A stretch of 64,000 nt of DNA from an uncultured Latescibacterota bacterium. Its GTDB lineage: Bacteria; Latescibacterota; UBA2968. Below are positions 1 through 64,000 of the stretch, in pieces. The stretch's first letter is position 1; each line of letters starts with the position of its first letter. The position numbers were made by a program, and so were the translations under genes. The notes beneath the pieces were generated by a model. The model was not told the origin of the DNA. It saw only the letters and a list, made by a program, of their open reading frames with translations, and did not search any database. The stretch is taken from contig OX638329.1 of the NCBI GenBank assembly GCA_951812755.1, positions 357,339 to 421,338 of the forward strand, read 5' to 3'.

Positions 1-120
1 CACTTGTGCGGGGTCCCAGACCGGGCCTTCGGTGAACTGAAATCCATCTGCAACCAATTCGGGTTCTGCCGCGGGATCGACCAGATCGGCCATCTCGTCC
101 CGGATAACTTCAATACCCAT
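1..120 (-). CDS. SMP-30/gluconolactonase family protein (5' end only)
   Basis: The first 40 codons of a gene that runs off the left edge. The predicted start, MGIEVIRDEMADLVDP, is followed by ELVADGFQFTEGPVWDP, the typical first blade of SMP-30/gluconolactonase/LRE-like six-bladed propellers. These hydrolyse sugar lactones and often accompany sugar-acid catabolism. An AAAGG ribosome site lies about 8 bases before the ATG. The metal ligands expected further in cannot be seen, so substrate and activity are open. The gene is followed on the same strand by nothing visible; a DUF2283 gene lies directly upstream. Confidence 0.7.
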   Translation of the reverse strand, partial: MGIEVIRDEMADLVDPAAEPELVADGFQFTEGPVWDPAQV

Positions 121-156
121 TGTAATAACCTTTCATAAAAAGTTGTAAAAAAACCG

Positions 157-354
157 TTATACGGTCACTTCCTGATACGAAAATTCCCGGAGTCCTGCAT
201 TGGCCTTGGCGTGCTCAATTGTCATACTTACGAGATTGCCCTCTTTGTCGAGATCCACATAAATGTTTTCATTGATTTCTCTGGTCTCAAAAATTTTTTT
301 ATTTACAAACTCAACCAGTGCCGTATCCGTATCGGAAAAGTATCGTACTTTCAT
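157..354 (-). CDS. DUF2283 family small protein
   Basis: A 65-residue protein beginning MKVRYFSDTDTALVEF and containing VDLDKEGNLVSMTIEHA, the two-strand pattern of DUF2283. This is a small family common in genomes rich in toxin-antitoxin genes, with no established biochemical role. It lies 36 bases upstream of the SMP-30-like gene on the same strand and may be co-transcribed with it. Length matches the family. Function unknown. Confidence 0.8.
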   Translation of the reverse strand: MKVRYFSDTDTALVEFVNKKIFETREINENIYVDLDKEGNLVSMTIEHAKANAGLREFSYQEVTV

Positions 355-468
355 ATCTCATTATCTCGATAAAAAAAAGCCTTGTGAACCTTTTCAACGT
401 CTTATATTAAAGACAACAAACCAATTTAAGAGCATTTATACACATCGGCAACCGTTAAAGGAGGGGTT

Positions 469-1701
469 ATGGAGCGCGTAATCAGCTTGCTGGGTCTGGT
501 GGTCATGATAGGCTTGGCCTGGGCTATGAGTGAGCACAAAAAGCAGGTGAACCTTCGCGTGGTATGGGGCGGGCTGTTGTTGCAACTTGTCCTCGCGGTA
601 TTCATTTTAAAAACATCAATCGGTGCGGCCATATTTCAAACCATCGGAGATTTTTTTACCGCCACATTGGGCTTTGTCGATGCGGGCACAAGTCTGGTAT
701 TTGGAGAAGAATATCTCCACCATTTCTTTGCCTTCAAAGTATTGCCCACCATCATCTTCTTTTCCTCATTGATGTCTATTCTCTATTACCTCGGCATCAT
801 CCAAAAAATCGTCGAAGCATTTGCATGGGTCATGCAGCGCACATTGGGCACGTCGGGATCGGAAACACTCGCAGCCGCGGCCAATATTTTTGTCGGGCAA
901 ACCGAAGCACCGCTGATGGTGCGTCCTTACATAAGCAGCATGACAAAATCCGAACTCATGGCATTGATGGTCGGTGGCTTTGCAACAATCGCCGGCGGCG
1001 TCCTGGTCGCCTATGTGGGTATGGGCATTGACGCGGGGCATCTCGTAGCCGCATCGGTCATCTCCGCACCTGCAGCACTGTTAATTTCCAAACTGATGAT
1101 TCCCGAAACCGAGCAATCCGTGACCCTGGGACACGTTGAATTAAGTGTGGATGAAAAACACGCCAATGTCGTGGATGCAGCAACCAAAGGGGCTTTAGAC
1201 GGCCTGAAACTAACCCTCAACGTAGTTGCAATGCTCATCGCTTTCCTGGGCCTTGTCGCGTTGGTCGATGCAGCTCTGGGTCTGGTTGGTGAATGGACTG
1301 GCGCGCTCTTTGGATATAACTGGCACTGGTCCCTCGCCGCACTTTTCGGTTATGTCTTTGCACCATTTGCCTATCTGCTGGGCATCCCCTGGTCCGATTG
1401 CTTTTATGCCGGTGAATTATTGGGAAAAAAGATGGTGCTCAACGAATTTATCGCCTATGCACAAATGATGGAATGGTCCCAGCCCGATTCGGGCGTGGTC
1501 TTGAGCGAACGGAGCACCTTGATCCTGACTTACGCATTGTGCGGCTTTGCCAACTTTGGCAGCGTGGGCATTCAAATCGGCGGCATCGGCGGCATTGCCC
1601 CAGAACGCCGTGCAGAATTGGCCATCCTCGGCATACGCGCCATGATCGGCGGCACACTTGCGATGATGATGACCGCCTGTATTGCTGGTATTTTGATCTG
1701 A
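469..1701 (+). CDS. NupC/CNT-family nucleoside permease
   Basis: A 410-residue inner-membrane protein predicted to import nucleosides with an ion gradient. It shows the concentrative nucleoside transporter layout: hydrophobic helices from residue 4, a gate-like region, and the hallmark GQTEAPLMVRPY near residue 145 that contributes to nucleoside and cation binding. A second conserved block, NEFIAYAQM, with a following SERSTLILTYALCGFANFGS segment, lies in the C-terminal half. An AAAGGAGG ribosome site sits 5 bases before the ATG, which fixes the start. It stands alone on the plus strand. Specificity (purine or pyrimidine) cannot be read from sequence alone. Confidence 0.93.
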   Translation: MERVISLLGLVVMIGLAWAMSEHKKQVNLRVVWGGLLLQLVLAVFILKTSIGAAIFQTIGDFFTATLGFVDAGTSLVFGEEYLHHFFAFKVLPTIIFFSSLMSILYYLGIIQKIVEAFAWVMQRTLGTSGSETLAAAANIFVGQTEAPLMVRPYISSMTKSELMALMVGGFATIAGGVLVAYVGMGIDAGHLVAASVISAPAALLISKLMIPETEQSVTLGHVELSVDEKHANVVDAATKGALDGLKLTLNVVAMLIAFLGLVALVDAALGLVGEWTGALFGYNWHWSLAALFGYVFAPFAYLLGIPWSDCFYAGELLGKKMVLNEFIAYAQMMEWSQPDSGVVLSERSTLILTYALCGFANFGSVGIQIGGIGGIAPERRAELAILGIRAMIGGTLAMMMTACIAGILI

Positions 1702-1785
1702 CATCTAAACCCATCATCTCGCAGATAAAATGAAAGCGGTTGGTTGACTTTTATGGTTGGGTATAGTAATTTTGATAGATAAACG

Positions 1786-2196
1786 ATGCCTCCTGTAATC
1801 AATTTCAAAGGAAAAAATGATGGACACACTCGATGTGCGAGTAATCCCATGTCTCCAAATGAAGCTGTAGATGAGATCAGGAAGTATCTTGAGTGCGAAC
1901 ATATATACAAGATCTATCCAACACCGACAACTTGGCCTATACTGTTGTCAATCCTCGGGCAATACCCTGTTATCGGGCAAGATATTCACGATTTGCATCT
2001 TGCTGCTACCATGCTTTCTAATGGTATAAAGAAGATATATACCTTTAATGCCAAGGATTTTGAACCGATTCCGGGAATCAAAGTCCTGGATCCTGAAGCA
2101 ATTGACTTTATAGAAAGTCAGGAGTACGACGAAGACCTGGAACAAGAATATAAAGAAGAGCCGGAAGATAATGAGACAGCACAGCAGAGTAATTAA
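1786..2196 (+). pseudogene. Remnant of a PIN-domain protein (C-terminal half)
   Basis: The segment from about residue 22 (NPMSPNEAVDEI) through DIHDLHLAATMLSNGIKKI to FNAKDFEPIPGI matches the second half of VapC-like PIN ribonucleases, including the D-x-H-D-x-H-L block and the late acidic residue. The first half, with the catalytic Asp of the opening strand, is missing. A stop codon lies just upstream in frame, so no longer start is possible. The first 20 residues look unrelated and the last 30 form an acidic tail. Most likely a decayed toxin gene; a new short protein is possible. No antitoxin gene lies beside it. Confidence 0.55.
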
Positions 2197-2413
2197 CGCT
2201 CCATAGATCCATAGATCGCAGCAGGGATGTCACTCCAACAGCATCATAAGAAAATTCAACAACTTTTTTACTCCAGTAATATGCCTGTCTTGCGTATTAT
2301 CTGCGTGATTTCTGAGTAAAAAACGCTTGTTTTTCGGGTGGGTTTCGGATAATCTTTGACTATATTTACAGCGCTATTCAAGCATTCAAAAACGCACCAA
2401 AAAAGGGATTGGC

Positions 2414-2686
2414 ATGGCAACGCTGGAAGAAATCAAAGACGAAATCGGAAAATTACGGGATGAACAAGGCAAACATGGCAATAGGCTGACAGAAGTAGAA
2501 ACGCTGATAAGACCGATTTCTGGACAGTTAAACAGGATAGATGAACGTCTGGCGTCAATCGAAAAAAGCCATTCTGAACACAAAGGAATGGTCTTGGGCG
2601 TGAGATGGATTGTTGGTCTCTGTTTTATTGTTCTGACAGCATGTGGCGGTATTGCAGGTGCAGTAGTTAGTCACTTATTACAATAA
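2414..2686 (+). CDS. Small coiled-coil protein with one C-terminal membrane helix
   Basis: A 90-residue protein of unknown function. Residues 1-60 are charged and heptad-like (LEEIKDEIGKLRDEQGK), predicting a coiled coil. Residues 62-88 (VRWIVGLCFIVLTACGG, then small residues) form a single transmembrane helix. This layout is common in small phage- or defence-associated membrane proteins, but nothing here proves that link. It precedes another small gene by 48 bases on the same strand, probably in one transcript ending at the hairpin near 3071. Confidence 0.6.
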   Translation: MATLEEIKDEIGKLRDEQGKHGNRLTEVETLIRPISGQLNRIDERLASIEKSHSEHKGMVLGVRWIVGLCFIVLTACGGIAGAVVSHLLQ

Positions 2687-2734
2687 TTTACGGAAAGAGA
2701 AACAACAAAAAGCTCTAATATAAAGGAGATGTAA

Positions 2735-3040
2735 ATGGGAAATGTAGTAGATTTAACAGCAACTTTTAAAACGGGAAACGCATCTTGGGCCGCTTCTCTA
2801 CATGTCGAACCGCCAACAACAGAACAGGGTAGTATATTACGAGATATAGCTAAGGAGTTGCGCGACGAAGTGTTATCGAAATTGATAGAAAAAATAATAG
2901 ACGCGGATTATGATGAATTTGGGCAATGGCTACAAGAGAAAACAGATATAACGATTGATAAATTGAAAGAATGGGCAGAAATGGGAGCACAGTTTTGGGA
3001 TAAAATGATAGAACTGCTACAATCACTTCCACGTCTTTAA
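2735..3040 (+). CDS. Hypothetical small helical protein
   Basis: A 101-residue protein not recognised as any family. The first 25 residues look like beta structure (VVDLTATFKTG). The rest is amphipathic helix rich in Lys, Glu and Trp. No signal peptide or membrane span is evident. A strong AAAGGAGATG ribosome site precedes the ATG, supporting real translation. It is the last gene before a rho-independent terminator and probably shares a transcript with the coiled-coil gene before it. Confidence 0.5.
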   Translation: MGNVVDLTATFKTGNASWAASLHVEPPTTEQGSILRDIAKELRDEVLSKLIEKIIDADYDEFGQWLQEKTDITIDKLKEWAEMGAQFWDKMIELLQSLPRL

Positions 3041-3070
3041 AGGCATCTATATCATATTGCAAACTGAAAA

Positions 3071-3105
3071 GAGCCGTGCTTGCGATAAGCACGGCTCTTA
3101 TTTCA
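3071..3105 (+). terminator. Rho-independent terminator
   Basis: A perfect 11-bp stem (GAGCCGTGCTT / AAGCACGGCTC) with a 6-base loop, followed by TTATTTC, 30 bases after the small hypothetical gene. The A-rich left flank means it could also act on transcripts from the other strand. Confidence 0.85.
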
Positions 3106-3437
3106 TTAGTGACCACAGACCTTCCAAACTTCCGAGTTCAAATGGCTTGGTCACTTTCGTATATAATTCCAAAAAACAGGGACGCATCTGACTGGGGGTA
3201 AAAACAATCGAACACACGTTAATTCCCTACACGGGCGACGGTTCGATGGGTCATGTTAATAAACAAATTATCCTATATATGCAGCAATGTCAATTTATCT
3301 GGACAATAGTACACTCTCCTGTTTCCCTGTGGAAGAGGTCCTTAAATGTTACATTCACATTTCAAGGCAAACGGATGTAAAATTCGCCTCCCGTTTTTTA
3401 CCCTTATAGTTATAGTTTTTCTTCTGATTATATTGAG
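3106..3437. other. Intergenic stretch with one candidate small ORF
   Basis: About 330 bases with no recognised gene family. It contains a possible 39-codon plus-strand ORF listed separately, and otherwise only AT-rich sequence. No tRNA, clear repeat or riboswitch was seen. Confidence 0.4.
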
Positions 3438-3465
3438 CTATTCTTCATCCTCATCATTACTGTAA
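3346..3465 (+). CDS. Candidate 39-residue membrane peptide
   Basis: The reading frame starts MLHSHFKANGCKIRL and continues with a hydrophobic run (FFTLIVIVFLLIILSY) long enough for one membrane helix, then a serine-rich tail. An AGAGG ribosome-like site lies about 9 bases upstream. The last 28 bases overlap the convergent DUF1508-like gene. No homology is recognised, so this may be a chance ORF. Confidence 0.25.
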   Translation: MLHSHFKANGCKIRLPFFTLIVIVFLLIILSYSSSSSLL

Positions 3466-3632
3466 CGTATCTCTGTATCGCGGGTAACGTCTTTTAATGT
3501 AAGAACTTCTTGTTCGCAAGCCATTTTGCTCAGACAATCGGAAGATTTAACGAACACGAAATCATCCTTCTCGCGCCTAAGCTCCCAATACCAGTAATGA
3601 CTATTATGGCTTTTGTAGATGTAGAAATACAT
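3438..3632 (-). CDS. DUF1508/YegP-like small protein
   Basis: A 64-residue protein beginning MYFYIYKSHNSHYWYWELRR. This resembles the opening strand of DUF1508/YegP domains, which typically read F-x-I-Y-K-D-x-x-G-x-x-R-W-x-L, and the CEQEV segment fits their helix start. YegP-like proteins are small alpha-beta domains of uncertain function. An AAGGAAA ribosome site precedes the ATG. It lies downstream of the kinase/phosphatase/vWA genes on the same strand, with a 72-base gap. Confidence 0.5.
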   Translation of the reverse strand: MYFYIYKSHNSHYWYWELRREKDDFVFVKSSDCLSKMACEQEVLTLKDVTRDTEIRYSNDEDEE

Positions 3633-3704
3633 GTTTTCCTTGTCATTTAGGTTCCGTGTGTGCTACGGTGTAGAAGTAGCTCGTGATCTACCGCCTTTTA
3701 CGAT

Positions 3705-4664
3705 TTACGAAAGAAGCATTTTTATGGCCCGTATGTGCCTTCTAACCGTCCTCTCAGAAAGCCCTACAACCTCAGACACCGCCTGAACTTGTAAGCCTTG
3801 CCTATAGCCTTCCAAAATCGCAAGACGACTCCGAAGTCCGCGAATGTTCTTACTTCCAAGAAGTTCCATCTGAAAGGCCGCAGATTTTTTACCCAACGCG
3901 TCCATATCAACGCGTACGCGTCGCAATACTGCAAGAGAACAATCGTCTAAGGTGCGATTGATAAGCAAGGGCATGGCTGACTCTTGAATAGCTTCTCGGA
4001 CATCTTTAGACGTCTGTTCGTCAAGCCATAGGAGAATCTTGCTAAGCGCGGGGGCCAGCGAGCCTTCACGTCGCTGGTAGAGACTTTCGGCAGCACCGTC
4101 TGACATGATTGCGAAACCGCTGTAGTCATCCTGTGGTTTCTTTGCGATACGAAGGTGTTCCTTCGCCCGACTTGAAGTGAGAAACACCGTCTCGTTCGCA
4201 AACTCGCCGCGTACCGGTTCGATCAAGACTTCTGATCTACTGCCTCGAAATGCCGCTACAATCCCATCTCCGAGACTACCCGCGATAAAAATATCCCCAG
4301 CGACAGCAACGAAGGCCAGGGTTGCAGCGAGTTCGGCGACAGAACATTTCAACGCCTTTGCTCGCTTAATCATCTCTGATCGGCAGGCTACAAGGACCCG
4401 CTCTTTAACGTCCTCAGGATCGCTCCAAGGCGCAGTCTCTCGAAGAACTTGAGTTACAACCTCAACGGCACCTGTAGCACCCTGCTCGGAATGCCTCGCC
4501 GACCCAGCCCCATCGGACACGACGATGACCGCGACATCATCTTCCAGTGACACGCCAGAGACATCCTGACAAGGCAGACCTTTTGTAACATGTCCTCGCC
4601 CCGCCGTTGACACCGCAGTGCCCATCCAGCGACATAGTGACATATTTGACCAATCGCTCCCCAT
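3705..4664 (-). CDS. PP2C-family Ser/Thr phosphatase with C-terminal HTH (TerY-P triad)
   Basis: A 319-residue protein from the ATG two bases after the vWA stop codon. A longer reading needs a TTG start overlapping that gene. Residues 1-245 are a PP2C_2-type metal-dependent phosphatase: PCQD (metal Asp, about 34), SDGAGSA (about 50), GSLGDGI, SDGAAES and LDDCSLAVL supply the usual acidic residues. The C-terminal 50 residues form a helix-turn-helix (VSEVVGLSERTVRRHIRAIK) that I do not know as standard for TerY-P phosphatases. Predicted role is to reverse phosphorylation by the adjacent kinase; the HTH suggests DNA binding, which is inference. Confidence 0.85.
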   Translation of the reverse strand: MGSDWSNMSLCRWMGTAVSTAGRGHVTKGLPCQDVSGVSLEDDVAVIVVSDGAGSARHSEQGATGAVEVVTQVLRETAPWSDPEDVKERVLVACRSEMIKRAKALKCSVAELAATLAFVAVAGDIFIAGSLGDGIVAAFRGSRSEVLIEPVRGEFANETVFLTSSRAKEHLRIAKKPQDDYSGFAIMSDGAAESLYQRREGSLAPALSKILLWLDEQTSKDVREAIQESAMPLLINRTLDDCSLAVLRRVRVDMDALGKKSAAFQMELLGSKNIRGLRSRLAILEGYRQGLQVQAVSEVVGLSERTVRRHIRAIKMLLS

Positions 4665-4666
4665 CG

Positions 4667-5344
4667 CTACAAGGTACCCCAACCCTTGATACCATCTAAA
4701 TCAAGAGGAACTTCCTCGCCGGGAGTACTGGCCGAAACTCGTTGCACACTGGCACTTAACCACTCAAAGAACTCCCTGAACTTGAGTCCTTGGAGACGCA
4801 ATGGTGGTCGTGCCGGACTAAATTGACTCAGGATATCCATGTCTGCGTCATGACCAATTCCAATAGGGAACACTGACAGCTTCTTTTGATTCACCATGCT
4901 AACGACACGTTTGATAGCCTCATTGATGTCGTCGGTGGGCATACCATCCGTCATGAGTACCAACCAGGGTTGATAATAGTCAACGCCTGTATTTTGATAC
5001 TCCCGTTTGCGTTTTTCGAGAATAGCGAGCGCATCACAGACAGCTTCCCCCATCGGCGTGTTACCGTCCGCGACAAGAGGAGTTCTTGGTATCCTTTCTA
5101 CGGGACCAAAGTCAGCATACCTCTGAACGCCCTGATTACCAAAGGTCACAATGCTGATTTCTGCAGAATAGCGTGCAATCTCGTCGTCGAAAACGGATTC
5201 ATAGAAGAGTGCCACACCCTCCATAAGCTCTCTGATCGGTTCGCCGCTCATTGAGTAACTCGTGTCAAGGCAGAGTGTGATTGGAACCCGTGGCGTGGGA
5301 TTCTCAATTAAGTCTTCTGTATCCAAGACAAGTTCGTTAGCCAT
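4667..5344 (-). CDS. TerY-like vWA domain protein (TerY-P triad)
   Basis: A 225-residue von Willebrand A domain protein. The MIDAS metal site is complete: DTSYS (Asp27, Ser29, Ser31), the Thr of GNTPMG, and the Asp of MTDGMPTDD. VSVFPIGIGHDADMDIL-like segments match TerY. TerY proteins are known from tellurium-resistance and stress loci, where a vWA protein, a PP2C phosphatase and a kinase form a conserved triad; the vWA is thought to serve as a scaffold. An AGGGGG ribosome site lies 7 bases before the ATG. Its stop is two bases from the phosphatase start and the kinase lies 31 bases upstream, so the three are one operon. Confidence 0.88.
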   Translation of the reverse strand: MANELVLDTEDLIENPTPRVPITLCLDTSYSMSGEPIRELMEGVALFYESVFDDEIARYSAEISIVTFGNQGVQRYADFGPVERIPRTPLVADGNTPMGEAVCDALAILEKRKREYQNTGVDYYQPWLVLMTDGMPTDDINEAIKRVVSMVNQKKLSVFPIGIGHDADMDILSQFSPARPPLRLQGLKFREFFEWLSASVQRVSASTPGEEVPLDLDGIKGWGTL

Positions 5345-5375
5345 AAATTCCCCCTAAAAAAGAGACTCTAATAAT

Positions 5376-7343
5376 TTATTTTTTTAACAAAGCATAGAGT
5401 TTGTTTATTTGTTCAACAAGGCTTGACTGTTGTGATGTCGAAGTGTAGGGTCGTTGGCCAGATGAGTTAGTGTTCACCTTATATGCAGGGCTTCTTCTAT
5501 TAGGGCGTTGTTTATGGAAACAGTCCCCGCACATTGTATGTTCGTCCTTGAATGCGGGGAAGTCTTTACCACAGCGAACACAAGAACGCAAAATACTGCG
5601 AAAGCAGTCCCCGCACATTGTATGTTCGTCCTTGAAAGGACCGAAGCCTTTGCCACAGGTACTACAAATACGCCATGTGCCTCCCCGCTTCTCAACTTGC
5701 TCCTGGGTGAGTTGCTTAAACCCTTTTGGAAACGGATCGTCGGAAACATATTTCTTAACAAGATAATTTTCGTACAGATGCATGAGTTCCTGCCAATCAG
5801 CGACAGTCAGGCGATCTTTATCGGAGAAAACCTGATGAAATGCTTTCTTCATGCAATAGGGCAAATGGCTGAACATGAAGCGCCAAGGACCAGCTGGTAC
5901 CCCTTGTGCGCCTTGGTCATCTCGTGGGTAAGGGAAATGCTGCGTTCGGACATTTTTCGCCGGATCTGCGCCGCCCTGGTGTGCATAGGGTGGCTTACCT
6001 GGGTGCAAGAGCATGAACACGAGCGTAGCGACCGCGAAGTATTCGGCCTCCGCTGTTCGCAATGTGGAGCGCAAGGCCTTCCCGTATAACTCGGGAGCAA
6101 GGAAAGTGGCCACACCTACTGGACATGGGAAGCCTTCTACCTGGTAGCTGTCGCAATCCACGAAGAATACAGACGATTCGTTCTTCACGAGAATATTTCT
6201 CGCGTTGATGTCGCCCATCCGCACGTTTAATGAGTGCAGGTAAGCAATAGCGTCGAGAATCGTAGAAGTGAGTTGCACTAAGTGTAAGCGTGTCCAGTTG
6301 GGGAACGTCTTCTGCAATAGTGGTTTAATAAAGACCGATCGCTGGAGTTCCTTGCCTTGAGCTTTGGGCATCAAATAGCCGATGATCTCATCATGGGAAT
6401 TGTAGGCCAAAGAAACAGGCCAGCAAATCGCGGGATGGCGGACTTCTCGCGAGGTCATCAGCTTGATCTTGTCAATGGTAAACCGTTTAAGGCGATCACG
6501 ATGATAGACCTTGCATACGAGGTTGTTATCGGTTTCATAGGTGATACCCTCGCCTCCGCGTCCGAGTTCGAGACCAAGACGTAGATGGACACCCTTCGCG
6601 TCCCTCACGCTATCACCTTCCTTTGGAATCCATCTGATTTTAACAGAAGTCTCGTCGAGCTGTATTGCACGTTTCCGGATCTCAAAAGGGATTATAGAGG
6701 ACTTCCTCACCTTGCTCTGCGGAGGGCTTTTTTGTCTCCCACGGGTCTCTCTTGCACCCGAAAAACCTGGAGTCACCGACAAAAACCCATCAGCGGAGTC
6801 GGACTGATGATACTTGACTCCGTTCGGATAGATGGGGTCAAGCGTCCAACGCATAGGGTCGCCGCGACCCCCTACTCGGAATGCGTCAATGCCCTGAATC
6901 TTATCCACAGCATCGCTGTTATTCAGGGAGAGAATTTCTTTTGCGAGACTCCGGTCCTGAGTGATGAGGATTAACCGGTACTTGAGTCGGAAGCGAGTGA
7001 AGATAGTTTGGAACAGGTTATCAGCAAAGCTCCCGTCGTCGTCTTCGCCAAATATTTCGGCACTATCCTCATCTACCAGCCCTTTCACCAACTTCCTTGC
7101 AACTTGTGCTTGGCGGGCAGTGGTATTGCCCCTATGATCTGCCAGCCGGTCAAGTTCTTCAATCACTGACTTCGGCACGATGACGAAACGCACGCCATTA
7201 TTGCGAAGGGTCGGTACGAGGTAACTCCACATGAAAGTTGCTGAGGCATCCTCCATCATAAGGCTACTGGTATCTATGAAAACTCGCGTGTTCTTTGACC
7301 ATAGTGGATAGCGTTTTGTATTTCTATTAAAGATATTTAACAT
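5376..7343 (-). CDS. PIN nuclease domain - protein kinase - double zinc ribbon fusion (TerY-P triad)
   Basis: A 655-residue protein from the ATG preceded by AGGTG. Residues 18-160 form a PIN domain: FIDTSS (Asp24), IEELD, the Asp of FADNLF and TQDRSLA supply the acidic metal site, like PhoH-associated PIN domains. A basic linker follows. Residues 255-540 are a eukaryotic-like kinase: glycine loop GRGGEGITYE, VCKVY lysine, catalytic GDINARN, and DCDSYQ in place of DFG, which is usual for TerY-P kinases. Two near-identical C4 zinc ribbons (CSTCGKGF...CGDC and CVRCGKDF...CGDC) lie at about 565-620. The first gene of the triad operon. The kinase plus zinc ribbon is known; the PIN fusion suggests that RNA or DNA cleavage is the regulated output. 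Confidence 0.85.
   Translation of the reverse strand: MLNIFNRNTKRYPLWSKNTRVFIDTSSLMMEDASATFMWSYLVPTLRNNGVRFVIVPKSVIEELDRLADHRGNTTARQAQVARKLVKGLVDEDSAEIFGEDDDGSFADNLFQTIFTRFRLKYRLILITQDRSLAKEILSLNNSDAVDKIQGIDAFRVGGRGDPMRWTLDPIYPNGVKYHQSDSADGFLSVTPGFSGARETRGRQKSPPQSKVRKSSIIPFEIRKRAIQLDETSVKIRWIPKEGDSVRDAKGVHLRLGLELGRGGEGITYETDNNLVCKVYHRDRLKRFTIDKIKLMTSREVRHPAICWPVSLAYNSHDEIIGYLMPKAQGKELQRSVFIKPLLQKTFPNWTRLHLVQLTSTILDAIAYLHSLNVRMGDINARNILVKNESSVFFVDCDSYQVEGFPCPVGVATFLAPELYGKALRSTLRTAEAEYFAVATLVFMLLHPGKPPYAHQGGADPAKNVRTQHFPYPRDDQGAQGVPAGPWRFMFSHLPYCMKKAFHQVFSDKDRLTVADWQELMHLYENYLVKKYVSDDPFPKGFKQLTQEQVEKRGGTWRICSTCGKGFGPFKDEHTMCGDCFRSILRSCVRCGKDFPAFKDEHTMCGDCFHKQRPNRRSPAYKVNTNSSGQRPYTSTSQQSSLVEQINKLYALLKK
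5521..5636 (-). repeat. 32-bp direct repeat encoding the duplicated zinc ribbon
   Basis: Positions 5521-5552 and 5605-5636 are identical over 32 bases and are spaced 84 bases (28 codons) apart. They encode the FKDEHTMCGDCF part of each zinc ribbon. Identity at synonymous sites points to a recent internal duplication or gene conversion. Confidence 0.85.
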
Positions 7344-7352
7344 ACTTCGCAC

Positions 7353-7596
7353 CTGTATAAATCATCCATGAAATCGCTCCTTTAAATCCGTAACTATCTA
7401 CAAAAACAGGTAATTATCGTTAAATTGACGGATAAACTGAAAACGCGATAGTGAGGGTATGCAGCCCAGCCTCATCAGGGATGGCTTTCAAAAATTCCCT
7501 CAATGTATGCACGGTTGTTCCCAAACGTAATTTTTTTATTGTAGAATATAATCTTACGTGATGTGCCAAGAAAAGACTTGATAAAATTTGTGTACG
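7353..7596. other. Intergenic gap between the triad operon and the HicA-like gene
   Basis: About 240 AT-rich bases upstream of the PIN-kinase start and downstream of the HicA-like stop. It must contain the promoter of the triad operon, but I found no convincing -35/-10 pair, repeat or operator. Confidence 0.3.
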
Positions 7597-7884
7597 CTAC
7601 GGTGTCGCAATAATATCTTCGTCAAGCAGATGACTGTAATAGTCCGTTTTAGACATGTTACATAACGCAATTTCCTGATATTGGCTTTTTGTGACGTGTA
7701 ATTGATCACAAAATTTTTTCAAGAGTCCATGTCCGATATGGTCATTACCACGGCTTACAGTCGTTTTTAAAACTAACTGTCCTGTTGATGAGGATGTGAG
7801 TTTCCGTATTTCATGCTTTCCCCCTTCACTTTTAACAAATCCGAGTTTTGTAAGTACCTTCCTTCGGTGTTCTTTTAAGTTCAT
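7597..7884 (-). CDS. HicA-like toxin candidate
   Basis: A 95-residue protein from MNLKEHRRKVL, whose ATG overlaps the upstream stop as ATGA. GGKHEIRKLTS carries the His of the HicA/YcfA fold, and VSRGNDHIGHGLLKKFCDQLHVTKSQY resembles the divergent HicA branch in which a GLL-x3-F segment follows. HicA proteins are double-stranded-RNA-binding-fold mRNA interferases. The partner directly upstream looks like HicB, the antitoxin, supporting the call. The protein is longer than canonical HicA (about 60-85) because of a C-terminal extension (LCNMSKTDYYSHLLDED). Family assignment is by pattern only. Confidence 0.6.
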   Translation of the reverse strand: MNLKEHRRKVLTKLGFVKSEGGKHEIRKLTSSSTGQLVLKTTVSRGNDHIGHGLLKKFCDQLHVTKSQYQEIALCNMSKTDYYSHLLDEDIIATP

Positions 7885-8297
7885 AAATTGAACGCCTTTT
7901 TTAAAAATATATGGCACTTTTTCTGATACGGAGAAACGTTGTCTTTGTATTCTTCAATGTCTTGAAGGTCATCGCGAACAATCGTGGCTAAATCATCTAA
8001 TGCGTCTTCCCAACTGTTATTGCTACCGGCGATAATGCTTGGGAAATCCTCAAAAAACACCGCCCAAGATCCATCTACAAATTCTTCAAAAGTAATAAAA
8101 TAATGTCCGCCAGGTAGTGGCAAATTAACCCTGGATATATGGATTGGTTTATCTTCTGTTTCTAGAACGAGATCCGGTTCTTCGCTGGAGATGCTATAAG
8201 CCTCCGGGTCTTCTCTCTCCGCAAATCGAGTTCTCCACGAATGATAAACCAACCGAGAAGCAGTATTTTCCTCTGGTGGATTCACCATAGCAGCCAT
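7881..8297 (-). CDS. HicB-like antitoxin candidate
   Basis: A 138-residue protein with AGGAGG placed 7 bases before the ATG. Residues 75-115 (GSWAVFFEDFPSIIAGSNNSWEDALDDL) match the partial RNase H-like fold of HicB, where a strand with a conserved FPD/FPS turn is followed by a helix rich in acidic residues. No DNA-binding HTH or ribbon-helix-helix is evident at the C-terminus; the first 60 residues are unrelated to HicB. Translational coupling (ATGA) to the HicA-like gene supports a toxin-antitoxin pair with antitoxin first, the reverse of the usual hicA-hicB order. Confidence 0.55.
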   Translation of the reverse strand: MAAMVNPPEENTASRLVYHSWRTRFAEREDPEAYSISSEEPDLVLETEDKPIHISRVNLPLPGGHYFITFEEFVDGSWAVFFEDFPSIIAGSNNSWEDALDDLATIVRDDLQDIEEYKDNVSPYQKKCHIFLKKAFNL

Positions 8298-8358
8298 GTC
8301 ATAACCTCCTCTGCGGTGGAATAATTATGCGATTTCAAAAGATTGGGATATATATAAA

Positions 8359-9654
8359 TCACCCATGAGACCCCTTGACGCCAATCGGCCAATTAGGGGA
8401 GTCCGTGCGCGCATCTTTCATAAAGCTCTCAATTTCGGCGATCACATCCGGATAATCCTCGGCGACATCGTTTTCCTCGCCAATATCCCTGTCCAAATCA
8501 TATAATTCAAGCGGTTCGTCGAGCAACCGCGGCGACGGATTTCGCACGGCCTTCCAATTTTTCCAGCGCACAGCCTGTTTGAAGCCCCCGCCAAAGCGCT
8601 CCCAGTACAAAAAGCGTTCACCAAGATCCTGTGATTCACCCAAAAGCGTCGGCAATATGCTCACGCCATCCATATTATCTGGCGCATCCATGCCGGTCGC
8701 GTCTGCAACCGTAGGCATAAAATCGGCATAATACCACACCTGATCGCTCACAGTACCTGCAGGAATGCGAGCCGGCCAATGCACAATCATCGGCGTGCGC
8801 AAACCACCTTCATACATCGTACCTTTTTGCCCGCGCAAAGCACCACAACTGCCAAACGGTTCCCACCGGCGTGCGGCGCCATGGTCAGAACCAAAAAACA
8901 AAAGCGTATTATCCTTTATCCCCAGTTCGCGCAACAAATCCGCAATCTGTCCAACCTGTGTATCAATTTTTGTAATCATCGCCGCATAAACTTTCTCATC
9001 ATCCGTCCAGGGTTTATCGTCCCAGGCACTCGCATCGGGAATTTCATATCTCCCGTGCGGCAATGTCCACGGTAAGTACAAAAAAAACGGCCCATCACTA
9101 TTGTTGCGAATAAAGTCACAGGCAAAGTCAAAAATCATATCGTGAGAATAGTCGTTCTCCTGGCCGTCCAGATTTCCACTGAGAATAACCTTCTCCTCAT
9201 TGTGCCACAAATAAGGCGGATAGTACGAATGCGCGTTGCGCTGGTTGAGATAGCCAAACCATTCATCAAATCCCTTGCGCGTGGGAATACCCGTCGAATC
9301 GGGTTCACCCAATCCCCATTTACCGGTTATGCCAGTGGTATAGCCCGCCTCCTTGAGCATCTCGGCAACCGTAAAATCCTCCGGCTCAAGCGGCACCCGT
9401 TTCTGCTCTCCCACACCACCCACAATGCCCATATTGTCGCGCACCCTCGTGTGCCCACTGTGCAAACCCGTCATCAAAACCGAGCGAGATGGCGCACAGA
9501 TAGAAGACCCGGTATAACACTGCGTGAACCGCATGGATTCCGACGCAAGCTGGTCCAATCGGGGTGTGGGAATAACTTTTTGCCCATAACAACCCAGATC
9601 GCCATAGCCGATATCATCACAGAGAATAAAAATAATATTGGGCAATGACATCAT
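8359..9654 (-). CDS. Sulfatase (arylsulfatase-type, S1 family)
   Basis: A 431-residue sulfatase that hydrolyses a sulfate ester, probably on a glycan. The metal-binding Asp pair is in LCDDIGYGD. The maturation motif CAPSR starts at Cys53, which must be oxidised to formylglycine. GKWGLG and the late SDHGA supply further active-site residues. I see no signal peptide, so it is cytoplasmic or exported by an unseen route. Its ATG lies 4 bases after the stop of the S41 protease gene, so the two are probably co-transcribed. No formylglycine-generating enzyme is in the window. Substrate unknown. Confidence 0.93.
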   Translation of the reverse strand: MMSLPNIIFILCDDIGYGDLGCYGQKVIPTPRLDQLASESMRFTQCYTGSSICAPSRSVLMTGLHSGHTRVRDNMGIVGGVGEQKRVPLEPEDFTVAEMLKEAGYTTGITGKWGLGEPDSTGIPTRKGFDEWFGYLNQRNAHSYYPPYLWHNEEKVILSGNLDGQENDYSHDMIFDFACDFIRNNSDGPFFLYLPWTLPHGRYEIPDASAWDDKPWTDDEKVYAAMITKIDTQVGQIADLLRELGIKDNTLLFFGSDHGAARRWEPFGSCGALRGQKGTMYEGGLRTPMIVHWPARIPAGTVSDQVWYYADFMPTVADATGMDAPDNMDGVSILPTLLGESQDLGERFLYWERFGGGFKQAVRWKNWKAVRNPSPRLLDEPLELYDLDRDIGEENDVAEDYPDVIAEIESFMKDARTDSPNWPIGVKGSHG

Positions 9655-9658
9655 ATAT

Positions 9659-11578
9659 TTACTCTTCCACCAACGCCAATTTTTTATCGTAAACAGCCCG
9701 ATCCTTTAACAGACGGACAGCTTCCTGAAACTGCTTATCACCCTTCAGCGTCGCTAAAATTTTGCCGTTGGTACCCCACACGCGATTGGCCAACGCCCGT
9801 TCAATCTCCAGACGGATATACGGCTCGGCCTTGTTATAATCGACTTCTCGCTCGCGCTCTGCAACCTGTGACAATTGATTGAGTGCGGTTATCGTGTCGT
9901 CGGACAATACATCCTTTTCTTTTAGTGATTTTTCGACCTCTTGCACTTGAATTTCCGTATCCGTTTTATAGTCAAAACCCTCGGCATTAGCTGAATCTGC
10001 CATAAAAGTCCAGAATTGATCGACAATATCTTCGGGCAATGTATAGTCTTCAAACCGATTGGGGAATGATTGACTCGTTGCAAAATCAACCGCAAAATCA
10101 AAAATCAATCCCTCGCGCAATAACGACATCACCAGCCGCGGCCTGCGCTCTTGTTGAACGACCACATCGGGCTTAATCCCACCGCCGCCATAAACTTTGC
10201 GCTTGTTCACGCGCGTTGTAAACACCTTTTCAGGATCGATATCTTCAGGCCCATTATGCTCGCTGGAAGCCAAACCCAACAACCCTTCCAACCGCATTCC
10301 AAGTACTTCTTCAGCCAGATGGTTTTCCAGACCAAATCTTTCCTCGAGTTCTATAATAACATCGTCTCGCCGTTCAGCCTGACCAATAATGCCAAAGAGT
10401 TCATAGGCCGAGACCTGTGTTGAATTTCCCACTGTAATCTCAATGGGACCGCCGCGATATCGGCGTTTCTCTGCATTGTGAATGCTGCGTCCGCTCGGCG
10501 TATAATAGGCTGCTGTTGTCAGCTTCAGTGCTTTATCGCCCAGACGACCCAATTGGCGCACGGTTTGTACAGATCCTTTCCCAAATGTTTGCGCGCCCAC
10601 AATCAACCCCCGATCCCAATCCTGAATTGCTCCTGCGACAATTTCTGATGCACTGGCACTGCGCTCGTCAACCAGGATCACGAGCGGAATATCGGCGGGC
10701 AATATGGTGTCGTGTCGCGTTTTGTGACTGCGGCTCTGATCCGAAAGACGCCCTCTGGTTGACACGACCAGACGATTGGATGGCAAAAACTTATCGACCA
10801 CATCGACCGCTGCGTTGAGCAAACCGCCCGGATTGCCGCGCAGATCCAAAATAATCCCCGTGGCACCATTATTGAGCGAGTTGATCAATGCCTGTTGCAA
10901 CTCCCCTCCTGTGCGTTCAGTAAATCGAGAAGAGCTGAGATAGGACATGGAAATATAACCGATATCGGGATCGACTTCGCCCGGAATTTGTACACTTGAA
11001 ATGTCAATGCGCGCCCGAATAATTGGCTGATCAAATGGTTCTTTCATTCCTGGTCGTTCAATTTTAATGGTCACGCCAGCACCTGGATCACCCCGCAAAG
11101 TATTGACAATTTTGCGCAGATCCTTGTCAAACGTCGGATCCCCGTCAATGGCGATGATGCGATCTCCCACAACGAGCTTTGAGGTGTCGGCAGGCGTGCC
11201 TTCAATAACATTCATCACAACCGGAGGGCCATCATCCTTCCCTCGCTTGCTGATCATAATACCCAGCCCGCCAAATTTGCCCTGTGTTTCTATCTGAAGT
11301 TGCTTGAGGTCATTGCTATCAAAAAAGGTAGTATAAGGATCCAGATCCCACAACATGCCGGAAATGGCAGCCTTGCTCAAATCCTCTGGTTTCAGCTCAT
11401 TGACATACTGGTTGAAGAGCAGGCGGTAGGCTTCGTTAATCTCATCAAAACCGCGCCCCAATTGCTCATAAGCATCTTCGCCGGTCACCAACCGGGAATC
11501 GAGCACCAGATAAACACCCAAAACACCAATTAAAGTTGTAAAAATGGCGAATCTTCTTCGGAATTTCGCTCCAAACAT
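9659..11578 (-). CDS. Tail-specific protease, S41 family (CtpA/Prc-like) with PDZ domain
   Basis: A 639-residue envelope protease. An N-terminal signal anchor (FAIFTTLIGVLGVYLVL) places the rest outside the cytoplasmic membrane. A PDZ domain follows (GGLGIMISKRG through VGDRIIAIDGD). The S41 core carries the catalytic Ser in RSASASEIVAGA near residue 311 and Lys in FGKGSVQ near 336, the Ser-Lys dyad of Ctp enzymes. The C-terminal 230 residues are longer than in minimal CtpA and mostly helical. GGAGG precedes the ATG. Such proteases trim or degrade periplasmic proteins from the C-terminus. Confidence 0.93.
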   Translation of the reverse strand: MFGAKFRRRFAIFTTLIGVLGVYLVLDSRLVTGEDAYEQLGRGFDEINEAYRLLFNQYVNELKPEDLSKAAISGMLWDLDPYTTFFDSNDLKQLQIETQGKFGGLGIMISKRGKDDGPPVVMNVIEGTPADTSKLVVGDRIIAIDGDPTFDKDLRKIVNTLRGDPGAGVTIKIERPGMKEPFDQPIIRARIDISSVQIPGEVDPDIGYISMSYLSSSRFTERTGGELQQALINSLNNGATGIILDLRGNPGGLLNAAVDVVDKFLPSNRLVVSTRGRLSDQSRSHKTRHDTILPADIPLVILVDERSASASEIVAGAIQDWDRGLIVGAQTFGKGSVQTVRQLGRLGDKALKLTTAAYYTPSGRSIHNAEKRRYRGGPIEITVGNSTQVSAYELFGIIGQAERRDDVIIELEERFGLENHLAEEVLGMRLEGLLGLASSEHNGPEDIDPEKVFTTRVNKRKVYGGGGIKPDVVVQQERRPRLVMSLLREGLIFDFAVDFATSQSFPNRFEDYTLPEDIVDQFWTFMADSANAEGFDYKTDTEIQVQEVEKSLKEKDVLSDDTITALNQLSQVAEREREVDYNKAEPYIRLEIERALANRVWGTNGKILATLKGDKQFQEAVRLLKDRAVYDKKLALVEE

Positions 11579-11638
11579 GGGGAGCCTCCAGTTTCTGAAT
11601 AACAGGTTATTATGGCAAGTTCACAACGATTAGTCCGT

Positions 11639-12268
11639 TTATTTAGTCCCCAGCATTAGATCGGCAACCGCCTTCTTAACGTCTTCAAACACATCGCTTA
11701 TGGGCCGAGAGCCATCAACCCGAAAAATGCGGTCGGGTTCAGATTTGTATGTCTCTTTAAAACCCTGTCGAACCCGCTGAAAAAATGCTTCATCTTCCGA
11801 TTCAATGCGATCTCCCCCGGTTCCCCAACCGCGTTTTCGCGCAGTCTGTAAATCGACATCTAACCAGATCGTGATAGCTGGCATCAAACCTCCCGTGGCC
11901 ACATTTTGAATCATTCTGAGGTCATTGAAATTCAACCCGCGACCATAGCCCTGATAAGCCAGTGTAGAATCGACATAGCGATCTGAAATCACCACTTTGC
12001 CCGCATTCAGCGATGGCCGAATCACTTCGTTGACATGCTGCGCGCGATCCGCTGCAAATAAAAACATTTCGGCGGTTGCATCAATCTCGCCTTGTGGTTT
12101 CCAGTCGAGTACCAGATGCCGAATCTCTCCTCCAAGTTCTGTACTGCCCGGCTCATAAGTAGGTACAACATCGTGACCGCTATTCCGCAGGTAATCAACC
12201 AGCAATCTGGCCAGGGTGCTCGTCCCACTTTTATCAATGCCTTCAAATGAAATAAAAAAATCTGACAT
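11639..12268 (-). CDS. tmk: Thymidylate kinase
   Basis: A 209-residue dTMP kinase, converting dTMP to dTDP for DNA synthesis. The start MSDFFISFEGIDKSG is chosen because the open frame further upstream overlaps a terminator. The DR-Y motif (SDRYVDSTLAYQGYGRG) and the LID region (ARKRGWGTGGDRIE) are typical. The P-loop reads GIDKSGTST: the lysine expected in the GK(S/T) position is Thr (codon acg), while another Lys sits two places earlier. This is a noteworthy deviation in an otherwise intact enzyme. A terminator separates it from the phosphatidyltransferase gene upstream. Confidence 0.9.
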   Translation of the reverse strand: MSDFFISFEGIDKSGTSTLARLLVDYLRNSGHDVVPTYEPGSTELGGEIRHLVLDWKPQGEIDATAEMFLFAADRAQHVNEVIRPSLNAGKVVISDRYVDSTLAYQGYGRGLNFNDLRMIQNVATGGLMPAITIWLDVDLQTARKRGWGTGGDRIESEDEAFFQRVRQGFKETYKSEPDRIFRVDGSRPISDVFEDVKKAVADLMLGTK

Positions 12269-12290
12269 TTGTTCCCAATTTTTCTGTAAG

Positions 12291-12321
12291 GAAAAAAAGA
12301 ACCCGGCGGTACCCCCGGGTT
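12291..12321 (-). terminator. Terminator after the CDP-alcohol phosphatidyltransferase gene
   Basis: On the minus strand, AACCCGG and CCGGGTT pair around an 8-base loop, followed by a run of seven T in TTCTTTTTTTCC. It lies 29 bases past the phosphatidyltransferase stop and just upstream of the tmk start, so tmk may need its own promoter or read-through. Confidence 0.75.
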
Positions 12322-12349
12322 TTGTCATCCTGTATTCGACAATTAGGCC

Positions 12350-12943
12350 TTATGATTTTGTCAGCTTTCGAAAATGAATTACCCGCTCCATTGCAGTAAA
12401 ATTTCCCAACAGAGCAATTGCCCAGACCACAACGATCAAACCAATATCCCCAATCAAAGGTACGATCACCCCGCCAGCACCAATGGCAATCACGCGCTCG
12501 GGCCGTTGCATAAACCCAACTTTGCACTCTGCCCCAAGACCCTCAATGCGCGCGCGCACATAACTCACCATCAGAGAACCTGCCAGAGCAAAAAAGACCG
12601 CCGAGCTTGTCCAGAGATCATCCGCCCGTATAAAACTAATCGCAATGCCAAACCAGATGAAAATTTCGGAATATCGATCAACTGTGGAATCGAGAAGCGC
12701 GCCAAATTTGGACTCTGTCTTGCCTTTGCGCGCCACCTGCCCGTCGAGAAAATCAAAAATACCCGCAACAAGCACCGTCAACCCGGCCCACATATACAAT
12801 CCAAAGCCAAAGAGCACGGCGGCACCTATATTGAAAACAAACCCGATCATAGTCAACAAATCGGGAGTAAAGCGTTTTTCGACGAGATATTCTGTAGAAG
12901 GTGCCAAAATCTCGGCGACATCATCTTTAACTTTTTCAATCAC
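12350..12943 (-). CDS. CDP-alcohol phosphatidyltransferase
   Basis: A 197-residue integral membrane enzyme that transfers a phosphatidyl group from CDP-diacylglycerol to an alcohol. The family signature D-G-x2-A-R-x8-G-x3-D-x3-D is exact: FLDGQVARKGK then FGALLDSTVDR. Several hydrophobic helices follow. Phosphatidylglycerophosphate synthase (PgsA-type) or inositol-phosphate-type specificity are both possible and cannot be separated here. The start is GTG, with GGGG about 7 bases before it. It is transcribed away from the DnaA-box cluster at about 13.1-13.2 kb. Confidence 0.88.
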   Translation of the reverse strand: MIEKVKDDVAEILAPSTEYLVEKRFTPDLLTMIGFVFNIGAAVLFGFGLYMWAGLTVLVAGIFDFLDGQVARKGKTESKFGALLDSTVDRYSEIFIWFGIAISFIRADDLWTSSAVFFALAGSLMVSYVRARIEGLGAECKVGFMQRPERVIAIGAGGVIVPLIGDIGLIVVVWAIALLGNFTAMERVIHFRKLTKS

Positions 12944-13121
12944 TGTTAAACCCCACGGATAGTGAAGTTTTTATTTGAATTTTCCAATGCTATAACAAAT
13001 CCAAATATAGGCCAATTCTGTAGGTGTAGCAAGCGAAATATCCCTTCCTCACTGGCCCAAAAACAACCTGAAATACCTGCATTTCAGCGGCGGAAAATCC
13101 GAGAGATAATGTGGAAAAGTG

Positions 13122-13206
13122 TGTGGATAACTTTTAAATCTCTGCGTTAATTTATTTCTTTATTAAATAAAATCAACTACTTAAATTGTGGATACTATTA
13201 TCCACT
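13122..13206. promoter_or_regulatory. Cluster of three DnaA-box-like sites
   Basis: The gap between the phosphatidyltransferase and cyclophilin genes (12944-13261) holds TGTGGATAA (13122-13130, a perfect reverse DnaA box), TGTGGATAC (13187-13195) and TTATCCACT (13198-13206). The last two face each other across two bases. A TTTTCCACA follows at once. The surrounding sequence is AT-rich. This could be a DnaA-titration or regulatory site about 10 kb from dnaA. Confidence 0.6.
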
Positions 13207-13261
13207 TTTCCACATTCAATTCGACAAGCCCCCTTTGATTGCTTTTCTTCCTCACGTCTGC

Positions 13262-13945
13262 CTACCGAAACACGTCTATGCGCTTGATCACCACAGGTTT
13301 GATTGGTCGATCTCCCGGTGCGGTCTCGACCATTGCAATTTTGTCAACCACATCCATTCCCTTTGTCACTTCTCCAAAAGCAGTATATTGATTGTCCAAA
13401 TTGGGCGAAGTCCCATGCATAATAAAAAATTGTGATCCGGCACCAGCCGACACATCTGAAATGCGTGCCATAGAAAGAATGCCCGGTACGTGGTTTATAT
13501 CATTAAATTCATGAGGAATATGCACGAGTGGTCCCCCCATTCCATACTCAGATGGATCATCGTCCTTTGAATTTGGATCGCCACCCTGAATCATGAAATT
13601 GTTAATTACGCGATGAAACTTGGTATTGTCATAAAATCCGCTTTCTGCGCGCGTGATAAAGGCAAAACAATGAACAGGTGCCTTTTCGGGATGGAACTTC
13701 AATTCGATATCGCCCATATTCGTCGCGATACGCGCCTTCACATTCCGAATCTGATGTACCAGAAACAGCATTCGGCCTCCGATTTCGCCAGCTCGCTCAA
13801 TCTGGTTTTGTGCCTTGTTCAAAGAGCTTTTCAACGACCGATTCTCATTGTTCAACTTCTCATTGGCTTGTTTTAAATCTTCCATTCCGCTACCTCCACA
13901 GGCCATTACCGAAAGACATAGCCCTAAAAAAACAAATCGTTTCAT
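13262..13945 (-). CDS. Lipoprotein peptidyl-prolyl isomerase (cyclophilin type)
   Basis: A 227-residue protein that speeds proline isomerisation in the cell envelope. The signal peptide MKRFVFLGLCLSVMAC ends in a lipobox with Cys16, so it is probably anchored in the outer or inner membrane. Residues 20-65 are a coiled coil. The cyclophilin domain (about 70-225) shows FHRVINNFMIQGGDP, the active-site Arg-Phe-Met-Gln block, and GSQFFIMHG. I chose the second ATG because AAGGAG lies 9 bases upstream; the first ATG is too close. It is divergent from the FAH-family gene. Confidence 0.9.
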   Translation of the reverse strand: MKRFVFLGLCLSVMACGGSGMEDLKQANEKLNNENRSLKSSLNKAQNQIERAGEIGGRMLFLVHQIRNVKARIATNMGDIELKFHPEKAPVHCFAFITRAESGFYDNTKFHRVINNFMIQGGDPNSKDDDPSEYGMGGPLVHIPHEFNDINHVPGILSMARISDVSAGAGSQFFIMHGTSPNLDNQYTAFGEVTKGMDVVDKIAMVETAPGDRPIKPVVIKRIDVFR

Positions 13946-14186
13946 GGACATTTCTCCTTTATATCATATAGATGTAACTTTCTAAATATAAGCCCAGACG
14001 CTCATCATAGGCAACAATCCGTTTGCACATCTCAGCGAAATAAACAACCACCTGTCTGCAGGTGATTGCTACAATAACGAAGCTTGGAAATAATACCCCC
14101 CAAATCTCCCTTGACAGTGGTTCTCCTCCGCGCTTTATTGTTCGCGGAACAACACAAACCTCCACATACCCAAGGACAACATCACT

Positions 14187-15047
14187 ATGCGACTTGTTAC
14201 ATTTACTCACCAGGGACAGCGTCGGCTCGGTGCCCGATCAGGCGATTCGATCATTGACCTCAGCACTGCCGATCCTTCGATTCCCTCCACCATGAAAGAA
14301 TTTCTCGAAGCAGGCGATAACGCCATATCCAGAGCCCAGGCAGTGATTGATAAAGGGGATCATGCCATTTCTGCAACTGATGTCACTGTTCATGCTCCCA
14401 TCGACAATCCAGAAAAAATCATTTGCATAGGTCTCAACTACGCCGATCATGCCGCCGAGAGCAGTATGCCCATTCCCGATGAACCGATTGTCTTTTCCAA
14501 ATATGCATCATCCATCATCGGACCTGATGAGAATATCGTGGCTCCCAGCGCGAGTTCCCAGGTTGACTACGAAGTCGAGCTTGTTGTCGTTATTGGCAAA
14601 CGCGGTCGCAATATCTCTGAAGAAGATGCCCTCAACCACGTTGCGGGCTACATGGTCGGACACGACGTGAGTGCTCGTGATTACCAGCTCGAAAAACCAG
14701 GTGCACAATGGATGATGGGCAAGACCTTTGACACATTTGCTCCAATAGGACCTGACCTGGTCACAACAGAAGATGTGCCCGATCCTCACAACCTGGGCAT
14801 TCGCTGTATCCTCAATGGCGAAACAGTACAGGAGTCCAATACATCTCAACTGATCTTCGACGTACCCAAACTCATTGCTTATCTCACACATGTATTCACA
14901 CTTGCCCCCGGAGATTTGATTTTTACCGGCACACCACACGGTGTGGGTATGGGGCGTGAGCCACAACTCTGGCTCAAACACGGCGACCGTGTAATATGTG
15001 AAATTGATGGACTGGGACGACTCGAAAATCCGGTTGTTTCAGATTGA
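14187..15047 (+). CDS. Fumarylacetoacetate hydrolase (FAH) family protein
   Basis: A 286-residue enzyme of the FAH superfamily, which cleaves or decarboxylates beta-diketo acids and related compounds using a divalent metal. Metal ligands are visible as DYEVEL (Glu129, Glu131) and Asp160 in VGHDVSARDYQ. ICIGLNYADHAAE and FTGTPHGVG are family hallmarks. Many homologues act on 2-keto-3-deoxy sugar acids or catechol meta-cleavage products; the sugar-rich surroundings make the first plausible, but it is inference. AAGGA precedes the ATG. Confidence 0.9.
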   Translation: MRLVTFTHQGQRRLGARSGDSIIDLSTADPSIPSTMKEFLEAGDNAISRAQAVIDKGDHAISATDVTVHAPIDNPEKIICIGLNYADHAAESSMPIPDEPIVFSKYASSIIGPDENIVAPSASSQVDYEVELVVVIGKRGRNISEEDALNHVAGYMVGHDVSARDYQLEKPGAQWMMGKTFDTFAPIGPDLVTTEDVPDPHNLGIRCILNGETVQESNTSQLIFDVPKLIAYLTHVFTLAPGDLIFTGTPHGVGMGREPQLWLKHGDRVICEIDGLGRLENPVVSD

Positions 15048-15104
15048 GATATCCCAAAGTCACGGAAAACACTTTTAGAGGATTAGATGTTTGGGGACGG
15101 AATG

Positions 15105-15455
15105 TCAAACAGAGGGCAAACGGCTTCGCAATTCTGCCAACTCGCGTTCGAGATGATCCAATCTGAGCGAAACTTCACGCTCTTGCAACAGCCGATCAGC
15201 AGTACCCATACTATCGTGTATGATCGAAAGCCTGCGCTTGAGCTGTTCGCAGATGTGACCGACTTCTGATATATCAGCCTCGACCTGAGCCTGACGTGTG
15301 CCTATTTTGCGAATCGCATCCTGCACATTTTGGAGGTCAGATCGAATTTCTACAAACTGCCTGGCGACCATTTGAGCAAAATTTTCTTGCGAAGACTCAA
15401 TGGCGTCGCGAACGGTTTCTCGAATGAGATCAAGTTCGCCAGCATCAAAGACCAT
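15105..15455 (-). CDS. Coiled-coil protein of unknown function
   Basis: A 116-residue protein almost wholly made of heptad-like helix (FAQMVARQFVEIRSDLQNVQ and LRLDHLERELAELRSRL). No membrane span, signal or known domain. Short coiled-coil proteins of this kind often act as scaffolds, but no partner is evident. An AGGAA ribosome site lies 8 bases before the ATG. It converges with the FAH-family gene. Confidence 0.55.
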   Translation of the reverse strand: MVFDAGELDLIRETVRDAIESSQENFAQMVARQFVEIRSDLQNVQDAIRKIGTRQAQVEADISEVGHICEQLKRRLSIIHDSMGTADRLLQEREVSLRLDHLERELAELRSRLPSV

Positions 15456-15902
15456 GGGCGAATTCCTGAAAAGACAGATGGAGCACGAAAGAATATCCGT
15501 ACTTGAATGCAGGAAAAAAAGGGGGAGAAAGAGGGGAAATGGGGAGGATAAGCCTGATGATCTGGGGAGAAAGGGGAATCAGAGCAAGATCGGTTTATCC
15601 TCCCCACCCATAAAGAGAGACTTGAATTCAGGCAAAATATAATTTAACTGAATCGCGTTTCTCTTTATTTTTCAGGACATTACGTCCTGTACACAAACAA
15701 ACAAGTGTGTGTGTATTGCGTTCTATGTGGGGAGTGACAGAATGCAATAATCAAAATATACACTGTCAAGTTTGTGTTGTCAAGAGGAAATGTTTTCATT
15801 TAACTCATCTATTTCTCAAGAATTTAGCTTGCCACGCAGCTCTTTTCAATTCATATTATGTTATGAACTTTTTAAATGCGACTGACCTTTTGGGAGGGGT
15901 GT
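15456..15902. promoter_or_regulatory. Upstream region of the XRE gene with a CAGGAC/GTCCTG palindrome
   Basis: About 450 bases without a gene between the coiled-coil gene and the XRE-type regulator. A 17-base palindrome, CAGGAC-N5-GTCCTG, lies at 15673-15689, about 215 bases before the regulator. It is a candidate operator for it. The segment before it (15490-15600) is purine-rich on the plus strand. No other structure was seen. Confidence 0.35.
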
Positions 15903-16406
15903 ATGAGGTTTGGTGAAATAATAAAACAAGCTCGTACTGGACGATTTAGCCAGCAGGCTTTGGGTGAAACCATTGGGGTGTGGGGCACTTATATCTATCA
16001 AATAGAAAAAGGCGAACGCATACCATCCGACGACGTGTGTGCATATCTTGCAAAAGCACTCGATCTCGATCCCCAAAGACTTCTTTTTTTAGTATATAAA
16101 GAACGCGCTCAGAAAACATCCGAAGGCCGCAAACTTTTTTCTCAGATGGAAAAGCTGATGACAGACCCGGTCATCAGCCAGATAATTGTCAACCCCAAAA
16201 TACTCGATGCAGGCATTGTCAAAGCACTCCAGAGTCCCGATATTCGCAAGGTACTCAAGAACAAGCAGTGGTGCGAAGCCCTGAACGCGAGTGCTTCAAC
16301 CACAGACCGGGATATTCCCGAACTCATTAAAATTATCACCCAGATCCCCGTCCAACAATGGCATGCATTGCTCAGTACAGCAAAAGCTTTTGCTGGCATA
16401 AGTTGA
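15903..16406 (+). CDS. XRE-family HTH transcriptional regulator
   Basis: A 167-residue protein from MRFGEIIKQAR, with GGGAGG 6 bases upstream; an earlier in-frame ATG lacks such a site. Residues 1-62 form a lambda-repressor-like HTH: FSQQALGETIGVWGTYIYQIEKGERIPS is the helix 2-turn-helix 3 region. The C-terminal 100 residues are helical and unrecognised, and could sense a ligand or oligomerise. The gene stands alone, beside rsmG. It is followed by a strong terminator. Confidence 0.82.
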   Translation: MRFGEIIKQARTGRFSQQALGETIGVWGTYIYQIEKGERIPSDDVCAYLAKALDLDPQRLLFLVYKERAQKTSEGRKLFSQMEKLMTDPVISQIIVNPKILDAGIVKALQSPDIRKVLKNKQWCEALNASASTTDRDIPELIKIITQIPVQQWHALLSTAKAFAGIS

Positions 16407-16442
16407 TCTTCAAGCAACTACCCTAACATCCGTAAAATGAAA

Positions 16443-16485
16443 AGAAGCCCGTTTCTCGCGTTGAGAAACGGGCTTCTTGCATATT
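16443..16485 (+). terminator. Terminator after the XRE regulator
   Basis: A perfect 16-bp stem (AAGAAGCCCGTTTCTC / GAGAAACGGGCTTCTT) around a 5-base loop, ending in a T-poor GCATATTC. It lies 37 bases after the regulator stop. The A-run on its left could also let it work on minus-strand transcripts. Confidence 0.8.
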
Positions 16486-16551
16486 CTCTCAGGTTTTGAT
16501 TGTCAATAATAAATAATAAATTAATCTATACTTCTATTTGCTAATTTCTGA

Positions 16552-16582
16552 ATGTTTCACGTGGAACGTTTTACAACTGGTC
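16552..16582. promoter_or_regulatory. parS-like site 1 in a 31-bp repeat
   Basis: TGTTTCACGTGGAACG at 16553-16568 is close to the ParB-binding consensus TGTTTCACGTGAAACA (and to the TGTTCCACGTGGAACA form). It is followed by TTTTACAACTGGTC, all repeated exactly at 17337-17367. The AACTGG tail pairs with CCAGTT (16588-16593), making a small hairpin at the end of rsmG. Confidence 0.75.
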
Positions 16583-16592
16583 GTATCCCAGT

Positions 16593-17231
16593 TCAACGTC
16601 TTTTAAGAAAGACAAAGGAACGCTTCCGTCGTGTAAACGGTAAGGTCAAAGTGGTTTCAGTGGCATAAATGTGGTCTGGAACACCGTTTGTAAACTCACT
16701 GAGAGAACCCGGACCTTTCATTGAAATAAGCACACCGCGGGGGGCGAGAAACGGTTCAACCCAATTCCAGAGTTGGGGAAGCCGTGCAACTGCGCGGGCT
16801 GTACCAATCAGAAATTTACCCGATAATGAGGAATCTCCAATAAGGTTCTCGGCGCGACTTCTGATAGCGAAAGTGTTTTGAAGGCCGAGCACAGTAATCG
16901 TTTCCTGGAGAAAAAGGGCTTTCATGCGGGCGGGTTCGAGGAGATAAACTTCGAGGTCGGACCTCATAATCTTGATCACAATACCCGGCAGACCAGCACC
17001 CGAACCCAAATCGAGGAGAGGTCCATCCATTGGAAGGTGCGGTACCAGCGAGAGACAATCGAGAATATGACGTTCCCATATAAAATTGCGGTCGTTACGG
17101 GAGATCAATCGAACGCGAGCCGACCAATCGGTAAGCAAATCGACATATTGCTGGAGCCTGACGACCTGTTCATGAGAAAAAGAAAGGTTGAAGGATCTCT
17201 CCGCAAGCTCAATGGCCTCATCGGGTTGCAT
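16593..17231 (-). CDS. rsmG: 16S rRNA (guanine527-N7)-methyltransferase
   Basis: A 212-residue RsmG (GidB) that methylates G527 of 16S rRNA using S-adenosylmethionine. The SAM-binding motif LLDLGSGAGLPGIVIKI and the downstream TARAVARLPQLWNW block are typical. The start at MQPDEAIELAE is preferred because AAAGGTG lies 7 bases upstream; a longer frame exists. In many bacteria parA and parB follow this gene, but here they are absent and parS-like sites lie on both sides. The gene is transcribed after mnmE, about 190 bases downstream of it. Confidence 0.93.
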   Translation of the reverse strand: MQPDEAIELAERSFNLSFSHEQVVRLQQYVDLLTDWSARVRLISRNDRNFIWERHILDCLSLVPHLPMDGPLLDLGSGAGLPGIVIKIMRSDLEVYLLEPARMKALFLQETITVLGLQNTFAIRSRAENLIGDSSLSGKFLIGTARAVARLPQLWNWVEPFLAPRGVLISMKGPGSLSEFTNGVPDHIYATETTLTLPFTRRKRSFVFLKRR

Positions 17232-17254
17232 TGGATACACCTTTAGAAAAGGCG

Positions 17255-17299
17255 GTAAGAGGTAACGCGTAAGAGGAGAGTACACGGCCCAACGTACCC
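17255..17299. repeat. GTAAGAGG dispersed repeat, copy 1
   Basis: A 45-base segment with two GTAAGAGG units followed by AGTAC-cGCCCA-CTACCC-like sequence. A close copy lies at 49919-49962. Each sits just upstream of a minus-strand gene start (rsmG here, addA there), on the same strand. It resembles a short intergenic repeat. Confidence 0.55.
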
Positions 17300-17336
17300 G
17301 TCCTCAGTCTCCAGCCCCAGCCTCTATTCTTATCAC

Positions 17337-17367
17337 ATGTTTCACGTGGAACGTTTTACAACTGGTC
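17337..17367. promoter_or_regulatory. parS-like site 2 in a 31-bp repeat
   Basis: Second exact copy of the 31-bp repeat, with the parS-like core at 17338-17353. It lies between mnmE and rsmG, 785 bases from copy 1. Confidence 0.75.
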
Positions 17368-17416
17368 AATGAATGAGCCTGAGGGACGGCTCATTGTACA
17401 TCATCCTCAGACCAGT
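17361..17416 (-). terminator. Nested hairpins after mnmE
   Basis: An inner 8-bp stem (AATGAGCC 17372-17379 / GGCTCATT 17388-17395) lies inside outer arms ACTGGTC (17361-17367) and GACCAGT (17410-17416). It follows the mnmE stop and could end its transcript, although there is no run of T. Confidence 0.4.
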
Positions 17417-17422
17417 TCAACA

Positions 17423-18769
17423 TTATTTGCCAATACAAAAGGTTTTGAAGATTCGATCAAGAACATCATCTGGAGTAGTCTCCCCAATGATCGCGGCAAG
17501 CGCGTCGAGTGCAACGCGGAGATCCATGGCAATAATTTCCCCTGGATTGCCGAATTCAAGGCTTTGAAGAGCCTCGGAGAGTCCCGTTGAAGCCTGTTGA
17601 AGTGCGAGAACATGCCGTTCTTTGGTGACAATTTCGTCAGGCAGATCGCTCTTTCCCAGGAGAGTTTCGCGAAGGCGATCACGCAGGGTGGAGATGCCAT
17701 CGCCTGTTTTGGCTGAAAGAATAAGTTGGGGATGGAGAGACTGAACGCTTTGCCAACCCGTGTAGATACCGAGGTCGCTCTTATTGAGAACAAGAAATGC
17801 GAGACCATAACGACTGATGTTGTCCAGATCCAGGGTAGATGGAGGAAGCGATCCATCTACAATATAGAGAACAATAGCTGCGCGGTCTATGAATTGCTGG
17901 GACCGACGCGTACCCTCTCGTTCCACCGGGTCGTCAGTGTCGCGAATACCAGCAGTATCAACCAGGGTCACAGTGATTCCATTGAGGTCTATCTGCTCTT
18001 CAATTGTGTCCCGAGTTGTACCGGGAATATCTGTAACAATCGCGCGGTCTTCTTCAAGAAGTCGGTTAAGAAGGCTGGATTTTCCCACATTGGGTTGACC
18101 AGCGAGAGTGATGACAGCCCCTTCACGAATAATTTTTCCGCGTTCATACGAAAGAATGAGATCTTCAATATGCCTTGAAGCCTGAGCGATCGGTGGCTTA
18201 ATCATCTCTACATCTATCTCTACATCCTCGGAAAAGTCTAAACCGGCTTCAAGAAGCATGGCAGCCTGACGAATAGATTCTGCCATTTTTGCGAAACGGC
18301 GATGAAGCCCTCCTCGCAGTTGAAAAAAAGCAGATTGGAGGCTCAGATCAGATTTCGCGGTGATCATATCAGAAACTGCTTCGGCCTGTGAGAGGTCTAT
18401 TTTACCGTTGAGAAAAGCTCGTCTGGTAAATTCTCCCGGTCCAGCGGGTCGAGCACCTTCATGGAAAATTGCTTCCATAATCCGTCTGAGGAGAAAAGGT
18501 CCCCCATGACAGTTAAATTCAACTGTATCCTCGCCGGTAAAGGAATTGGGAGCACGCATGACCGAGACCAGGATTTTGTCAAAATCCCGGCCCTGAATAT
18601 AGAGATGTCCAAAAGAAAGTTGGCGAGATGGAAGGTGGCTCAGGGGGGTTTTGCCTTTGAAGAAACGTTCTGCAATTGAGATGGCATCTGGTCCGCTGAG
18701 CCTGATGATGCCAATTGCCCCTTCGCCTGGAGCAGTGGCGATTGCCGCGATGGTATCTTTGTCAGACAT
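17423..18769 (-). CDS. mnmE: tRNA uridine-5-carboxymethylaminomethyl modification GTPase
   Basis: A 448-residue MnmE (TrmE). With MnmG it modifies the wobble uridine of several tRNAs. An N-terminal folate-binding domain (TIAAIATAPGEGAIGIIRLSG) is followed by helices and an inserted Ras-like G domain: G1 GQPNVGKSS, G2 PGTTRD, G3 DTAG, G4 NKSD. The C-terminus FCIGK has the catalytic Cys of the CIGK motif. Its start lies 13 bases after the yidC stop, in the run rpmH-rnpA-yidC-mnmE-rsmG. mnmG is not in the window. Confidence 0.97.
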   Translation of the reverse strand: MSDKDTIAAIATAPGEGAIGIIRLSGPDAISIAERFFKGKTPLSHLPSRQLSFGHLYIQGRDFDKILVSVMRAPNSFTGEDTVEFNCHGGPFLLRRIMEAIFHEGARPAGPGEFTRRAFLNGKIDLSQAEAVSDMITAKSDLSLQSAFFQLRGGLHRRFAKMAESIRQAAMLLEAGLDFSEDVEIDVEMIKPPIAQASRHIEDLILSYERGKIIREGAVITLAGQPNVGKSSLLNRLLEEDRAIVTDIPGTTRDTIEEQIDLNGITVTLVDTAGIRDTDDPVEREGTRRSQQFIDRAAIVLYIVDGSLPPSTLDLDNISRYGLAFLVLNKSDLGIYTGWQSVQSLHPQLILSAKTGDGISTLRDRLRETLLGKSDLPDEIVTKERHVLALQQASTGLSEALQSLEFGNPGEIIAMDLRVALDALAAIIGETTPDDVLDRIFKTFCIGK

Positions 18770-18782
18770 AGAAATAAACCGA

Positions 18783-20486
18783 TCAGGACGTGCCCAACAT
18801 CGATTTGGTTCTTTCCATGATGATCTGTTGGGCGAGGGTCAGCACATTGTAGAGTGTATAATAAAAGACGAGGCCAGAGGACATACTCCAGAAAATATAG
18901 GTGAGAAAGACGGGCATGAGATAAACAAGAATGGCCTGTTTGGGATCTTTCATCATCATCTTTTGCTGAATAAACATCGACACGCCCATTAAAAGAGGCA
19001 AGAGGTGCAGGTCAAAACCACCAATGGGGATGGTATCTGGTTGGGAAAGGTCGGTGATCCAGAGAGCGAATCCAGCTTGCCGGAGTTCAATAGTACCGCG
19101 AAACAGAGAGAAAAGAGAAAACAGTATGGGCATCTGTAAAACCATAGGCAAACATCCACCAATGGGGTTGATCTTCTCGTCCCGGTAGAGTTTCATCATC
19201 GCCTGGTTCATTTTTTGCTGGTCTTTAGCATAACGCTCGCGGAGTTCGGCAATTTTGGGTTGGAGCGTCTGCATCTTGGCAGTGGATTCAAGACTCTTGT
19301 GCGTGAGTGGGAAAACAACGACCTTGACGAGAATAGAAAAAAGGATTATGACCACACCGTAATTTGGAACCAGAGCGTGCATGGCCAAGAAGGCTTTAAG
19401 AATTAAAATTGTAACTGGCTTGAGAATGGAACGCACAAAATAAGGACCGTAATCGACAAAGTCATCGAGGTCCAGTTCTCGTTCAAGTCCATCGAGGTCG
19501 CGATTTTGAGCACGCAAAATGTCATAAGAAATTGGGCCAACATATGCGGAGTAATTGATAATATTAAGTCCGGATTCAGCATACATATCAAAAGCAAAAT
19601 CGCGATAAGAAAAGCCAAGTGGGTCAATTTTATTATCACCGTACAGGGTGAGGTCATAACGACCATCATTGGGGATAACCGCGGCGAGAAAGTATTTATT
19701 CCTTACGCCAATCCAGGTCAGTTGACCGCTCGGGGGCGTCTCTTTTTCCTGAAGGCGGTCTGTATCCCATGTTTCAACTTCCCCTCCCATGTAGGTGACG
19801 ATTTGTTCGTAAGCACCTTCGTAAAAACTCTCTGAAGTACCGCGCTTATCTTCTGTATCAGCGAGACCACCATCCCACGTTATCGCCAATTTATCATCTC
19901 GAGCAAGCCCCTCAGCTATGACGGAAATGTGAATGCGATATCGGTTGCCCTGAAAACGGAAACGTTTCTCGACTGGACCACGCGGAGATTGGGCGCGAAA
20001 TACGATCAAGTCTTGCGTATCACCATAAATGTCAAGGCGGTCGCGGTCGGGGATAAATTCGAGACTATTGAGGGACTCACTTGCAATAGTAGCTCCAAGT
20101 CCAGCACCGCTGGGTGCCATCAATTCCAGCCAATTGCCATTGCCATCAAAGTAGGTCTTGAGTTGCCAACTGGTAATTACGCCACCGCGCGTGGAGATGA
20201 CAGCGCGATAGAGTTCGGCATCTATGACAATATCACGTGCCTGGAAGGTCGATGTAGAGACTGGCTTTTCGTCCTGGATAGGAGGTTGCTGGATTTCTGG
20301 TTGTTGTGTGGGTTGACGTTCGGGAGGTGTATCGGTAATCTGCGGTAGTTCAGTTTGGCGAGGGGCAGGTTTTTCTACAGGAGCAGAAGGCTGAGGAGTG
20401 TCACCCTGCAGGAGTTGCATGTAATACGGCATCAGTATCAAAATCAGGCCGATTAACGCAAAGGCAATTACCGTGCGTTTATCCAT
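18783..20486 (-). CDS. yidC: Membrane protein insertase YidC
   Basis: A 567-residue YidC of the Gram-negative type. It inserts and folds inner-membrane proteins, alone or with the Sec translocon. One N-terminal helix (TVIAFALIGLILILMPYYM) is followed by a proline- and glutamine-rich linker, a large periplasmic beta domain (about 70-350), and the conserved five-helix core from GVVIILFSILVKVVVFPL, with the coiled region KMQTLQPKIAELRERY. The long periplasmic domain supports a diderm host. AAGGAC lies before the ATG. The usual yidD between rnpA and yidC is missing; only 67 bases separate the two genes. Confidence 0.97.
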   Translation of the reverse strand: MDKRTVIAFALIGLILILMPYYMQLLQGDTPQPSAPVEKPAPRQTELPQITDTPPERQPTQQPEIQQPPIQDEKPVSTSTFQARDIVIDAELYRAVISTRGGVITSWQLKTYFDGNGNWLELMAPSGAGLGATIASESLNSLEFIPDRDRLDIYGDTQDLIVFRAQSPRGPVEKRFRFQGNRYRIHISVIAEGLARDDKLAITWDGGLADTEDKRGTSESFYEGAYEQIVTYMGGEVETWDTDRLQEKETPPSGQLTWIGVRNKYFLAAVIPNDGRYDLTLYGDNKIDPLGFSYRDFAFDMYAESGLNIINYSAYVGPISYDILRAQNRDLDGLERELDLDDFVDYGPYFVRSILKPVTILILKAFLAMHALVPNYGVVIILFSILVKVVVFPLTHKSLESTAKMQTLQPKIAELRERYAKDQQKMNQAMMKLYRDEKINPIGGCLPMVLQMPILFSLFSLFRGTIELRQAGFALWITDLSQPDTIPIGGFDLHLLPLLMGVSMFIQQKMMMKDPKQAILVYLMPVFLTYIFWSMSSGLVFYYTLYNVLTLAQQIIMERTKSMLGTS

Positions 20487-20553
20487 AGATTAAGTCCTTC
20501 TACATATTTGATTGAGAATAGTTGATGAAAGGAAGGAATTGCAAAAAAGGAGA

Positions 20554-20883
20554 TCAACAGTCGATAAGACCGAGCTTTTGAAACGCGAGGTGTAGTTCCA
20601 GACGGAGTTCGGCATAAGAGACACCGTAAGCGTGGTCTCCTATGGAGATAATCATCAAAGAGTGAGGATGGCCTAAAGGTATTAGTTCGGAACATATTGC
20701 ACGTACTTGCCGGCGGATGCGATTGCGCCGAACTGCGTTTCCAAATTTTTTCCGAATTGAAATGAGCGTTAGATCCATCTCGGAAGTACCAATCCGAACA
20801 TGAACCCAACGCCCACGAAAGATTTGGCCGTGCTGTCGAATTTTCGCTATTTCGCGTCGAATGCGTAGGTTGGGTGTTCCCAT
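20554..20883 (-). CDS. rnpA: Ribonuclease P protein component
   Basis: A 109-residue protein subunit of RNase P, which trims the 5' leader of tRNA precursors. The RNR motif is clear: KKFGNAVRRNRIRRQVR. The central cleft residues FRGRWVHVRI are also typical. The ATG at 20883 has AGGTG 6 bases upstream; a TTG at 20901 overlapping the rpmH stop is an alternative start. It belongs to the classic rpmH-rnpA-yidC-mnmE operon. Confidence 0.92.
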   Translation of the reverse strand: MGTPNLRIRREIAKIRQHGQIFRGRWVHVRIGTSEMDLTLISIRKKFGNAVRRNRIRRQVRAICSELIPLGHPHSLMIISIGDHAYGVSYAELRLELHLAFQKLGLIDC

Positions 20884-20897
20884 AACACACCTACATA

Positions 20898-21032
20898 TCA
20901 ATGCGATAGCTGCTTGCGACCCTTTCGGCGCCGTCGATTGAGCACATGGCGACCACCAGGAGAACTCATGCGCGCGCGAAAACCATGTTTATTTTTGCGC
21001 TTGCGATTATGTGGTTGAAACGTCCGTTTCAT
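20898..21032 (-). CDS. rpmH: 50S ribosomal protein L34
   Basis: A 44-residue protein read directly from the sequence: [19 protein letters not shown], then [20 protein letters not shown] and KQLSH. Length, basic composition and the opening MKRT-x-QP are diagnostic of L34. GAGGTGG precedes the ATG. It heads the leftward operon and is divergent from dnaA, the usual arrangement near bacterial origins. Confidence 0.97.
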
Positions 21033-21087
21033 CAAACCACCTCGTATCTACAAAAATTTCAATTATCTATATCGACAAAGAGTTTGG

Positions 21088-21116
21088 AATATAGATGTGC
21101 ATATCTCGTTTGTCAA
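21088..21116 (-). promoter_or_regulatory. Sigma-70-type promoter of rpmH
   Basis: On the minus strand, TTGACA (21116-21111) and TATATT (21093-21088) are separated by exactly 17 bases, about 55 bases before the rpmH ATG. This is a near-consensus promoter for rpmH-rnpA-yidC-mnmE-rsmG. Confidence 0.75.
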
Positions 21117-21148
21117 GGGATTTCCCGTTGATAAGAGATCTCTGTAAT

Positions 21149-21192
21149 TACACTACTATATATAGTGTACATTTTTTTTGTACACTATATAT
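21149..21192. promoter_or_regulatory. Palindrome array in the rpmH-dnaA gap
   Basis: Three copies of a TACACTA/TAGTGTA word: 21149-21155, 21063-type inverse at 21163-21169, and 21081-type at 21181-21187. The last two lie in a perfect 14-bp inverted repeat (21158-21171 / 21179-21192) around seven T. It directly abuts the -35 box proposed for dnaA, so it may be an operator or a structural element controlling dnaA. Confidence 0.55.
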
Positions 21193-21220
21193 TGACTTTT
21201 TACTATTATTTTACTATTTT
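21192..21220 (+). promoter_or_regulatory. Candidate promoter of dnaA
   Basis: TTGACT (21192-21197), 17 bases, then TATTTT (21215-21220), about 340 bases before the dnaA ATG. The -35 box abuts the large inverted repeat to its left. The rest of the 21221-21561 leader shows no clear gene, so dnaA would have a long 5' leader or a second promoter. Confidence 0.45.
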
Positions 21221-21561
21221 TCAAATGTTTATTAACATTCTTCTTTGACCAAAACGCACTTGACACCGCTTATTTCATTGCTTAGTTTTCGATTAGCTTT
21301 CAGAATCTTTTGAAAATCCACTTTTGAAGTGGCTTCCCCCACCGTAGTCTGCTGTTAAAAATAACCGAACTGTTTCGATTTCAAAATTTCAGAATACTTT
21401 CAATTTTCCTTCCCTCAATTGAGAGCCTCCCACCTTCTGACGCGAAATCAACCTCCCTTATATTCGGATTTCTCAGACAACGGTTTCCAAGTCTTAAAGC
21501 ACCCTATTGATATGTCCTTTAGTTGGCGCGTGTTTGCCAGCCATAGACGGATATTTGCACT

Positions 21562-22944
21562 ATGGATGAACGCTCTTCTAACTTATGGAACCGGTGTCTC
21601 CACGCCATCCAGGAAAAAATACAGGATCAAAGTTTTGAAACCTGGTTTGCTCCTATTACGGCACAACAATTTACCTCTGAAGAAGCTATTCTGAAGGTGC
21701 CAGAGAGAATTTATGCCGATTGGTTAGAGCAAAATTACATCGGGTTGATCAAAACGACCATCCAGGAAGTCTTCACATGGAATCCGCGGATAAGTTTTAC
21801 GGTTGGTGATACGCATCAACAGATGGCACCTCCCGTGACACAGGGTCCCGAATTTATGCACGGAGCACCTCTCGATTCCGTATCTGCGGCGCCATCTCTT
21901 CATCCTGGACCTGTCCAACCTGTATTTCCTCTGAATCCACGCTACCGGTTTGACAATTTTGTTGTCGGTGACAGCAATGAGGTCTCGTTTTCGGCAGCAA
22001 AAGCCACAGCAGAGTTACCTGGACAAACGGCTTTTAATCCCCTTGTCCTTTATAGCGGCGTTGGATTGGGAAAAACCCACCTGCTACAGGCTATTGGTGC
22101 ATACTGTATCGAAATGGGGACAGCCCAACGGGTAGTTTATGTTACTGCACAACAGTTTCTTACAGATTATTTAGAAGGAATCAATCGCGGAACGACCTCT
22201 AATTTCTATCAAACCTATCGCCAGGCGGATGTGTTGCTGGTTGATGACATCCAGTATTATGTGAAAACCGAAGGTTGCCAAAGAGAATTTATCCATACAT
22301 TTAATGCCCTATTTCAAGCAGATAAACAGATCATCATCAGCTCTGACCGTCCGCCATCCCATCTCAAAGGGTTTGAAGATCGGTTGATTTCTCGATTTCA
22401 ATGGGGTTTGGTTACCAATATCGAAGCGCCAGACCTTCCCACTCGTGTGGCAATTTTAATGCAAAAAGCAGAAGAAATGGGCGTTTCATTGTCCCACGAA
22501 ATTGCCAGTTTCTTAGCTGAACAGATCAATACGAATATACGCGAACTTGAAGGTGCATTAAAACGCCTAATTGCTTTTACCAAATTACAACGCTATCCAC
22601 TCACGATTGAAACAGCGCGAAAGACGCTATTAAGCCCGCCCCAAAAGACCAAACCGACTATTACTATTGAAGGCATTCAAAAAGCAGCAGCCCACTTTTT
22701 TGAAATACCTTTAGATAAACTGGTGGGTACAACCCGAAAGCAGGATGTGGCAACAGCCCGTCATGTGAGTATGTATTTGAGCAAGTCCCTTACAGGTGCT
22801 CCACTCAAGACGATTGGTCTGCAATTTGGAAACCGCGATCACAGCACAGTTATTCACGCGTGTCGGAGAATAGAGAGCAAAATATCAGCGGATCCAGAAT
22901 TTGAACATCTTGTCAGTGAACTACAAGATCATATTGTAGGTTAA
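21562..22944 (+). CDS. dnaA: Chromosomal replication initiator protein DnaA
   Basis: A 460-residue initiator that binds DnaA boxes at oriC and opens the duplex. Domain I (residues 1-75: LWNRCLHAIQEKIQDQSFETWF) and a short linker precede the AAA+ domain III: Walker A GVGLGKTHLLQ, Walker B LLVDDIQYY, sensor ISSDRPPSHL and the box VII Arg in FEDRLISRFQWG. Domain IV ends with the DnaA-box-binding signature FGNRDHSTVIHACRRIE. It is read toward the oriC array just downstream and is divergent from rpmH. Confidence 0.98.
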   Translation: MDERSSNLWNRCLHAIQEKIQDQSFETWFAPITAQQFTSEEAILKVPERIYADWLEQNYIGLIKTTIQEVFTWNPRISFTVGDTHQQMAPPVTQGPEFMHGAPLDSVSAAPSLHPGPVQPVFPLNPRYRFDNFVVGDSNEVSFSAAKATAELPGQTAFNPLVLYSGVGLGKTHLLQAIGAYCIEMGTAQRVVYVTAQQFLTDYLEGINRGTTSNFYQTYRQADVLLVDDIQYYVKTEGCQREFIHTFNALFQADKQIIISSDRPPSHLKGFEDRLISRFQWGLVTNIEAPDLPTRVAILMQKAEEMGVSLSHEIASFLAEQINTNIRELEGALKRLIAFTKLQRYPLTIETARKTLLSPPQKTKPTITIEGIQKAAAHFFEIPLDKLVGTTRKQDVATARHVSMYLSKSLTGAPLKTIGLQFGNRDHSTVIHACRRIESKISADPEFEHLVSELQDHIVG

Positions 22945-22992
22945 GGAGTAAAAGCCCAGTAATGATATAAGCAGACGGATATTAAATATATG

Positions 22993-23029
22993 CCTCAGAC
23001 TTCTATGGAAGTCTGGGGTTTATTTTTTT
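22993..23029 (+). terminator. Terminator of dnaA
   Basis: An 11-bp stem with one mismatch pair (CCTCAGACTTC / GAAGTCTGGGG), a 4-base loop and then TTTATTTTTTT, 48 bases after the dnaA stop. It isolates dnaA transcription from oriC. Confidence 0.88.
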
Positions 23030-23039
23030 CTATGGGCGT

Positions 23040-23420
23040 CGGTTACCCACATTGTGTATTTGTATTATTTATAAAATCAGAATTTGTACATGATATACCA
23101 TAATAATAATAACACTGTGAATTCTGTGGAAAATGAGTGAAAAAAAGAACAACCCGCGAGAAAATAGAGAGATAAGAAAATTTCTGCCAATTTGACATTG
23201 TGTATTTCTGTGTGGAAAAAGTGTGGAAAGAGTGTGTGGTTTTCCACAATTGAGAATGTGGATTGAATTTCCACACAAATAATCCACAAGTTATCCAGAT
23301 TCTTTTCCACATACAAAAACTTGTGCACAGGGTTGTGCACAGACACTATTTCTCTTTAAAAATCAATGAGTTCTTATTTTTTTGAACAATGTCCAGGAAA
23401 TTGAGTTATCCACATTGGAG
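23040..23420. other. Chromosomal replication origin (oriC) with DnaA-box array
   Basis: A gene-free AT-rich stretch with many DnaA-box-like sites in both orientations. Exact: TTATCCACA 23406-23414. Near: TGTGGAAAA 23125 and 23211, TGTGGAAAG 23222, TTTTCCACA 23240 and 23303, TGTGGATTG 23257, ATTTCCACA 23267, TAATCCACA 23280, TTATCCAGA 23291. Two TTGTGCACA words lie 12 bases apart at 23321 and 23333. An AT-rich segment (23345-23395) between these and the last box could be the unwinding element. Position directly after dnaA fits a typical origin. Confidence 0.88.
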
Positions 23421-23534
23421 AAATCTACTGTTGATTAGTGTATCAGTTTGACGGAGGACTTTCTTTTTTTAAGGAGATATGTTTATATTGTTCTGTGTCG
23501 TCAGGTAGGCTATCTCAACAATTATTCGCAGGAG

Positions 23535-24167
23535 ATGATTGAGGTGCAGAGTTATGATTCTCAAAAAGCGATGTGTGTATTGAGCAAAAAGGATCGCACA
23601 CTCGGTCAATTAATCGATCAGGCAGGACCAATAACCATTGAGTTCCCAAAACGATTAAACGCTTTTGATGCGCTTTTGCGGTCGATTATCTATCAACAAC
23701 TCTCAGGGAAAGCGGCCGCTACCATTCACAAACGGGTGCGTGCCCTGTTTTCGGGGAGAGACATCAACCCGGATCAAGTACTTGCGATGGATGATCAGAT
23801 GCTTCGCAATGCGGGAATGTCCCGGGCAAAAGTGGCCGCGGTAAATGATCTCGCGGAAAAAACTATGGATGGGCTGATTCCCTCGAGCTCACGCCTTCGC
23901 GAAATGTCGGACGCCGATATTGTAGAAAACCTCACACAAGTGCGTGGCATTGGGGAGTGGACCGTTCAAATGCTTCTGATGTTTCAGCTCGGTAGGCCAG
24001 ATGTACTCCCGACAAAAGATTTAGGGGTACGCAAGGGATTTATGCTTACTTATGGGTTGGACCAGTTGCCAGCAGAAAAAAAAATGATGGTCTATTGCGA
24101 GCGGTGGAGACCTTATCGGTCAGTGGGGAGCTGGTACATGTGGCGGGCAATCGAGTTGTGGGGGTAA
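23535..24167 (+). CDS. DNA-3-methyladenine glycosylase II (HhH-GPD, AlkA-like)
   Basis: A protein of about 210 residues that removes alkylated bases. The HhH-GPD fold is visible: SIIYQQLSGKAAATIHKRV, the hairpin LTQVRGIGEWTVQMLLMF and the catalytic Asp in VLPTKDLGVRKG. The start is uncertain. MIEVQSYDSQ gives the usual length, but GGAG sits almost against that ATG; TTG 23448 and ATG 23571 are alternatives. The C-terminal RPYRSVGSWYMWR is typical of the yeast MAG1/bacterial short branch. It abuts oriC on the right. Confidence 0.88.
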   Translation: MIEVQSYDSQKAMCVLSKKDRTLGQLIDQAGPITIEFPKRLNAFDALLRSIIYQQLSGKAAATIHKRVRALFSGRDINPDQVLAMDDQMLRNAGMSRAKVAAVNDLAEKTMDGLIPSSSRLREMSDADIVENLTQVRGIGEWTVQMLLMFQLGRPDVLPTKDLGVRKGFMLTYGLDQLPAEKKMMVYCERWRPYRSVGSWYMWRAIELWG

Positions 24168-24194
24168 ATTCTTTATTTATAAATGGAGTGCATT

Positions 24195-25553
24195 ATGCCA
24201 AATATACTCGTTTTATTAAGCGATCAGTTGCGCCGACAGGCTCTTGGAGTTCACGGTGACCCGGATGCGCGCACACCGCATCTGGACACCTTTGCAAAAC
24301 AGGGTGTTCGATTTGACAATGCGTGTTCCACGTATCCGATCTGTGTGCCTTTTCGATTTACACTTATGACTGGGGAATATGCCCATGTCCGCAAAGTTCC
24401 GGGCATTGAATACGTTATATCTACGGCAGAGCGCACGCTGGCTGATGAGTTTAATGAGGCGGGGTATGAGACCATTTATGTGGGCAAATGGCATCTCGAT
24501 GGGGGGCACGGGCGGTTGGGATCTGCTGTGCAGGTCAACCGCACGCGGGTGCCGCGTTCTCGGCAGGGGCGGTGGCAAAAATGGTACGGGTTTGAGCTGC
24601 GCAATGATCCCTTTGACACCTGTTATTTTGAAGATGACGATCCCACACCCAAAAAAATCGAAGGGTATCAGACCGATGGCTTGTTTCAAATTGGTATGGA
24701 TTATATAAAAGACCGCGCAGATGACCGTCCTTTTTGTATGGTCATTTCTGTGGAACCGCCTCACGATCCCTTTGTCGCTCCCGAAGATGTGCAATCCGCC
24801 TGGGAAGCGAGAGATATTGTATTACCCGAAAACTTTGATGTGGCAGACCCCGCGGAGCGCGAAACTTTTATTCTCAATCGCAAGCGCTACAATGCCATGG
24901 TGGAGAATCTGGATGCCAATGTCGGAAAGATGATGGCTTTTCTCAAAGGGGAGGGATTATTGGATGATACAATCGTGGTCTTTTTATCTGATCACGGCGA
25001 ATTGGCGGGAGCACACGGCCTGCGTGCCAAGCAGTGGCCCTACGAAGAATCTGTGGGGATTCCGCTCATGGTGTGGGATTCTCGCGCAAGAGAACGGGCG
25101 GGAACGGTGATCAAAGATCCGACATGCACCGAGGATTTATTTCCAACACTGCTTGGGTTGGCGGGGTTAGTGCCCAAAAATAAGGTGCAGGGGACGAACT
25201 TAACGCCCCTCATTCACGGAGATGTAGATGCGCTTGATCGCGAGGGCGTTTTGCTCGAATTTGTTGCGGAACTGCGAGAAAGACCACCATTTTTTGATGA
25301 AGTCTGGCGGGGATTTCGCACGCGGGATTACAAATATACCGTGAAGGGCAATAACATGGGCGGCAGACCCTGGCAATTTTTTGACCTGAAAAACGATCCC
25401 GGAGAAATGAATAATCTGGTGGAAGATCCCAATTACCGCGACCTAATTGCCCACCATCATGGCTTGCTGTGTGAGCGCATGATTGAGACAGAGGATCACT
25501 TTGTCCTGCTACCAGCATTTGACAGTGAAGGTGTGAACGTCTGGGAAGAGTAA
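24195..25553 (+). CDS. Sulfatase with CVPFR maturation motif
   Basis: A 452-residue sulfatase from MPNILVLLSDQLRR, with GGAG before it. The metal site begins with SDQ, as in choline-sulfatase-like enzymes, instead of DD. The formylglycine motif is CVPFR (Cys50): it keeps C-x-P-x-R but has Phe where Ser is common. GKWHLDGG and LSDHGELAGAHG are conserved, and the C-terminal half has YTVKGNNMGGRPWQFFDL. It is probably cytoplasmic (no signal peptide). It converges with the sialidase-type gene. Substrate unknown. Confidence 0.92.
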   Translation: MPNILVLLSDQLRRQALGVHGDPDARTPHLDTFAKQGVRFDNACSTYPICVPFRFTLMTGEYAHVRKVPGIEYVISTAERTLADEFNEAGYETIYVGKWHLDGGHGRLGSAVQVNRTRVPRSRQGRWQKWYGFELRNDPFDTCYFEDDDPTPKKIEGYQTDGLFQIGMDYIKDRADDRPFCMVISVEPPHDPFVAPEDVQSAWEARDIVLPENFDVADPAERETFILNRKRYNAMVENLDANVGKMMAFLKGEGLLDDTIVVFLSDHGELAGAHGLRAKQWPYEESVGIPLMVWDSRARERAGTVIKDPTCTEDLFPTLLGLAGLVPKNKVQGTNLTPLIHGDVDALDREGVLLEFVAELRERPPFFDEVWRGFRTRDYKYTVKGNNMGGRPWQFFDLKNDPGEMNNLVEDPNYRDLIAHHHGLLCERMIETEDHFVLLPAFDSEGVNVWEE

Positions 25554-25567
25554 GACAACTTCTAAGT

Positions 25568-26656
25568 TCAAGGTTTCCAGATGGTCGCACCGATATAGCG
25601 TTCGCCTTCTGGCGTATCGTTGTAATAATAAGTCGTTACAAGTGATCCATCGGATCTCAAAATAGTGCGCGGATACCCGATATCCGCATTGCCACCATCT
25701 TCGCGCAGTACAATTTCCTCGCTCCAGAAGGTTCCAGTCTTATCACTTATCCTGGCGCGGATACCATAAGGTGCTGCGCGATAACCGTAAGTTAGAACGA
25801 TCCGCCCATCCTCCAAAAGCGTCAGTGTCGGTGGGTTTCCCCCCTGGCCAGAAGCAGGTACAGGCCGACCGACATGTGTCCAGGTCAGCCCGTCATCTTC
25901 GGACAAGTACGTATCGATCCAGTGTTTCGAAGCTGTAAATTCTCCGTGCTCCGTGCAGCGCACAGCAACCAGAATATCCCCATCACTTAGACGCAGACTC
26001 GCGGGCATAATCTGAAAACCCTCAGGCTCTTCACTCAGCCACGATAGAAATCCAAATTTGCGCCCGCCATCATAAGAGCGCGCAGCAAATACGCGGCCTT
26101 CGCGCCCATTGCGCTTATTCGCCGTTAGAAATAGCGTGCATTGATCCGCGCTATCTACCAGATAATCCGTTCGCGCGGCAATCCCGGTTTGTCCCCACAT
26201 TGGGAGATAGAAAGGCCCTGTCCACGACTGGCATCGGTCCTGTGAATAGTACCAGAAGGAACAGACCCCCGGACCCAGGCCCGTTCTGGCACACATCAAC
26301 GCGAAGTCGGGATGGGAAAAATCTACATTGCCCGGACAATCTGTCGGCGCGTGTTCTCCGTCCAGAACTTCCCCTACGCGCAATCCCTCATTCATGTGTT
26401 CGTCGGCTGATAACCCGCGATTTCCCGGGGTTTTGCACGGCATGGGTATTACTTTCCAGGTTTCGCCGCCATCCGTGCTCCGCGCCTGCATGTTCACAAA
26501 TGGACGCTCTTTATCTCGCGCGTGAAAACCGCCCTGAAGATCTGTATATCCCAGCGTAAATCCCAGTGCGATCTCGTCACCCCAAGACCATACGCCATAA
26601 TTTGCGGGCCAACCTGCAAACCGCCCTGTTTCTCGGTACACTGTTACGTGTTTCAT
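25568..26656 (-). CDS. Sialidase/BNR-repeat family protein
   Basis: A 362-residue six-bladed propeller of the sialidase superfamily. Asp-box motifs STDGGETW, SQDRCQSW, SYDGGRKF and SEDDGLTW recur between blades. The NADIGYPRTILRSDG segment near the C-terminus is typical of exo-alpha-sialidase-like proteins in sulfatase-rich genomes. No signal peptide is seen. It could release sialic acid or act on another sugar. Its ATG overlaps the end of the Gfo/Idh/MocA gene, so it is the last gene of that operon. Confidence 0.85.
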   Translation of the reverse strand: MKHVTVYRETGRFAGWPANYGVWSWGDEIALGFTLGYTDLQGGFHARDKERPFVNMQARSTDGGETWKVIPMPCKTPGNRGLSADEHMNEGLRVGEVLDGEHAPTDCPGNVDFSHPDFALMCARTGLGPGVCSFWYYSQDRCQSWTGPFYLPMWGQTGIAARTDYLVDSADQCTLFLTANKRNGREGRVFAARSYDGGRKFGFLSWLSEEPEGFQIMPASLRLSDGDILVAVRCTEHGEFTASKHWIDTYLSEDDGLTWTHVGRPVPASGQGGNPPTLTLLEDGRIVLTYGYRAAPYGIRARISDKTGTFWSEEIVLREDGGNADIGYPRTILRSDGSLVTTYYYNDTPEGERYIGATIWKP

Positions 26657-27660
26657 AGTTTAACCGTACCATCTTCCAGCATACTCAACAGTGCGGAATC
26701 ATCCACATTTAGGGGTAATTCGACCTTGCCCCGACGGCGACTCGACTCATAAGTCGCAAAAATCAATTCTGTTGCTTGCAGTGCTTTGCGGCCCGAAAGT
26801 TCGGGTTCGCGCCCGTTTTTTATGGCATCGACGAGATCCAGCACAGCAACTGTTGTCGCATCGCGCTGACTCACCATGCCGCTGAGATCCACATCTATCT
26901 GATGGGTGCCCGATACAACGCGGAGCGGGGGAGCATCGCGGCCTCCAATCTCAATGATCCCTTCGCTCCCAATCAATCGATTCGCAATGCCCTGCATCCT
27001 GGTTACACCTGTTACCAACAACCCCTCGCGCCCATTTTGGTACCGAATCCACGAAATTCCGCTGCCTTCCACGGGGGTCCCAAACACCTCGCGCCCACCT
27101 TCTGCGTCAATTTGTCCGATTACCCGCTCGGCGGGTTCATCGTCATTGTAAAAGAAAAACATATCGAACCAGTGCGTACCCCAATCGAACATGTTGGGAC
27201 AAGTGCCCTCAAAACGCAGCACTTCGCCAATGGCGCCAGATTTTGCAATCTCCTTTGCCTTTATAAATTGCCCGGCAAACCGCCTCTGATGACAAAATGT
27301 AATGACCACGTCTTTATCTACGCATGCTTGATACAGCGATTTTGCTTCTCCCCAGGTCGGTGCCATGGGCTTCTCGGCGTGAATCGCCTGAATCCCACTG
27401 CCCGCAGCATCTACAATCATATCGTGATGCAATCCTGTCCAGGTACACACACTTACAAAATCCAGGTCTTCTTTTTCCAGCATGTCGCGGTAGTCTTCAT
27501 AGCCATTTTCAACACCAAATTCTTCCATATACGCCAACCGCGGCGCCTCAAAAGGATCGGCACACGCTACGATAGCCACGTCGTCTGACGCGGTCCATCC
27601 GCGTGCATGCGCTTTTCCTCGGCCCCCACAACCAATAACACCAGCTTTAAAATCTGCCAT
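26653..27660 (-). CDS. Gfo/Idh/MocA family oxidoreductase
   Basis: A 335-residue NAD(P)-dependent sugar oxidoreductase from MADFKAGVIGCGGRGKAHARG. The Rossmann glycine motif and the EKP motif (HAEKPMAP, near 95) are conserved. Family members oxidise hydroxyls of sugars or inositols. AAGGAGAG lies before the ATG; a longer frame upstream starts at an unlikely site. It overlaps the sialidase gene by 4 bases and probably works with it on released sugars. A toxin-antitoxin pair lies just upstream on the same strand. Confidence 0.9.
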   Translation of the reverse strand: MADFKAGVIGCGGRGKAHARGWTASDDVAIVACADPFEAPRLAYMEEFGVENGYEDYRDMLEKEDLDFVSVCTWTGLHHDMIVDAAGSGIQAIHAEKPMAPTWGEAKSLYQACVDKDVVITFCHQRRFAGQFIKAKEIAKSGAIGEVLRFEGTCPNMFDWGTHWFDMFFFYNDDEPAERVIGQIDAEGGREVFGTPVEGSGISWIRYQNGREGLLVTGVTRMQGIANRLIGSEGIIEIGGRDAPPLRVVSGTHQIDVDLSGMVSQRDATTVAVLDLVDAIKNGREPELSGRKALQATELIFATYESSRRRGKVELPLNVDDSALLSMLEDGTVKL

Positions 27661-27673
27661 TTTTTCTCTCCTT

Positions 27674-28162
27674 TTATGTTTCATCTGCAAGTTGTAACGC
27701 TTTATCAATGAGCGAAGCACTCAAATATAAACCGTTATCATGCAATGTAGTTAAAAGCGGCTTGATAGCATCAATCAATCTTTCTTTTTTCGTCAACAAC
27801 AAAACGCCAATCGTTCCGGTAAGCGGTAATCCGATCTGTTGGGCATACCCTCGCGCCTTTCGCTCGTCAATAATGACTAAACGCGCATCGTGTTCTTCAG
27901 CAAGAGCTAAAACAGAGGCTTCACCTTGATGGAGTCCAGTATAAGCCAATGCTCTTTGAGGTTGGTTCAAAGGAACAGTTTTAATATAGGGCGCATTATT
28001 GAGTGCCGCTCGGCGAGCTATGGATTCGGTTACAAGAAACTCTTCTTCAACCGCTTGCGGAATCCACACTTCTGTGTAGAGTTCCCGCAACAGGAAAAGG
28101 CTATTGAGTTCCCACAGCGCGACGAGCGGTGTATTATTGGCGATGACTGGCTTTTTTGGCAT
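27674..28162 (-). CDS. DUF3368 PIN-like toxin
   Basis: A 162-residue protein of the DUF3368 family, PIN-fold proteins paired with UPF0175 antitoxins. VIANNTPLVALWELNSLFLL carries the first strand with Asn in place of the usual Asp-x-Ser/Thr, followed by the conserved Glu of VPQAVEEEF, the LHQGEASVLALAEEH helix and LVIIDERKARGYAQQIG. It overlaps the antitoxin gene by 29 bases. Probably a ribonuclease toxin, although activity has seldom been shown for this family. Confidence 0.85.
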   Translation of the reverse strand: MPKKPVIANNTPLVALWELNSLFLLRELYTEVWIPQAVEEEFLVTESIARRAALNNAPYIKTVPLNQPQRALAYTGLHQGEASVLALAEEHDARLVIIDERKARGYAQQIGLPLTGTIGVLLLTKKERLIDAIKPLLTTLHDNGLYLSASLIDKALQLADET

Positions 28163-28406
28163 TAGCTAAATCTGCTTCAAGTTCGTCAGCAGTTTCTCCA
28201 AATGGTGAGAGACCGTACTGACCGAGAAGAAGTATAAATGTAGTGCGTGGTACGCCCGCGAGTTGAGCGGCGAGTCCAGTGCTGAGTTTGCCGGTTTCGT
28301 AATATTTCAATGCCAACAACAAACGGGCTTCCTTTTCAAATTCGTCAGGGTCTTGTTTTAATGCCCAGAGAATTTTAGTAGGGTATTCAATGGTTTGTGT
28401 ATCCAT
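28134..28406 (-). CDS. UPF0175 family antitoxin
   Basis: A 90-residue protein with the UPF0175 pattern: the helix KEARLLLALKYYETGKLSTG then LAAQLAGVPRTTFILLLGQYG, a winged or simple HTH with the family motif AGVPRTTFI. It probably binds the operon promoter and neutralises the DUF3368 protein encoded next. AGAGGAAT precedes the ATG. The pair sits between two sugar-metabolism genes of the same orientation and looks like an insertion into that operon. Confidence 0.85.
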   Translation of the reverse strand: MDTQTIEYPTKILWALKQDPDEFEKEARLLLALKYYETGKLSTGLAAQLAGVPRTTFILLLGQYGLSPFGETADELEADLANAKKASHRQ

Positions 28407-28421
28407 TTTTTATTCCTCTCT

Positions 28422-29393
28422 TCATGTCTTCCAAATCGATGTCGCATCCACCACATACCCCTTTTGATTATCCACCACATTCAACAGGGGTTCTCCCGCG
28501 CAGAAACGACGCACATTTTCTACGATTAATGCCTTTCTGCGCTTGTCAATCTCGGGCGAAATACCCGCTACATGTGGCGTCAAGATCACATTTTCCATGG
28601 ACCACAGGGCGTGATCTTGGGGTAGCGGCTCCTCTTCATAAACATCGAGGCCCGCACCACCGATCTGCCCGGATTGCAATGCTTCGGCCAGTGCGTGTAA
28701 TTGGACCACCTTGCCGCGACCGATGTTGATTAGAATTCCCGTATTCTTCATCGCCCGAAACATATCCGCATCGAACAACCCTTCGGTCTCGGCTGTGTGT
28801 GGTACGCATATCACTACAAAATCGGACTCCGCGACCATATCTGAAAGTTCATCGGGGGAATAAATACGCGCGATAAAATCGGGTTTTCCCTTTGGTGCAG
28901 GATCCATTCCCAGCACGCGCATGCCAAAGACCGGGCCTCGCTCGGCAACGGCTAATCCGATACCTCCCAATCCAACTACCCCCAATGTCGTTCCCGCAAG
29001 ATGGATGACCGGTGCGCCTTTTTTCCATTTGCCCTGGGACTGGTTGCGAATATAGTGATGCAGTCCGCGTGCAAATGCCATTACCATAGAAAACACATGA
29101 TCGGCAATGACGTCGCTGTATATCCCGCGGATATTGGTCACTATCAAATCGCTTTTCCGCAGTTCTGGGAAGTAATATCCATCCAGCCCGGCGCTCGTCG
29201 CCTGCACCCACCGCAGTTTTTTCCCTTCTTTCAAAATTTGCGGCGTCATACCTCCAAAATACGCATCTGCATCACCAATTGCAGACAGTATGTCCTCTTC
29301 GGACTTTGCCACCACTGTTTCCACACCCAGATCGCTGATCTGCTGCATGTATTCATCTTCCAACGCCCGCTGCAAAACCATTTTTATCGCCAT
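28422..29393 (-). CDS. D-2-hydroxyacid dehydrogenase family protein
   Basis: A 323-residue NAD(P)-dependent dehydrogenase that interconverts 2-oxo and D-2-hydroxy acids. Start at MAIKMVLQRALED, with GGAGG upstream. The NAD-binding motif GVVGLGGIGLAVAERG lies near residue 140. The catalytic residues are visible as NIGRGKVV (Arg), EEEPLP (Glu) and LTPHVAG (His). It follows the sulfatase gene (gap 16 bases) and probably serves sugar-acid catabolism. Exact substrate unknown. Confidence 0.9.
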   Translation of the reverse strand: MAIKMVLQRALEDEYMQQISDLGVETVVAKSEEDILSAIGDADAYFGGMTPQILKEGKKLRWVQATSAGLDGYYFPELRKSDLIVTNIRGIYSDVIADHVFSMVMAFARGLHHYIRNQSQGKWKKGAPVIHLAGTTLGVVGLGGIGLAVAERGPVFGMRVLGMDPAPKGKPDFIARIYSPDELSDMVAESDFVVICVPHTAETEGLFDADMFRAMKNTGILINIGRGKVVQLHALAEALQSGQIGGAGLDVYEEEPLPQDHALWSMENVILTPHVAGISPEIDKRRKALIVENVRRFCAGEPLLNVVDNQKGYVVDATSIWKT

Positions 29394-29409
29394 CTCACAA
29401 CCTCCAGTA

Positions 29410-30687
29410 TTATGCTTGCCAGGGCACATTGCCATTTTGCTGCATTTCCGTCTGTAACAACTCACCCATCTCTCGAAATGTGTCTTTCTGCGTTTTTGCC
29501 CGATCCGATGTCTCTTGAGGATCATTGCCCAGATCATAAAGTTCCAGTGGTTCAAAAGGGCTGTTGTGCAACAATTTGATATTGCCGCGTCGAACAGCGT
29601 GCTGGTTTAGTCCAAGAAATGAGTGACCCCCATCTTTTCGGACCCAGTACATCGCGCGATCAGAAAAATCCTGATTTTCTCCTTTCAGCGTTGACAAAAT
29701 AGACAGGCCCTCGATCTGGTGGTTGACCGAGACACCTGCTGTCTCGCAGGCTGTGGGGAACAGATCCATCAGCATCGCAACATCGTCACACACATAGCCC
29801 TTTTCGATTCCATCTGTCCACATTGCACAGGCGGGCACCCGAATGCCGCCTTCATACATCTGTCCTTTTCCGCCTTTTAAATCACCGTTGGTCGCGCCCA
29901 CGTTTAACTGTCCGCCATTGTCCGATGTGTAGATCACGAGTGTATTGGAGAGTTGTCCGGTGTTCTCGAGCGCGTCCAGGACCCGACCAATGCCCGCATC
30001 CATGTGCTCGACCAGTGCGATGTATTTCACCCGTTCGGGCGAGGCATCAGGCTCGCGCTGGCGCGCTCGTTCAATCCAATCTTCTGGCGGTTGAATGGGT
30101 GTGTGTGGCGCATTATAAGCCAGATAAAGAAAGAACGGCTGTGACGAATGCGCGTGTCCTCGAATCACTTCTATCGCCCATTCTGTAAACAGATCCGTTG
30201 CGTGTCCACGCGGATCAATTACCTCGAGGTCTTTCCGCATGTAATTCTGGTCGTGCCGCAAATGCGTGTAATAATCGTCCATCATGTCGCCCAAAAAACC
30301 GTGGAAATGATCAAATCCGCGCTTACAAGGATGGTTCTCTGGCTCGAGACCGAGGTGCCATTTTCCAATAATTGACGTGTGATAGTCTTTTTGTTTGAGC
30401 ATTGATGGCAGTGTTATGGCATCACGGCTGAAATATCCCCAATTACTCTCGGGGTAAGTGCGAATCACGCCAGGCACGCCAACCCGATCTGGATACCGCC
30501 CTGTCATCAGTGCAGCGCGACTGGGGGAGCACACGGATGAATTTGCGTAGAACTGTGTCAAGCGCATGCCGTTTTCAGCAATGCGGTCGATATGCGGCGT
30601 TTGAATATGCGGTCCCTGATGCGCTGAAATATCACCATAACCGTGATCATCGCCCAGGATTATCAAGATATTTGGCAACTGTGCCAT
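29410..30687 (-). CDS. Sulfatase (arylsulfatase-type)
   Basis: A 425-residue sulfatase. Metal-binding GDDHGYGD at 12-19, canonical CSPSR with Cys53 for formylglycine, GKWHLG and SDNGGQ are all present, as is the C-terminal ELYDLGNDPQE. AAAGGAG lies 6 bases before the ATG. No signal peptide is seen. It heads the leftward run sulfatase, 2-hydroxyacid dehydrogenase, TA pair, Gfo/Idh/MocA, sialidase. Confidence 0.94.
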   Translation of the reverse strand: MAQLPNILIILGDDHGYGDISAHQGPHIQTPHIDRIAENGMRLTQFYANSSVCSPSRAALMTGRYPDRVGVPGVIRTYPESNWGYFSRDAITLPSMLKQKDYHTSIIGKWHLGLEPENHPCKRGFDHFHGFLGDMMDDYYTHLRHDQNYMRKDLEVIDPRGHATDLFTEWAIEVIRGHAHSSQPFFLYLAYNAPHTPIQPPEDWIERARQREPDASPERVKYIALVEHMDAGIGRVLDALENTGQLSNTLVIYTSDNGGQLNVGATNGDLKGGKGQMYEGGIRVPACAMWTDGIEKGYVCDDVAMLMDLFPTACETAGVSVNHQIEGLSILSTLKGENQDFSDRAMYWVRKDGGHSFLGLNQHAVRRGNIKLLHNSPFEPLELYDLGNDPQETSDRAKTQKDTFREMGELLQTEMQQNGNVPWQA

Positions 30688-30707
30688 TTCATCTCCTTTA
30701 ATAAAAC

Positions 30708-30998
30708 CTACATGTGCCGCAGCATTCGCCGCACGAGTTCGCGTTTTTCCGCGGGATCTTTTGCCCAGAAAATTTCCTCAAACCGATCTTCAAATGTTCC
30801 GGAATTTTCGATCTTTCGATCCCGACTCAATTTTTGTAACTGCTCAAATTCACGGGTATCGAGTCTGTGGGACATGCGGTTTAGTGCAAATCTGAACCGT
30901 TTCGGATTTCGCAAAAAATAAGTGCCCAGATCCCGGAGCATGTCACCGTATTTCAAGCCTTGCTCCGCAACAGTTTCCGCGAGTTTATCATTTTGCAT
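30708..30998 (-). CDS. Hypothetical small helical protein
   Basis: A 96-residue charged helical protein, start MQNDKLAETVAEQGLKYG chosen because GGAGG lies 9 bases before it. Sequence such as RFRFALNRMSHRLDTREFEQ shows no known domain. It precedes the sulfatase by 20 bases on the same strand and may be co-transcribed. Function unknown. Confidence 0.55.
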   Translation of the reverse strand: MQNDKLAETVAEQGLKYGDMLRDLGTYFLRNPKRFRFALNRMSHRLDTREFEQLQKLSRDRKIENSGTFEDRFEEIFWAKDPAEKRELVRRMLRHM

Positions 30999-31057
30999 GA
31001 CTAAAATCCTCCTCTCCATTTTGGCCCGTAGCCTTTATGATAGCACGGGATACAGAG

Positions 31058-31576
31058 TTACGCCTTAAACGGCGCAATCCGGCTGGCCGAGCACCCTGAA
31101 AGAGCTTTGCCCAAATCTGCAACCGATACGACTATGCACTTGGGGATGTACGGACGTTTCCACACCGTGCCTGTCTCATTCGCCAGACGCGCTTGCAGGC
31201 GAGCAGTCAGGTTCATCAGTAATGCTGGCTGAATAGACAGATTTTCGGTGCCGATGACGACTACGTACCTCATGGGTTTGTGATCGCGTGCCATCAGGTG
31301 AAGAAAGCTATAGGAGCTACGTGCTTTGGGTACAAGCTCTTCGTGCGTTAGCTCTTCTGTTTTCATTTTTTTGACGAAGTCCTGCCGGTTTTGGGCGCGT
31401 GCCCCCGATGCCGACGGATCCTTGACTTCCACCAACACAAGCTCGGTTTGTCCTTCGGCGATGAAGTCAACCGGGGATACGCCCTTTGGCCAAGATGCGC
31501 CGGGTTGGTCAAACTGCTCTGCATGCCAATCGCTACCGAAAGAGAACAGAAGCTCGCCTTCTTTGAAGACGCTCAT
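31058..31576 (-). CDS. Putative PD-(D/E)XK-type nuclease partner of the AAA ATPase
   Basis: A 172-residue protein with a PD-(D/E)XK-like core: SPVDFIAEGQ, then LVLVEVKDPSA (Asp37, Glu50, Lys52), the spacing of a restriction-endonuclease-like active site. The rest includes KPMRYVVVIGTENL. Its ATG overlaps the ATPase stop by 4 bases, so translation is coupled. I infer an ATPase-controlled nuclease, a plan found in several antiphage systems, but I do not recognise a named system. The fold call rests on one motif. Confidence 0.55.
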   Translation of the reverse strand: MSVFKEGELLFSFGSDWHAEQFDQPGASWPKGVSPVDFIAEGQTELVLVEVKDPSASGARAQNRQDFVKKMKTEELTHEELVPKARSSYSFLHLMARDHKPMRYVVVIGTENLSIQPALLMNLTARLQARLANETGTVWKRPYIPKCIVVSVADLGKALSGCSASRIAPFKA

Positions 31577-32640
31577 TCGTTCCCTCCCAGCGAGCGTTCA
31601 ATCTCGCGGTCATAGAGCGACGAAAAGGCTTCGTCAATCGGGCTGTGTTGGAGTTGAAACGGGAGGCTGGCTGACTCGCATCTCAACTCGCCATCCGACA
31701 CGTCGCGGTACAGGGCATGGAAGCGGACCTGGTCGCCCACTGTCATTTGCAATTCCAATTCCTTCAGGATTGCGAAGTCGTGTGTGGCGATCAAAATTTG
31801 AACGCCCAATCGTTGAAGTTGCAACAAAATGTCAATGAGTACCTCGCAGAGCTTTGGATTGAGGTTTGTTTCCGGTTCGTCCCAGAAGAGCACGGAACCG
31901 TTCAGTAGCGTTCCGTTTTGGACGAGGAGCCAAAGGAGCCCCAGCTTTCGCATGCCCTCCGCGAGTAGGGTAAACTCCAGGTCACTGTGTCCGGTTTGAA
32001 GAAAAAATTCCTCGTTTTTGACCGTTATTTCGCCCTCGACCGCCTTTTGTAGGTCTCGCAAAATGCGCCTTCGGGCACTATCCAATGGCCCGCGCAAGGG
32101 CGGCCGATAGGCCCGGTCGAGAATGTCGGCGTAGATTTCCTCAAAGTGAACCTCGCGTTGTGCGTAGAGCGAACGGAAGCCAGGACCATGCGAAAGCATT
32201 TCTTTGACGGGAATGAAGACACTTTCAATGGTATCTTCCGACCATGTGTCATTGCCAGTGGTTACGCTGGATGCAGGATTCTCAGAGTCGCTAAAAAAGA
32301 AAGCGCGAAGTTTCTTATCTCCCCGAAAGACTTCGATGTGCCCCATCACCCTCTCCTCTTGACGCTTAGCCAGCCGTCCAAGCACACGCCCCGAGGGAAG
32401 AAAGACCCGCGTGAGCTTTTCGGCGAAGTCCAATCCTGTCTTGGTGATGTCACAGGCTGCGTAAGCAACCTTCAAGAGGTGGGTCTTGCCTGTGCCATTG
32501 GCACCTATGAACACGTTGATTCCCGGACCTAACTTCAGGTCAAGCCGCTTGAATGCCGTGAATTGTTCAAGGAAAATGCTTGTCAACGAGCGGCTTTCTC
32601 GCTCTGTTGGGTGTGTGTTGGCGTCGGGTTTTCCCTGCAT
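31573..32640 (-). CDS. AAA family ATPase (AAA_15/AAA_21, RecF/OLD-like)
   Basis: A 355-residue ABC-type ATPase of the SMC/RecF group. Walker A GANGTGKT (46-53), signature-like LLAEGMRKLGLLW (about 230), Walker B SVLFWDEPETNLNP and the switch His in ATHD are all intact. Such proteins often pair with nuclease genes in defence loci. GGAGAC precedes the ATG. It forms a two-gene operon with the PD-(D/E)XK-like gene, bordered on its 5' side by a MITE-like element. Confidence 0.85.
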   Translation of the reverse strand: MQGKPDANTHPTERESRSLTSIFLEQFTAFKRLDLKLGPGINVFIGANGTGKTHLLKVAYAACDITKTGLDFAEKLTRVFLPSGRVLGRLAKRQEERVMGHIEVFRGDKKLRAFFFSDSENPASSVTTGNDTWSEDTIESVFIPVKEMLSHGPGFRSLYAQREVHFEEIYADILDRAYRPPLRGPLDSARRRILRDLQKAVEGEITVKNEEFFLQTGHSDLEFTLLAEGMRKLGLLWLLVQNGTLLNGSVLFWDEPETNLNPKLCEVLIDILLQLQRLGVQILIATHDFAILKELELQMTVGDQVRFHALYRDVSDGELRCESASLPFQLQHSPIDEAFSSLYDREIERSLGGNE

Positions 32641-32685
32641 TTTAATGTCTCCAGAAAATGTAAGTTCGACTTCTTACTCACTGAT

Positions 32686-32896
32686 GTTACGCATGTCAGG
32701 CGTTTTGTCAGGCTGAGCGGAGTGGAACGGAGCCGAAGCATCTGTTCCACCAGCGTTAGTAGGAGATGAACTGGCTTGAGGATGGTGTACAACGAGCCGC
32801 TTTTCAGGCTCGTTCACCGGCCAGTTGTACCCCGCTCCTTCGACTTCGCTCAGAATGACAGGCGCATTATCGCATTATATTGTGCCTATGCGTAAC
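32686..32896 (-). repeat. MITE-like element, copy 1
   Basis: A 211-bp element with perfect 9-bp terminal inverted repeats, GTTACGCAT at 32686 and ATGCGTAAC at 32888. Internally it carries CTGAGCGGAG and CGCTCAGAATGACAGGC words and several palindromes. It encodes nothing. A related copy in the opposite orientation lies at 37455-37651. Together they bracket the gene block 32902-37394. Confidence 0.7.
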
Positions 32897-32901
32897 GTCA
32901 C

Positions 32902-34314
32902 TTACTCGTTCGCGCGTTTTCCTATTGTATCCGACAGGTGGTCCATTAGATCATCGAGTGCCTGCCGCGATGTGCGACCGCGAAATGCTTCGAGCGCCGG
33001 GTCGTTTGTTTCCACCATCCATTCATCGAGCGCGTTTCTCAGAGCCTGGATTTCATCGGCGTAGTTGGGATCCTCAATCAAGTTGTTCAGCGCGTTGGGA
33101 TCATTCTCAAAATCGTAAAATTCTTCGAGTACGCGATAGCTGAACAAATGGTTTCGCGCAGCCAATTCCGAGTCATTGGCCTCTGCTTCTTTCATTGCCT
33201 GCCAGGATCGACCATTCTGGGATTCATTTCGAAATTCTCGCTCGCCATCGGACCAGGGATTGAAAATGTAGCCGAACCGCGTATTTTGCACGCATCGCAT
33301 CGGGTAATTGCGCCGCCCCGAAGTCTGGTGAAATTGCGTAAACACTTGTTCGCATCCATCCTGTTTTTCACCGCGCAATACGGGCAAACGCGATTTGCCA
33401 TTGACGCCGTCCGGGATATCTACGCCAATCGCATCCAGCACCGTAGGCAAGTAATCTACTCCAGAAATAAAATGCTCGGTATCCACGCGCCCGGCTTGAA
33501 TGACCGCGGGCCACCGCGCCAAAAAGGGCGTGCGCGTGCTGTTTAAGTAACAATTTGTTTTCGCAAAGGGAAATGCCATGCCATTATCGGATAAAAACAT
33601 CACGAGGGTGTTCTCCGCCACACCCGCTTCATCTAATACATTGAGCAATCGGCCCACGGTATCATCACAGCGGCGAACAGAGTTGTAATACTCGGCAATT
33701 TCCAGACGCACGTCCGGTAGATCGGGCAAGAATTCGGGAATGACTACTTCTTCTGGATCATAAGTGCGGGAGGGCGGTACCGCGGGCGGGTCGAGTTCGC
33801 TGTACCATTCGGGCTTGTCATTGCCGTAAAACGGACGGTGTGGATCGTGGGAATTTGCCATGAGGAAAAAGGGTCGGTCGCCATCTACTGCAGATTGAAC
33901 AAAGCTTTTTGCGTGCTGATAATACGCGTCGGGATTTCGTCCCTGCCCCAAATTGATCTGATCAAGTGCCATGTCCCATTGAAATGACCGATATGGCGTC
34001 GAGTGCGGCACTTTGCCCAAAATGCCCACATCATAGCCCTCACCGCGCAAAATATCGGGCAGAATGGGGACGCCTTCGTGTCGCAAGTGATAAAAGCCCT
34101 CGCCCCCGCTGAGATGCGGATATCGCCCGGTCATCAATGCCGAGCGGCTCGGTTGACACACTGCAATTGTCACATGGCCGTGGTTAAACCGCAATCCCCC
34201 CGCGGCCAATCGGTCAATATTCGGCGTTGTCCCCACTGTTGGGCAACCAAACGCCCCTACGGCGTCCCAGTTCATGTCATCTGCTGTAATGAGCATAAAA
34301 TTTGTTCTGTTCAT
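32902..34314 (-). CDS. Sulfatase (heparan/idose-type pattern)
   Basis: A 470-residue sulfatase from MNRTNFMLITADDMN, with AAAGGAG upstream. Metal ligands ADDM (11-14), maturation motif CQPSR with Cys53, GILGKVPHS and FLSDNGM are present. The ADDMN opening and CQPSR motif resemble iduronate- and heparan-type sulfatases in marine genomes, though substrate prediction is weak. It is the last gene of the leftward operon ADH, SDR, cupin, cupin, sulfatase, and ends 6 bases from a MITE-like element. Confidence 0.92.
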   Translation of the reverse strand: MNRTNFMLITADDMNWDAVGAFGCPTVGTTPNIDRLAAGGLRFNHGHVTIAVCQPSRSALMTGRYPHLSGGEGFYHLRHEGVPILPDILRGEGYDVGILGKVPHSTPYRSFQWDMALDQINLGQGRNPDAYYQHAKSFVQSAVDGDRPFFLMANSHDPHRPFYGNDKPEWYSELDPPAVPPSRTYDPEEVVIPEFLPDLPDVRLEIAEYYNSVRRCDDTVGRLLNVLDEAGVAENTLVMFLSDNGMAFPFAKTNCYLNSTRTPFLARWPAVIQAGRVDTEHFISGVDYLPTVLDAIGVDIPDGVNGKSRLPVLRGEKQDGCEQVFTQFHQTSGRRNYPMRCVQNTRFGYIFNPWSDGEREFRNESQNGRSWQAMKEAEANDSELAARNHLFSYRVLEEFYDFENDPNALNNLIEDPNYADEIQALRNALDEWMVETNDPALEAFRGRTSRQALDDLMDHLSDTIGKRANE

Positions 34315-34333
34315 ATTGCTCCTTTCTTGTTTC

Positions 34334-34804
34334 CTACTCTTCTCCATCGTAATATTCCACCTCGGTCAGGCGGCCCAATTTGCCCGGTGGGCGAATCAAC
34401 CATTTATCCGAATCGGGATAATAGACCGGGTCGCTCACGGGATTGTCGGCTATTACATAATAAATCAAATCTTCTGTCGCACTTGTATTGTGGATCTGAT
34501 GCGCCGTGCCGGGCGGTTGAACAAATGCGTCGCCTGCTTCGACTTCAAATTTGTGATTGTCACGGCGCACAGTGCCCTGGCCGCGGAGCACGAGATAAAA
34601 TTCCCACTGTACCTGGTGCGCGTGACACGGAAAATTTATCTTTCCCGGGGGCAATCGCACCCATTCAACCTCAAATGGCTGCCCCGTGGTTTCCAATGCG
34701 CCGGAAATATCCTTTCGATGCAAACCGTACTTGCCCGTGCGCGATTGGCGCGCTATTTCCTCTATTTCCGATTCGTTGATTTTTTCTATCGTCGCTTTAT
34801 TCAT
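34334..34804 (-). CDS. Cupin domain protein, copy 2
   Basis: A 156-residue single-domain cupin. PCHAHQVQWEFYLVLRGQG holds the motif-1 metal ligands (two His and a Glu), and PPGTAHQIHN is motif 2. Such small cupins are often sugar isomerases, epimerases or sensors; role unknown. The start MNKATIEKIN overlaps the previous gene by 8 bases. The protein is almost the same as the N-terminal 130 residues of the preceding gene, showing a recent tandem duplication. Confidence 0.85.
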   Translation of the reverse strand: MNKATIEKINESEIEEIARQSRTGKYGLHRKDISGALETTGQPFEVEWVRLPPGKINFPCHAHQVQWEFYLVLRGQGTVRRDNHKFEVEAGDAFVQPPGTAHQIHNTSATEDLIYYVIADNPVSDPVYYPDSDKWLIRPPGKLGRLTEVEYYDGEE

Positions 34805-35495
34805 CGTTGATAACCCCCTCAGCAAGCCTGAATTCCAGTGCCGATTTTATTTTACCAATAATTTCCAAAATCTTGTCACGTTCTATTTGTAGCTCATTTT
34901 TAGTAATAGAGAGCGTGAGCGGAAACGTCTTAAGGATGTCTTGTGCCTGAACCAAGTTTTTTTTGTTTTTTCTTAGAAGTACTATTGCATATCTGAACTC
35001 AGAAAGTATATCTATGGGCGTAAAATGCTCATCAAACAGTTCGGCCTGACCCCCTGTTAGTGGGTTGGTAACAATCCTACCTTTTTGGCTGTATTTCTCA
35101 ATCAAATTATCCGAATCGGGATAATAGACCGAGTCGCTTATGGGATTGTCGGCAATGACGTAATAAATCAGATCTTCAGTCTCACTCGTATTGTGTATCT
35201 GATGCGCGGTTCCGGGCGGTTGAACAAATGCGTCGCCTACTCCTACCTCAAATGTATGATCGTTTCGGCGCACGGTGCCGTGGCCGCGGAGCACGAGGTA
35301 AAATTCCCACTGTACCTGATGCGCGTGACACGGAAAATTTGTCTTTCCCGGTGGCAATCGCACCCATTCAACCTCAAATGGTTGTCCTTCGGTTTCCAAT
35401 GCGCCGGAAATATCCTTTCGATGCAAGCCGTATTTACCCGTGCGCGATTGGCGCGCTATTTCCTCTATTTCCGATTCGTTGATTTTTTCTATCAC
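34405..35495 (-). repeat. Tandem duplication of the cupin coding sequence
   Basis: About 34405-34800 and 35107-35495 are near-identical in DNA and protein. The roughly 300 bases between them encode the unrelated C-terminal extension of the first gene. Confidence 0.8.
34797..35495 (-). CDS. Cupin domain protein with helical C-terminal extension, copy 1
   Basis: A 232-residue protein with a GTG start and AAGGAA upstream. Residues 1-130 form the same cupin as the next gene (PCHAHQVQWEF, PPGTAHQIHN). Residues 132-232 are a different, mostly helical, Lys-rich segment (FDEHFTPIDILSEFRYAIVL) with no recognised family. The junction lies exactly where the two cupin copies stop matching, so the extension was probably acquired, or the cupin end lost, during the duplication. 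First copy after the SDR gene. Confidence 0.75.
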   Translation of the reverse strand: MIEKINESEIEEIARQSRTGKYGLHRKDISGALETEGQPFEVEWVRLPPGKTNFPCHAHQVQWEFYLVLRGHGTVRRNDHTFEVGVGDAFVQPPGTAHQIHNTSETEDLIYYVIADNPISDSVYYPDSDNLIEKYSQKGRIVTNPLTGGQAELFDEHFTPIDILSEFRYAIVLLRKNKKNLVQAQDILKTFPLTLSITKNELQIERDKILEIIGKIKSALEFRLAEGVINDE

Positions 35496-35520
35496 TGTGA
35501 TTTTCCTTCACTTTGGTGGT

Positions 35521-36300
35521 TCACTGCGCGTTCCACCCGCCATCTACATATAGCGATGCTCCCGTCATAAAGCTGGATGCATCGCTCGCCAAAAACAACG
35601 CTGCGCCACGAATTTCATGCAACTCAGCCCAGCGATTTAATGCTGTCAATTCCAATAGCGACTTCACTTTCTCGGGCGTCTTTAAAAGCGGCACATTGAT
35701 CTCTGTCAAAAAGGGTCCGGGACACAATGCATTGCATCGCACATTGGAATCTGCCCACTCCAGAGCCATCGTTTTTGTCATTCCGATTAATCCCGCCTTT
35801 GACGAACAATAGGCCGAGCGCTCTCTTAATCCGACGCCACTTAATGCCGACGCGATGTTTACTACGGATCCCGATCCCTGCGGCTTCATAACCCGGGCAG
35901 CCGCTCGGCAGCACAACCATACGCCAGTCAAATTGATATCGATCACTTGCTTAAACTCGTCGAGTGGAAAATCCTCTACGGGATGCCGAATATTAATCCC
36001 CGCGCTGTTGATCAATACGTCCAGCTTTCCGTATTTCTCGATGACTGTATCAAATACTTGATCCACGTCTTTCTCTTGTGTCACATCTCCAGCGACACCG
36101 AGACTTTCTTGTTCTGTTTCTTCTGCGATCTCTTCCGCCAACCGGTCACAATCTGCCTGTGTCCGCGAACAAATGACGGTTTTTGCACCGGCCTGCGCCA
36201 ATCCCATCGCCATTGATGCACCGAGTCCTTTAGATCCCCCGGTAATCAACGCGACCTTCCCATCCAACCGAAATAAATCCATTACATGTGTTTCTGCCAT
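35521..36300 (-). CDS. SDR family oxidoreductase
   Basis: A 259-residue short-chain dehydrogenase. The NAD(P) motif TGGSKGLG, NSAG, and the catalytic Ser-Tyr-Lys (SALSG, YCSSK) are complete, and CPGPFLTEIN is typical of the classical group. The start MAETHVMDLF is preferred because GGAG lies 7 bases upstream; an ATG overlapping the ADH stop is the alternative. It is coupled to the zinc dehydrogenase gene and probably oxidises a sugar or polyol intermediate. Confidence 0.9.
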   Translation of the reverse strand: MAETHVMDLFRLDGKVALITGGSKGLGASMAMGLAQAGAKTVICSRTQADCDRLAEEIAEETEQESLGVAGDVTQEKDVDQVFDTVIEKYGKLDVLINSAGINIRHPVEDFPLDEFKQVIDINLTGVWLCCRAAARVMKPQGSGSVVNIASALSGVGLRERSAYCSSKAGLIGMTKTMALEWADSNVRCNALCPGPFLTEINVPLLKTPEKVKSLLELTALNRWAELHEIRGAALFLASDASSFMTGASLYVDGGWNAQ

Positions 36301-36311
36301 ATTGTTCTCCA

Positions 36312-37394
36312 TTATGGTCTCAATGTCACCTTTACGGACTGGGTTCCGTCTGCGACGAGTTCGATACCCTTGTGAAAATCCTCAAGAGGCAATTGATGGG
36401 TTACGATTTGATCCATTGGGAGGCGTCCCTGTTCCAGCATTCGAATGGCAATGGGATAACAATGCGGACTCAAATGCGCGCCGTGAATATTGAGTTCTTT
36501 TGTATCGCCAATAATCGTCCAATCCGTTGTCACGGGTTCGCGCATCACGCTGAACTCGACAAATGTGCCGAGTTTGCAAATCATAAGCAGTCCCTGTTCT
36601 ACTGCTGCGGGATGCCCGGTTGCTTCAATATACACATCGCAACCATAACCCTCTGTCAACTTATGGACTTCGTCAATCACATCCACCGAATTTGGATTCA
36701 AACTCAAATCCGCCCCACAGGCTCTGGCTATTTCCAACCGTCTATCACTCAGGTCTAACGCGATTAGCAGAGCGGGATTCTTCATTCGCGCAGCAGCGAC
36801 CATACCCAGGCCGAGCGGTCCCGCACCGGCGATTACGACGGTGTCATTTAACTGAATATTGCCGCGTTCGACCGCGTGAATTGCACAGGCGAGGGGTTCT
36901 ACGTACGCCGCATGTGCGGCGGGAAGGGATTTTGGTACGCGATAGTTCAAGGCTTTGGCAGGCAATTTGCAATATTCAGCCATTGCCCCAAATGTCGCTT
37001 GGCGAAAGCCGTAAATATCGTGTACCATGCACATCCAGTATTGCCCGCGCAAGCAATAACGACACGCGCCACATGGTACAATTTGCTCCGATACGGCGAG
37101 GTCGCCAATCGCCAACCCGTATTTGTCACCAGCACCGTCACCCAGTGCAACGACCTCTCCAACAAATTCGTGCCCGGGAATAATCGGTGCCTGGCAATAG
37201 CCCTCGCGATGGGAATCGCCCCAAAACATGGGTGCTCCCAGATAGCACTTCAAATCGCTTGCACATATACCGACCGACTGCACGCGAATTAGAACCTCAC
37301 CCGCATCTACCTGCGGCACTGCGTATTCTTCCAGGCGATAATCTTCGGGCGCGCGACACATTATCGCAGGCATTGTTTTTCGCAAATCACCCAT
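36312..37394 (-). CDS. Zinc-dependent medium-chain alcohol/polyol dehydrogenase
   Basis: A 360-residue MDR enzyme from MGDLRKTMPAIM, with AAAGGA upstream. The catalytic zinc site is seen in GICASDLKCY and GHEFVGEV, and the structural zinc site in CGACRYCLRGQYWMC. The NAD-binding motif is AGAGPLGLGM near 190. The sequence is of the sorbitol/threitol/threonine-dehydrogenase-like group; the exact polyol cannot be told. It is the first gene of the operon within the MITE-bracketed block. Confidence 0.9.
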   Translation of the reverse strand: MGDLRKTMPAIMCRAPEDYRLEEYAVPQVDAGEVLIRVQSVGICASDLKCYLGAPMFWGDSHREGYCQAPIIPGHEFVGEVVALGDGAGDKYGLAIGDLAVSEQIVPCGACRYCLRGQYWMCMVHDIYGFRQATFGAMAEYCKLPAKALNYRVPKSLPAAHAAYVEPLACAIHAVERGNIQLNDTVVIAGAGPLGLGMVAAARMKNPALLIALDLSDRRLEIARACGADLSLNPNSVDVIDEVHKLTEGYGCDVYIEATGHPAAVEQGLLMICKLGTFVEFSVMREPVTTDWTIIGDTKELNIHGAHLSPHCYPIAIRMLEQGRLPMDQIVTHQLPLEDFHKGIELVADGTQSVKVTLRP

Positions 37395-37454
37395 ATCGAA
37401 TCCTTTTCTTGACAATTAAAAGCCCTTACGATACACTTCTACATTATAACTGAC

Positions 37455-37651
37455 GTTTTACGCACAGGCACAATATCTGGTGCCTGTCATTCTGAGCGGA
37501 GCGCAGCGGAGTCGAAGGAGCGGGGTACAACTGCGTAGCAGTTCATCTATTACTTCAGAGGTAAAAGATGCTTCGTCAGCCTGACGGGTGTTGGGCGCAG
37601 AAGATTCATTGCGCCCGCCTCAGCATGACAAAAACACGAGGCATGCGTAAC
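37455..37651 (+). repeat. MITE-like element, copy 2
   Basis: About 197 bp, from GTTTTACGCA to ATGCGTAAC (imperfect terminal inverted repeats). It matches the reverse complement of copy 1 at both ends and in the GTCATTCTGAGCG, GTCGAAGGAGCGGGGTACAAC and GATGCTTCG words. The middle differs. Non-coding. Confidence 0.65.
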
Positions 37652-37706
37652 ATTAGATTATAATACAAAGCACGCAAATTTTCATCTCTAACCTTATGAG
37701 GCAAAA

Positions 37707-39002
37707 GTGGCAATTGGTATTGGCTTGATTGGCATGGGTGTTGTGGGCGGCGGTGTGGCCCGCATCCTTCGAGACCGGGAACGCGAATTCAAAGACGTTC
37801 GGGGTCTCGATCTCGATATTCGCAAAGTTGCTGTGCGCGATCTGTCCAAACCCCGCGCAATTGACTTGTTTCCCGACCGTTTCACGACCAATCCAATGGA
37901 TGTGGTCGCGGATCCGACAATCCAGATTGTGGTCGAAGTGATGGGCGGTGTTGATGCGGCATATGACCTGGTCCTCGCGGCGCTTCAAAATGGCAAAGAT
38001 GTGGTTACGGCGAACAAAGCCCTTCTTGCCGAACGCGGCGATAGCCTATTTGAGGCTGCGGTTCAAAACAATGTTGGTCTCGGCTTTGAAGCCAGTGTAT
38101 GCGGTGGCATTCCCATTATCCAAACGCTCAGCCAGGGGCTGGTGGCCAACGATATTCAATCGCTTTACGGCATTCTCAACGGCACGACCAACTACATCCT
38201 CACCCGCATGACAGAAGCCGGGGCGGACTTTGATCCCATGCTCAAAGAAGCACAGGACAAAGGGTTTGCCGAAGCAGATCCGACCATGGACATCGACGGC
38301 ACGGATGCGGCGCAAAAGCTCGCGCTTCTCTGTCGCCTCGCGTTCCGCCAGCGCGTCTCGTCTGGCGATATTCTCAAAGAGGGCATCTCCCACATCACCG
38401 CATTGGACATCGACTTTGCCCGCGAACTCGGCTATACCATCAAATTGCTGGGCATAGCCCGCGTGGTGGGCAATCGCATTGAGGCGCGCGTGCATCCCGC
38501 CTTTGTGCCTCACCATGCGCTCCTGGCCGATATTCGCAATGAATTTAACGCTGTGGAAATTGTCGGTAGTGCGGTTGACGCGCAGGTCTTTTACGGCAAA
38601 GGCGCTGGCGAATTGCCCACGGCCAGCGCGGTGGTCGCTGACCTGATAGCCATTGCCGAACGGCGCAAAGCCGGTCTTGGTCCTGCGGGAGCACCGCTTG
38701 CTCCGCTGCCGGAGGCCGACCTCGTTCCCATCGGCGATATTCAGACCGGCAGCTATTGTAGGCTTACCGTTTACGACAAACCCGGGGTCCTGGCGCAGGT
38801 TGCAGCACTCTTTGCCGGTGAAAATATCAGCATAGAAACGGTTATCCAGCACGGGCGCTCGGAAACAGAAGGTGGCACGGTTCCCCTGATCATGATCACA
38901 CACGATGCTCCCGAAGCTGCTATGCAACGCGCCATCACGCGCATTGGGAATTTGTCCGCTGTGACAGAAAAACCGCAGATCATTCGCATTCTTCATCCAT
39001 GA
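37707..39002 (+). CDS. hom: Homoserine dehydrogenase
   Basis: A 431-residue enzyme reducing aspartate-semialdehyde to homoserine for Thr, Met and Ile synthesis. The GTG start has GAGG 6 bases upstream. The NAD(P) motif GLIGMGVVGGGVARIL, the substrate-binding NGTTNYIL and EADPTMDIDGTDAAQK, and a C-terminal ACT domain (SYCRLTVYDKPGVLAQVAAL) for threonine feedback are present. It is monofunctional: no aspartokinase domain. It stands alone on the plus strand. Confidence 0.96.
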   Translation: MAIGIGLIGMGVVGGGVARILRDREREFKDVRGLDLDIRKVAVRDLSKPRAIDLFPDRFTTNPMDVVADPTIQIVVEVMGGVDAAYDLVLAALQNGKDVVTANKALLAERGDSLFEAAVQNNVGLGFEASVCGGIPIIQTLSQGLVANDIQSLYGILNGTTNYILTRMTEAGADFDPMLKEAQDKGFAEADPTMDIDGTDAAQKLALLCRLAFRQRVSSGDILKEGISHITALDIDFARELGYTIKLLGIARVVGNRIEARVHPAFVPHHALLADIRNEFNAVEIVGSAVDAQVFYGKGAGELPTASAVVADLIAIAERRKAGLGPAGAPLAPLPEADLVPIGDIQTGSYCRLTVYDKPGVLAQVAALFAGENISIETVIQHGRSETEGGTVPLIMITHDAPEAAMQRAITRIGNLSAVTEKPQIIRILHP

Positions 39003-39010
39003 AAAAGCGA

Positions 39011-39072
39011 AAAAGCAACCACAGATGAACACGGATGAACACAGAGTAAAAGGCTAATATGTAGCGATCAGC
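39011..39072. repeat. 62-bp repeat flanking gyrA, copy 1
   Basis: Begins AAAAGCAACCACAGATGAAC and ends GTAGCGATCAGC; matched at 41819-41880 with about four differences. The ACCACAGATGAACACGGATG core is a repeat family word seen in many bacterial genomes. The two copies flank gyrA in direct orientation. Confidence 0.8.
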
Positions 39073-39090
39073 AAAGCAACGTGAAAGGCC

Positions 39091-39128
39091 GTCATTGCGG
39101 CATGATTTTGAGCCGCAATCCAGGTTGC
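39091..39128. repeat. GTCATTGCGGC/GCCGCAATCCAGG palindromic repeat, copy 1
   Basis: An imperfect palindrome (TTGCGGC...GCCGCAA) with the pattern GTCAT-TGCGGC-N-GCCGCAATCCAG. A second copy with compensating changes (CGCGGC/GCCGCG) lies at 55492-55525. Confidence 0.55.
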
Positions 39129-39140
39129 TTTATCCAGTTA

Positions 39141-39173
39141 CAAAAAAGCGGCAGAGTGTTTTTCTCTGCCGCT
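39141..39173 (-). terminator. Terminator of the gyrA operon
   Basis: On the minus strand a perfect 10-bp stem (AGCGGCAGAG / CTCTGCCGCT), 7-base loop, then TTTTTTG, 30 bases past the gyrA stop. Confidence 0.88.
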
Positions 39174-39202
39174 ACGTATTTCAATTCAAAAAATTGTGTT
39201 GT

Positions 39203-41794
39203 TTACTTCCATCCTGTTCGCTTTTGTACCTCGCGCCATAATGCCTTCACCATTTCTTCTCCCGTCGTCTTTTTTCCGTTCTCCTCAGCAGTATTCTCAT
39301 CCCCACTTTCGATTTCAGATGTCGGGTCTATCGCGGTTTCGCCTTCTTCTTCCTCATCCTGGCTGACCTGTGCCACATCGATCACCTGATCGCCGTCATC
39401 CGGATTGATTAAACGCACACCCTGCGTGTTGCGCCCAATCACACTCACTTCCGCTACTTTCTGTCGGATCAAGATGCCATTCTGTGTCACAATCACCATA
39501 TCGTCGCGGCTATCTTCCGTCACGCCCATCACCGATACCACAGGACCATTGCGATCTGTAGTTTTGATGTTGATTACGCCTTTGCCACCCCGGTTTGTCA
39601 GGCGATACTCCGAGACCGGCGTGCGCTTGCCATATCCATTGGCACATACTGTCAATAAATGAGATTGCTCTATCTCTTCAGGTTTAACGACTACCATGCC
39701 TACCACGACATCATCGCCTTGCAAGGACACGCCGCGCACCCCCTGTGAGTTGCGTCCCATAGCCCGCACTTTGTTTTCGTCAAAGTACACAGCCTGTCCG
39801 CGCTTTGTGGAAATGATCACCCGATCGTCACCCCCTGTAATCGCGGCTTTGATCAGCTGATCGTCTTCCAGCACATTCATCGCAATAATGCCACCCTTTC
39901 GCGGACGGCTATAAGCCGATAGCGCGGTCTTTTTTGTTAGCCCTTTTCGGGTTATAGACAGCAGATAGCGATCTTCATCAAATTCACGCACCGGTACGAC
40001 TTCGGCTACCTTATGCCCATAGGGGATATCCACGACATTGACAATGGGCCGACCGCGGGCTTGACGCGTACCTCGCGGAATTTCATGCACTTTTAACCAC
40101 ACACAGTGCCCCCGGTCTGTCAATACGAGGATATAACTGTGCGTGGAAGCCACGAACAAGCGTTCTACAAAATCTTCATCCTTTGTTCGCATCCCCGTGA
40201 TCCCGCGCCCGCCCCGGTTTTGGGCGCGATAGGTAGATACGGGAATGCGTTTGATGTACCCATTGTGAGAAATTGTAATGACCATGTCTTCTTCGTGGAT
40301 CAAATCTTCAATACTAAACTCAGAGGCCGCCAACACGATTTCTGATCGCCGCTCGTCGCCATATTTTTCGCGCATCGCACCCAATTCGTCTTTGACAATA
40401 TTCAGGCGCAATTCGCGGTTGTCCAGAATAGAGCGCAGTCGGTCAATCTCTTGCGTCAGCGCGGAATATTCGTCTTCGATCTTTTGCTGCTCCATATTGG
40501 TCAATCGCTGCAATGTCATGGACAAGATGGCCTGTGTCTGGCGTTGAGACAATTCGAGTTGTGCCATCAACGCACGCCGCGCTTCGTTGGGGTCTGCTGA
40601 TCCGCGGATAATGCGGATTACCTCGTCGATATGGTCCTGCGCGATTATTAATCCTTCCAGGATATGTGCGCGATCTTCAGCCACTCGCAGTTCGTATTCT
40701 GTGCGTCGCTTTACGACATCGTGCCGGTGGTCAATATAACACTGCAACATGTGCTTCAAGGTCACTTGTTGCGGCCGGCCGTTGACCAGCGCAACCATAT
40801 TGGCCGCAAACGTCGTTTCCAATTGGGTGTGTTTGTAGAGTTGATTCAGGATCACATCCCCGACCACATCGCGTTTGAGCTCCACCACAATACGCAACCC
40901 ATCGCGGTCGGATTCATCCTGAATATTTGAAATCCCTTCAATGCGTTTTTCGCGTACCAGATCCGCCATTTTTTCCAACAGCGTTGTCTTGTTCACCATA
41001 TAGGGGATTTCTGTGATGATAATGGTTTCTCGCCCGGTTTTATCTTCTTCTATATCGGCTTTTGCCCGAATCTTCAGATGTCCGCGCCCCGTCTGATAGG
41101 CGTCTAAAACGCCACCTATACCATAAATGGTGCCGCCGGTTGGAAAGTCGGGTGCTTTGATATATTCCATCAATTCAACGATATCTAATTCGGGATTATC
41201 GATCAATGCGACAAGGCCATCGACGACCTCCCTCAGATTGTGCGGCGGAATAGCCGTGGCCATTGTGGTGGCAATGCCTACAGCTCCGTTGCAAACCATG
41301 TTTGGAAACGCAGAAGGCAATACTTTGGGTTCTTCCAGTCGCTCGTCGTAGTTGGGGCGATAATCAACGGTCTCTTTCTCGAGATCGTTCAACATCTCCT
41401 GCCCCGGTCCGGCCATACGCGCTTCTGTATAGCGCATCGCAGCGGGAGGATATCCGTCGATGGAGCCAAAATTACCCTGCCCATCTACGAGTGGATAACG
41501 CAACTTAAAATCCTGCGCGAGATGCACCAGCGTTGGATAGACAATGTCTTCACCGTGCGGATGGTAATTGCCCGAGGCATGACCGGCAATATGAGCGCAT
41601 TTTCGATGCTGCCGGTTTGCGCCCAGGCCGAGGTCATTCATCGCCACCAAAATGCGTCTTTGCGATGGCTTCATTCCATCGCGCACATCCGGCAATGCGC
41701 GATTGACCAATGTACTCATCGAATAATCGAGCATGGACTTCTTCAACTCATCACCAATTTCAACAGGGATCACCCGCGATCGTTCTATCATCAT
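39203..41794 (-). CDS. gyrA: DNA gyrase subunit A
   Basis: An 863-residue gyrase A, cutting and resealing DNA to introduce negative supercoils with GyrB. The catalytic Tyr is in AAMRYTEARM. The C-terminal beta-pinwheel carries a GyrA-box-like QNRGGRG, favouring gyrase over topoisomerase IV. The quinolone-pocket helix reads YHPHGEDIVYP: Asp and Pro replace the Ser83 and Asp87 of E. coli, as in the planctomycete/chlamydia type. An acidic tail ends the protein. The start MMIERSRV follows AAGGAG. It follows gyrB and is flanked by 62-bp repeats. Confidence 0.96.
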   Translation of the reverse strand: MMIERSRVIPVEIGDELKKSMLDYSMSTLVNRALPDVRDGMKPSQRRILVAMNDLGLGANRQHRKCAHIAGHASGNYHPHGEDIVYPTLVHLAQDFKLRYPLVDGQGNFGSIDGYPPAAMRYTEARMAGPGQEMLNDLEKETVDYRPNYDERLEEPKVLPSAFPNMVCNGAVGIATTMATAIPPHNLREVVDGLVALIDNPELDIVELMEYIKAPDFPTGGTIYGIGGVLDAYQTGRGHLKIRAKADIEEDKTGRETIIITEIPYMVNKTTLLEKMADLVREKRIEGISNIQDESDRDGLRIVVELKRDVVGDVILNQLYKHTQLETTFAANMVALVNGRPQQVTLKHMLQCYIDHRHDVVKRRTEYELRVAEDRAHILEGLIIAQDHIDEVIRIIRGSADPNEARRALMAQLELSQRQTQAILSMTLQRLTNMEQQKIEDEYSALTQEIDRLRSILDNRELRLNIVKDELGAMREKYGDERRSEIVLAASEFSIEDLIHEEDMVITISHNGYIKRIPVSTYRAQNRGGRGITGMRTKDEDFVERLFVASTHSYILVLTDRGHCVWLKVHEIPRGTRQARGRPIVNVVDIPYGHKVAEVVPVREFDEDRYLLSITRKGLTKKTALSAYSRPRKGGIIAMNVLEDDQLIKAAITGGDDRVIISTKRGQAVYFDENKVRAMGRNSQGVRGVSLQGDDVVVGMVVVKPEEIEQSHLLTVCANGYGKRTPVSEYRLTNRGGKGVINIKTTDRNGPVVSVMGVTEDSRDDMVIVTQNGILIRQKVAEVSVIGRNTQGVRLINPDDGDQVIDVAQVSQDEEEEGETAIDPTSEIESGDENTAEENGKKTTGEEMVKALWREVQKRTGWK

Positions 41795-41818
41795 TGTCTT
41801 ATCGTCTCCTTTGGGTTT

Positions 41819-41880
41819 AAAAGCAACCACAGATGAACACGGATAAACACAGAGTAAAAGGCTAACAGGTAGCGATCAGC
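41819..41880. repeat. 62-bp repeat flanking gyrA, copy 2
   Basis: Second copy of the ACCACAGATGAACACGGAT repeat, lying between gyrB and gyrA in the same orientation as copy 1. Confidence 0.8.
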
Positions 41881-41901
41881 CCCCACCCCAGTCGCCAGTT
41901 T

Positions 41902-43863
<1,962 letters not shown>

Positions 43864-43904
43864 TTAAGAATTGAGAATTAAGAATTAAGGAACGGAGATA
43901 ACTA

Positions 43905-44258
43905 CTATTGTAACCTGATTGTTTTTACAACCTCACCGCCGACCTCGCGGTTCAAATTTTGACGTATGGTCTCGCATTGAAAGCGCAACCAATGCCGCCA
44001 TGTGGGGTTTTGTACTGAAATCGTTAATTGTCCCCACCGAAAGCCTTCGACCTGGGTTACAGCAGCAATATCTTTTCCCACTATTTCTTCCCACAGTGAC
44101 AACACGCGTTGTTGTTTTAATTTTTCCGCAATCCCCAAGCTATCCACCACCTGGCGAATGGCATCACCCGCGGAAACCGGCTCGGATGTCGCGCCAGCCC
44201 GATACTTGTAAACACCACTCTTGCGTCTGTCAGTCTCGGCATCCATAGTCTTACTCAC
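43905..44258 (-). CDS. dciA: DciA-type helicase operator (DUF721)
   Basis: A 117-residue DUF721 protein. DciA loads or operates the replicative helicase DnaB in bacteria lacking DnaC. The domain is visible in LKQQRVLSLWEEIVGKDIAAVTQ and LTISVQNPTWRHWLRFQ. Its GTG start overlaps the recF stop as GTGA, so it is translationally coupled. Placement between recF and gyrB is usual for this family. Confidence 0.88.
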   Translation of the reverse strand: MSKTMDAETDRRKSGVYKYRAGATSEPVSAGDAIRQVVDSLGIAEKLKQQRVLSLWEEIVGKDIAAVTQVEGFRWGQLTISVQNPTWRHWLRFQCETIRQNLNREVGGEVVKTIRLQ

Positions 44259-45343
44259 AATTTCAACAGCCGAAATCCATGTGTTTCAAAATCCAAATCT
44301 GGATCGCGCGCTGAGGTTACGACCACCTGCCCAAAATCGGGGATCAGGTTCAATACGGCTTTTGCCCGATGGGGATCGAGTTCTGAAAACACATCATCCA
44401 TCAGCAAAACAGGACGCCACCCGGTTTGTTGCTCTAAAAAAGTCGCTTCAGCCAATTTCCAGGAGAGCAGAACAGTTTTGAGTTGGCCCTGAGACGCGAA
44501 TTGATGTACAGCTTTGTCATCAAGTGTAAAAATCAGATTGTCTCGGTGTGGTCCCGTAAGTGTGTATCGCAATTCGACTTCTTGTGGCAACCGGGTCGTC
44601 AGAGCTTCGAAGAGTATTTCCCTACCCTGATCGCGCGTTTCCAGGGATATGGGGCTGCGGTAACTCGCTTTCATTTTCTCAGATGTGGGTGCGATGGCAC
44701 AATAGTATTCAGATAGAAGATGTTGTATATCATTCAGTGCTTCGAGACGGCGAGATATAATGCGAGCACCCAAATTGGACAATTGTTCATTCCACGGTTC
44801 AACTTGTTCGGGATGTGATAACAGTGCTGAACGGCGGTCTTTTAACAACCGATTGCGCTGCGCCAAAACGCGCTGATACCCTTCTAGATCAGCCAAATAG
44901 GACGCGCTTGATTGCGAAACGAGAATATCTAAAATGCGGCGGCGCTGCGCTGGTTCGCGCAATACGAGATCCACATCTTCGGGAGAGAACAAAACAGCGT
45001 TGAATGCGCCAATAAGGTCTGAAAGGCGGGGAAGAGAGGTCTCTGCAAGAGAGGCTTGTTTCTTGCCGACGAGGGGATCGTAGGCAATGCGAATGGGGAA
45101 GGAACGATCTTCGCGCTCTATCTGGGCTTCGATCACGAAATAGTTAGCGCCCCACCTGAGCACGTCCCGATCCCTGGCACCTCGGCCCGATTTGGCCAGT
45201 GCCAAAAAGTACAACGCTTCTAAAACATTTGATTTACCGCGGGCATTGTCTGCCAAAATTGCCGTTTTTGCCTGATCAAATGTAAATTCAGCATGCTCAA
45301 AGTTTCGAAAATTAGTGAGTTTAAATGAGGAGACATACATCAT
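44255..45343 (-). CDS. recF: DNA replication/repair protein RecF
   Basis: A 362-residue RecF that helps load RecA at gaps. The opening SFKLTNFRNFEHAEF is typical. Walker A reads ADNARGKSN, with Ala in place of the first Gly but the GKS kept. Signature QGQLKTVLLSWKLAE, Walker B VLLMDDVFSELD and VTSARD follow. Starts overlapping the dnaN stop by 4 bases. Confidence 0.96.
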   Translation of the reverse strand: MMYVSSFKLTNFRNFEHAEFTFDQAKTAILADNARGKSNVLEALYFLALAKSGRGARDRDVLRWGANYFVIEAQIEREDRSFPIRIAYDPLVGKKQASLAETSLPRLSDLIGAFNAVLFSPEDVDLVLREPAQRRRILDILVSQSSASYLADLEGYQRVLAQRNRLLKDRRSALLSHPEQVEPWNEQLSNLGARIISRRLEALNDIQHLLSEYYCAIAPTSEKMKASYRSPISLETRDQGREILFEALTTRLPQEVELRYTLTGPHRDNLIFTLDDKAVHQFASQGQLKTVLLSWKLAEATFLEQQTGWRPVLLMDDVFSELDPHRAKAVLNLIPDFGQVVVTSARDPDLDFETHGFRLLKL

Positions 45344-46515
45344 TCATTGAGCCGCAAGGGCATAAGGAGACAAAGATAGTCTTCGCCTTCGAGTTGTTCT
45401 CCGGGTCTGATGATTCCCGCAGCAACAGCGCTGTCGAGTTCAAAGAGCACTTCGTCACAGGAAATGCGCCGGAGCACGTCCAGGAGGTAGCCGGAATTAT
45501 ATCCAATGGTCATTTCATCGGCATCGTATTCAACACCCATAGATTCGCGTGCTTCGCCTCCTATTTCCTGGCTGGTAGCTGATAATGCGAGTTCGTTCTT
45601 TTGGAGTTCGAGCCGCAATTGATGGGTTTGAGCACTTGCCAGAATGGATACGCGCCTCACAGCAGGTAGCAATTGGCTGTTCGAAACGCGAAGGCGCTTG
45701 CCGTTGTTTTGAGGAATCACCTGTTCGTAATCGACATAAGGACCTTCAATTAATCGAGAGAAAATCTGGATGTCGTCTTCGTCGCCCAGTGAAAAAAGCA
45801 CATGGCTTTGCCCGAGTTGCGCTTTTTGGAGATCTACTCCCCCACCCATGAGCTTAGCTACATGATTCAAAGCACGAGGGGGAACAATCGCCTCTTTATT
45901 GTCATCGGGTAGCCCATCCTGAATCCGCGAATATTTGACCAGGCGGTGACCATCTGTTGCCACCATGGTCATGCGTCCATTGCCAACCTGCCAGAGCACT
46001 CCTGTGAGCACCGGGCGAGTTTCATCGCGAGATACGGCAAAGACCGTTTTAGATATCATTTCGCTGAGAACGTCGCTATCAGCCGAAGAGTCCTCAGAAT
46101 CCTCGTCTTCATCGGATAGAAACGCGATCTCGGGACCTTCAATCTCCGAGGGCAGATCGGGAAAGTCGTCGGCAGGTACCGACATCAAGGCATACGTTCC
46201 TTCGGCACCAGTTTGGCGCTGAAGCGTTACGCGACCTTCTTCGGCTGTGAGGGATAGGGGTTCTTCGGGCAACTCGCGCACAATTTCTGAGAATTTGCGG
46301 GCTGGCACCGTTGTTGCCCCGGCGTCTTCAATGGTGGCTGAAAGTTTGCATGTTATTGATATATCGAGATCTGTGGCACTCAAACACACATCGCTACCAT
46401 TGTTTGCATCTATCAGGATATTGGACAATACTGGCAATGCGGTTTTAGAGGGCACGATATCAATTACTGCCTGGATACCTTTGAGGAGTTCATCTTTTTC
46501 TATTGATACTTTCAT
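45340..46515 (-). CDS. dnaN: DNA polymerase III sliding clamp (beta subunit)
   Basis: A 391-residue clamp of three similar domains that tethers polymerase to DNA. VPSKTALPVLSNILID, YALMSVPADDFPDLP, TDGHRLVKYSR and the C-terminal LLMPLRL are diagnostic. An acidic insert (SDEDEDSEDSSADSD) near residue 150 is unusual. GGGAGAAA lies before the ATG. It heads dnaN-recF-dciA-gyrB-gyrA, here 22 kb from dnaA and facing it. Confidence 0.97.
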   Translation of the reverse strand: MKVSIEKDELLKGIQAVIDIVPSKTALPVLSNILIDANNGSDVCLSATDLDISITCKLSATIEDAGATTVPARKFSEIVRELPEEPLSLTAEEGRVTLQRQTGAEGTYALMSVPADDFPDLPSEIEGPEIAFLSDEDEDSEDSSADSDVLSEMISKTVFAVSRDETRPVLTGVLWQVGNGRMTMVATDGHRLVKYSRIQDGLPDDNKEAIVPPRALNHVAKLMGGGVDLQKAQLGQSHVLFSLGDEDDIQIFSRLIEGPYVDYEQVIPQNNGKRLRVSNSQLLPAVRRVSILASAQTHQLRLELQKNELALSATSQEIGGEARESMGVEYDADEMTIGYNSGYLLDVLRRISCDEVLFELDSAVAAGIIRPGEQLEGEDYLCLLMPLRLNE

Positions 46516-46721
46516 GAATGCGTTTCTCCCGAGCGCGACAAGCCTTTGTGAATGATTCTTTGGGGTGTTGAATAGAGCGGTTTTTCAGGTTCAAAAATGA
46601 TTGATTTTTTGTTCAATTACAAACACCATAATTTACTGAATTTTAACGGTTTTGTCAACCTTACTTTTTCTTTTAAAACCCTCTGTGTCCCAAAGAATTG
46701 GCAGAAAAAAAGATGTAGAAT

Positions 46722-49700
46722 TCAAACTCCTTTAAATTCACGTATTTCCGTCAGCCACAAGCCCTTTGCAACAACCGTTTCGCCGGTGAAATTCGCCCAG
46801 TGTCTGGCATAGGTGTTCACCTGGTCGGCTGTTTGTTCGCACAGTGCCTGTACATCTTCTTCGGTTTTCACAGAATTGGTTTTGTAATCGACGATTTTCC
46901 ATCCTCTGGGCAGGCGATAGACCAGGTCGATGACACCTCGAATAATTTCGTTGGCGTTGTTCTCCACTTGCGATACGGCAAAGGGGACTTCGGTATATAC
47001 GGTTTCTGAAGTCTGTATTTCTGCCCATATCTCCGAGTTGAGAAAATGTTGCAATGCGTCCAGTGCATTCGGTAAAAACTCGGCGTCTGTACCCGCCTCC
47101 TGTAGCAGATGTATGACATAAGGCGTTGGATCAGCGGGCAATCGCATGTTGATGGCATCGTCAAATATCTGGTGGATCACGGTGCCATACGCAGCCCCTT
47201 TTCCTGCTGCTGATCGCCTCTCGTCCGAATATGCGATGTCCGCCCGGTCATCTGTCACCTGCGCGACTTTAAACGATTCTTTTTTCACAGCTTGCCAGAA
47301 TTGATCTCTTTGCTCTCGTTCCAATTCTACAGACAGCGTTTTGGTTGATGGCGTTTCTGAGGTGGGATGCGATGAATGGTCGTCGTATGCCAGTTCGGGC
47401 ACATTTTTTAGATGGGGATAGAGCGGCGACCACGGCCCATGGTCGGGTTTTTCATCGTAGGTGGATATTATGAGCAAATTTTCTGCGCGTGTTGCAGCCA
47501 CGTAGAGCAATCGCAGTTCTTCGCCTTGCAAAAATCGCGTTTCTTCGGTTTGGGCGTCTTCCCAACCCACAGGCTCGGCGACTATCTCGCGTTGAAAGGG
47601 TCCGCGGGGTTTTGTAATGGGCAATGCCAAAAAGGGTTCGTCGCTGGTGCGAGATACGTGAAACTCGGGACCATAACGCGTGTAACTCGTGTCATAGGGA
47701 TCGGCGAGGAAGACGACTTTGCCCTGTAGTCCTTTTGCCTGGTGTAGGTTCATCAATCGCACGACGTTTTCCTGTGCGGAGGGGATGGTCATTTGTTCAA
47801 TTTTGTAGTCTCTGTCGTCAATGAGGGCGCGCAGTTCGGTCACCACTTGCCCCCAATGCATTCCCTGCGCGCTCCACTCTCGGACGAGAGATAATATGCG
47901 GATGAGATTGCCCGCATGTGTTGCGCCCATGGGCAGGGTGCGCACAAAAGGCAGGAGGCCGAGTCTTTCTACACAGCGCGCTATGGCAGTATCTGGCGAT
48001 AGAGATTGCAACCATTGAGACGCTTTTTTGAGATGTTCATAAGCCTGCTCGAACGTTCGGTGTAATTCTCGATCCATTCCTTTGGGCAAATCGCGTGTCC
48101 AATTAAAATCACCGCCTGCTTTTTTGAACGCATAGAGGGTATCATCTCCCAGGCCGACGAGATCTCCCCGCAGATAAGCGAGTAGCGGTAGCGGATTGTC
48201 GGGCATATAAACCGTTTCCAAAAAGTCCGTGAGTGTATGCAATACGTCTGCTTCGCCAAGGCGATCACCACCTGTGATTTCAAAGGGAATATCGCGCGCC
48301 TCCAGTGCCTGGGCGTAATGGGACAAATAGCCAGATGTGCGCGTTAAGATGAGAAAGTCGCCCGGTGATGCGCTGGCATCTTCTCCATTCATGGACGCTG
48401 CGATGAAATGCGCAATCCGGTCGGCGTCTTCCGCTGCGATTTGGCTTCGGCTGTTGCGATAGACTTTGGAGATTGAGATTCGGCGGACTGCAACATTTTC
48501 ACCATCGGGTCTGTATTTGAATAGCGGAGCAAATTCAGCTTGATAGCGATTTTCATGCGCGGCGAACAAGGGTTCATAAGCCGCGTTGATCCAATCACAG
48601 AGGTGGCCCACTGAGCGAAAGTTCGTGTTCAGGCTGACGATATCGCCATTGGTGTCGTCAATGCGCTTTCGGACGAGGTCAAAGGTTTCGACATCCGCGC
48701 GGCGAAAGCGATAGATCGACTGTTTGCCGTCGCCGACTAAAAATAAACTGCCCGGGCGGGGTGTGAGTTTGCGCCAATCGGGTTCTTCCAGATTTTCGCC
48801 GGTTAAATACAGCAATATTTCGGCCTGGATGGGATCGGTATCTTGAAATTCATCTACGAATAGGCAGCGATAGCGATCCTGAAAGTGACGGCGCACTTCG
48901 GAGTGATCGCGCAATAATCGCGCGGCCAATTCAAGCAGGTCTTGAAATGTCAGGCGACCGGATTCGCGGCGGGTTCTGGCGTATTCTTCAACGGCATCAT
49001 CGACATAGGGCGCAGCGAATTGGTAGATGTATTGCCGCCATCTGGTGAGGGTGGGGTCGAGTGTTTCGGTTTGAAATTCGGATAATAAGGTGTCTCGCAA
49101 GTCCTTTGCAAAATCCTGGTTGGGCGCCCAACTTTTCAGGGTGACACCGAGGTTTCCGGTGAGTATGTGCAGGAGTCCGATGCGATCCGCGTCGGAGTGA
49201 ATCCCCCGATTCGACAAGAATGATCGCGCGCGCGTCAAAGCTGTCTGGAGGCCATCGCGTCTGCCGGGGAGTGGATCGGGGATATAGGTTTCTGTGTGTT
49301 GTAGAAATGCTTCAAGTTCTGCAACTGCGGTCGATAAATCGGGTTTTTGTACAGGTTCGCATACGAGCGGTACATCGCTGAATTGGTAGCGTCTTTGAAA
49401 AAATCCATACAAGTCTTCCGGGCGCAGACCCAGTTCTTCAAATTTGGCGAGCCGCGGGTCTTCGGATAGAAAACTCTGTTGGACAAACGCGTCCCACGCT
49501 TCGCGGCGCATCACGGCTTCTTCGCGTTCTTCGACTTCTGAAAAATCGGGTGGCAGACCCGCTTCAACGGGGCGTTCGCGCAATAACTGGCCGCAGAATG
49601 AGTGTATGGTGCCAATAAAGCATTGATCTACTTTTTCGAGTGCGTTTTGTATGCGATGCAGGTCCTCACCGTCTGCTTTTTTAGCGCGCGATTTTAATTC

Positions 49701-49913
49701 ACTGAAAAATCGCCCGCGCATTTCACCCGCTGCTTTGCGCGTGAAGGTGATGGCAGATAGGTGATCCACGGCTACGACACCTGTTTGCACTGCGTTCGCC
49801 ATCCGCTGCACCAGCGCATAGGTTTTTCCCGCTCCCGCTCCTGCGAGCACCATCATATTTTGATCCAGTGCTTCGGCAATTTTATCGCGTGCTTGTTGAT
49901 CTCGAAGGTTCAT
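46722..49913 (-). CDS. AddA/RecB-like helicase-nuclease (UvrD family)
   Basis: A 1063-residue SF1A helicase with a C-terminal nuclease, the AddA partner of AddAB, processing double-strand breaks. Start MNLRDQQARDKI. Walker A AGAGAGKTYALVQR, motif Ia ITFTRKAAGEM, Walker B CLFVDEFQDTDPIQ, motif III VGDGKQSIYRFRRAD, and MNLHQAKGLQGKVV. The C-terminal PD-(D/E)XK motif is GVIDLVYR...WKIVDYKTNS. It lies immediately downstream of the AddB-like gene on the same strand. Confidence 0.92.
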   Translation of the reverse strand: MNLRDQQARDKIAEALDQNMMVLAGAGAGKTYALVQRMANAVQTGVVAVDHLSAITFTRKAAGEMRGRFFSELKSRAKKADGEDLHRIQNALEKVDQCFIGTIHSFCGQLLRERPVEAGLPPDFSEVEEREEAVMRREAWDAFVQQSFLSEDPRLAKFEELGLRPEDLYGFFQRRYQFSDVPLVCEPVQKPDLSTAVAELEAFLQHTETYIPDPLPGRRDGLQTALTRARSFLSNRGIHSDADRIGLLHILTGNLGVTLKSWAPNQDFAKDLRDTLLSEFQTETLDPTLTRWRQYIYQFAAPYVDDAVEEYARTRRESGRLTFQDLLELAARLLRDHSEVRRHFQDRYRCLFVDEFQDTDPIQAEILLYLTGENLEEPDWRKLTPRPGSLFLVGDGKQSIYRFRRADVETFDLVRKRIDDTNGDIVSLNTNFRSVGHLCDWINAAYEPLFAAHENRYQAEFAPLFKYRPDGENVAVRRISISKVYRNSRSQIAAEDADRIAHFIAASMNGEDASASPGDFLILTRTSGYLSHYAQALEARDIPFEITGGDRLGEADVLHTLTDFLETVYMPDNPLPLLAYLRGDLVGLGDDTLYAFKKAGGDFNWTRDLPKGMDRELHRTFEQAYEHLKKASQWLQSLSPDTAIARCVERLGLLPFVRTLPMGATHAGNLIRILSLVREWSAQGMHWGQVVTELRALIDDRDYKIEQMTIPSAQENVVRLMNLHQAKGLQGKVVFLADPYDTSYTRYGPEFHVSRTSDEPFLALPITKPRGPFQREIVAEPVGWEDAQTEETRFLQGEELRLLYVAATRAENLLIISTYDEKPDHGPWSPLYPHLKNVPELAYDDHSSHPTSETPSTKTLSVELEREQRDQFWQAVKKESFKVAQVTDDRADIAYSDERRSAAGKGAAYGTVIHQIFDDAINMRLPADPTPYVIHLLQEAGTDAEFLPNALDALQHFLNSEIWAEIQTSETVYTEVPFAVSQVENNANEIIRGVIDLVYRLPRGWKIVDYKTNSVKTEEDVQALCEQTADQVNTYARHWANFTGETVVAKGLWLTEIREFKGV

Positions 49914-49918
49914 AAGTC

Positions 49919-49962
49919 GTAAGAGGTGAGACGTAAGAGGTGAGTACCCCGCCCAGCTACCC
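49919..49962. repeat. GTAAGAGG dispersed repeat, copy 2
   Basis: Matches 17255-17299 over about 44 bases with a few changes. It lies just upstream of the addA ATG, as copy 1 does for rsmG. Confidence 0.55.
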
Positions 49963-49996
49963 AATTCTTAATCCGTAATTTTTAATTTTTAATTCA

Positions 49997-52966
49997 TCAT
50001 ATTCCCATCCAGCGATTCAGGCTGTCCAGCAATAGTGCGAAATCGGGGTCGTCGTCCATTGTTTCACGCGCGTCGGCGAGGGCGTTGGCGTCCAGGCGTT
50101 CTTTGCTGCAGACGCGGTTGTAGATGCAGTAGTCGCATTCCTGGGATTTTTGTATGTGAAAAAAGCCACCCTGGGATACCAGTTCGAGCAAGGGGCGCAA
50201 CACATTGGCGAGTGTTTCAGGTGCTGGTGGCGTGTCTGAAAGCCGCCGGCCGTGTTCTCTGTCGCCGAGAAAGACGTAACCCGATAATTGTACGCGGTTA
50301 GATTCTTCCTGTTGTCTTAAAATTGAATTCAGGGCATAGGCGTACAGTGCCCATTGCAAATGCGTGCCGCGTTTGAGCAGGTCCTGTTCGTCGTATTGCG
50401 CCATGGACCCGGTTTTGTAATCCCAAATTACAAAGTTGTCCTCAACGCGATCCACGCGGTCAATGCGCCCGCGGATGCGGAAGTTGACATCTTCTGCGAG
50501 TTCGAGTGTCACGGGTGCTTCGCTATTCAGCCCGCCCGATTCCCCAAATCCGAAGCTTACTTCAAATCCGATGGGATCGGTGTTTTTTTGATCGGACTCA
50601 ACGGATAGAAATACCTGCGCGGCTTGCGATAGACGTTTGACATCGGCGCGATACGCTGCTTCGTGTTCAACAGGATGGGTTTCTTTTTTCGCTTCTATTT
50701 CTTTTTCTAGAAGTTCCTGGATAAGTGTGCCATGTCGTTCGCGGTCAGGGCGTTCGCCTCTCGCTTTCAGGAGTTGCATAAATTTGTGAAAGAGCGCGTG
50801 TAATAACGCGCCATAAGACAGGGGATCGAGCCATCGCGTGGGATCGGATTCGGCTTTTTCTATGGGCTGAATTTCGAGTACATGGTTCAAAAAATACCGG
50901 TATGGACATCGGGCGAGCATTTCCAATCTCGAGGGTGAAAATATGCAGTGCTGTGCGGTAATCGCCAATTCGGGTGTGGGCTTACCGAGCCATCCGTCGT
51001 AGGTGGTCAATCCGTCCCATTCACGCGCGCGGCGGGCCTTTTGTCCAGTAACCAGATAGGGGTATGTCCGATGCACAACGGATTCGTAGTCGGCAGAGGC
51101 GTGGTGTGCTATCAATGCCTCTGCATCGTCCAGCGCCTGTGCAGAGTTTTCGGGTAAAGTGGGTACAAGCACGGGATCACGGTTCATCTGTTCGGTTGCT
51201 TGCTGAAAGAGTGCAGCGGGATAGCGTTCCCTGCTGTCGGATAGGCTTCGGTGGCAGGACAATAATGTCACTTTGTTAGATGCCATGCCCAATACGCGAA
51301 TGAGATGCCACACTTGCTCGGCGGGTCGCGTGCGGCGCAGTTCCAGTTCGCGCGATACGTCCGAGCGCTCGCCATCTAATAGTATTGGGTCTTCGGTTGC
51401 TCCACCGGGAAAAGTGGCTTCATCCATGCCTGTGATGTAAATATGTGCGCGATTGGTGTATCCGGCGCGCGAAAGCGGGGCTATTGATAGATGCCCGGGT
51501 TTGGCGGCTTCGGCTTTAAAAGAGAGGTTGGTGATCAGTTCAGATAGGCGGTTTGCCAGTCGGCGTGCTGGTGCTTTGCGGCGCACGGATTGGGCCACGT
51601 GGTGCAGGCGATCTCGGATTGCGGTGAGGACCTCATCTTCGGCGTTTCCAAAATGTTCGAGAAATTGCAAGCCAGCATTGACCAATGCGTCGAGGGATAC
51701 ATTGGGTCCTCTGGGGATCAGAGCGAATAAGCGTTTGAGTTCTTCTTCAACGGCTTCGATTTCCTCAAGGGTCAATCCGCGATGGCCGGTTTCCGAGTTT
51801 TCGACTTCTCTATCCTGCATGTTGGCTTTTATCTGGTTCAGGGCAGTAAAATAAGGCCGAGGACCTTCGCCCTCGCCAATGTGCGCTTGTTGGAGGACGG
51901 TTGCAATTGCAGGTGCGCTTTCAGAGGCGATCAGGCCCGCGCGGCACATCATTACGAGTTCGTCTGCGGGGTATCCCGCGCCCAGCCAGCGGTAAAAATT
52001 TACCAATGCACGACCAGTTCGGGTTGTCGAGATGGGTATGCCTTCGGCAAATGTGGCGGGCAGGTCATATCGCTGAACGGCATCGCACAACAGGCTCACA
52101 TAAGGCATTTCTGAGGTGTAAGCGATTTCGACGGTATCCAGGGGTATGGTTCCCGATCTTATGTCGCGCAATACAGTGCTGATTTCTGTTTCAGTGCCGA
52201 GGGTTTCGCATAGGTGGATTTGAGAAGTATCTCTGGAGGGCAGTCCAGATGTGAATATTTTTCCGCCCACTCCGATTTTGCCCGTGGTATCGGGATAGGG
52301 TACTTTTTCAAAGCGTTTTGCAGCGCTGTGCGGCGGGGGCGATACACCCATATTTTCTCGTCCGATGCGCCAGATATATCCCTTTGTTTTTTTACTCAGA
52401 TAGTCGAATGCCAGCGCGGGTAATGGGGTTTCGTCCAGGATGGCATAGTGTGTATTTTGTGGGGGTGATTTTAGATGTTTCAATGCGTGTCGATACAATA
52501 CGGCGTTGTCGTAGAGGTTATCTCTTTCATAAGTCGCGCAATATGTCTGGTAAAGTCGCTGTAATACCTGGTGCCGCAGGCCTTTCGCAGAGAACGAATT
52601 GGGTTCCACCCCCGCTGCACGCAGGACGCGCAATGTGCGCAGAAAAGGGCGCGTGAGCGCGGTGGCCTGTTGCGCGAAGTAATCATCGTTGACTTCGCTT
52701 ACTGCCTGGGGGATCATTTCGTCCAGCCAGAATAGATCCGCGTCTTGCGCCATGCGCGAATACTCTCCCGTGATGAGGTGGGCACTCGCATCTTTTTCCG
52801 CGAGGCTGCGCGGAGTTTCGATTTGTAAGTTCAGATAGGAGTAACCGGTTGCCGCAAGCGCGATTGCGAGGTCGTGTCCCACGGTCATGGTAGGGACTAT
52901 CAGGACCTTTGCGTCGATTGGATGCGCGTCACAAAATGCTTTTATTTGTGCGAAGAGGTATTGCAT
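49997..52966 (-). CDS. AddB-like PD-(D/E)XK nuclease
   Basis: A 989-residue protein of the AddB/RexB type. The nuclease core is in the C-terminal third: RIDRVDRVEDNFVIWDYKTGS. Four Cys (CPYRYF early, and CDYCIYNRVC late) fit the iron-sulfur staple of AddB. I do not see a good Walker A at the N-terminus (VPTMTVGHDL), so ATP binding may be lost, as in some homologues. GGAGTAG precedes the ATG. It lies 83 bases upstream of addA; together they make the break-repair complex in place of RecBCD. Confidence 0.85.
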   Translation of the reverse strand: MQYLFAQIKAFCDAHPIDAKVLIVPTMTVGHDLAIALAATGYSYLNLQIETPRSLAEKDASAHLITGEYSRMAQDADLFWLDEMIPQAVSEVNDDYFAQQATALTRPFLRTLRVLRAAGVEPNSFSAKGLRHQVLQRLYQTYCATYERDNLYDNAVLYRHALKHLKSPPQNTHYAILDETPLPALAFDYLSKKTKGYIWRIGRENMGVSPPPHSAAKRFEKVPYPDTTGKIGVGGKIFTSGLPSRDTSQIHLCETLGTETEISTVLRDIRSGTIPLDTVEIAYTSEMPYVSLLCDAVQRYDLPATFAEGIPISTTRTGRALVNFYRWLGAGYPADELVMMCRAGLIASESAPAIATVLQQAHIGEGEGPRPYFTALNQIKANMQDREVENSETGHRGLTLEEIEAVEEELKRLFALIPRGPNVSLDALVNAGLQFLEHFGNAEDEVLTAIRDRLHHVAQSVRRKAPARRLANRLSELITNLSFKAEAAKPGHLSIAPLSRAGYTNRAHIYITGMDEATFPGGATEDPILLDGERSDVSRELELRRTRPAEQVWHLIRVLGMASNKVTLLSCHRSLSDSRERYPAALFQQATEQMNRDPVLVPTLPENSAQALDDAEALIAHHASADYESVVHRTYPYLVTGQKARRAREWDGLTTYDGWLGKPTPELAITAQHCIFSPSRLEMLARCPYRYFLNHVLEIQPIEKAESDPTRWLDPLSYGALLHALFHKFMQLLKARGERPDRERHGTLIQELLEKEIEAKKETHPVEHEAAYRADVKRLSQAAQVFLSVESDQKNTDPIGFEVSFGFGESGGLNSEAPVTLELAEDVNFRIRGRIDRVDRVEDNFVIWDYKTGSMAQYDEQDLLKRGTHLQWALYAYALNSILRQQEESNRVQLSGYVFLGDREHGRRLSDTPPAPETLANVLRPLLELVSQGGFFHIQKSQECDYCIYNRVCSKERLDANALADARETMDDDPDFALLLDSLNRWMGI

Positions 52967-52977
52967 AGAACTACTCC

Positions 52978-55446
52978 CTACTCATATCGCAATGTCTCAG
53001 CGGGATTGGTTCGGGCGGCTTTCGATGCCTGTGTGCTTACGGTTAATAGCGCGATTCCCAATGTGAGGAGGCTTCCGAGGACAAATGAGATCGCGCTGAG
53101 TTCAATCCGATAGGCAAAATGCTGCAACCATCGATCCATCGCCAGATAAATAATCGGATAGGCGATCAGGTTTGCTATTCCGACGAGTATGACAAAGTCT
53201 TTACACAGGAGTATCACGAGGTTCCAAACGGACGCGCCCATCGCTTTGCGTATGCCAATTTCTTTTGTGCGCTGTTCTGCGGTGAAGGCTGCCAGTCCCA
53301 ATAGCCCCAGACACGCTACAAAGATCGCGATGACAAATGCCGCGCTGAATATTTGTCCGATGCGCTGGTCGTCCCGATACCAGCGTTCCAACTCGTCGGC
53401 CGCAAAGGCAATGGCAGGCGAGCGGGTGGGAAGAAATTGCGTCCAGGTGCGTTGTAGAAATGCCATTGTCTCTGGGATTTCTTGCGGACGAATCCGCATT
53501 GAGAGATGGCTGAGGCGATACCACGCGGCTGTGATGACCAGTGGTTCGATGGTTTCGTAGAGGTGCCGATAGTGAAAGTCTTTGACTACGCCGATCACAT
53601 GTCCTTTTCGAACGTGTGAGTTCAGTACTTTGCCCACGGGGTCTGTCCAGCCAAATACTTTTGCGGCTGTTTCGTTTATGACGAATAATTCGCCGGGTTT
53701 GCCGCGTCTTTCCCATGCCTGTTCCGCATAACTGCGGTCGTAATTGCGCCCGGACAGCAGGGGAATGTCGTAGCAGTCTATAAATGCCTCGTCTGCGCCA
53801 AATACGCGTACTTCAACGCCCCGGTCCGGGTCGCCTTCGGGGAAAAACCACTCGCGGTTGGGCCAGCTATGTCCCGGCAAATCCGATGTTGCCGATACGG
53901 TTGTGATGTTCGGGTGTTGTGAGAAGGCGTCTCTGACCTTAAGATACTGCTTTTGCAACTGCCCGCCAGCGCTCAAATATCGGTCTTGCCGGAAGATGGA
54001 GGCGACGACGACTTTTTCTTTGTTAAATCCCAGGTCTTTTTCTCGTATCAATCGCATCTGGTCGGCTACAATGATGGTTCCTATGATTAATATAATTGAA
54101 ATCGCAAATTGCAATACGACGAGTCCTTTCCGCACGCGGGCCTGGGCTGAGCCGGCTTTGATTGCTCCGCCTTTCAAAACGGTTGTGGGTTCGAATGCAG
54201 AGAGGTAGAGTGCGGGATAGCTTCCCGATAATAGCCCGACAAACAGGGTAATTCCGAGGACCGAGACGGTCAATCCGCTGTTCAAGGTCAAGTTTTCCTG
54301 CACATAAGCACTGAATGGGGGTAGCGCGAGATATACTAACCCGAGTGCTACACAGGCCGATAGGGCGGATAACAGGAGGGATTCGCCCAGGAATTGCTTT
54401 ATGAGATGCGAGCGAGACGCGCCCACGACTTTTCGCAGTCCCACTTCTTTCGCGCGGCTGGCGGATCGGGCGGTAGATAGGTTCATGAAGTTGATGCAGG
54501 CTATTGTGAGGATAAAGAATCCCACGAGTCCCAGCAGATAGATTTGCTGTATGTCTTTGTAGGGTCTTCCCGCATCGCCCGTGAATTCGGGCATATCGAT
54601 TTTGGAATACAGGTGCATGCGCGAGACGGGATGGAGGTAGTAGCGCACGGTTTCGCTTTCGTCTTCTGCGATTTCCGCGTAGCGTTCGACCATTTCCGGC
54701 AATTTTCGGGCGATATCTTCGGGATTGGCTCCGGGTTTCAGGCGCAGATATGTATTTGCCGGGCGCGAGTACGATGGCGGCAGCCAGTGATCCCACGATC
54801 TGCGCTGGCGAACGCCCTGTGGCATGGTGGCGGTGATGAAGTCGTATTGAAACCGGGAGTTGTGGGGTGCTTGCCGGATGACGCCCGTGATTTGATATGT
54901 GCCGCCAAATAGGCTGTGATCTACTGTGATTGTTTTGCCGATTGGATCGGTGGATCCAAAAAATTTTTGTGCGATGGGTTCTGTTATAACTACTGAAAAT
55001 GGATCTTGTAATACGGTTTTGGGATCGCCTGCCAATACGTCGATGCCGAAGAACGAGAATACGTTGGGGTCGCTTAGCCAGAACATCTGTTGAAACGATT
55101 TTTCTCCGGCGGTTATCCATCGGAGACCAGCCCAAAATCGCGTGGCGTCTTCTATTTCTGGAAATTCTTCGGGCAGCACGGTTGCCAATGGTCCCTGTTG
55201 CCCCGTGTTCCACGCAATCCGCCCGTTTGCATGCCGGGTTTGTTTCATGACGCGGTAGGTGCGCGCTACTTCTGGGCGAAACCGGTCATAGCTCAGTTCA
55301 TAGGAGATGTATATCGCGAGCAATACCGCACACGTTATCCCCAGTGCCAGCCCCGACAGGTTGATCAATGAATAGCCCGGATGTCTCAGCAGGTTGCGGA
55401 TGGCTATGGTGAGGTAGTTTTTTGCGAGGTAGAGGGTTTGTTTCAT
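52978..55446 (-). CDS. ABC transporter permease (MacB_PCD/FtsX type)
   Basis: An 822-residue membrane protein from MKQTLYLAKNYLTIAIRNLL. It has a first TM (SLINLSGLALGITCAVLL), a MacB-like periplasmic domain, three TMs, a second periplasmic domain and three more TMs. The layout is the duplicated FtsX form often called ADOP. SRSHLIKQFLGESLLLS and KEIGIRKAMGASVWNLVILL are FtsX hallmarks. No ATP-binding gene lies near, so it depends on an ATPase elsewhere. Cargo unknown. It ends 12 bases before the AddB-like start. Confidence 0.88.
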   Translation of the reverse strand: MKQTLYLAKNYLTIAIRNLLRHPGYSLINLSGLALGITCAVLLAIYISYELSYDRFRPEVARTYRVMKQTRHANGRIAWNTGQQGPLATVLPEEFPEIEDATRFWAGLRWITAGEKSFQQMFWLSDPNVFSFFGIDVLAGDPKTVLQDPFSVVITEPIAQKFFGSTDPIGKTITVDHSLFGGTYQITGVIRQAPHNSRFQYDFITATMPQGVRQRRSWDHWLPPSYSRPANTYLRLKPGANPEDIARKLPEMVERYAEIAEDESETVRYYLHPVSRMHLYSKIDMPEFTGDAGRPYKDIQQIYLLGLVGFFILTIACINFMNLSTARSASRAKEVGLRKVVGASRSHLIKQFLGESLLLSALSACVALGLVYLALPPFSAYVQENLTLNSGLTVSVLGITLFVGLLSGSYPALYLSAFEPTTVLKGGAIKAGSAQARVRKGLVVLQFAISIILIIGTIIVADQMRLIREKDLGFNKEKVVVASIFRQDRYLSAGGQLQKQYLKVRDAFSQHPNITTVSATSDLPGHSWPNREWFFPEGDPDRGVEVRVFGADEAFIDCYDIPLLSGRNYDRSYAEQAWERRGKPGELFVINETAAKVFGWTDPVGKVLNSHVRKGHVIGVVKDFHYRHLYETIEPLVITAAWYRLSHLSMRIRPQEIPETMAFLQRTWTQFLPTRSPAIAFAADELERWYRDDQRIGQIFSAAFVIAIFVACLGLLGLAAFTAEQRTKEIGIRKAMGASVWNLVILLCKDFVILVGIANLIAYPIIYLAMDRWLQHFAYRIELSAISFVLGSLLTLGIALLTVSTQASKAARTNPAETLRYE

Positions 55447-55853
55447 GGGATACAAGTGTGAAGTAGGAGGGAAATCCTTTTCCCGACTCTTGTCATCGCG
55501 GCGTGGTGTTAGCCGCGATCCAGAAGGTTTTGACTGTCCCGCGCAGCACAACGCCAGTAATCCTTTTTCATCATACTCAGAGAATTTCATTCGTTCAAGG
55601 GTTTTTTCGTTGAACTACTGACACACCATGCACAAATGACCTGCCTTAATACACCTTTGCGGAACCCATACGGATCGCTGTACAGGGTTTTGAGTTGCGA
55701 TAGGTTGTGGTTTATCTTATTCTTTTTGAAATCCCCGCGTCTATTGCTAAACTTTACAAGCGATCAGCCTTGCTCAGGGGCGGATGGGTGGGAGCAACAC
55801 TCGGAGCACAACACCAGTAAAAACAGATCGCTATGTATGGTGGAGGTATCGGT
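55447..55853. other. Intergenic region with a GCGGC/GCCGC palindromic repeat
   Basis: About 400 bases between the divergent ABC permease and the AAA ATPase gene. It holds copy 2 of the GTCAT-CGCGGC-N-GCCGCGATCCAG repeat (55492-55525). An open frame continuing the permease upstream is probably not coding. Nothing else was recognised. Confidence 0.4.
55492..55525. repeat. GTCATCGCGGC/GCCGCGATCCAG palindromic repeat, copy 2
   Basis: Related to 39091-39128; stem bases differ in a paired manner (TGCGGC/GCCGCA there, CGCGGC/GCCGCG here), suggesting that the fold is kept. Confidence 0.5.
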
Positions 55854-57110
55854 ATGAGAATACGATTAAAAAATCTTGGCATCTTAAAACATGCGGAATT
55901 TTCGCTGGGAGATTTGACCATTATCTGCGGTGAAAATAACACTGGCAAAACTTATGTGACGTATGCACTGTACGGTTTCTTGCGGTCCTGGCGTGAACTT
56001 GTGGATTTTTCGATTAGTGATGCTCAGATACAAAGATTGCTTGCAGATGATGTCCTCCATATCGACTTATCACAATATGTGAAAACAGCAAATCAAATTC
56101 TTGCGGAGGCCTGTAAGAAGTATAGGGATAAACTGGATAGAGTTTTTGCGGCAACAGAAGGGCGGTTTCGTAATAGTGAATTTTACATTGAGGTAGAAAT
56201 TCCCGATATACTCAATATGAAATATGAACGCGAAATGATGTCCACTCATAGTGATAATTGGGAGCCAGATGGTGAATGGCACTTTAGTTGTATAAAGAAA
56301 AAAGGGACTGAAGAGGTAATATTCACTTTGCTGGCAGAAAACAAAAGGCGGAGAAAGGAAATGCTTTCCCGGATGGCAAACAGATTTATTCATAATAGGA
56401 TCAGCGATATTATTTTTTGTGAATCCCCTCCTGTTCCCATTCTTCCTTTCCCCTTTATCATTTCAGCCGAACGCACTGGCGTGGCTATTTTTCGAGGAGA
56501 ACTAAATTTGGCTCGCAATCGCCTGCGTGACGAGATGGCGCAGGCGGATAAAGTGATGGATGCTCGGAACCGGCTATCCAAAGGGTATCCAAATTATCCT
56601 TCGCCAATAGAAGCCAATGTAGAGTTTACAAGCCAGCTTGAATACGTTGCAAAAAGAAAAAGCTTTATTACTAAAGAACATCCCGATGTATTGGAAGACT
56701 TTGCTGATATCATCGGTGGCGATTACAGCATAACACAAGATGACCTACCCTACTATATCCCCAAAGGGACGGAGATCAGGTTGACAATGGATCAAAGCTC
56801 AAGTGCTGTGCGTTCATTACTGGATATCGGTTTTTATCTGCGTTGTGTCGCCCAAAAAGGGGATCTGCTTATGGTAGATGAGCCGGAGTTAAACCTTCAT
56901 CCAGCAAACCAACGCCGCATTGCCAGACTTTTTGCGCGATTGGTGAATTTGGGGATTAAAGTCTTTGTAACGACCCATAGCGATTACATCGTCAAAGAGC
57001 TGAATACGCTTATCATGCTTAATCACGATAAGCCGCACTTAAAAAGAATTGCCGAAGAAAACGAGTATCGGGATGATGAGTTGATCAGTTCAGATCAGGT
57101 TAAAGTATGG
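55854..57110 (+). pseudogene. AAA family ATPase gene truncated by an IS200/IS605-type element
   Basis: About 419 residues of an ABC-type AAA ATPase (AAA_15/21). GGAGG lies 7 bases before MRIRLKNLGI. Walker A GENNTGKT (26-33), signature-like DQSSSAVRSLLDIGFYL, Walker B LLMVDEPELNLHP and FVTTHSDYI are intact. Homologues continue for several dozen residues after the THSDY block; here the frame runs into the TnpB element and reads on to 57407 as nonsense. No matching C-terminus was found beyond the element. Probably inactivated defence-type gene; residual function is possible because the ATPase core is whole. Confidence 0.7.
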
Positions 57111-58390
57111 GAATTATATACTAAACGGCCGGCGAGGCTGTTAGTATATTTCCTGCTTCATCGTGTTTTGCCACCATACTGGCTGGTCTTACATTCACTC
57201 CACAGGCGTTCACTTGTCTTCCGGATGATGACAAATCAATTTCGGTCATTCCGACCGTATTGTTTTGGATATTTCTTGCTGCATTCACATCGCGGTCATG
57301 ATGGATGCCACATACAGGACACTCCCATTCACGGATATGCAATGGGATGTCGTCGAGTTCGTGACCGCACACCGAACATGTCTTACTACTCGGATAGTAT
57401 GCATTGAGTTTCTTTACTCTTCGCCCATACCACATGCCTTTGTATTCCAACATGCGTACAAACTCCGACCAGGACACATCACCGATCAGGCGGGCAAGTC
57501 GTCGGTTTTTCATCATATTTCTTACACGTAATGTCTCTACACCGATAGCTTGGTTCTCACGTATCAGTCGTGTTGACAACTTATGCAAAAAATATCTCCG
57601 ACTATCTGCAATCTTTGCATATATCCGTGCTACTTCTCGTCGCGCTTTTTCCCTGTTTTTCGACCCCTTCTTCCGCCGGGACAGCGTACGTTGCGCTCTA
57701 CGTAGCTGCTTAAAGTGTTTATCAAAAAAGCGTGGGTTATCTACCTTCTCACCATTGCTCAATACCGTATGATGGGTTAATCCCAAATCTATACCTATTT
57801 TGGTATCGATGGGATCCAGTTGCTTAATAGGCTCTATTACGCCGATACTCACAAAGTACCTTCCCAAGCGGTCTTTCGTTACTGTCATATTACGTAATTC
57901 ACAGGCTTCTGATAATCTCTTATGAAATCGTACCTTTATATCACCATCTATCTTTTGTACCTTTATACCGCGTTCCGTCACCTTACACCGCGTCCGATCA
58001 TAACGGATACTCTGCTTATTACTCTTACTCTTAAAACGGGGCTTCCCACTCTGCTTATTAAAAAACTGCTCGTAACTATTCTTCAAAATACGTAACGACT
58101 CTTGTAACGCTCCCGCAGATACCTCATTCAACCATCCCTTATCCGGCTCTTTTTTTATCGCTGTCAATTCTTTCATCAATACCCCATGACTCACACTACG
58201 TCCCACCTCTTTATATGATTTTTCCTTCCGCTCCAAACCGTGATTATACACATACCGCACGCAGCCAAAAGTTTTATTTAATATGTGCTCTTGATATTTA
58301 TTCGGATACAAACGATACTTATATCCTCGCTGTATGCGCACTATACTCATCGCTTTACTCCAAAATACAATTTAAAACCTAAATTGTACT
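57111..58390 (-). mobile_element. TnpB-only IS200/IS605-family element
   Basis: The element holds tnpB but no tnpA. At the start side a small hairpin, ACAATTT/AAATTGT (58367-58387), is preceded on the minus strand by TTTAC (58395-58391), a plausible insertion-target word. At the end side a larger imperfect hairpin (57112-57126 / 57140-57151) spans the tnpB stop. Exact ends are inferred from these hairpins. It would need a TnpA in trans to move. Confidence 0.7.
57121..58350 (-). CDS. tnpB: RNA-guided endonuclease TnpB (IS605 OrfB family)
   Basis: A 409-residue TnpB, ancestor-like relative of Cas12, which cuts DNA guided by an RNA from the element end. The N-terminal helix-turn-helix-like domain (RGYKYRLYPNKYQEHILN) precedes the RuvC core: Asp188 (GIDLGLTHH), Glu272 (VGVETLRV) and Asp354 (HDRDVNAARN) are all kept. 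A C4 zinc finger uses Cys325, 328, 344 and 347. GGAG precedes the ATG. The protein looks intact. Confidence 0.94.
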   Translation of the reverse strand: MSIVRIQRGYKYRLYPNKYQEHILNKTFGCVRYVYNHGLERKEKSYKEVGRSVSHGVLMKELTAIKKEPDKGWLNEVSAGALQESLRILKNSYEQFFNKQSGKPRFKSKSNKQSIRYDRTRCKVTERGIKVQKIDGDIKVRFHKRLSEACELRNMTVTKDRLGRYFVSIGVIEPIKQLDPIDTKIGIDLGLTHHTVLSNGEKVDNPRFFDKHFKQLRRAQRTLSRRKKGSKNREKARREVARIYAKIADSRRYFLHKLSTRLIRENQAIGVETLRVRNMMKNRRLARLIGDVSWSEFVRMLEYKGMWYGRRVKKLNAYYPSSKTCSVCGHELDDIPLHIREWECPVCGIHHDRDVNAARNIQNNTVGMTEIDLSSSGRQVNACGVNVRPASMVAKHDEAGNILTASPAV

Positions 58391-58468
58391 GTAAATATAA
58401 ATAATTTCAATAATTTACACAAGTATTATTGCCTTCAAAACTTATCTCATTCCGCTAAATTCTGGCCA

Positions 58469-58859
58469 TTTTGTATATAAGTCCCAAATGATAATACAGA
58501 AAAATTTTCACTGTGCTGTACCAATTCTAAATTTTTCCTGTGTATCCCTGTATGTTCGGACAAAATATCCAATGCTTCTTTTCCCCCCAAAGACCCTCTA
58601 TATCTACCAGCCATCTATCAGGCAATAATCCGTCAACCACAGGATAAAAACCAAGTTTTTCTGGTTCTTTTTCCACATGTCCTAAATATTTACCCGTCGT
58701 ATTATTTCTTAATCCATACACACCAGAATCAAAATTTGAACTGGGAAAAGAAATTTCTCTTTTGCTCATGTGACACCCTCAATATGTGGCAAAATCAAAT
58801 TCTATCCACTTTTCACACTTTCCATTTTACTCTGACACATCAGATGTTTTGTATATAAG
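58469..58859. repeat. TTTTGTATATAAG direct repeats around the small gene
   Basis: The 13-base word TTTTGTATATAAG, each followed by a similar YCCC, occurs at 58469-58481 and 58847-58859, either side of the 80-residue gene. The spacing is 378 bases. Confidence 0.5.
58527..58769 (-). CDS. Hypothetical protein, 80 residues
   Basis: The protein starts MSKREISFPSSNFDSGVYGL and has no recognised domain. It is rich in Gly, Trp and aromatic residues (DRWLVDIEGLWGEKKHWIF) and could be a small beta protein. GAGGGTG lies about 6 bases before the ATG. It lies between the TnpB element and the FG-GAP gene, flanked by short direct repeats. Function unknown. Confidence 0.45.
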   Translation of the reverse strand: MSKREISFPSSNFDSGVYGLRNNTTGKYLGHVEKEPEKLGFYPVVDGLLPDRWLVDIEGLWGEKKHWIFCPNIQGYTGKI

Positions 58860-58939
58860 CCCCTTTTTTATCTTAGTGAGAGTATTATATTTTTTCAAGG
58901 AATTTTTTTTAAACAGCATAAGGACGAGGGAGCAACCCG

Positions 58940-60256
58940 ATGGAATATGGTAGTCCTATTTTATATAAGCGCGTTGAGATTCCGCCTGAGTTCTGTGTCA
59001 CGGCAGAGGAGGGTACTTATGGCGGCGATATCCGTATGGGCGATCTTGAGGGAAAAGGGCGGGCAGATTTTCTGGTGTACCGGTCAGTTGACGATGCCCA
59101 TGACGGCGGGGGTATGAAGCCCTGCTTTCTCGGTGCTTTTACCGCGGATGGCGAGGTTCTGTGGCAGGTGGGAGAGGGTGGTGTCCAGCCGAGCAGGCCC
59201 GGTCCTGTCGCTATTTGCGATATTGATGGCGATGGTGCTGAGGAAATTATTTGCTTTTTCCTGGATCCTGCGGTCGAGGCGGATCCCGATTCGATGGCAA
59301 ATGTGGTCGTTCAAATTCGGGACGGGGCGAATGGCGATCTCGTGAAGCAAGATAGTCCCGCTGAGTTGCGGTCGTGTCGGGGACGGGGAGCGAATTGGGT
59401 GCATCAACGCATCATGATTGCCAATTTCCGCGGGACCGATACGCCTCGAGATTTTGTGATTAAGCTGGGGGGCAAGGTTATTGCTTTTAATGAGGATCTT
59501 CAGGTTCTGTGGACTTATGAAACCGGGTGGACAGAGTACAGCCGATGTCCCGCGTACATTCCCTCGGTTGGAGATATTGACGGCGATGGCAGGGATGAGG
59601 TTAATGGCGGGTATTTTTTGTTAGATCACGATGGGACTGTGCTCTGGGAAGAGCAACTTGGATGGAATATGGATTCGGTGTCTATCGCGGAATGGGATAA
59701 TGGGCAGGTGCGCGCTATTTGTTCTGGGTTTGGGCATGTGATGGATTGTTGCGGGAATGTGGTTCTGCGGCTCGGCGAGGAGAAGGTTCCCCACGGTCAG
59801 GAGGTGAGAGTAGCGCGATTTAGCGCACATGATCCGTCTCCCCAGATGGTGATTCGATATCAGGGTCACAATACGGATGTCATGGTCATTGATACAAAAG
59901 GGAACTGTCTCAACGATTTCCGCCTCAATCCTTCGCCCAACAATACGGGTATGGAGGTTGTGTACTGGAATGGGGCGGACGCGCCTGCGCTTCTGTACAA
60001 TGGTGGGATGCTGTGGTTGCCTCTTGAGGGGACCCCTATCTCACTGCCGGGTCTTCCAACTCCTGAACCCGTTGGACGCATGGCATGGTATCACTGCATT
60101 CCAGCAGATGTGTGCGGAGATGAACGGGAAGAACTGGTTCTGTACAATCCGTGGGATACCGCGATCTATATTTACACCCCGCATCCCCTGGATGAAAATC
60201 TGTATCGGGGATACCGGTCCTCTGCGAGACAATACAATGTGAGGCTGATGGATTAA
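58940..60256 (+). CDS. FG-GAP-like beta-propeller protein
   Basis: A 438-residue propeller with calcium-binding loops typical of FG-GAP/VCBS repeats and of the rhamnogalacturonan lyase PL11 fold: ICDIDGDGAEEIICF, VGDIDGDGRDEVNGG and VCGDEREELVLYNP. The C-terminal YNPWDTAIYIYTP segment recurs in proteins of sulfatase-rich marine bacteria. No signal peptide is visible. It could be a polysaccharide lyase or a binding protein; the catalytic residues of PL11 are not identified. GGGAG precedes the ATG. Confidence 0.75.
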   Translation: MEYGSPILYKRVEIPPEFCVTAEEGTYGGDIRMGDLEGKGRADFLVYRSVDDAHDGGGMKPCFLGAFTADGEVLWQVGEGGVQPSRPGPVAICDIDGDGAEEIICFFLDPAVEADPDSMANVVVQIRDGANGDLVKQDSPAELRSCRGRGANWVHQRIMIANFRGTDTPRDFVIKLGGKVIAFNEDLQVLWTYETGWTEYSRCPAYIPSVGDIDGDGRDEVNGGYFLLDHDGTVLWEEQLGWNMDSVSIAEWDNGQVRAICSGFGHVMDCCGNVVLRLGEEKVPHGQEVRVARFSAHDPSPQMVIRYQGHNTDVMVIDTKGNCLNDFRLNPSPNNTGMEVVYWNGADAPALLYNGGMLWLPLEGTPISLPGLPTPEPVGRMAWYHCIPADVCGDEREELVLYNPWDTAIYIYTPHPLDENLYRGYRSSARQYNVRLMD

Positions 60257-60262
60257 GCCATG

Positions 60263-60447
60263 CCAGAGGTGCAAGATATTCCTTGCACTACTGGTAAATA
60301 TTTGTCAACAGAGTTGTTGACAAATATTAGTAAAAAAACAGCCGAGGAGAAATAACGTCATAATAAACAAGTCTTTGCTTGCAGTTCATCGACGAGAACT
60401 TTCTGGTTTTCAGAGTAATCCACGGGCACTTCGACCGTCGCCACAAA
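60263..60447. repeat. Duplicated 3' end of the acetolactate-synthase-like gene, copy 1
   Basis: This segment matches 63634-63805. It holds a hairpin GTGCAAG/CTTGCAC (60269-60288), a perfect 14-bp inverted repeat (60297-60310 / 60315-60328, AATATTTGTCAACA) and, on the minus strand at 60358-60435, the last codons of the enzyme, ending SENQKVLVDELQAKTCLL and stop. The rest of that gene is missing here. Confidence 0.85.
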
Positions 60448-60495
60448 TCGCCGTAATAGCGGCCAGCTCAATCAGCCCACAGCCCCTATTACATG

Positions 60496-63099
60496 CTATT
60501 CGGCAACATCGATGATGGCGATACCCACCACCACACTCACTTGCCCGCCCTTGCCATCGCTGACCCGCACGATGGGAGAATACCAGTTCCTCTCCTCAAA
60601 ATTATACGTCCCTTTTGTCTCAAGCTGACCTGTCTTCACATCGATAGCAAAATACTCGGCATCGATACCCCACAGACTGTAAGTGAGAGGTCCACCATCG
60701 GCACCCGTCGCTGAGATGGGTTCGCCTATCGGCTGCCCCGGTGGCGTGTTCTCCTCGACAAAGCGCATCACGGGAAGTGCTGATGTAAAGACCGGCACGC
60801 GACTCACCACCTTGCCGAAGTTATCGACAAAGAGCAGAAAATCGGGGATCCCTATCTCCTCATTCCTGTCCAGATCGTATTTTGTCTCATATCTCTCTTG
60901 ACCCACCTTTAACCCGAACACATCCACAAAGAGCAAAAAGTCCGGGATATCTACCGTCCCATTCCCGTTAAAATCCGCAGAAGGCTCACCGACCGGTAAG
61001 GCAACAGAGGCCCCCTGTAAGGCTACGCTGAGAAACATCGGGAGGGTCTCGGACTGTCTCCCTTGCAAGAGCTTAATCCGCACCAGACGTATCTCTGTCT
61101 CTGAAAGCGCATCCATCGTGCGAAAACGAATTGTGCCCATCAGACCACTATCGTTCCTTGTATCACTATCAGGTAAGGTCATACCGATATTCGCAAAATC
61201 CTTGCCAGAAAGCGCAGACGTGCCCGATAAAACATCACCCCGCTTAAATCCCTCGTAGGCCACCTGCGTTGCATCGTATTCAAAGCGAACGGAAAGATCG
61301 TTTACAGGAATAGCTTTAAGACGCTTCCCAAAAATCTGGATAGACGCACTGCCGCCATCAGGAGAAACACCGAGAAAGGACCTGAACTGATCTCCTTCAG
61401 AATCATCTATATCCAGAGAAAGGGAAAAACGGTCACTCGGAATGAGCGTGCTGGTACGCACTGTGCCCAGTTCCGACCACTCGCTATCGCCTGAAGAATT
61501 ACTCGCCCGGATCTGGATCTCGTATTCGGTATCGGGATTCAGTCCCGGGATGATGGCTCTCGTCCCGATTATATCTTGTGGACCGTCTATAAAGTCTGTG
61601 GTGCCACTCTCTCGATAGCGCAGGTCATAGGTCGAGACGACCGATCCTTCTGGCACCTGCCAGTTGATGACCATACTGGTTGCCAATGCACTCGTCACCG
61701 TGGGCGTGTCAGGCGGTGGTGGCGGTGGTGGTGGCGGTGGTGGTGGCGGTGGTGGTGGCGGTGGTGGTGGCGGTGGTGGTGGCGGTGGTGGCGGTGGTGG
61801 TGGTGGTGGCGGTGGTGGTGGCGGTGGTGTGCCCGGTGTCTGTGTATCTGGTGTCTGTGTATCTGGTGTCTGTGTATCTGGTGGCAAGCCGCGGAAGACA
61901 AAGGTGATCCGCGTTGCCGTCGGCACATGTGACAGCATCAAGCCGTCCGCCGTGCAGATTCCACCCGCAGCGCACGCCTGGTCCGTCACCAGAGCGAACA
62001 CGATCTGATCCGTGCCCGTTGGTTGGATAAAGAATATCCACGCATTCTCCAGTCCTTCCTCCTGATGGGGCAGCACGTTTGCCAACGTCCCGCCCGTCAC
62101 TTGCACCGACGGCGTTGTCGTGGTGATCGTCGCCACCGGAGGGTCGAACGATACCACCACCTGCGGCCGGTCGTCCACCCCCGTGTGGAACCTCGATGTG
62201 AACTGGGTCCCCGGAAATGTCGCCACCAGATCGTTGTCTTTGATCGTGACGGTTGTGTAGGGAGGGTCCGGTATCGATAGGAGCGAGTGGAAACCAGTGT
62301 CGGCGGTGAGTCGAATCTTAAGTTGCTCGTCTTCCTCAGGGATGTCGTCGTCCAGGGTCTGGATCTCGACGGTTTTTGTTTGCTGATGCGCCGATAATAC
62401 CTGGGTCTCGCTCTTGCTCTGGTAGTCTGACCCTGCCATTGTCGTGCTGTCTGCCGTTGAGAGTGTGAAACTATCTATTTGGAATTCTACCGACTGGTCC
62501 ACTGAGATGGTCGCCGTGATCGCGTCGCCCTCGATCACCGTTAGAGGGGCGCTCACCGTTATCTCCGGCTTCCGGCCGATTTTCACCGTCGTGGTGCCTT
62601 TTGACGATGACACGGTCGCGTGGGATGGGAGCCCCGTGCCGTCGATTGTAAGCGTGAACTGCTCCGTGTCCTCGGTGATCCCGTCGGCAGTGATGTCCAT
62701 GTCTATATACTGGGTCTGGACGTACTGACCGCCCTCGGAGACATAGTTTGAGGCAGTGAAGGTCAGGGTGACTGAGACCGCAGTGTAGTCAGTCCCTTCT
62801 GTCGCGGTGCCGCCCATCGACGTGACGGTGACTGTAATGGCCTGCGTCGGTGTCCCGCTACTCGTTGTTCTGGCCTGCACCGGTATGCCGGTCGATTTCG
62901 CACCCTCATTGAAGTGGAAAGTTGTCTTCTCGAACTCGACCGTGATATTCGGCTCGTTTTGTGCCCCGGCCGTCAGTGGCAGAGATAGTAGCGCGGCGAG
63001 TGCCAGCAGACCCGCCGCTAATTTATAGGAATATAGAAGACCAATCCAGACGCCGCGTAACAGGCTGTAAGACCCCAATCTGAGAATGTGCGATTCCAT
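60496..63099 (-). CDS. Secreted multidomain protein with Calx-beta, poly-Pro, FN3, cohesin-like and dockerin-like modules
   Basis: An 867-residue exported protein. A signal peptide ends near Ala47. Two Calx-beta domains (about 50-290) carry EDTEQFTLTI and EEDEQLKIRL. PDTQT repeats lead to 39 consecutive Pro (425-463). A fibronectin III domain follows (465-550), then a cohesin-like domain (SVRFEYDATQVAYEGFKRGD), a pair of dockerin-like calcium loops (DFNGNGTVDIPDFLLFVDVF and DLDRNEEIGIPDFLLFVDNF) and a cadherin-like end. It is likely a cell-surface or matrix protein for glycan or partner binding. AGGAGG precedes the ATG. No sortase or Por tail is seen. Confidence 0.88.
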   Translation of the reverse strand: MESHILRLGSYSLLRGVWIGLLYSYKLAAGLLALAALLSLPLTAGAQNEPNITVEFEKTTFHFNEGAKSTGIPVQARTTSSGTPTQAITVTVTSMGGTATEGTDYTAVSVTLTFTASNYVSEGGQYVQTQYIDMDITADGITEDTEQFTLTIDGTGLPSHATVSSSKGTTTVKIGRKPEITVSAPLTVIEGDAITATISVDQSVEFQIDSFTLSTADSTTMAGSDYQSKSETQVLSAHQQTKTVEIQTLDDDIPEEDEQLKIRLTADTGFHSLLSIPDPPYTTVTIKDNDLVATFPGTQFTSRFHTGVDDRPQVVVSFDPPVATITTTTPSVQVTGGTLANVLPHQEEGLENAWIFFIQPTGTDQIVFALVTDQACAAGGICTADGLMLSHVPTATRITFVFRGLPPDTQTPDTQTPDTQTPGTPPPPPPPPPPPPPPPPPPPPPPPPPPPPPPPPPPPPPPPDTPTVTSALATSMVINWQVPEGSVVSTYDLRYRESGTTDFIDGPQDIIGTRAIIPGLNPDTEYEIQIRASNSSGDSEWSELGTVRTSTLIPSDRFSLSLDIDDSEGDQFRSFLGVSPDGGSASIQIFGKRLKAIPVNDLSVRFEYDATQVAYEGFKRGDVLSGTSALSGKDFANIGMTLPDSDTRNDSGLMGTIRFRTMDALSETEIRLVRIKLLQGRQSETLPMFLSVALQGASVALPVGEPSADFNGNGTVDIPDFLLFVDVFGLKVGQERYETKYDLDRNEEIGIPDFLLFVDNFGKVVSRVPVFTSALPVMRFVEENTPPGQPIGEPISATGADGGPLTYSLWGIDAEYFAIDVKTGQLETKGTYNFEERNWYSPIVRVSDGKGGQVSVVVGIAIIDVAE
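61711..61827 (-). repeat. GGTGGTGGC-type microsatellite coding for 39 prolines
   Basis: 117 bases of GGN triplets on the plus strand (GGT and GGC mixed in about 9-12-base periods) encode residues 425-463, all Pro. The array is in frame, so changes of copy number in threes would only alter linker length. Confidence 0.95.
61834..61882 (-). repeat. 15-bp tandem repeat coding for PDTQT
   Basis: Three copies of a GTGTCTGTGTATCTG-type unit follow the proline array and encode PDTQT repeats at about residues 407-421. Confidence 0.85.
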
Positions 63100-63636
63100 G
63101 ATCTTCCTCCTGAGCTGTCAGTTGATTATCTGGTAGAATCTGCTCCCGTTCGGTTTATACATAACGTTTGTGCATACGTTTGTGGGAACAGAAAGAATAA
63201 GAAATTCTTCTTTAAAAGTCAACTTTCGCTTAGAGTTTTTGTCTATGACAGTATAAAATGCACGGATTCGGAACATAAATTATTCAATTACAGTATTTTA
63301 AAAGAGCGAATTGAGTTAATAAGTGTAACAAAATGCTTGTCAACAATTTTGTTGACAAAACCGAGGAGCAATAACGTTACAGTAAATATGTTGCAGTTTT
63401 ATGCAAGTGGGGTAATTCAAACTCTATGGATGTATAAATGGATTGCGCCAGATCATGAACCTCAGGACAAATAACAAAACCACCCACTCGGTATGAGTGG
63501 GTGGTTGTAATGGACAATGGATATTATCCGAGGATATGGTCGCCTGGGATAGTGTCACCCGCACGCGACCTCAAAGGCAGTTATGTTGCGGTGTTTTTGC
63601 TAAATTCTGCGGCTATCAGGTGGATCGGCTGGTCCA
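63100..63636. other. Intergenic region with hairpins
   Basis: About 540 bases between the secreted-protein gene and the duplicated segment. It has a third copy of the TTGTCAACA/TGTTGACAA hairpin (63337-63358) followed by CCGAGGAGCAATAACGT, as in the other two copies, and a perfect 12-bp hairpin AACCACCCACTC/GAGTGGGTGGTT (63478-63506). Open frames here have no recognised domain. Confidence 0.5.
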
Positions 63637-63805
63637 GGAGGTGCAAGTTATTTATTGCACCACTGGTAAATATTTGTCAACAACTCTGTTGACAAATATT
63701 ATTGAAAAACAACCGAAGAGCAATAAAATTATAATAAACAAGTCTTTGCTTGCAGTTCATTGACGAGAACTTTCTGGTTTTCCGAGTAATCCACGGGTAT
63801 TTCGA
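63634..63805. repeat. Duplicated 3' end of the acetolactate-synthase-like gene, copy 2 (source)
   Basis: The intact counterpart of 60263-60447. It holds GTGCAA/TTGCAC (63641-63660) and the 14-bp inverted repeat (63669-63682 / 63687-63700), followed by the 3' end of the enzyme gene. Confidence 0.85.
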
Positions 63806-64000
63806 CGAGGTGTACGCCGCCTTTGGTATAACATTTCTCCAGCAGGGGGACTGTCATTTCTGTGGATTTTACGCGGTGCCCATGCGCGCCATAACTGTTG
63901 GCGTACATGACAAAATCCGGGTTGTCAAATTCCAGTCCAAAATCGGGAAGCCCCATCCCGTATTGTTTCCAGCGGATCATGCCGTAGGCATTGTCTCTTA
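63729..64000 (-). CDS. Acetolactate synthase-like thiamine-diphosphate enzyme (3' end only)
   Basis: The last 90 codons of a gene entering from the right edge. RDNAYGMIRWKQYGMGLPDF matches the ThDP-binding part of acetolactate synthase large subunits (the N-D-N-x-Y-G-M-I motif with R for N), and YANSYGAHGHRV follows in the same style. Such enzymes make acetolactate for branched-chain amino acids or act as related lyases. The stop is preceded by LVNELQAKTCLL. Its tail is duplicated at 60358-60435. Confidence 0.82.
   Translation of the reverse strand, partial: RDNAYGMIRWKQYGMGLPDFGLEFDNPDFVMYANSYGAHGHRVKSTEMTVPLLEKCYTKGGVHLVEIPVDYSENQKVLVNELQAKTCLL

Follow-up and report, generated by a model that had tools for sequence, protein, structure and literature searches.

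Named TnpB elements of the IS200/IS605 group include ISDra2 and the IS1341-like elements, and TnpB itself is regarded as the ancestor of Cas12. The absence of a Y1 transposase is normal for IS1341-like elements, and IS200/IS605 elements are not known to have inverted repeats or target duplication. The existence of TnpBs associated with other transposases is mentioned without detail in the portion of PMC10278001 that was available. In eukaryotes, Fanzors have been captured by transposons with terminal inverted repeats (TIRs), some of them non-autonomous, and both the TIR and the target-site duplication (TSD) are predicted to lie in the RNA scaffold, according to the available sections of PMC10711439.

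The locus described here shares traits with several of these systems. It has in common with the IS200/IS605 TnpB elements the TnpB family, a predicted RNA core overlapping the tnpB 3' end and a terminal hairpin located a few nt ahead of the putative guide; in contrast to them, it has inverted repeats besides lacking a Y1 transposase, and its second copy (L029) shows an 8-bp TSD. Compared with the IS1595 elements and mobile insertion cassettes, as covered by the excerpts of PMC3129680, the likeness lies in repeats common with elements that encode PF12762 transposases, in the presence of passenger genes, in an 8-bp A/T-rich target duplication and in the existence of transposase-less versions, whereas here tnpB is the passenger, and the end of its predicted omega-RNA has merged with the repeat. 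The resemblance to Fanzor2* and Fanzor1, within the sections of PMC10711439 at hand, is that of a TnpB-type nuclease residing in cut-and-paste transposons with TIRs and TSDs, some units being non-autonomous with the nuclease as the only product. Those Fanzors are, however, eukaryotic, of the IS607 TnpB lineage and with an unusual active site, while the protein studied here is bacterial, IS605-type and carries a DRDxN motif; in Fanzors the TSD is reported to form part of the scaffold.

The window, that is, the whole stretch of 64,000 nucleotides analysed, corresponds to positions 357339-421338 of a single 6.53-Mb contig. The features that delimit the element and its surroundings are the following.

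55854..57108, plus strand: AAA_15/AAA_21 ATPase gene interrupted by the element, of which the 5' 418 codons remain (ORFs, Pfam, relatives)
57109..58485, minus strand: mobile element of 1377 bp, a non-autonomous cassette of IS1595 type in which tnpB is the sole recognised gene (empty sites, L029, repeats)
57109..57132, plus strand: terminal inverted repeat on the tnpB 3' side, 21/24 identical to the L119 repeat
57121..58350, minus strand: tnpB, 409 aa, IS605-type RNA-guided nuclease (ORF, Pfam, nearest solved proteins, RuvC residues)
58391..58395, minus strand: TTTAC of the first-pass annotation, internal to the element and TTTAT in L029
58462..58485, minus strand: terminal inverted repeat on the tnpB 5' side, 21/24 identical to the L119 repeat
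58486..58493, plus strand: right flank AAATGATA, not a repeat of the left flank TAAAGTAT
58527..58769, minus strand: 5' remnant of a convergent gene whose L010 counterpart has 223 aa, the 3' part being gone from the window

The first-pass annotation had proposed that an AAA ATPase gene is interrupted by a tnpB element, and this is borne out by the frame, by its domains and by empty ATPase sites in three genomes of the same genus (L010 in G007, L011 in G009 and L012 in G012). The frame is open from 55854 to 57108 and the comparison with the empty sites places foreign DNA from there on; the homologues, which are 87%, 87% and 83% identical to the window frame in the order given, match it up to residue 419, counted from 55854. 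No ATPase C-terminus follows the element, as had also been noticed, and the DNA from 58486 on matches the convergent gene, whose remnant in the window contains a frameshift ahead of the cut. Homology to the window ends at 57108 in L010 and L011 (57106 in L012) and starts again at 58486 in all three, with colinearity on the right side reaching 60255, 60257 and 60057 in L010, L011 and L012, respectively. The second tnpB copy, L029 of G012, aligns over exactly 57109-58485 with 92% DNA identity, and its TnpB is 93% identical to that of the window at the amino acid level. The length of 1377 bp follows from the borders set by the three empty sites and the L029 alignment. The initial model, which ended the TnpB element at 58390 and took TTTAC for the flanking target-adjacent motif, was right as to the side of the guide and the intact nuclease; however, the empty sites and L029 put the border at 58485, and TTTAC (58395-58391 on the minus strand) lies inside the element and differs in L029. 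The check that the annotation had itself suggested, to look for an empty site in relatives, thus refutes its borders and motif, and the model in its original form is scarcely credible. A repeat at 58847 was considered as an element end and ruled out, being an old relic common to the relatives. Between the repeats, the only ORFs of at least 60 aa are tnpB and two antisense frames (88 and 122 aa), the Pfam scan having covered tnpB, and the element contains no frame for the Y1 transposase TnpA.

The event that produced the window arrangement was an insertion accompanied by a loss, not a plain insertion, because the relatives have about 1.2 kb more at the site. The DNA found between the two matching parts and absent from the window amounts to 1210, 1175 and 1196 bp in L010, L011 and L012, respectively, and hence the two flanks of the window element are not neighbours in the relatives' arrangement. 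In L010 the missing segment comprises the C-terminal part of the ATPase, its partner gene (199 aa) and the 3' end of the convergent 223-aa gene. The intact ATPase of L010 has 476 aa and matches PDC-M47A of PADLOC nearly over its full length (1.5e-197); the L010 pair also matches PDC-M47B (7.1e-58) and PD-T4-4_A (3e-151), the value for PD-T4-4_B being just 8.7e-4. By its database label, PDC-M47, the intact pair is a candidate anti-phage defence system, and these matches imply that the event removed part of it. On each side the flank adjoins the element with no gap, and its 8 bp are A/T-rich (TAAAGTAT, AAATGATA); the loss is equally compatible with recombination between two copies lying 1.2 kb from one another and with an adjacent deletion produced by the transposase.

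The ends of the element are inverted repeats, GGGAATTATATAC... and GGGACTTATATAC..., present in both intact copies. When the repeat of L119, another element of the genus, was compared with both strands of the window, the 21/24 identity was found at each element end and the best value elsewhere was 16. L029 is flanked on both sides by the 8-bp TSD TTAACAAA; in four of the five empty-site loci found by its left flank the flanks overlap by exactly 8 bp, and in the fifth, L150, the left flank alone matched. The window copy has no TSD, its right flank being different from the left one. Searching the genus for GGGNNTTATATACNA gave 58 matches, against 2 with the reversed control, distributed over 11 of 11 genomes, the window's own included. 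Identical 8-bp flanks border seven of the 11 facing repeat pairs inspected (L118-L122 in G014; L126 and L029 in G012), whereas such flanks are missing from the window copy, from L030 and from two short pairs that span roughly 0.1 kb (L113, 5317-5412; L100, 188-295). Since L119 and L121 share one duplicated site, the independent TSD pairs are six; a cross-pair control over the seven gave no match in 42 comparisons.

Domain scans of the repeat-bounded elements covered the proteins of L118, L119, L121, L122 and L126. L119 encodes a transposase with PF12762 (3.3e-39) and PF12760 together with type III restriction-modification genes, and L120 likewise carries a transposase and type III restriction-modification genes. 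L118 combines an IS1595 transposase (PF12762/PF12760) broken by a stop with a type IIG enzyme, and L122 has a methyltransferase-HNH protein without a transposase. Because elements of the genus with the same repeats encode IS1595-family DDE transposases, the window element is assigned, by its sequence, to the non-autonomous IS1595-type cassettes, with tnpB as cargo, a gene with which this family of cut-and-paste type is not commonly associated; as in such cassettes, it has repeats at both ends, an 8-bp TSD in the copy L029 and a passenger gene without a transposase of its own. In the own genome a single sequence matches the L119 transposase (54%, interrupted by a stop), and the 1.5 kb around it contain none of these repeats. 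Mobility in this genome may therefore have ended, and movement there probably relied on a partner since lost or never fixed in the strain.

The nuclease itself is of the IS605 type. The top hit overall was an AI-designed nuclease and the nearest natural solved proteins were 8h1j and 8bf8, the ISDra2 TnpB. Pfam identifies OrfB_IS605, Cas12f1-like_TNB and HTH_OrfB_IS605 domains, and the RuvC residues D188, E272 and D354, the motif DRDVN and two CxxC motifs are present, so that the full catalytic triad reported at first reading stands. The OrfB and TNB domains, the RuvC D/E/D residues, the DRDxN motif and the zinc finger motifs are those by which typical-clade TnpBs are characterised in the available part of PMC10278001. 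The dN/dS ratio between the window tnpB and L029 is 0.13, which indicates that the gene is under purifying selection.

In a search of 64 genomes of the phylum only four copies passed E 1e-60: those of the window and L029, and two from G010, L030 (53%) and L039 (51%), each with a stop. The same terminal repeats occur at both ends of L030 and on the tnpB 3' side only of L039; L030 has a 9-bp flank overlap in the single informative relative (L159), and next to its right repeat stand 4 additional bases. In a 26-row TnpB tree, which comes with a long-branch warning, the four TnpBs with repeats group together (support 90/99; 86% of bootstrap trees), and the nearest to them by path are TnpBs of Lachnospiraceae. 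TnpB was thus probably captured once between IS1595-type repeats. The GTDB contigs yielded 11 related loci, in records of Lachnospiraceae, other Clostridia and Phascolarctobacterium, and a search of IMG/VR for further copies yielded none. The five GTDB loci with long matches (L130-L134) had no repeat plus 8-bp duplication above shuffles, and the out-of-phylum relative L130 adjoins a Y1 transposase. A scan of 39 TnpB loci for an inverted repeat plus an 8-bp duplication, with six shuffles per locus and the best shuffled score of any locus as cut-off, singled out L029 (score 22, against 20 for the best shuffle and 19 for the next locus); by design it misses copies without a TSD (window, L030, L039), and some loci lie near a contig end. 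From this result, it seems that the remaining TnpBs of the scan do not travel in this way.

An ordinary IS605-type (IS1341-like) tnpB element inserted into or beside an IS1595-type MITE, to which alone the repeats would belong, would account for the IS605-type sequence of the protein, for 8h1j and 8bf8 as its nearest natural structures and for the Y1 transposase next to L130. However, tnpB stops just 12 nt short of the element end, within the 24-bp repeat, which leaves no room for a separate right end; repeats and tnpB are absent as one unit, with an 8-bp duplication, from the four empty sites of L029, and the predicted hairpin described below makes use of the repeat. Such an origin is consequently quite improbable.

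The predicted RNA and guide occupy the tnpB 3' end and the adjacent ATPase sequence.

57150..57206, minus strand: predicted omega-RNA core in the tnpB 3' end (CCTGTGGAG ... GATGAAGCAGGAA), Rfam RAGATH-18, below the gathering score
57116..57149, minus strand: terminal hairpin of the predicted omega-RNA (z -4.15), ending 7 nt short of the border, with its 3' arm in the repeat
57089..57108, minus strand: sequence that would be copied as guide (ATPase antisense), from its position beside the element end

The tnpB 3' end CCTGTGGAGTG...CGATGAAGCAGGAA matches RAGATH-18 with 33.3 bits (E 5.8e-4 in a 2-kb search), a score that does not reach the gathering value of 44.9; L029 matches with equal bits and its core sequence is identical to that of the window. 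No match to this Rfam family was obtained for L030, L039 or L130-L133 (E 0.1 for L130-L133). The core motifs of L130-L133 look alike by eye. RAGATH-18 has been reported only with IS607 TnpBs, as far as the available text of PMC11061315 goes; the present core resembles those RAGATH-18-derived IS607 RNAs in its covariance-model match and differs from them in its sub-gathering score, in its location within the tnpB coding region and in the absence of an IS607 recombinase. An IS607 origin, hinted at by the RAGATH-18 match, was dropped in view of the nearest natural structures and of the Y1 transposase beside L130.

The hairpin on the tnpB side has z values of -4.15 in the window and -3.71 in L029 (0/200 shuffles each) and of -5.20 in L030 folded at 63 nt. 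The same end of L030 folded at 43 nt shows nothing unusual (z -0.32), and that of L039 at 84 nt forms no hairpin (z -0.66). The control ends, namely the other end of the window element, the other end of L030 and 10 ends (9 distinct) of five tnpB-less elements, gave z values of at least -1.93, and the whole 112-nt RNAs were not unusual either (z -1.18 for the window and -0.86 for L029). A stem-loop at most 10 nt from the scaffold 3' end is the sole consistently conserved feature of omega-RNAs according to the part of PMC10278001 at hand; the window and L029 have it at 7 nt, if the guide is assumed to start at the element end. The repeat on the tnpB 3' side also includes the final codons of tnpB as well as this hairpin's 3' arm. 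Because the terminal hairpin uses the transposon repeat, the guide is predicted to start at the border, like the guides of IS605 elements, and to read the ATPase gene in antisense. A guide templated by the ATPase gene had been anticipated by the first-pass annotation: the DNA beside the tnpB 3' end is indeed ATPase sequence, and the sub-threshold RNA core and the hairpin agree with that reading.

The first 20 bases of the predicted guide have 0, 1 and 1 mismatches in the three empty relatives. For the 69 bases tested against the own genome, the best other matches, among the ten listed with the site itself included, were 15 exact bases or 17 bases at 94%. Codons 379-409 show no synonymous changes between the window and L029; the longest identical run between the two genes (92 columns, reached by 235 of 5000 shuffles) lies elsewhere than the omega-RNA region, so a special conservation of that region is at best weakly suggested.

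These data bear on whether the nuclease is alive. The cassette could be moved by an IS1595 transposase while its TnpB and RNA are defunct, the ATPase-derived guide never being used. Two of the four copies are broken by stops (L030 and L039), L039 has no hairpin and no intact transposase of the L119 group was found in the own genome, all of which would be expected of a dead passenger. The dN/dS of 0.13 between the intact copies, the retention of the catalytic residues and of the hairpin, and the identity of the omega-RNA core in the window and L029 argue against it, so that a defunct cargo appears unlikely, if far from negligible.

On the tnpB strand, the bases that precede the guide match at the ATPase site are ...CTATAT in L010 and ...CATAT in L011 and L012, and at the L029 site they are ...GATAT in its four empty relatives. 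The presence of ATAT at both known uninserted sites (n = 2) is suggestive of a target motif. None of the 12 outer flanks of six other TSD elements ends in AT (Fisher p 0.011; 0.015 with 10 ends, when the duplicate site is dropped), in a comparison that is post hoc and that counts one side only for the tnpB elements. The flank of L030, TTTTGCAA, does not follow the ATAT pattern. The right flank of the window element contains TAT, which would be relevant if that flank represented a second insertion. With ATAT as the motif the element would not cut itself, because in the occupied site the repeat (...AATTCCC) stands before the guide match.

The reading that we consider probable is that of an IS1595 cassette with a captured TnpB and a refitted omega-RNA, moved in trans and taking its guide from the flank. 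An IS200/IS605-type TnpB and its omega-RNA would have been captured between IS1595-type inverted repeats, which IS1595 DDE transposases would recognise in order to move the cassette in trans, duplicating 8 bp. The omega-RNA would have been refitted, so that the repeat provides the final codons of tnpB, one arm of the hairpin (the 3' one) and the terminal bases of the scaffold, and through this refitted end the flank of each insertion would become the guide. In the window, the cassette would have landed in the ATPase gene of the candidate defence pair, and the approximately 1.2 kb on the other side would have been lost exactly at the element end, by recombination of two insertions or by adjacent deletion. 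TnpB loaded with its guide would then cut uninserted copies of the site, for example in DNA from relatives, provided that the preceding motif fits, and this cutting would favour retention of the element; the element may in this manner guard its own site, as the first-pass annotation had supposed. The 8-bp target duplication means that the first 8 guide bases are target-site bases, which counts against this explanation. Other points against it are the small number of copies, two of the four being broken, the missing TSD of the window copy, the four repeat pairs that lack identical flanks, the sub-gathering Rfam score and the failure of L030 and L039 to match RAGATH-18.

A bolder and more doubtful proposal, held tentatively, runs parallel to the capture of Fanzors: an IS1595 family would have taken over an IS605-type TnpB by fusion of its repeat to the hairpin, the surviving insertions would be those beside a usable motif, and uninserted alleles would be destroyed. 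If so, RNA-guided homing would have become independent of the single-strand transposase under which it took shape, and the alleles destroyed here would be those of a defence gene. The cassette looks like a bacterial version of the eukaryotic Fanzor capture, the partners here being a TnpB of IS605 type and a transposon of the IS1595 family. The literature search, which consisted mostly of titles and abstract openings, contained no IS1595 element with this TnpB among the matches listed, and the passages of PMC9956272, PMC12888890 and PMC3129680 available held no such case. Priority is nevertheless uncertain, because of the mention of TnpBs with other transposases in PMC10278001, itself available in part, and because the search was mostly at title level.

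According to the available part of PMC10278001, a link is assumed between the target motif of a TnpB and the transposase with which it travels. A TnpB on a DDE transposon would offer a direct test of what happens when this link is broken, that is, of a motif selected after rather than during insertion, and it raises the question of how an 8-bp target duplication fits in the guide. It would also offer a bacterial model for the entry of Fanzors into eukaryotic DNA transposons. Moreover, since the same repeat family of the genus carries restriction-modification genes, such cassettes may serve more generally to carry genes for DNA-cutting enzymes.

Sequences resembling the IS1595-type terminal inverted repeat of the window element also occur as a solo copy and as a short facing pair, and a remnant of tnpB is found in relatives:

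window 58847-58863, solo repeat-like sequence TTTTGTATATAAGCCCC
L113 5317-5412 (own genome), facing pair of repeats, MITE-like, 96 bp
L067-L072 (six genomes of the genus), in each at about 1500-1620, relic of the tnpB leader

The solo sequence also occurs, with its end altered, at loci L076 and L077. The MITE-like pair is without target duplication. The relic, some 90-125 bp from the leader and opening codons of tnpB, lies at one orthologous place in the six genomes and, in L067, near an apbE-like gene. The window also contains a frame with a stretch of dozens of prolines:

window 60496-63099, minus strand, 867-aa frame

Four IS1595-type elements of the same-genus relative G014 carry restriction-modification cargo and are each bounded by a clean 8-bp target duplication:

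L118 1166-6308, type IIG gene
L119 1511-11327, type III genes
L120 1565-11381, type III genes
L122 1405-3056, methyltransferase-HNH gene

Among the matches listed to IS1595-like transposases on G014 contig 1, 18 of 38 have exactly one in-frame TGA, which may reflect decay or recoding. The element at L121 2589-3868 is distinct from that of L119, with an identical target duplication in duplicated flanks; one of them possibly derives from the other, with the interior exchanged for a repeat-rich 345-aa frame. Judged from the restriction-modification cargo, the IS1595-type elements of this genus are a vehicle of defence genes in their own right.
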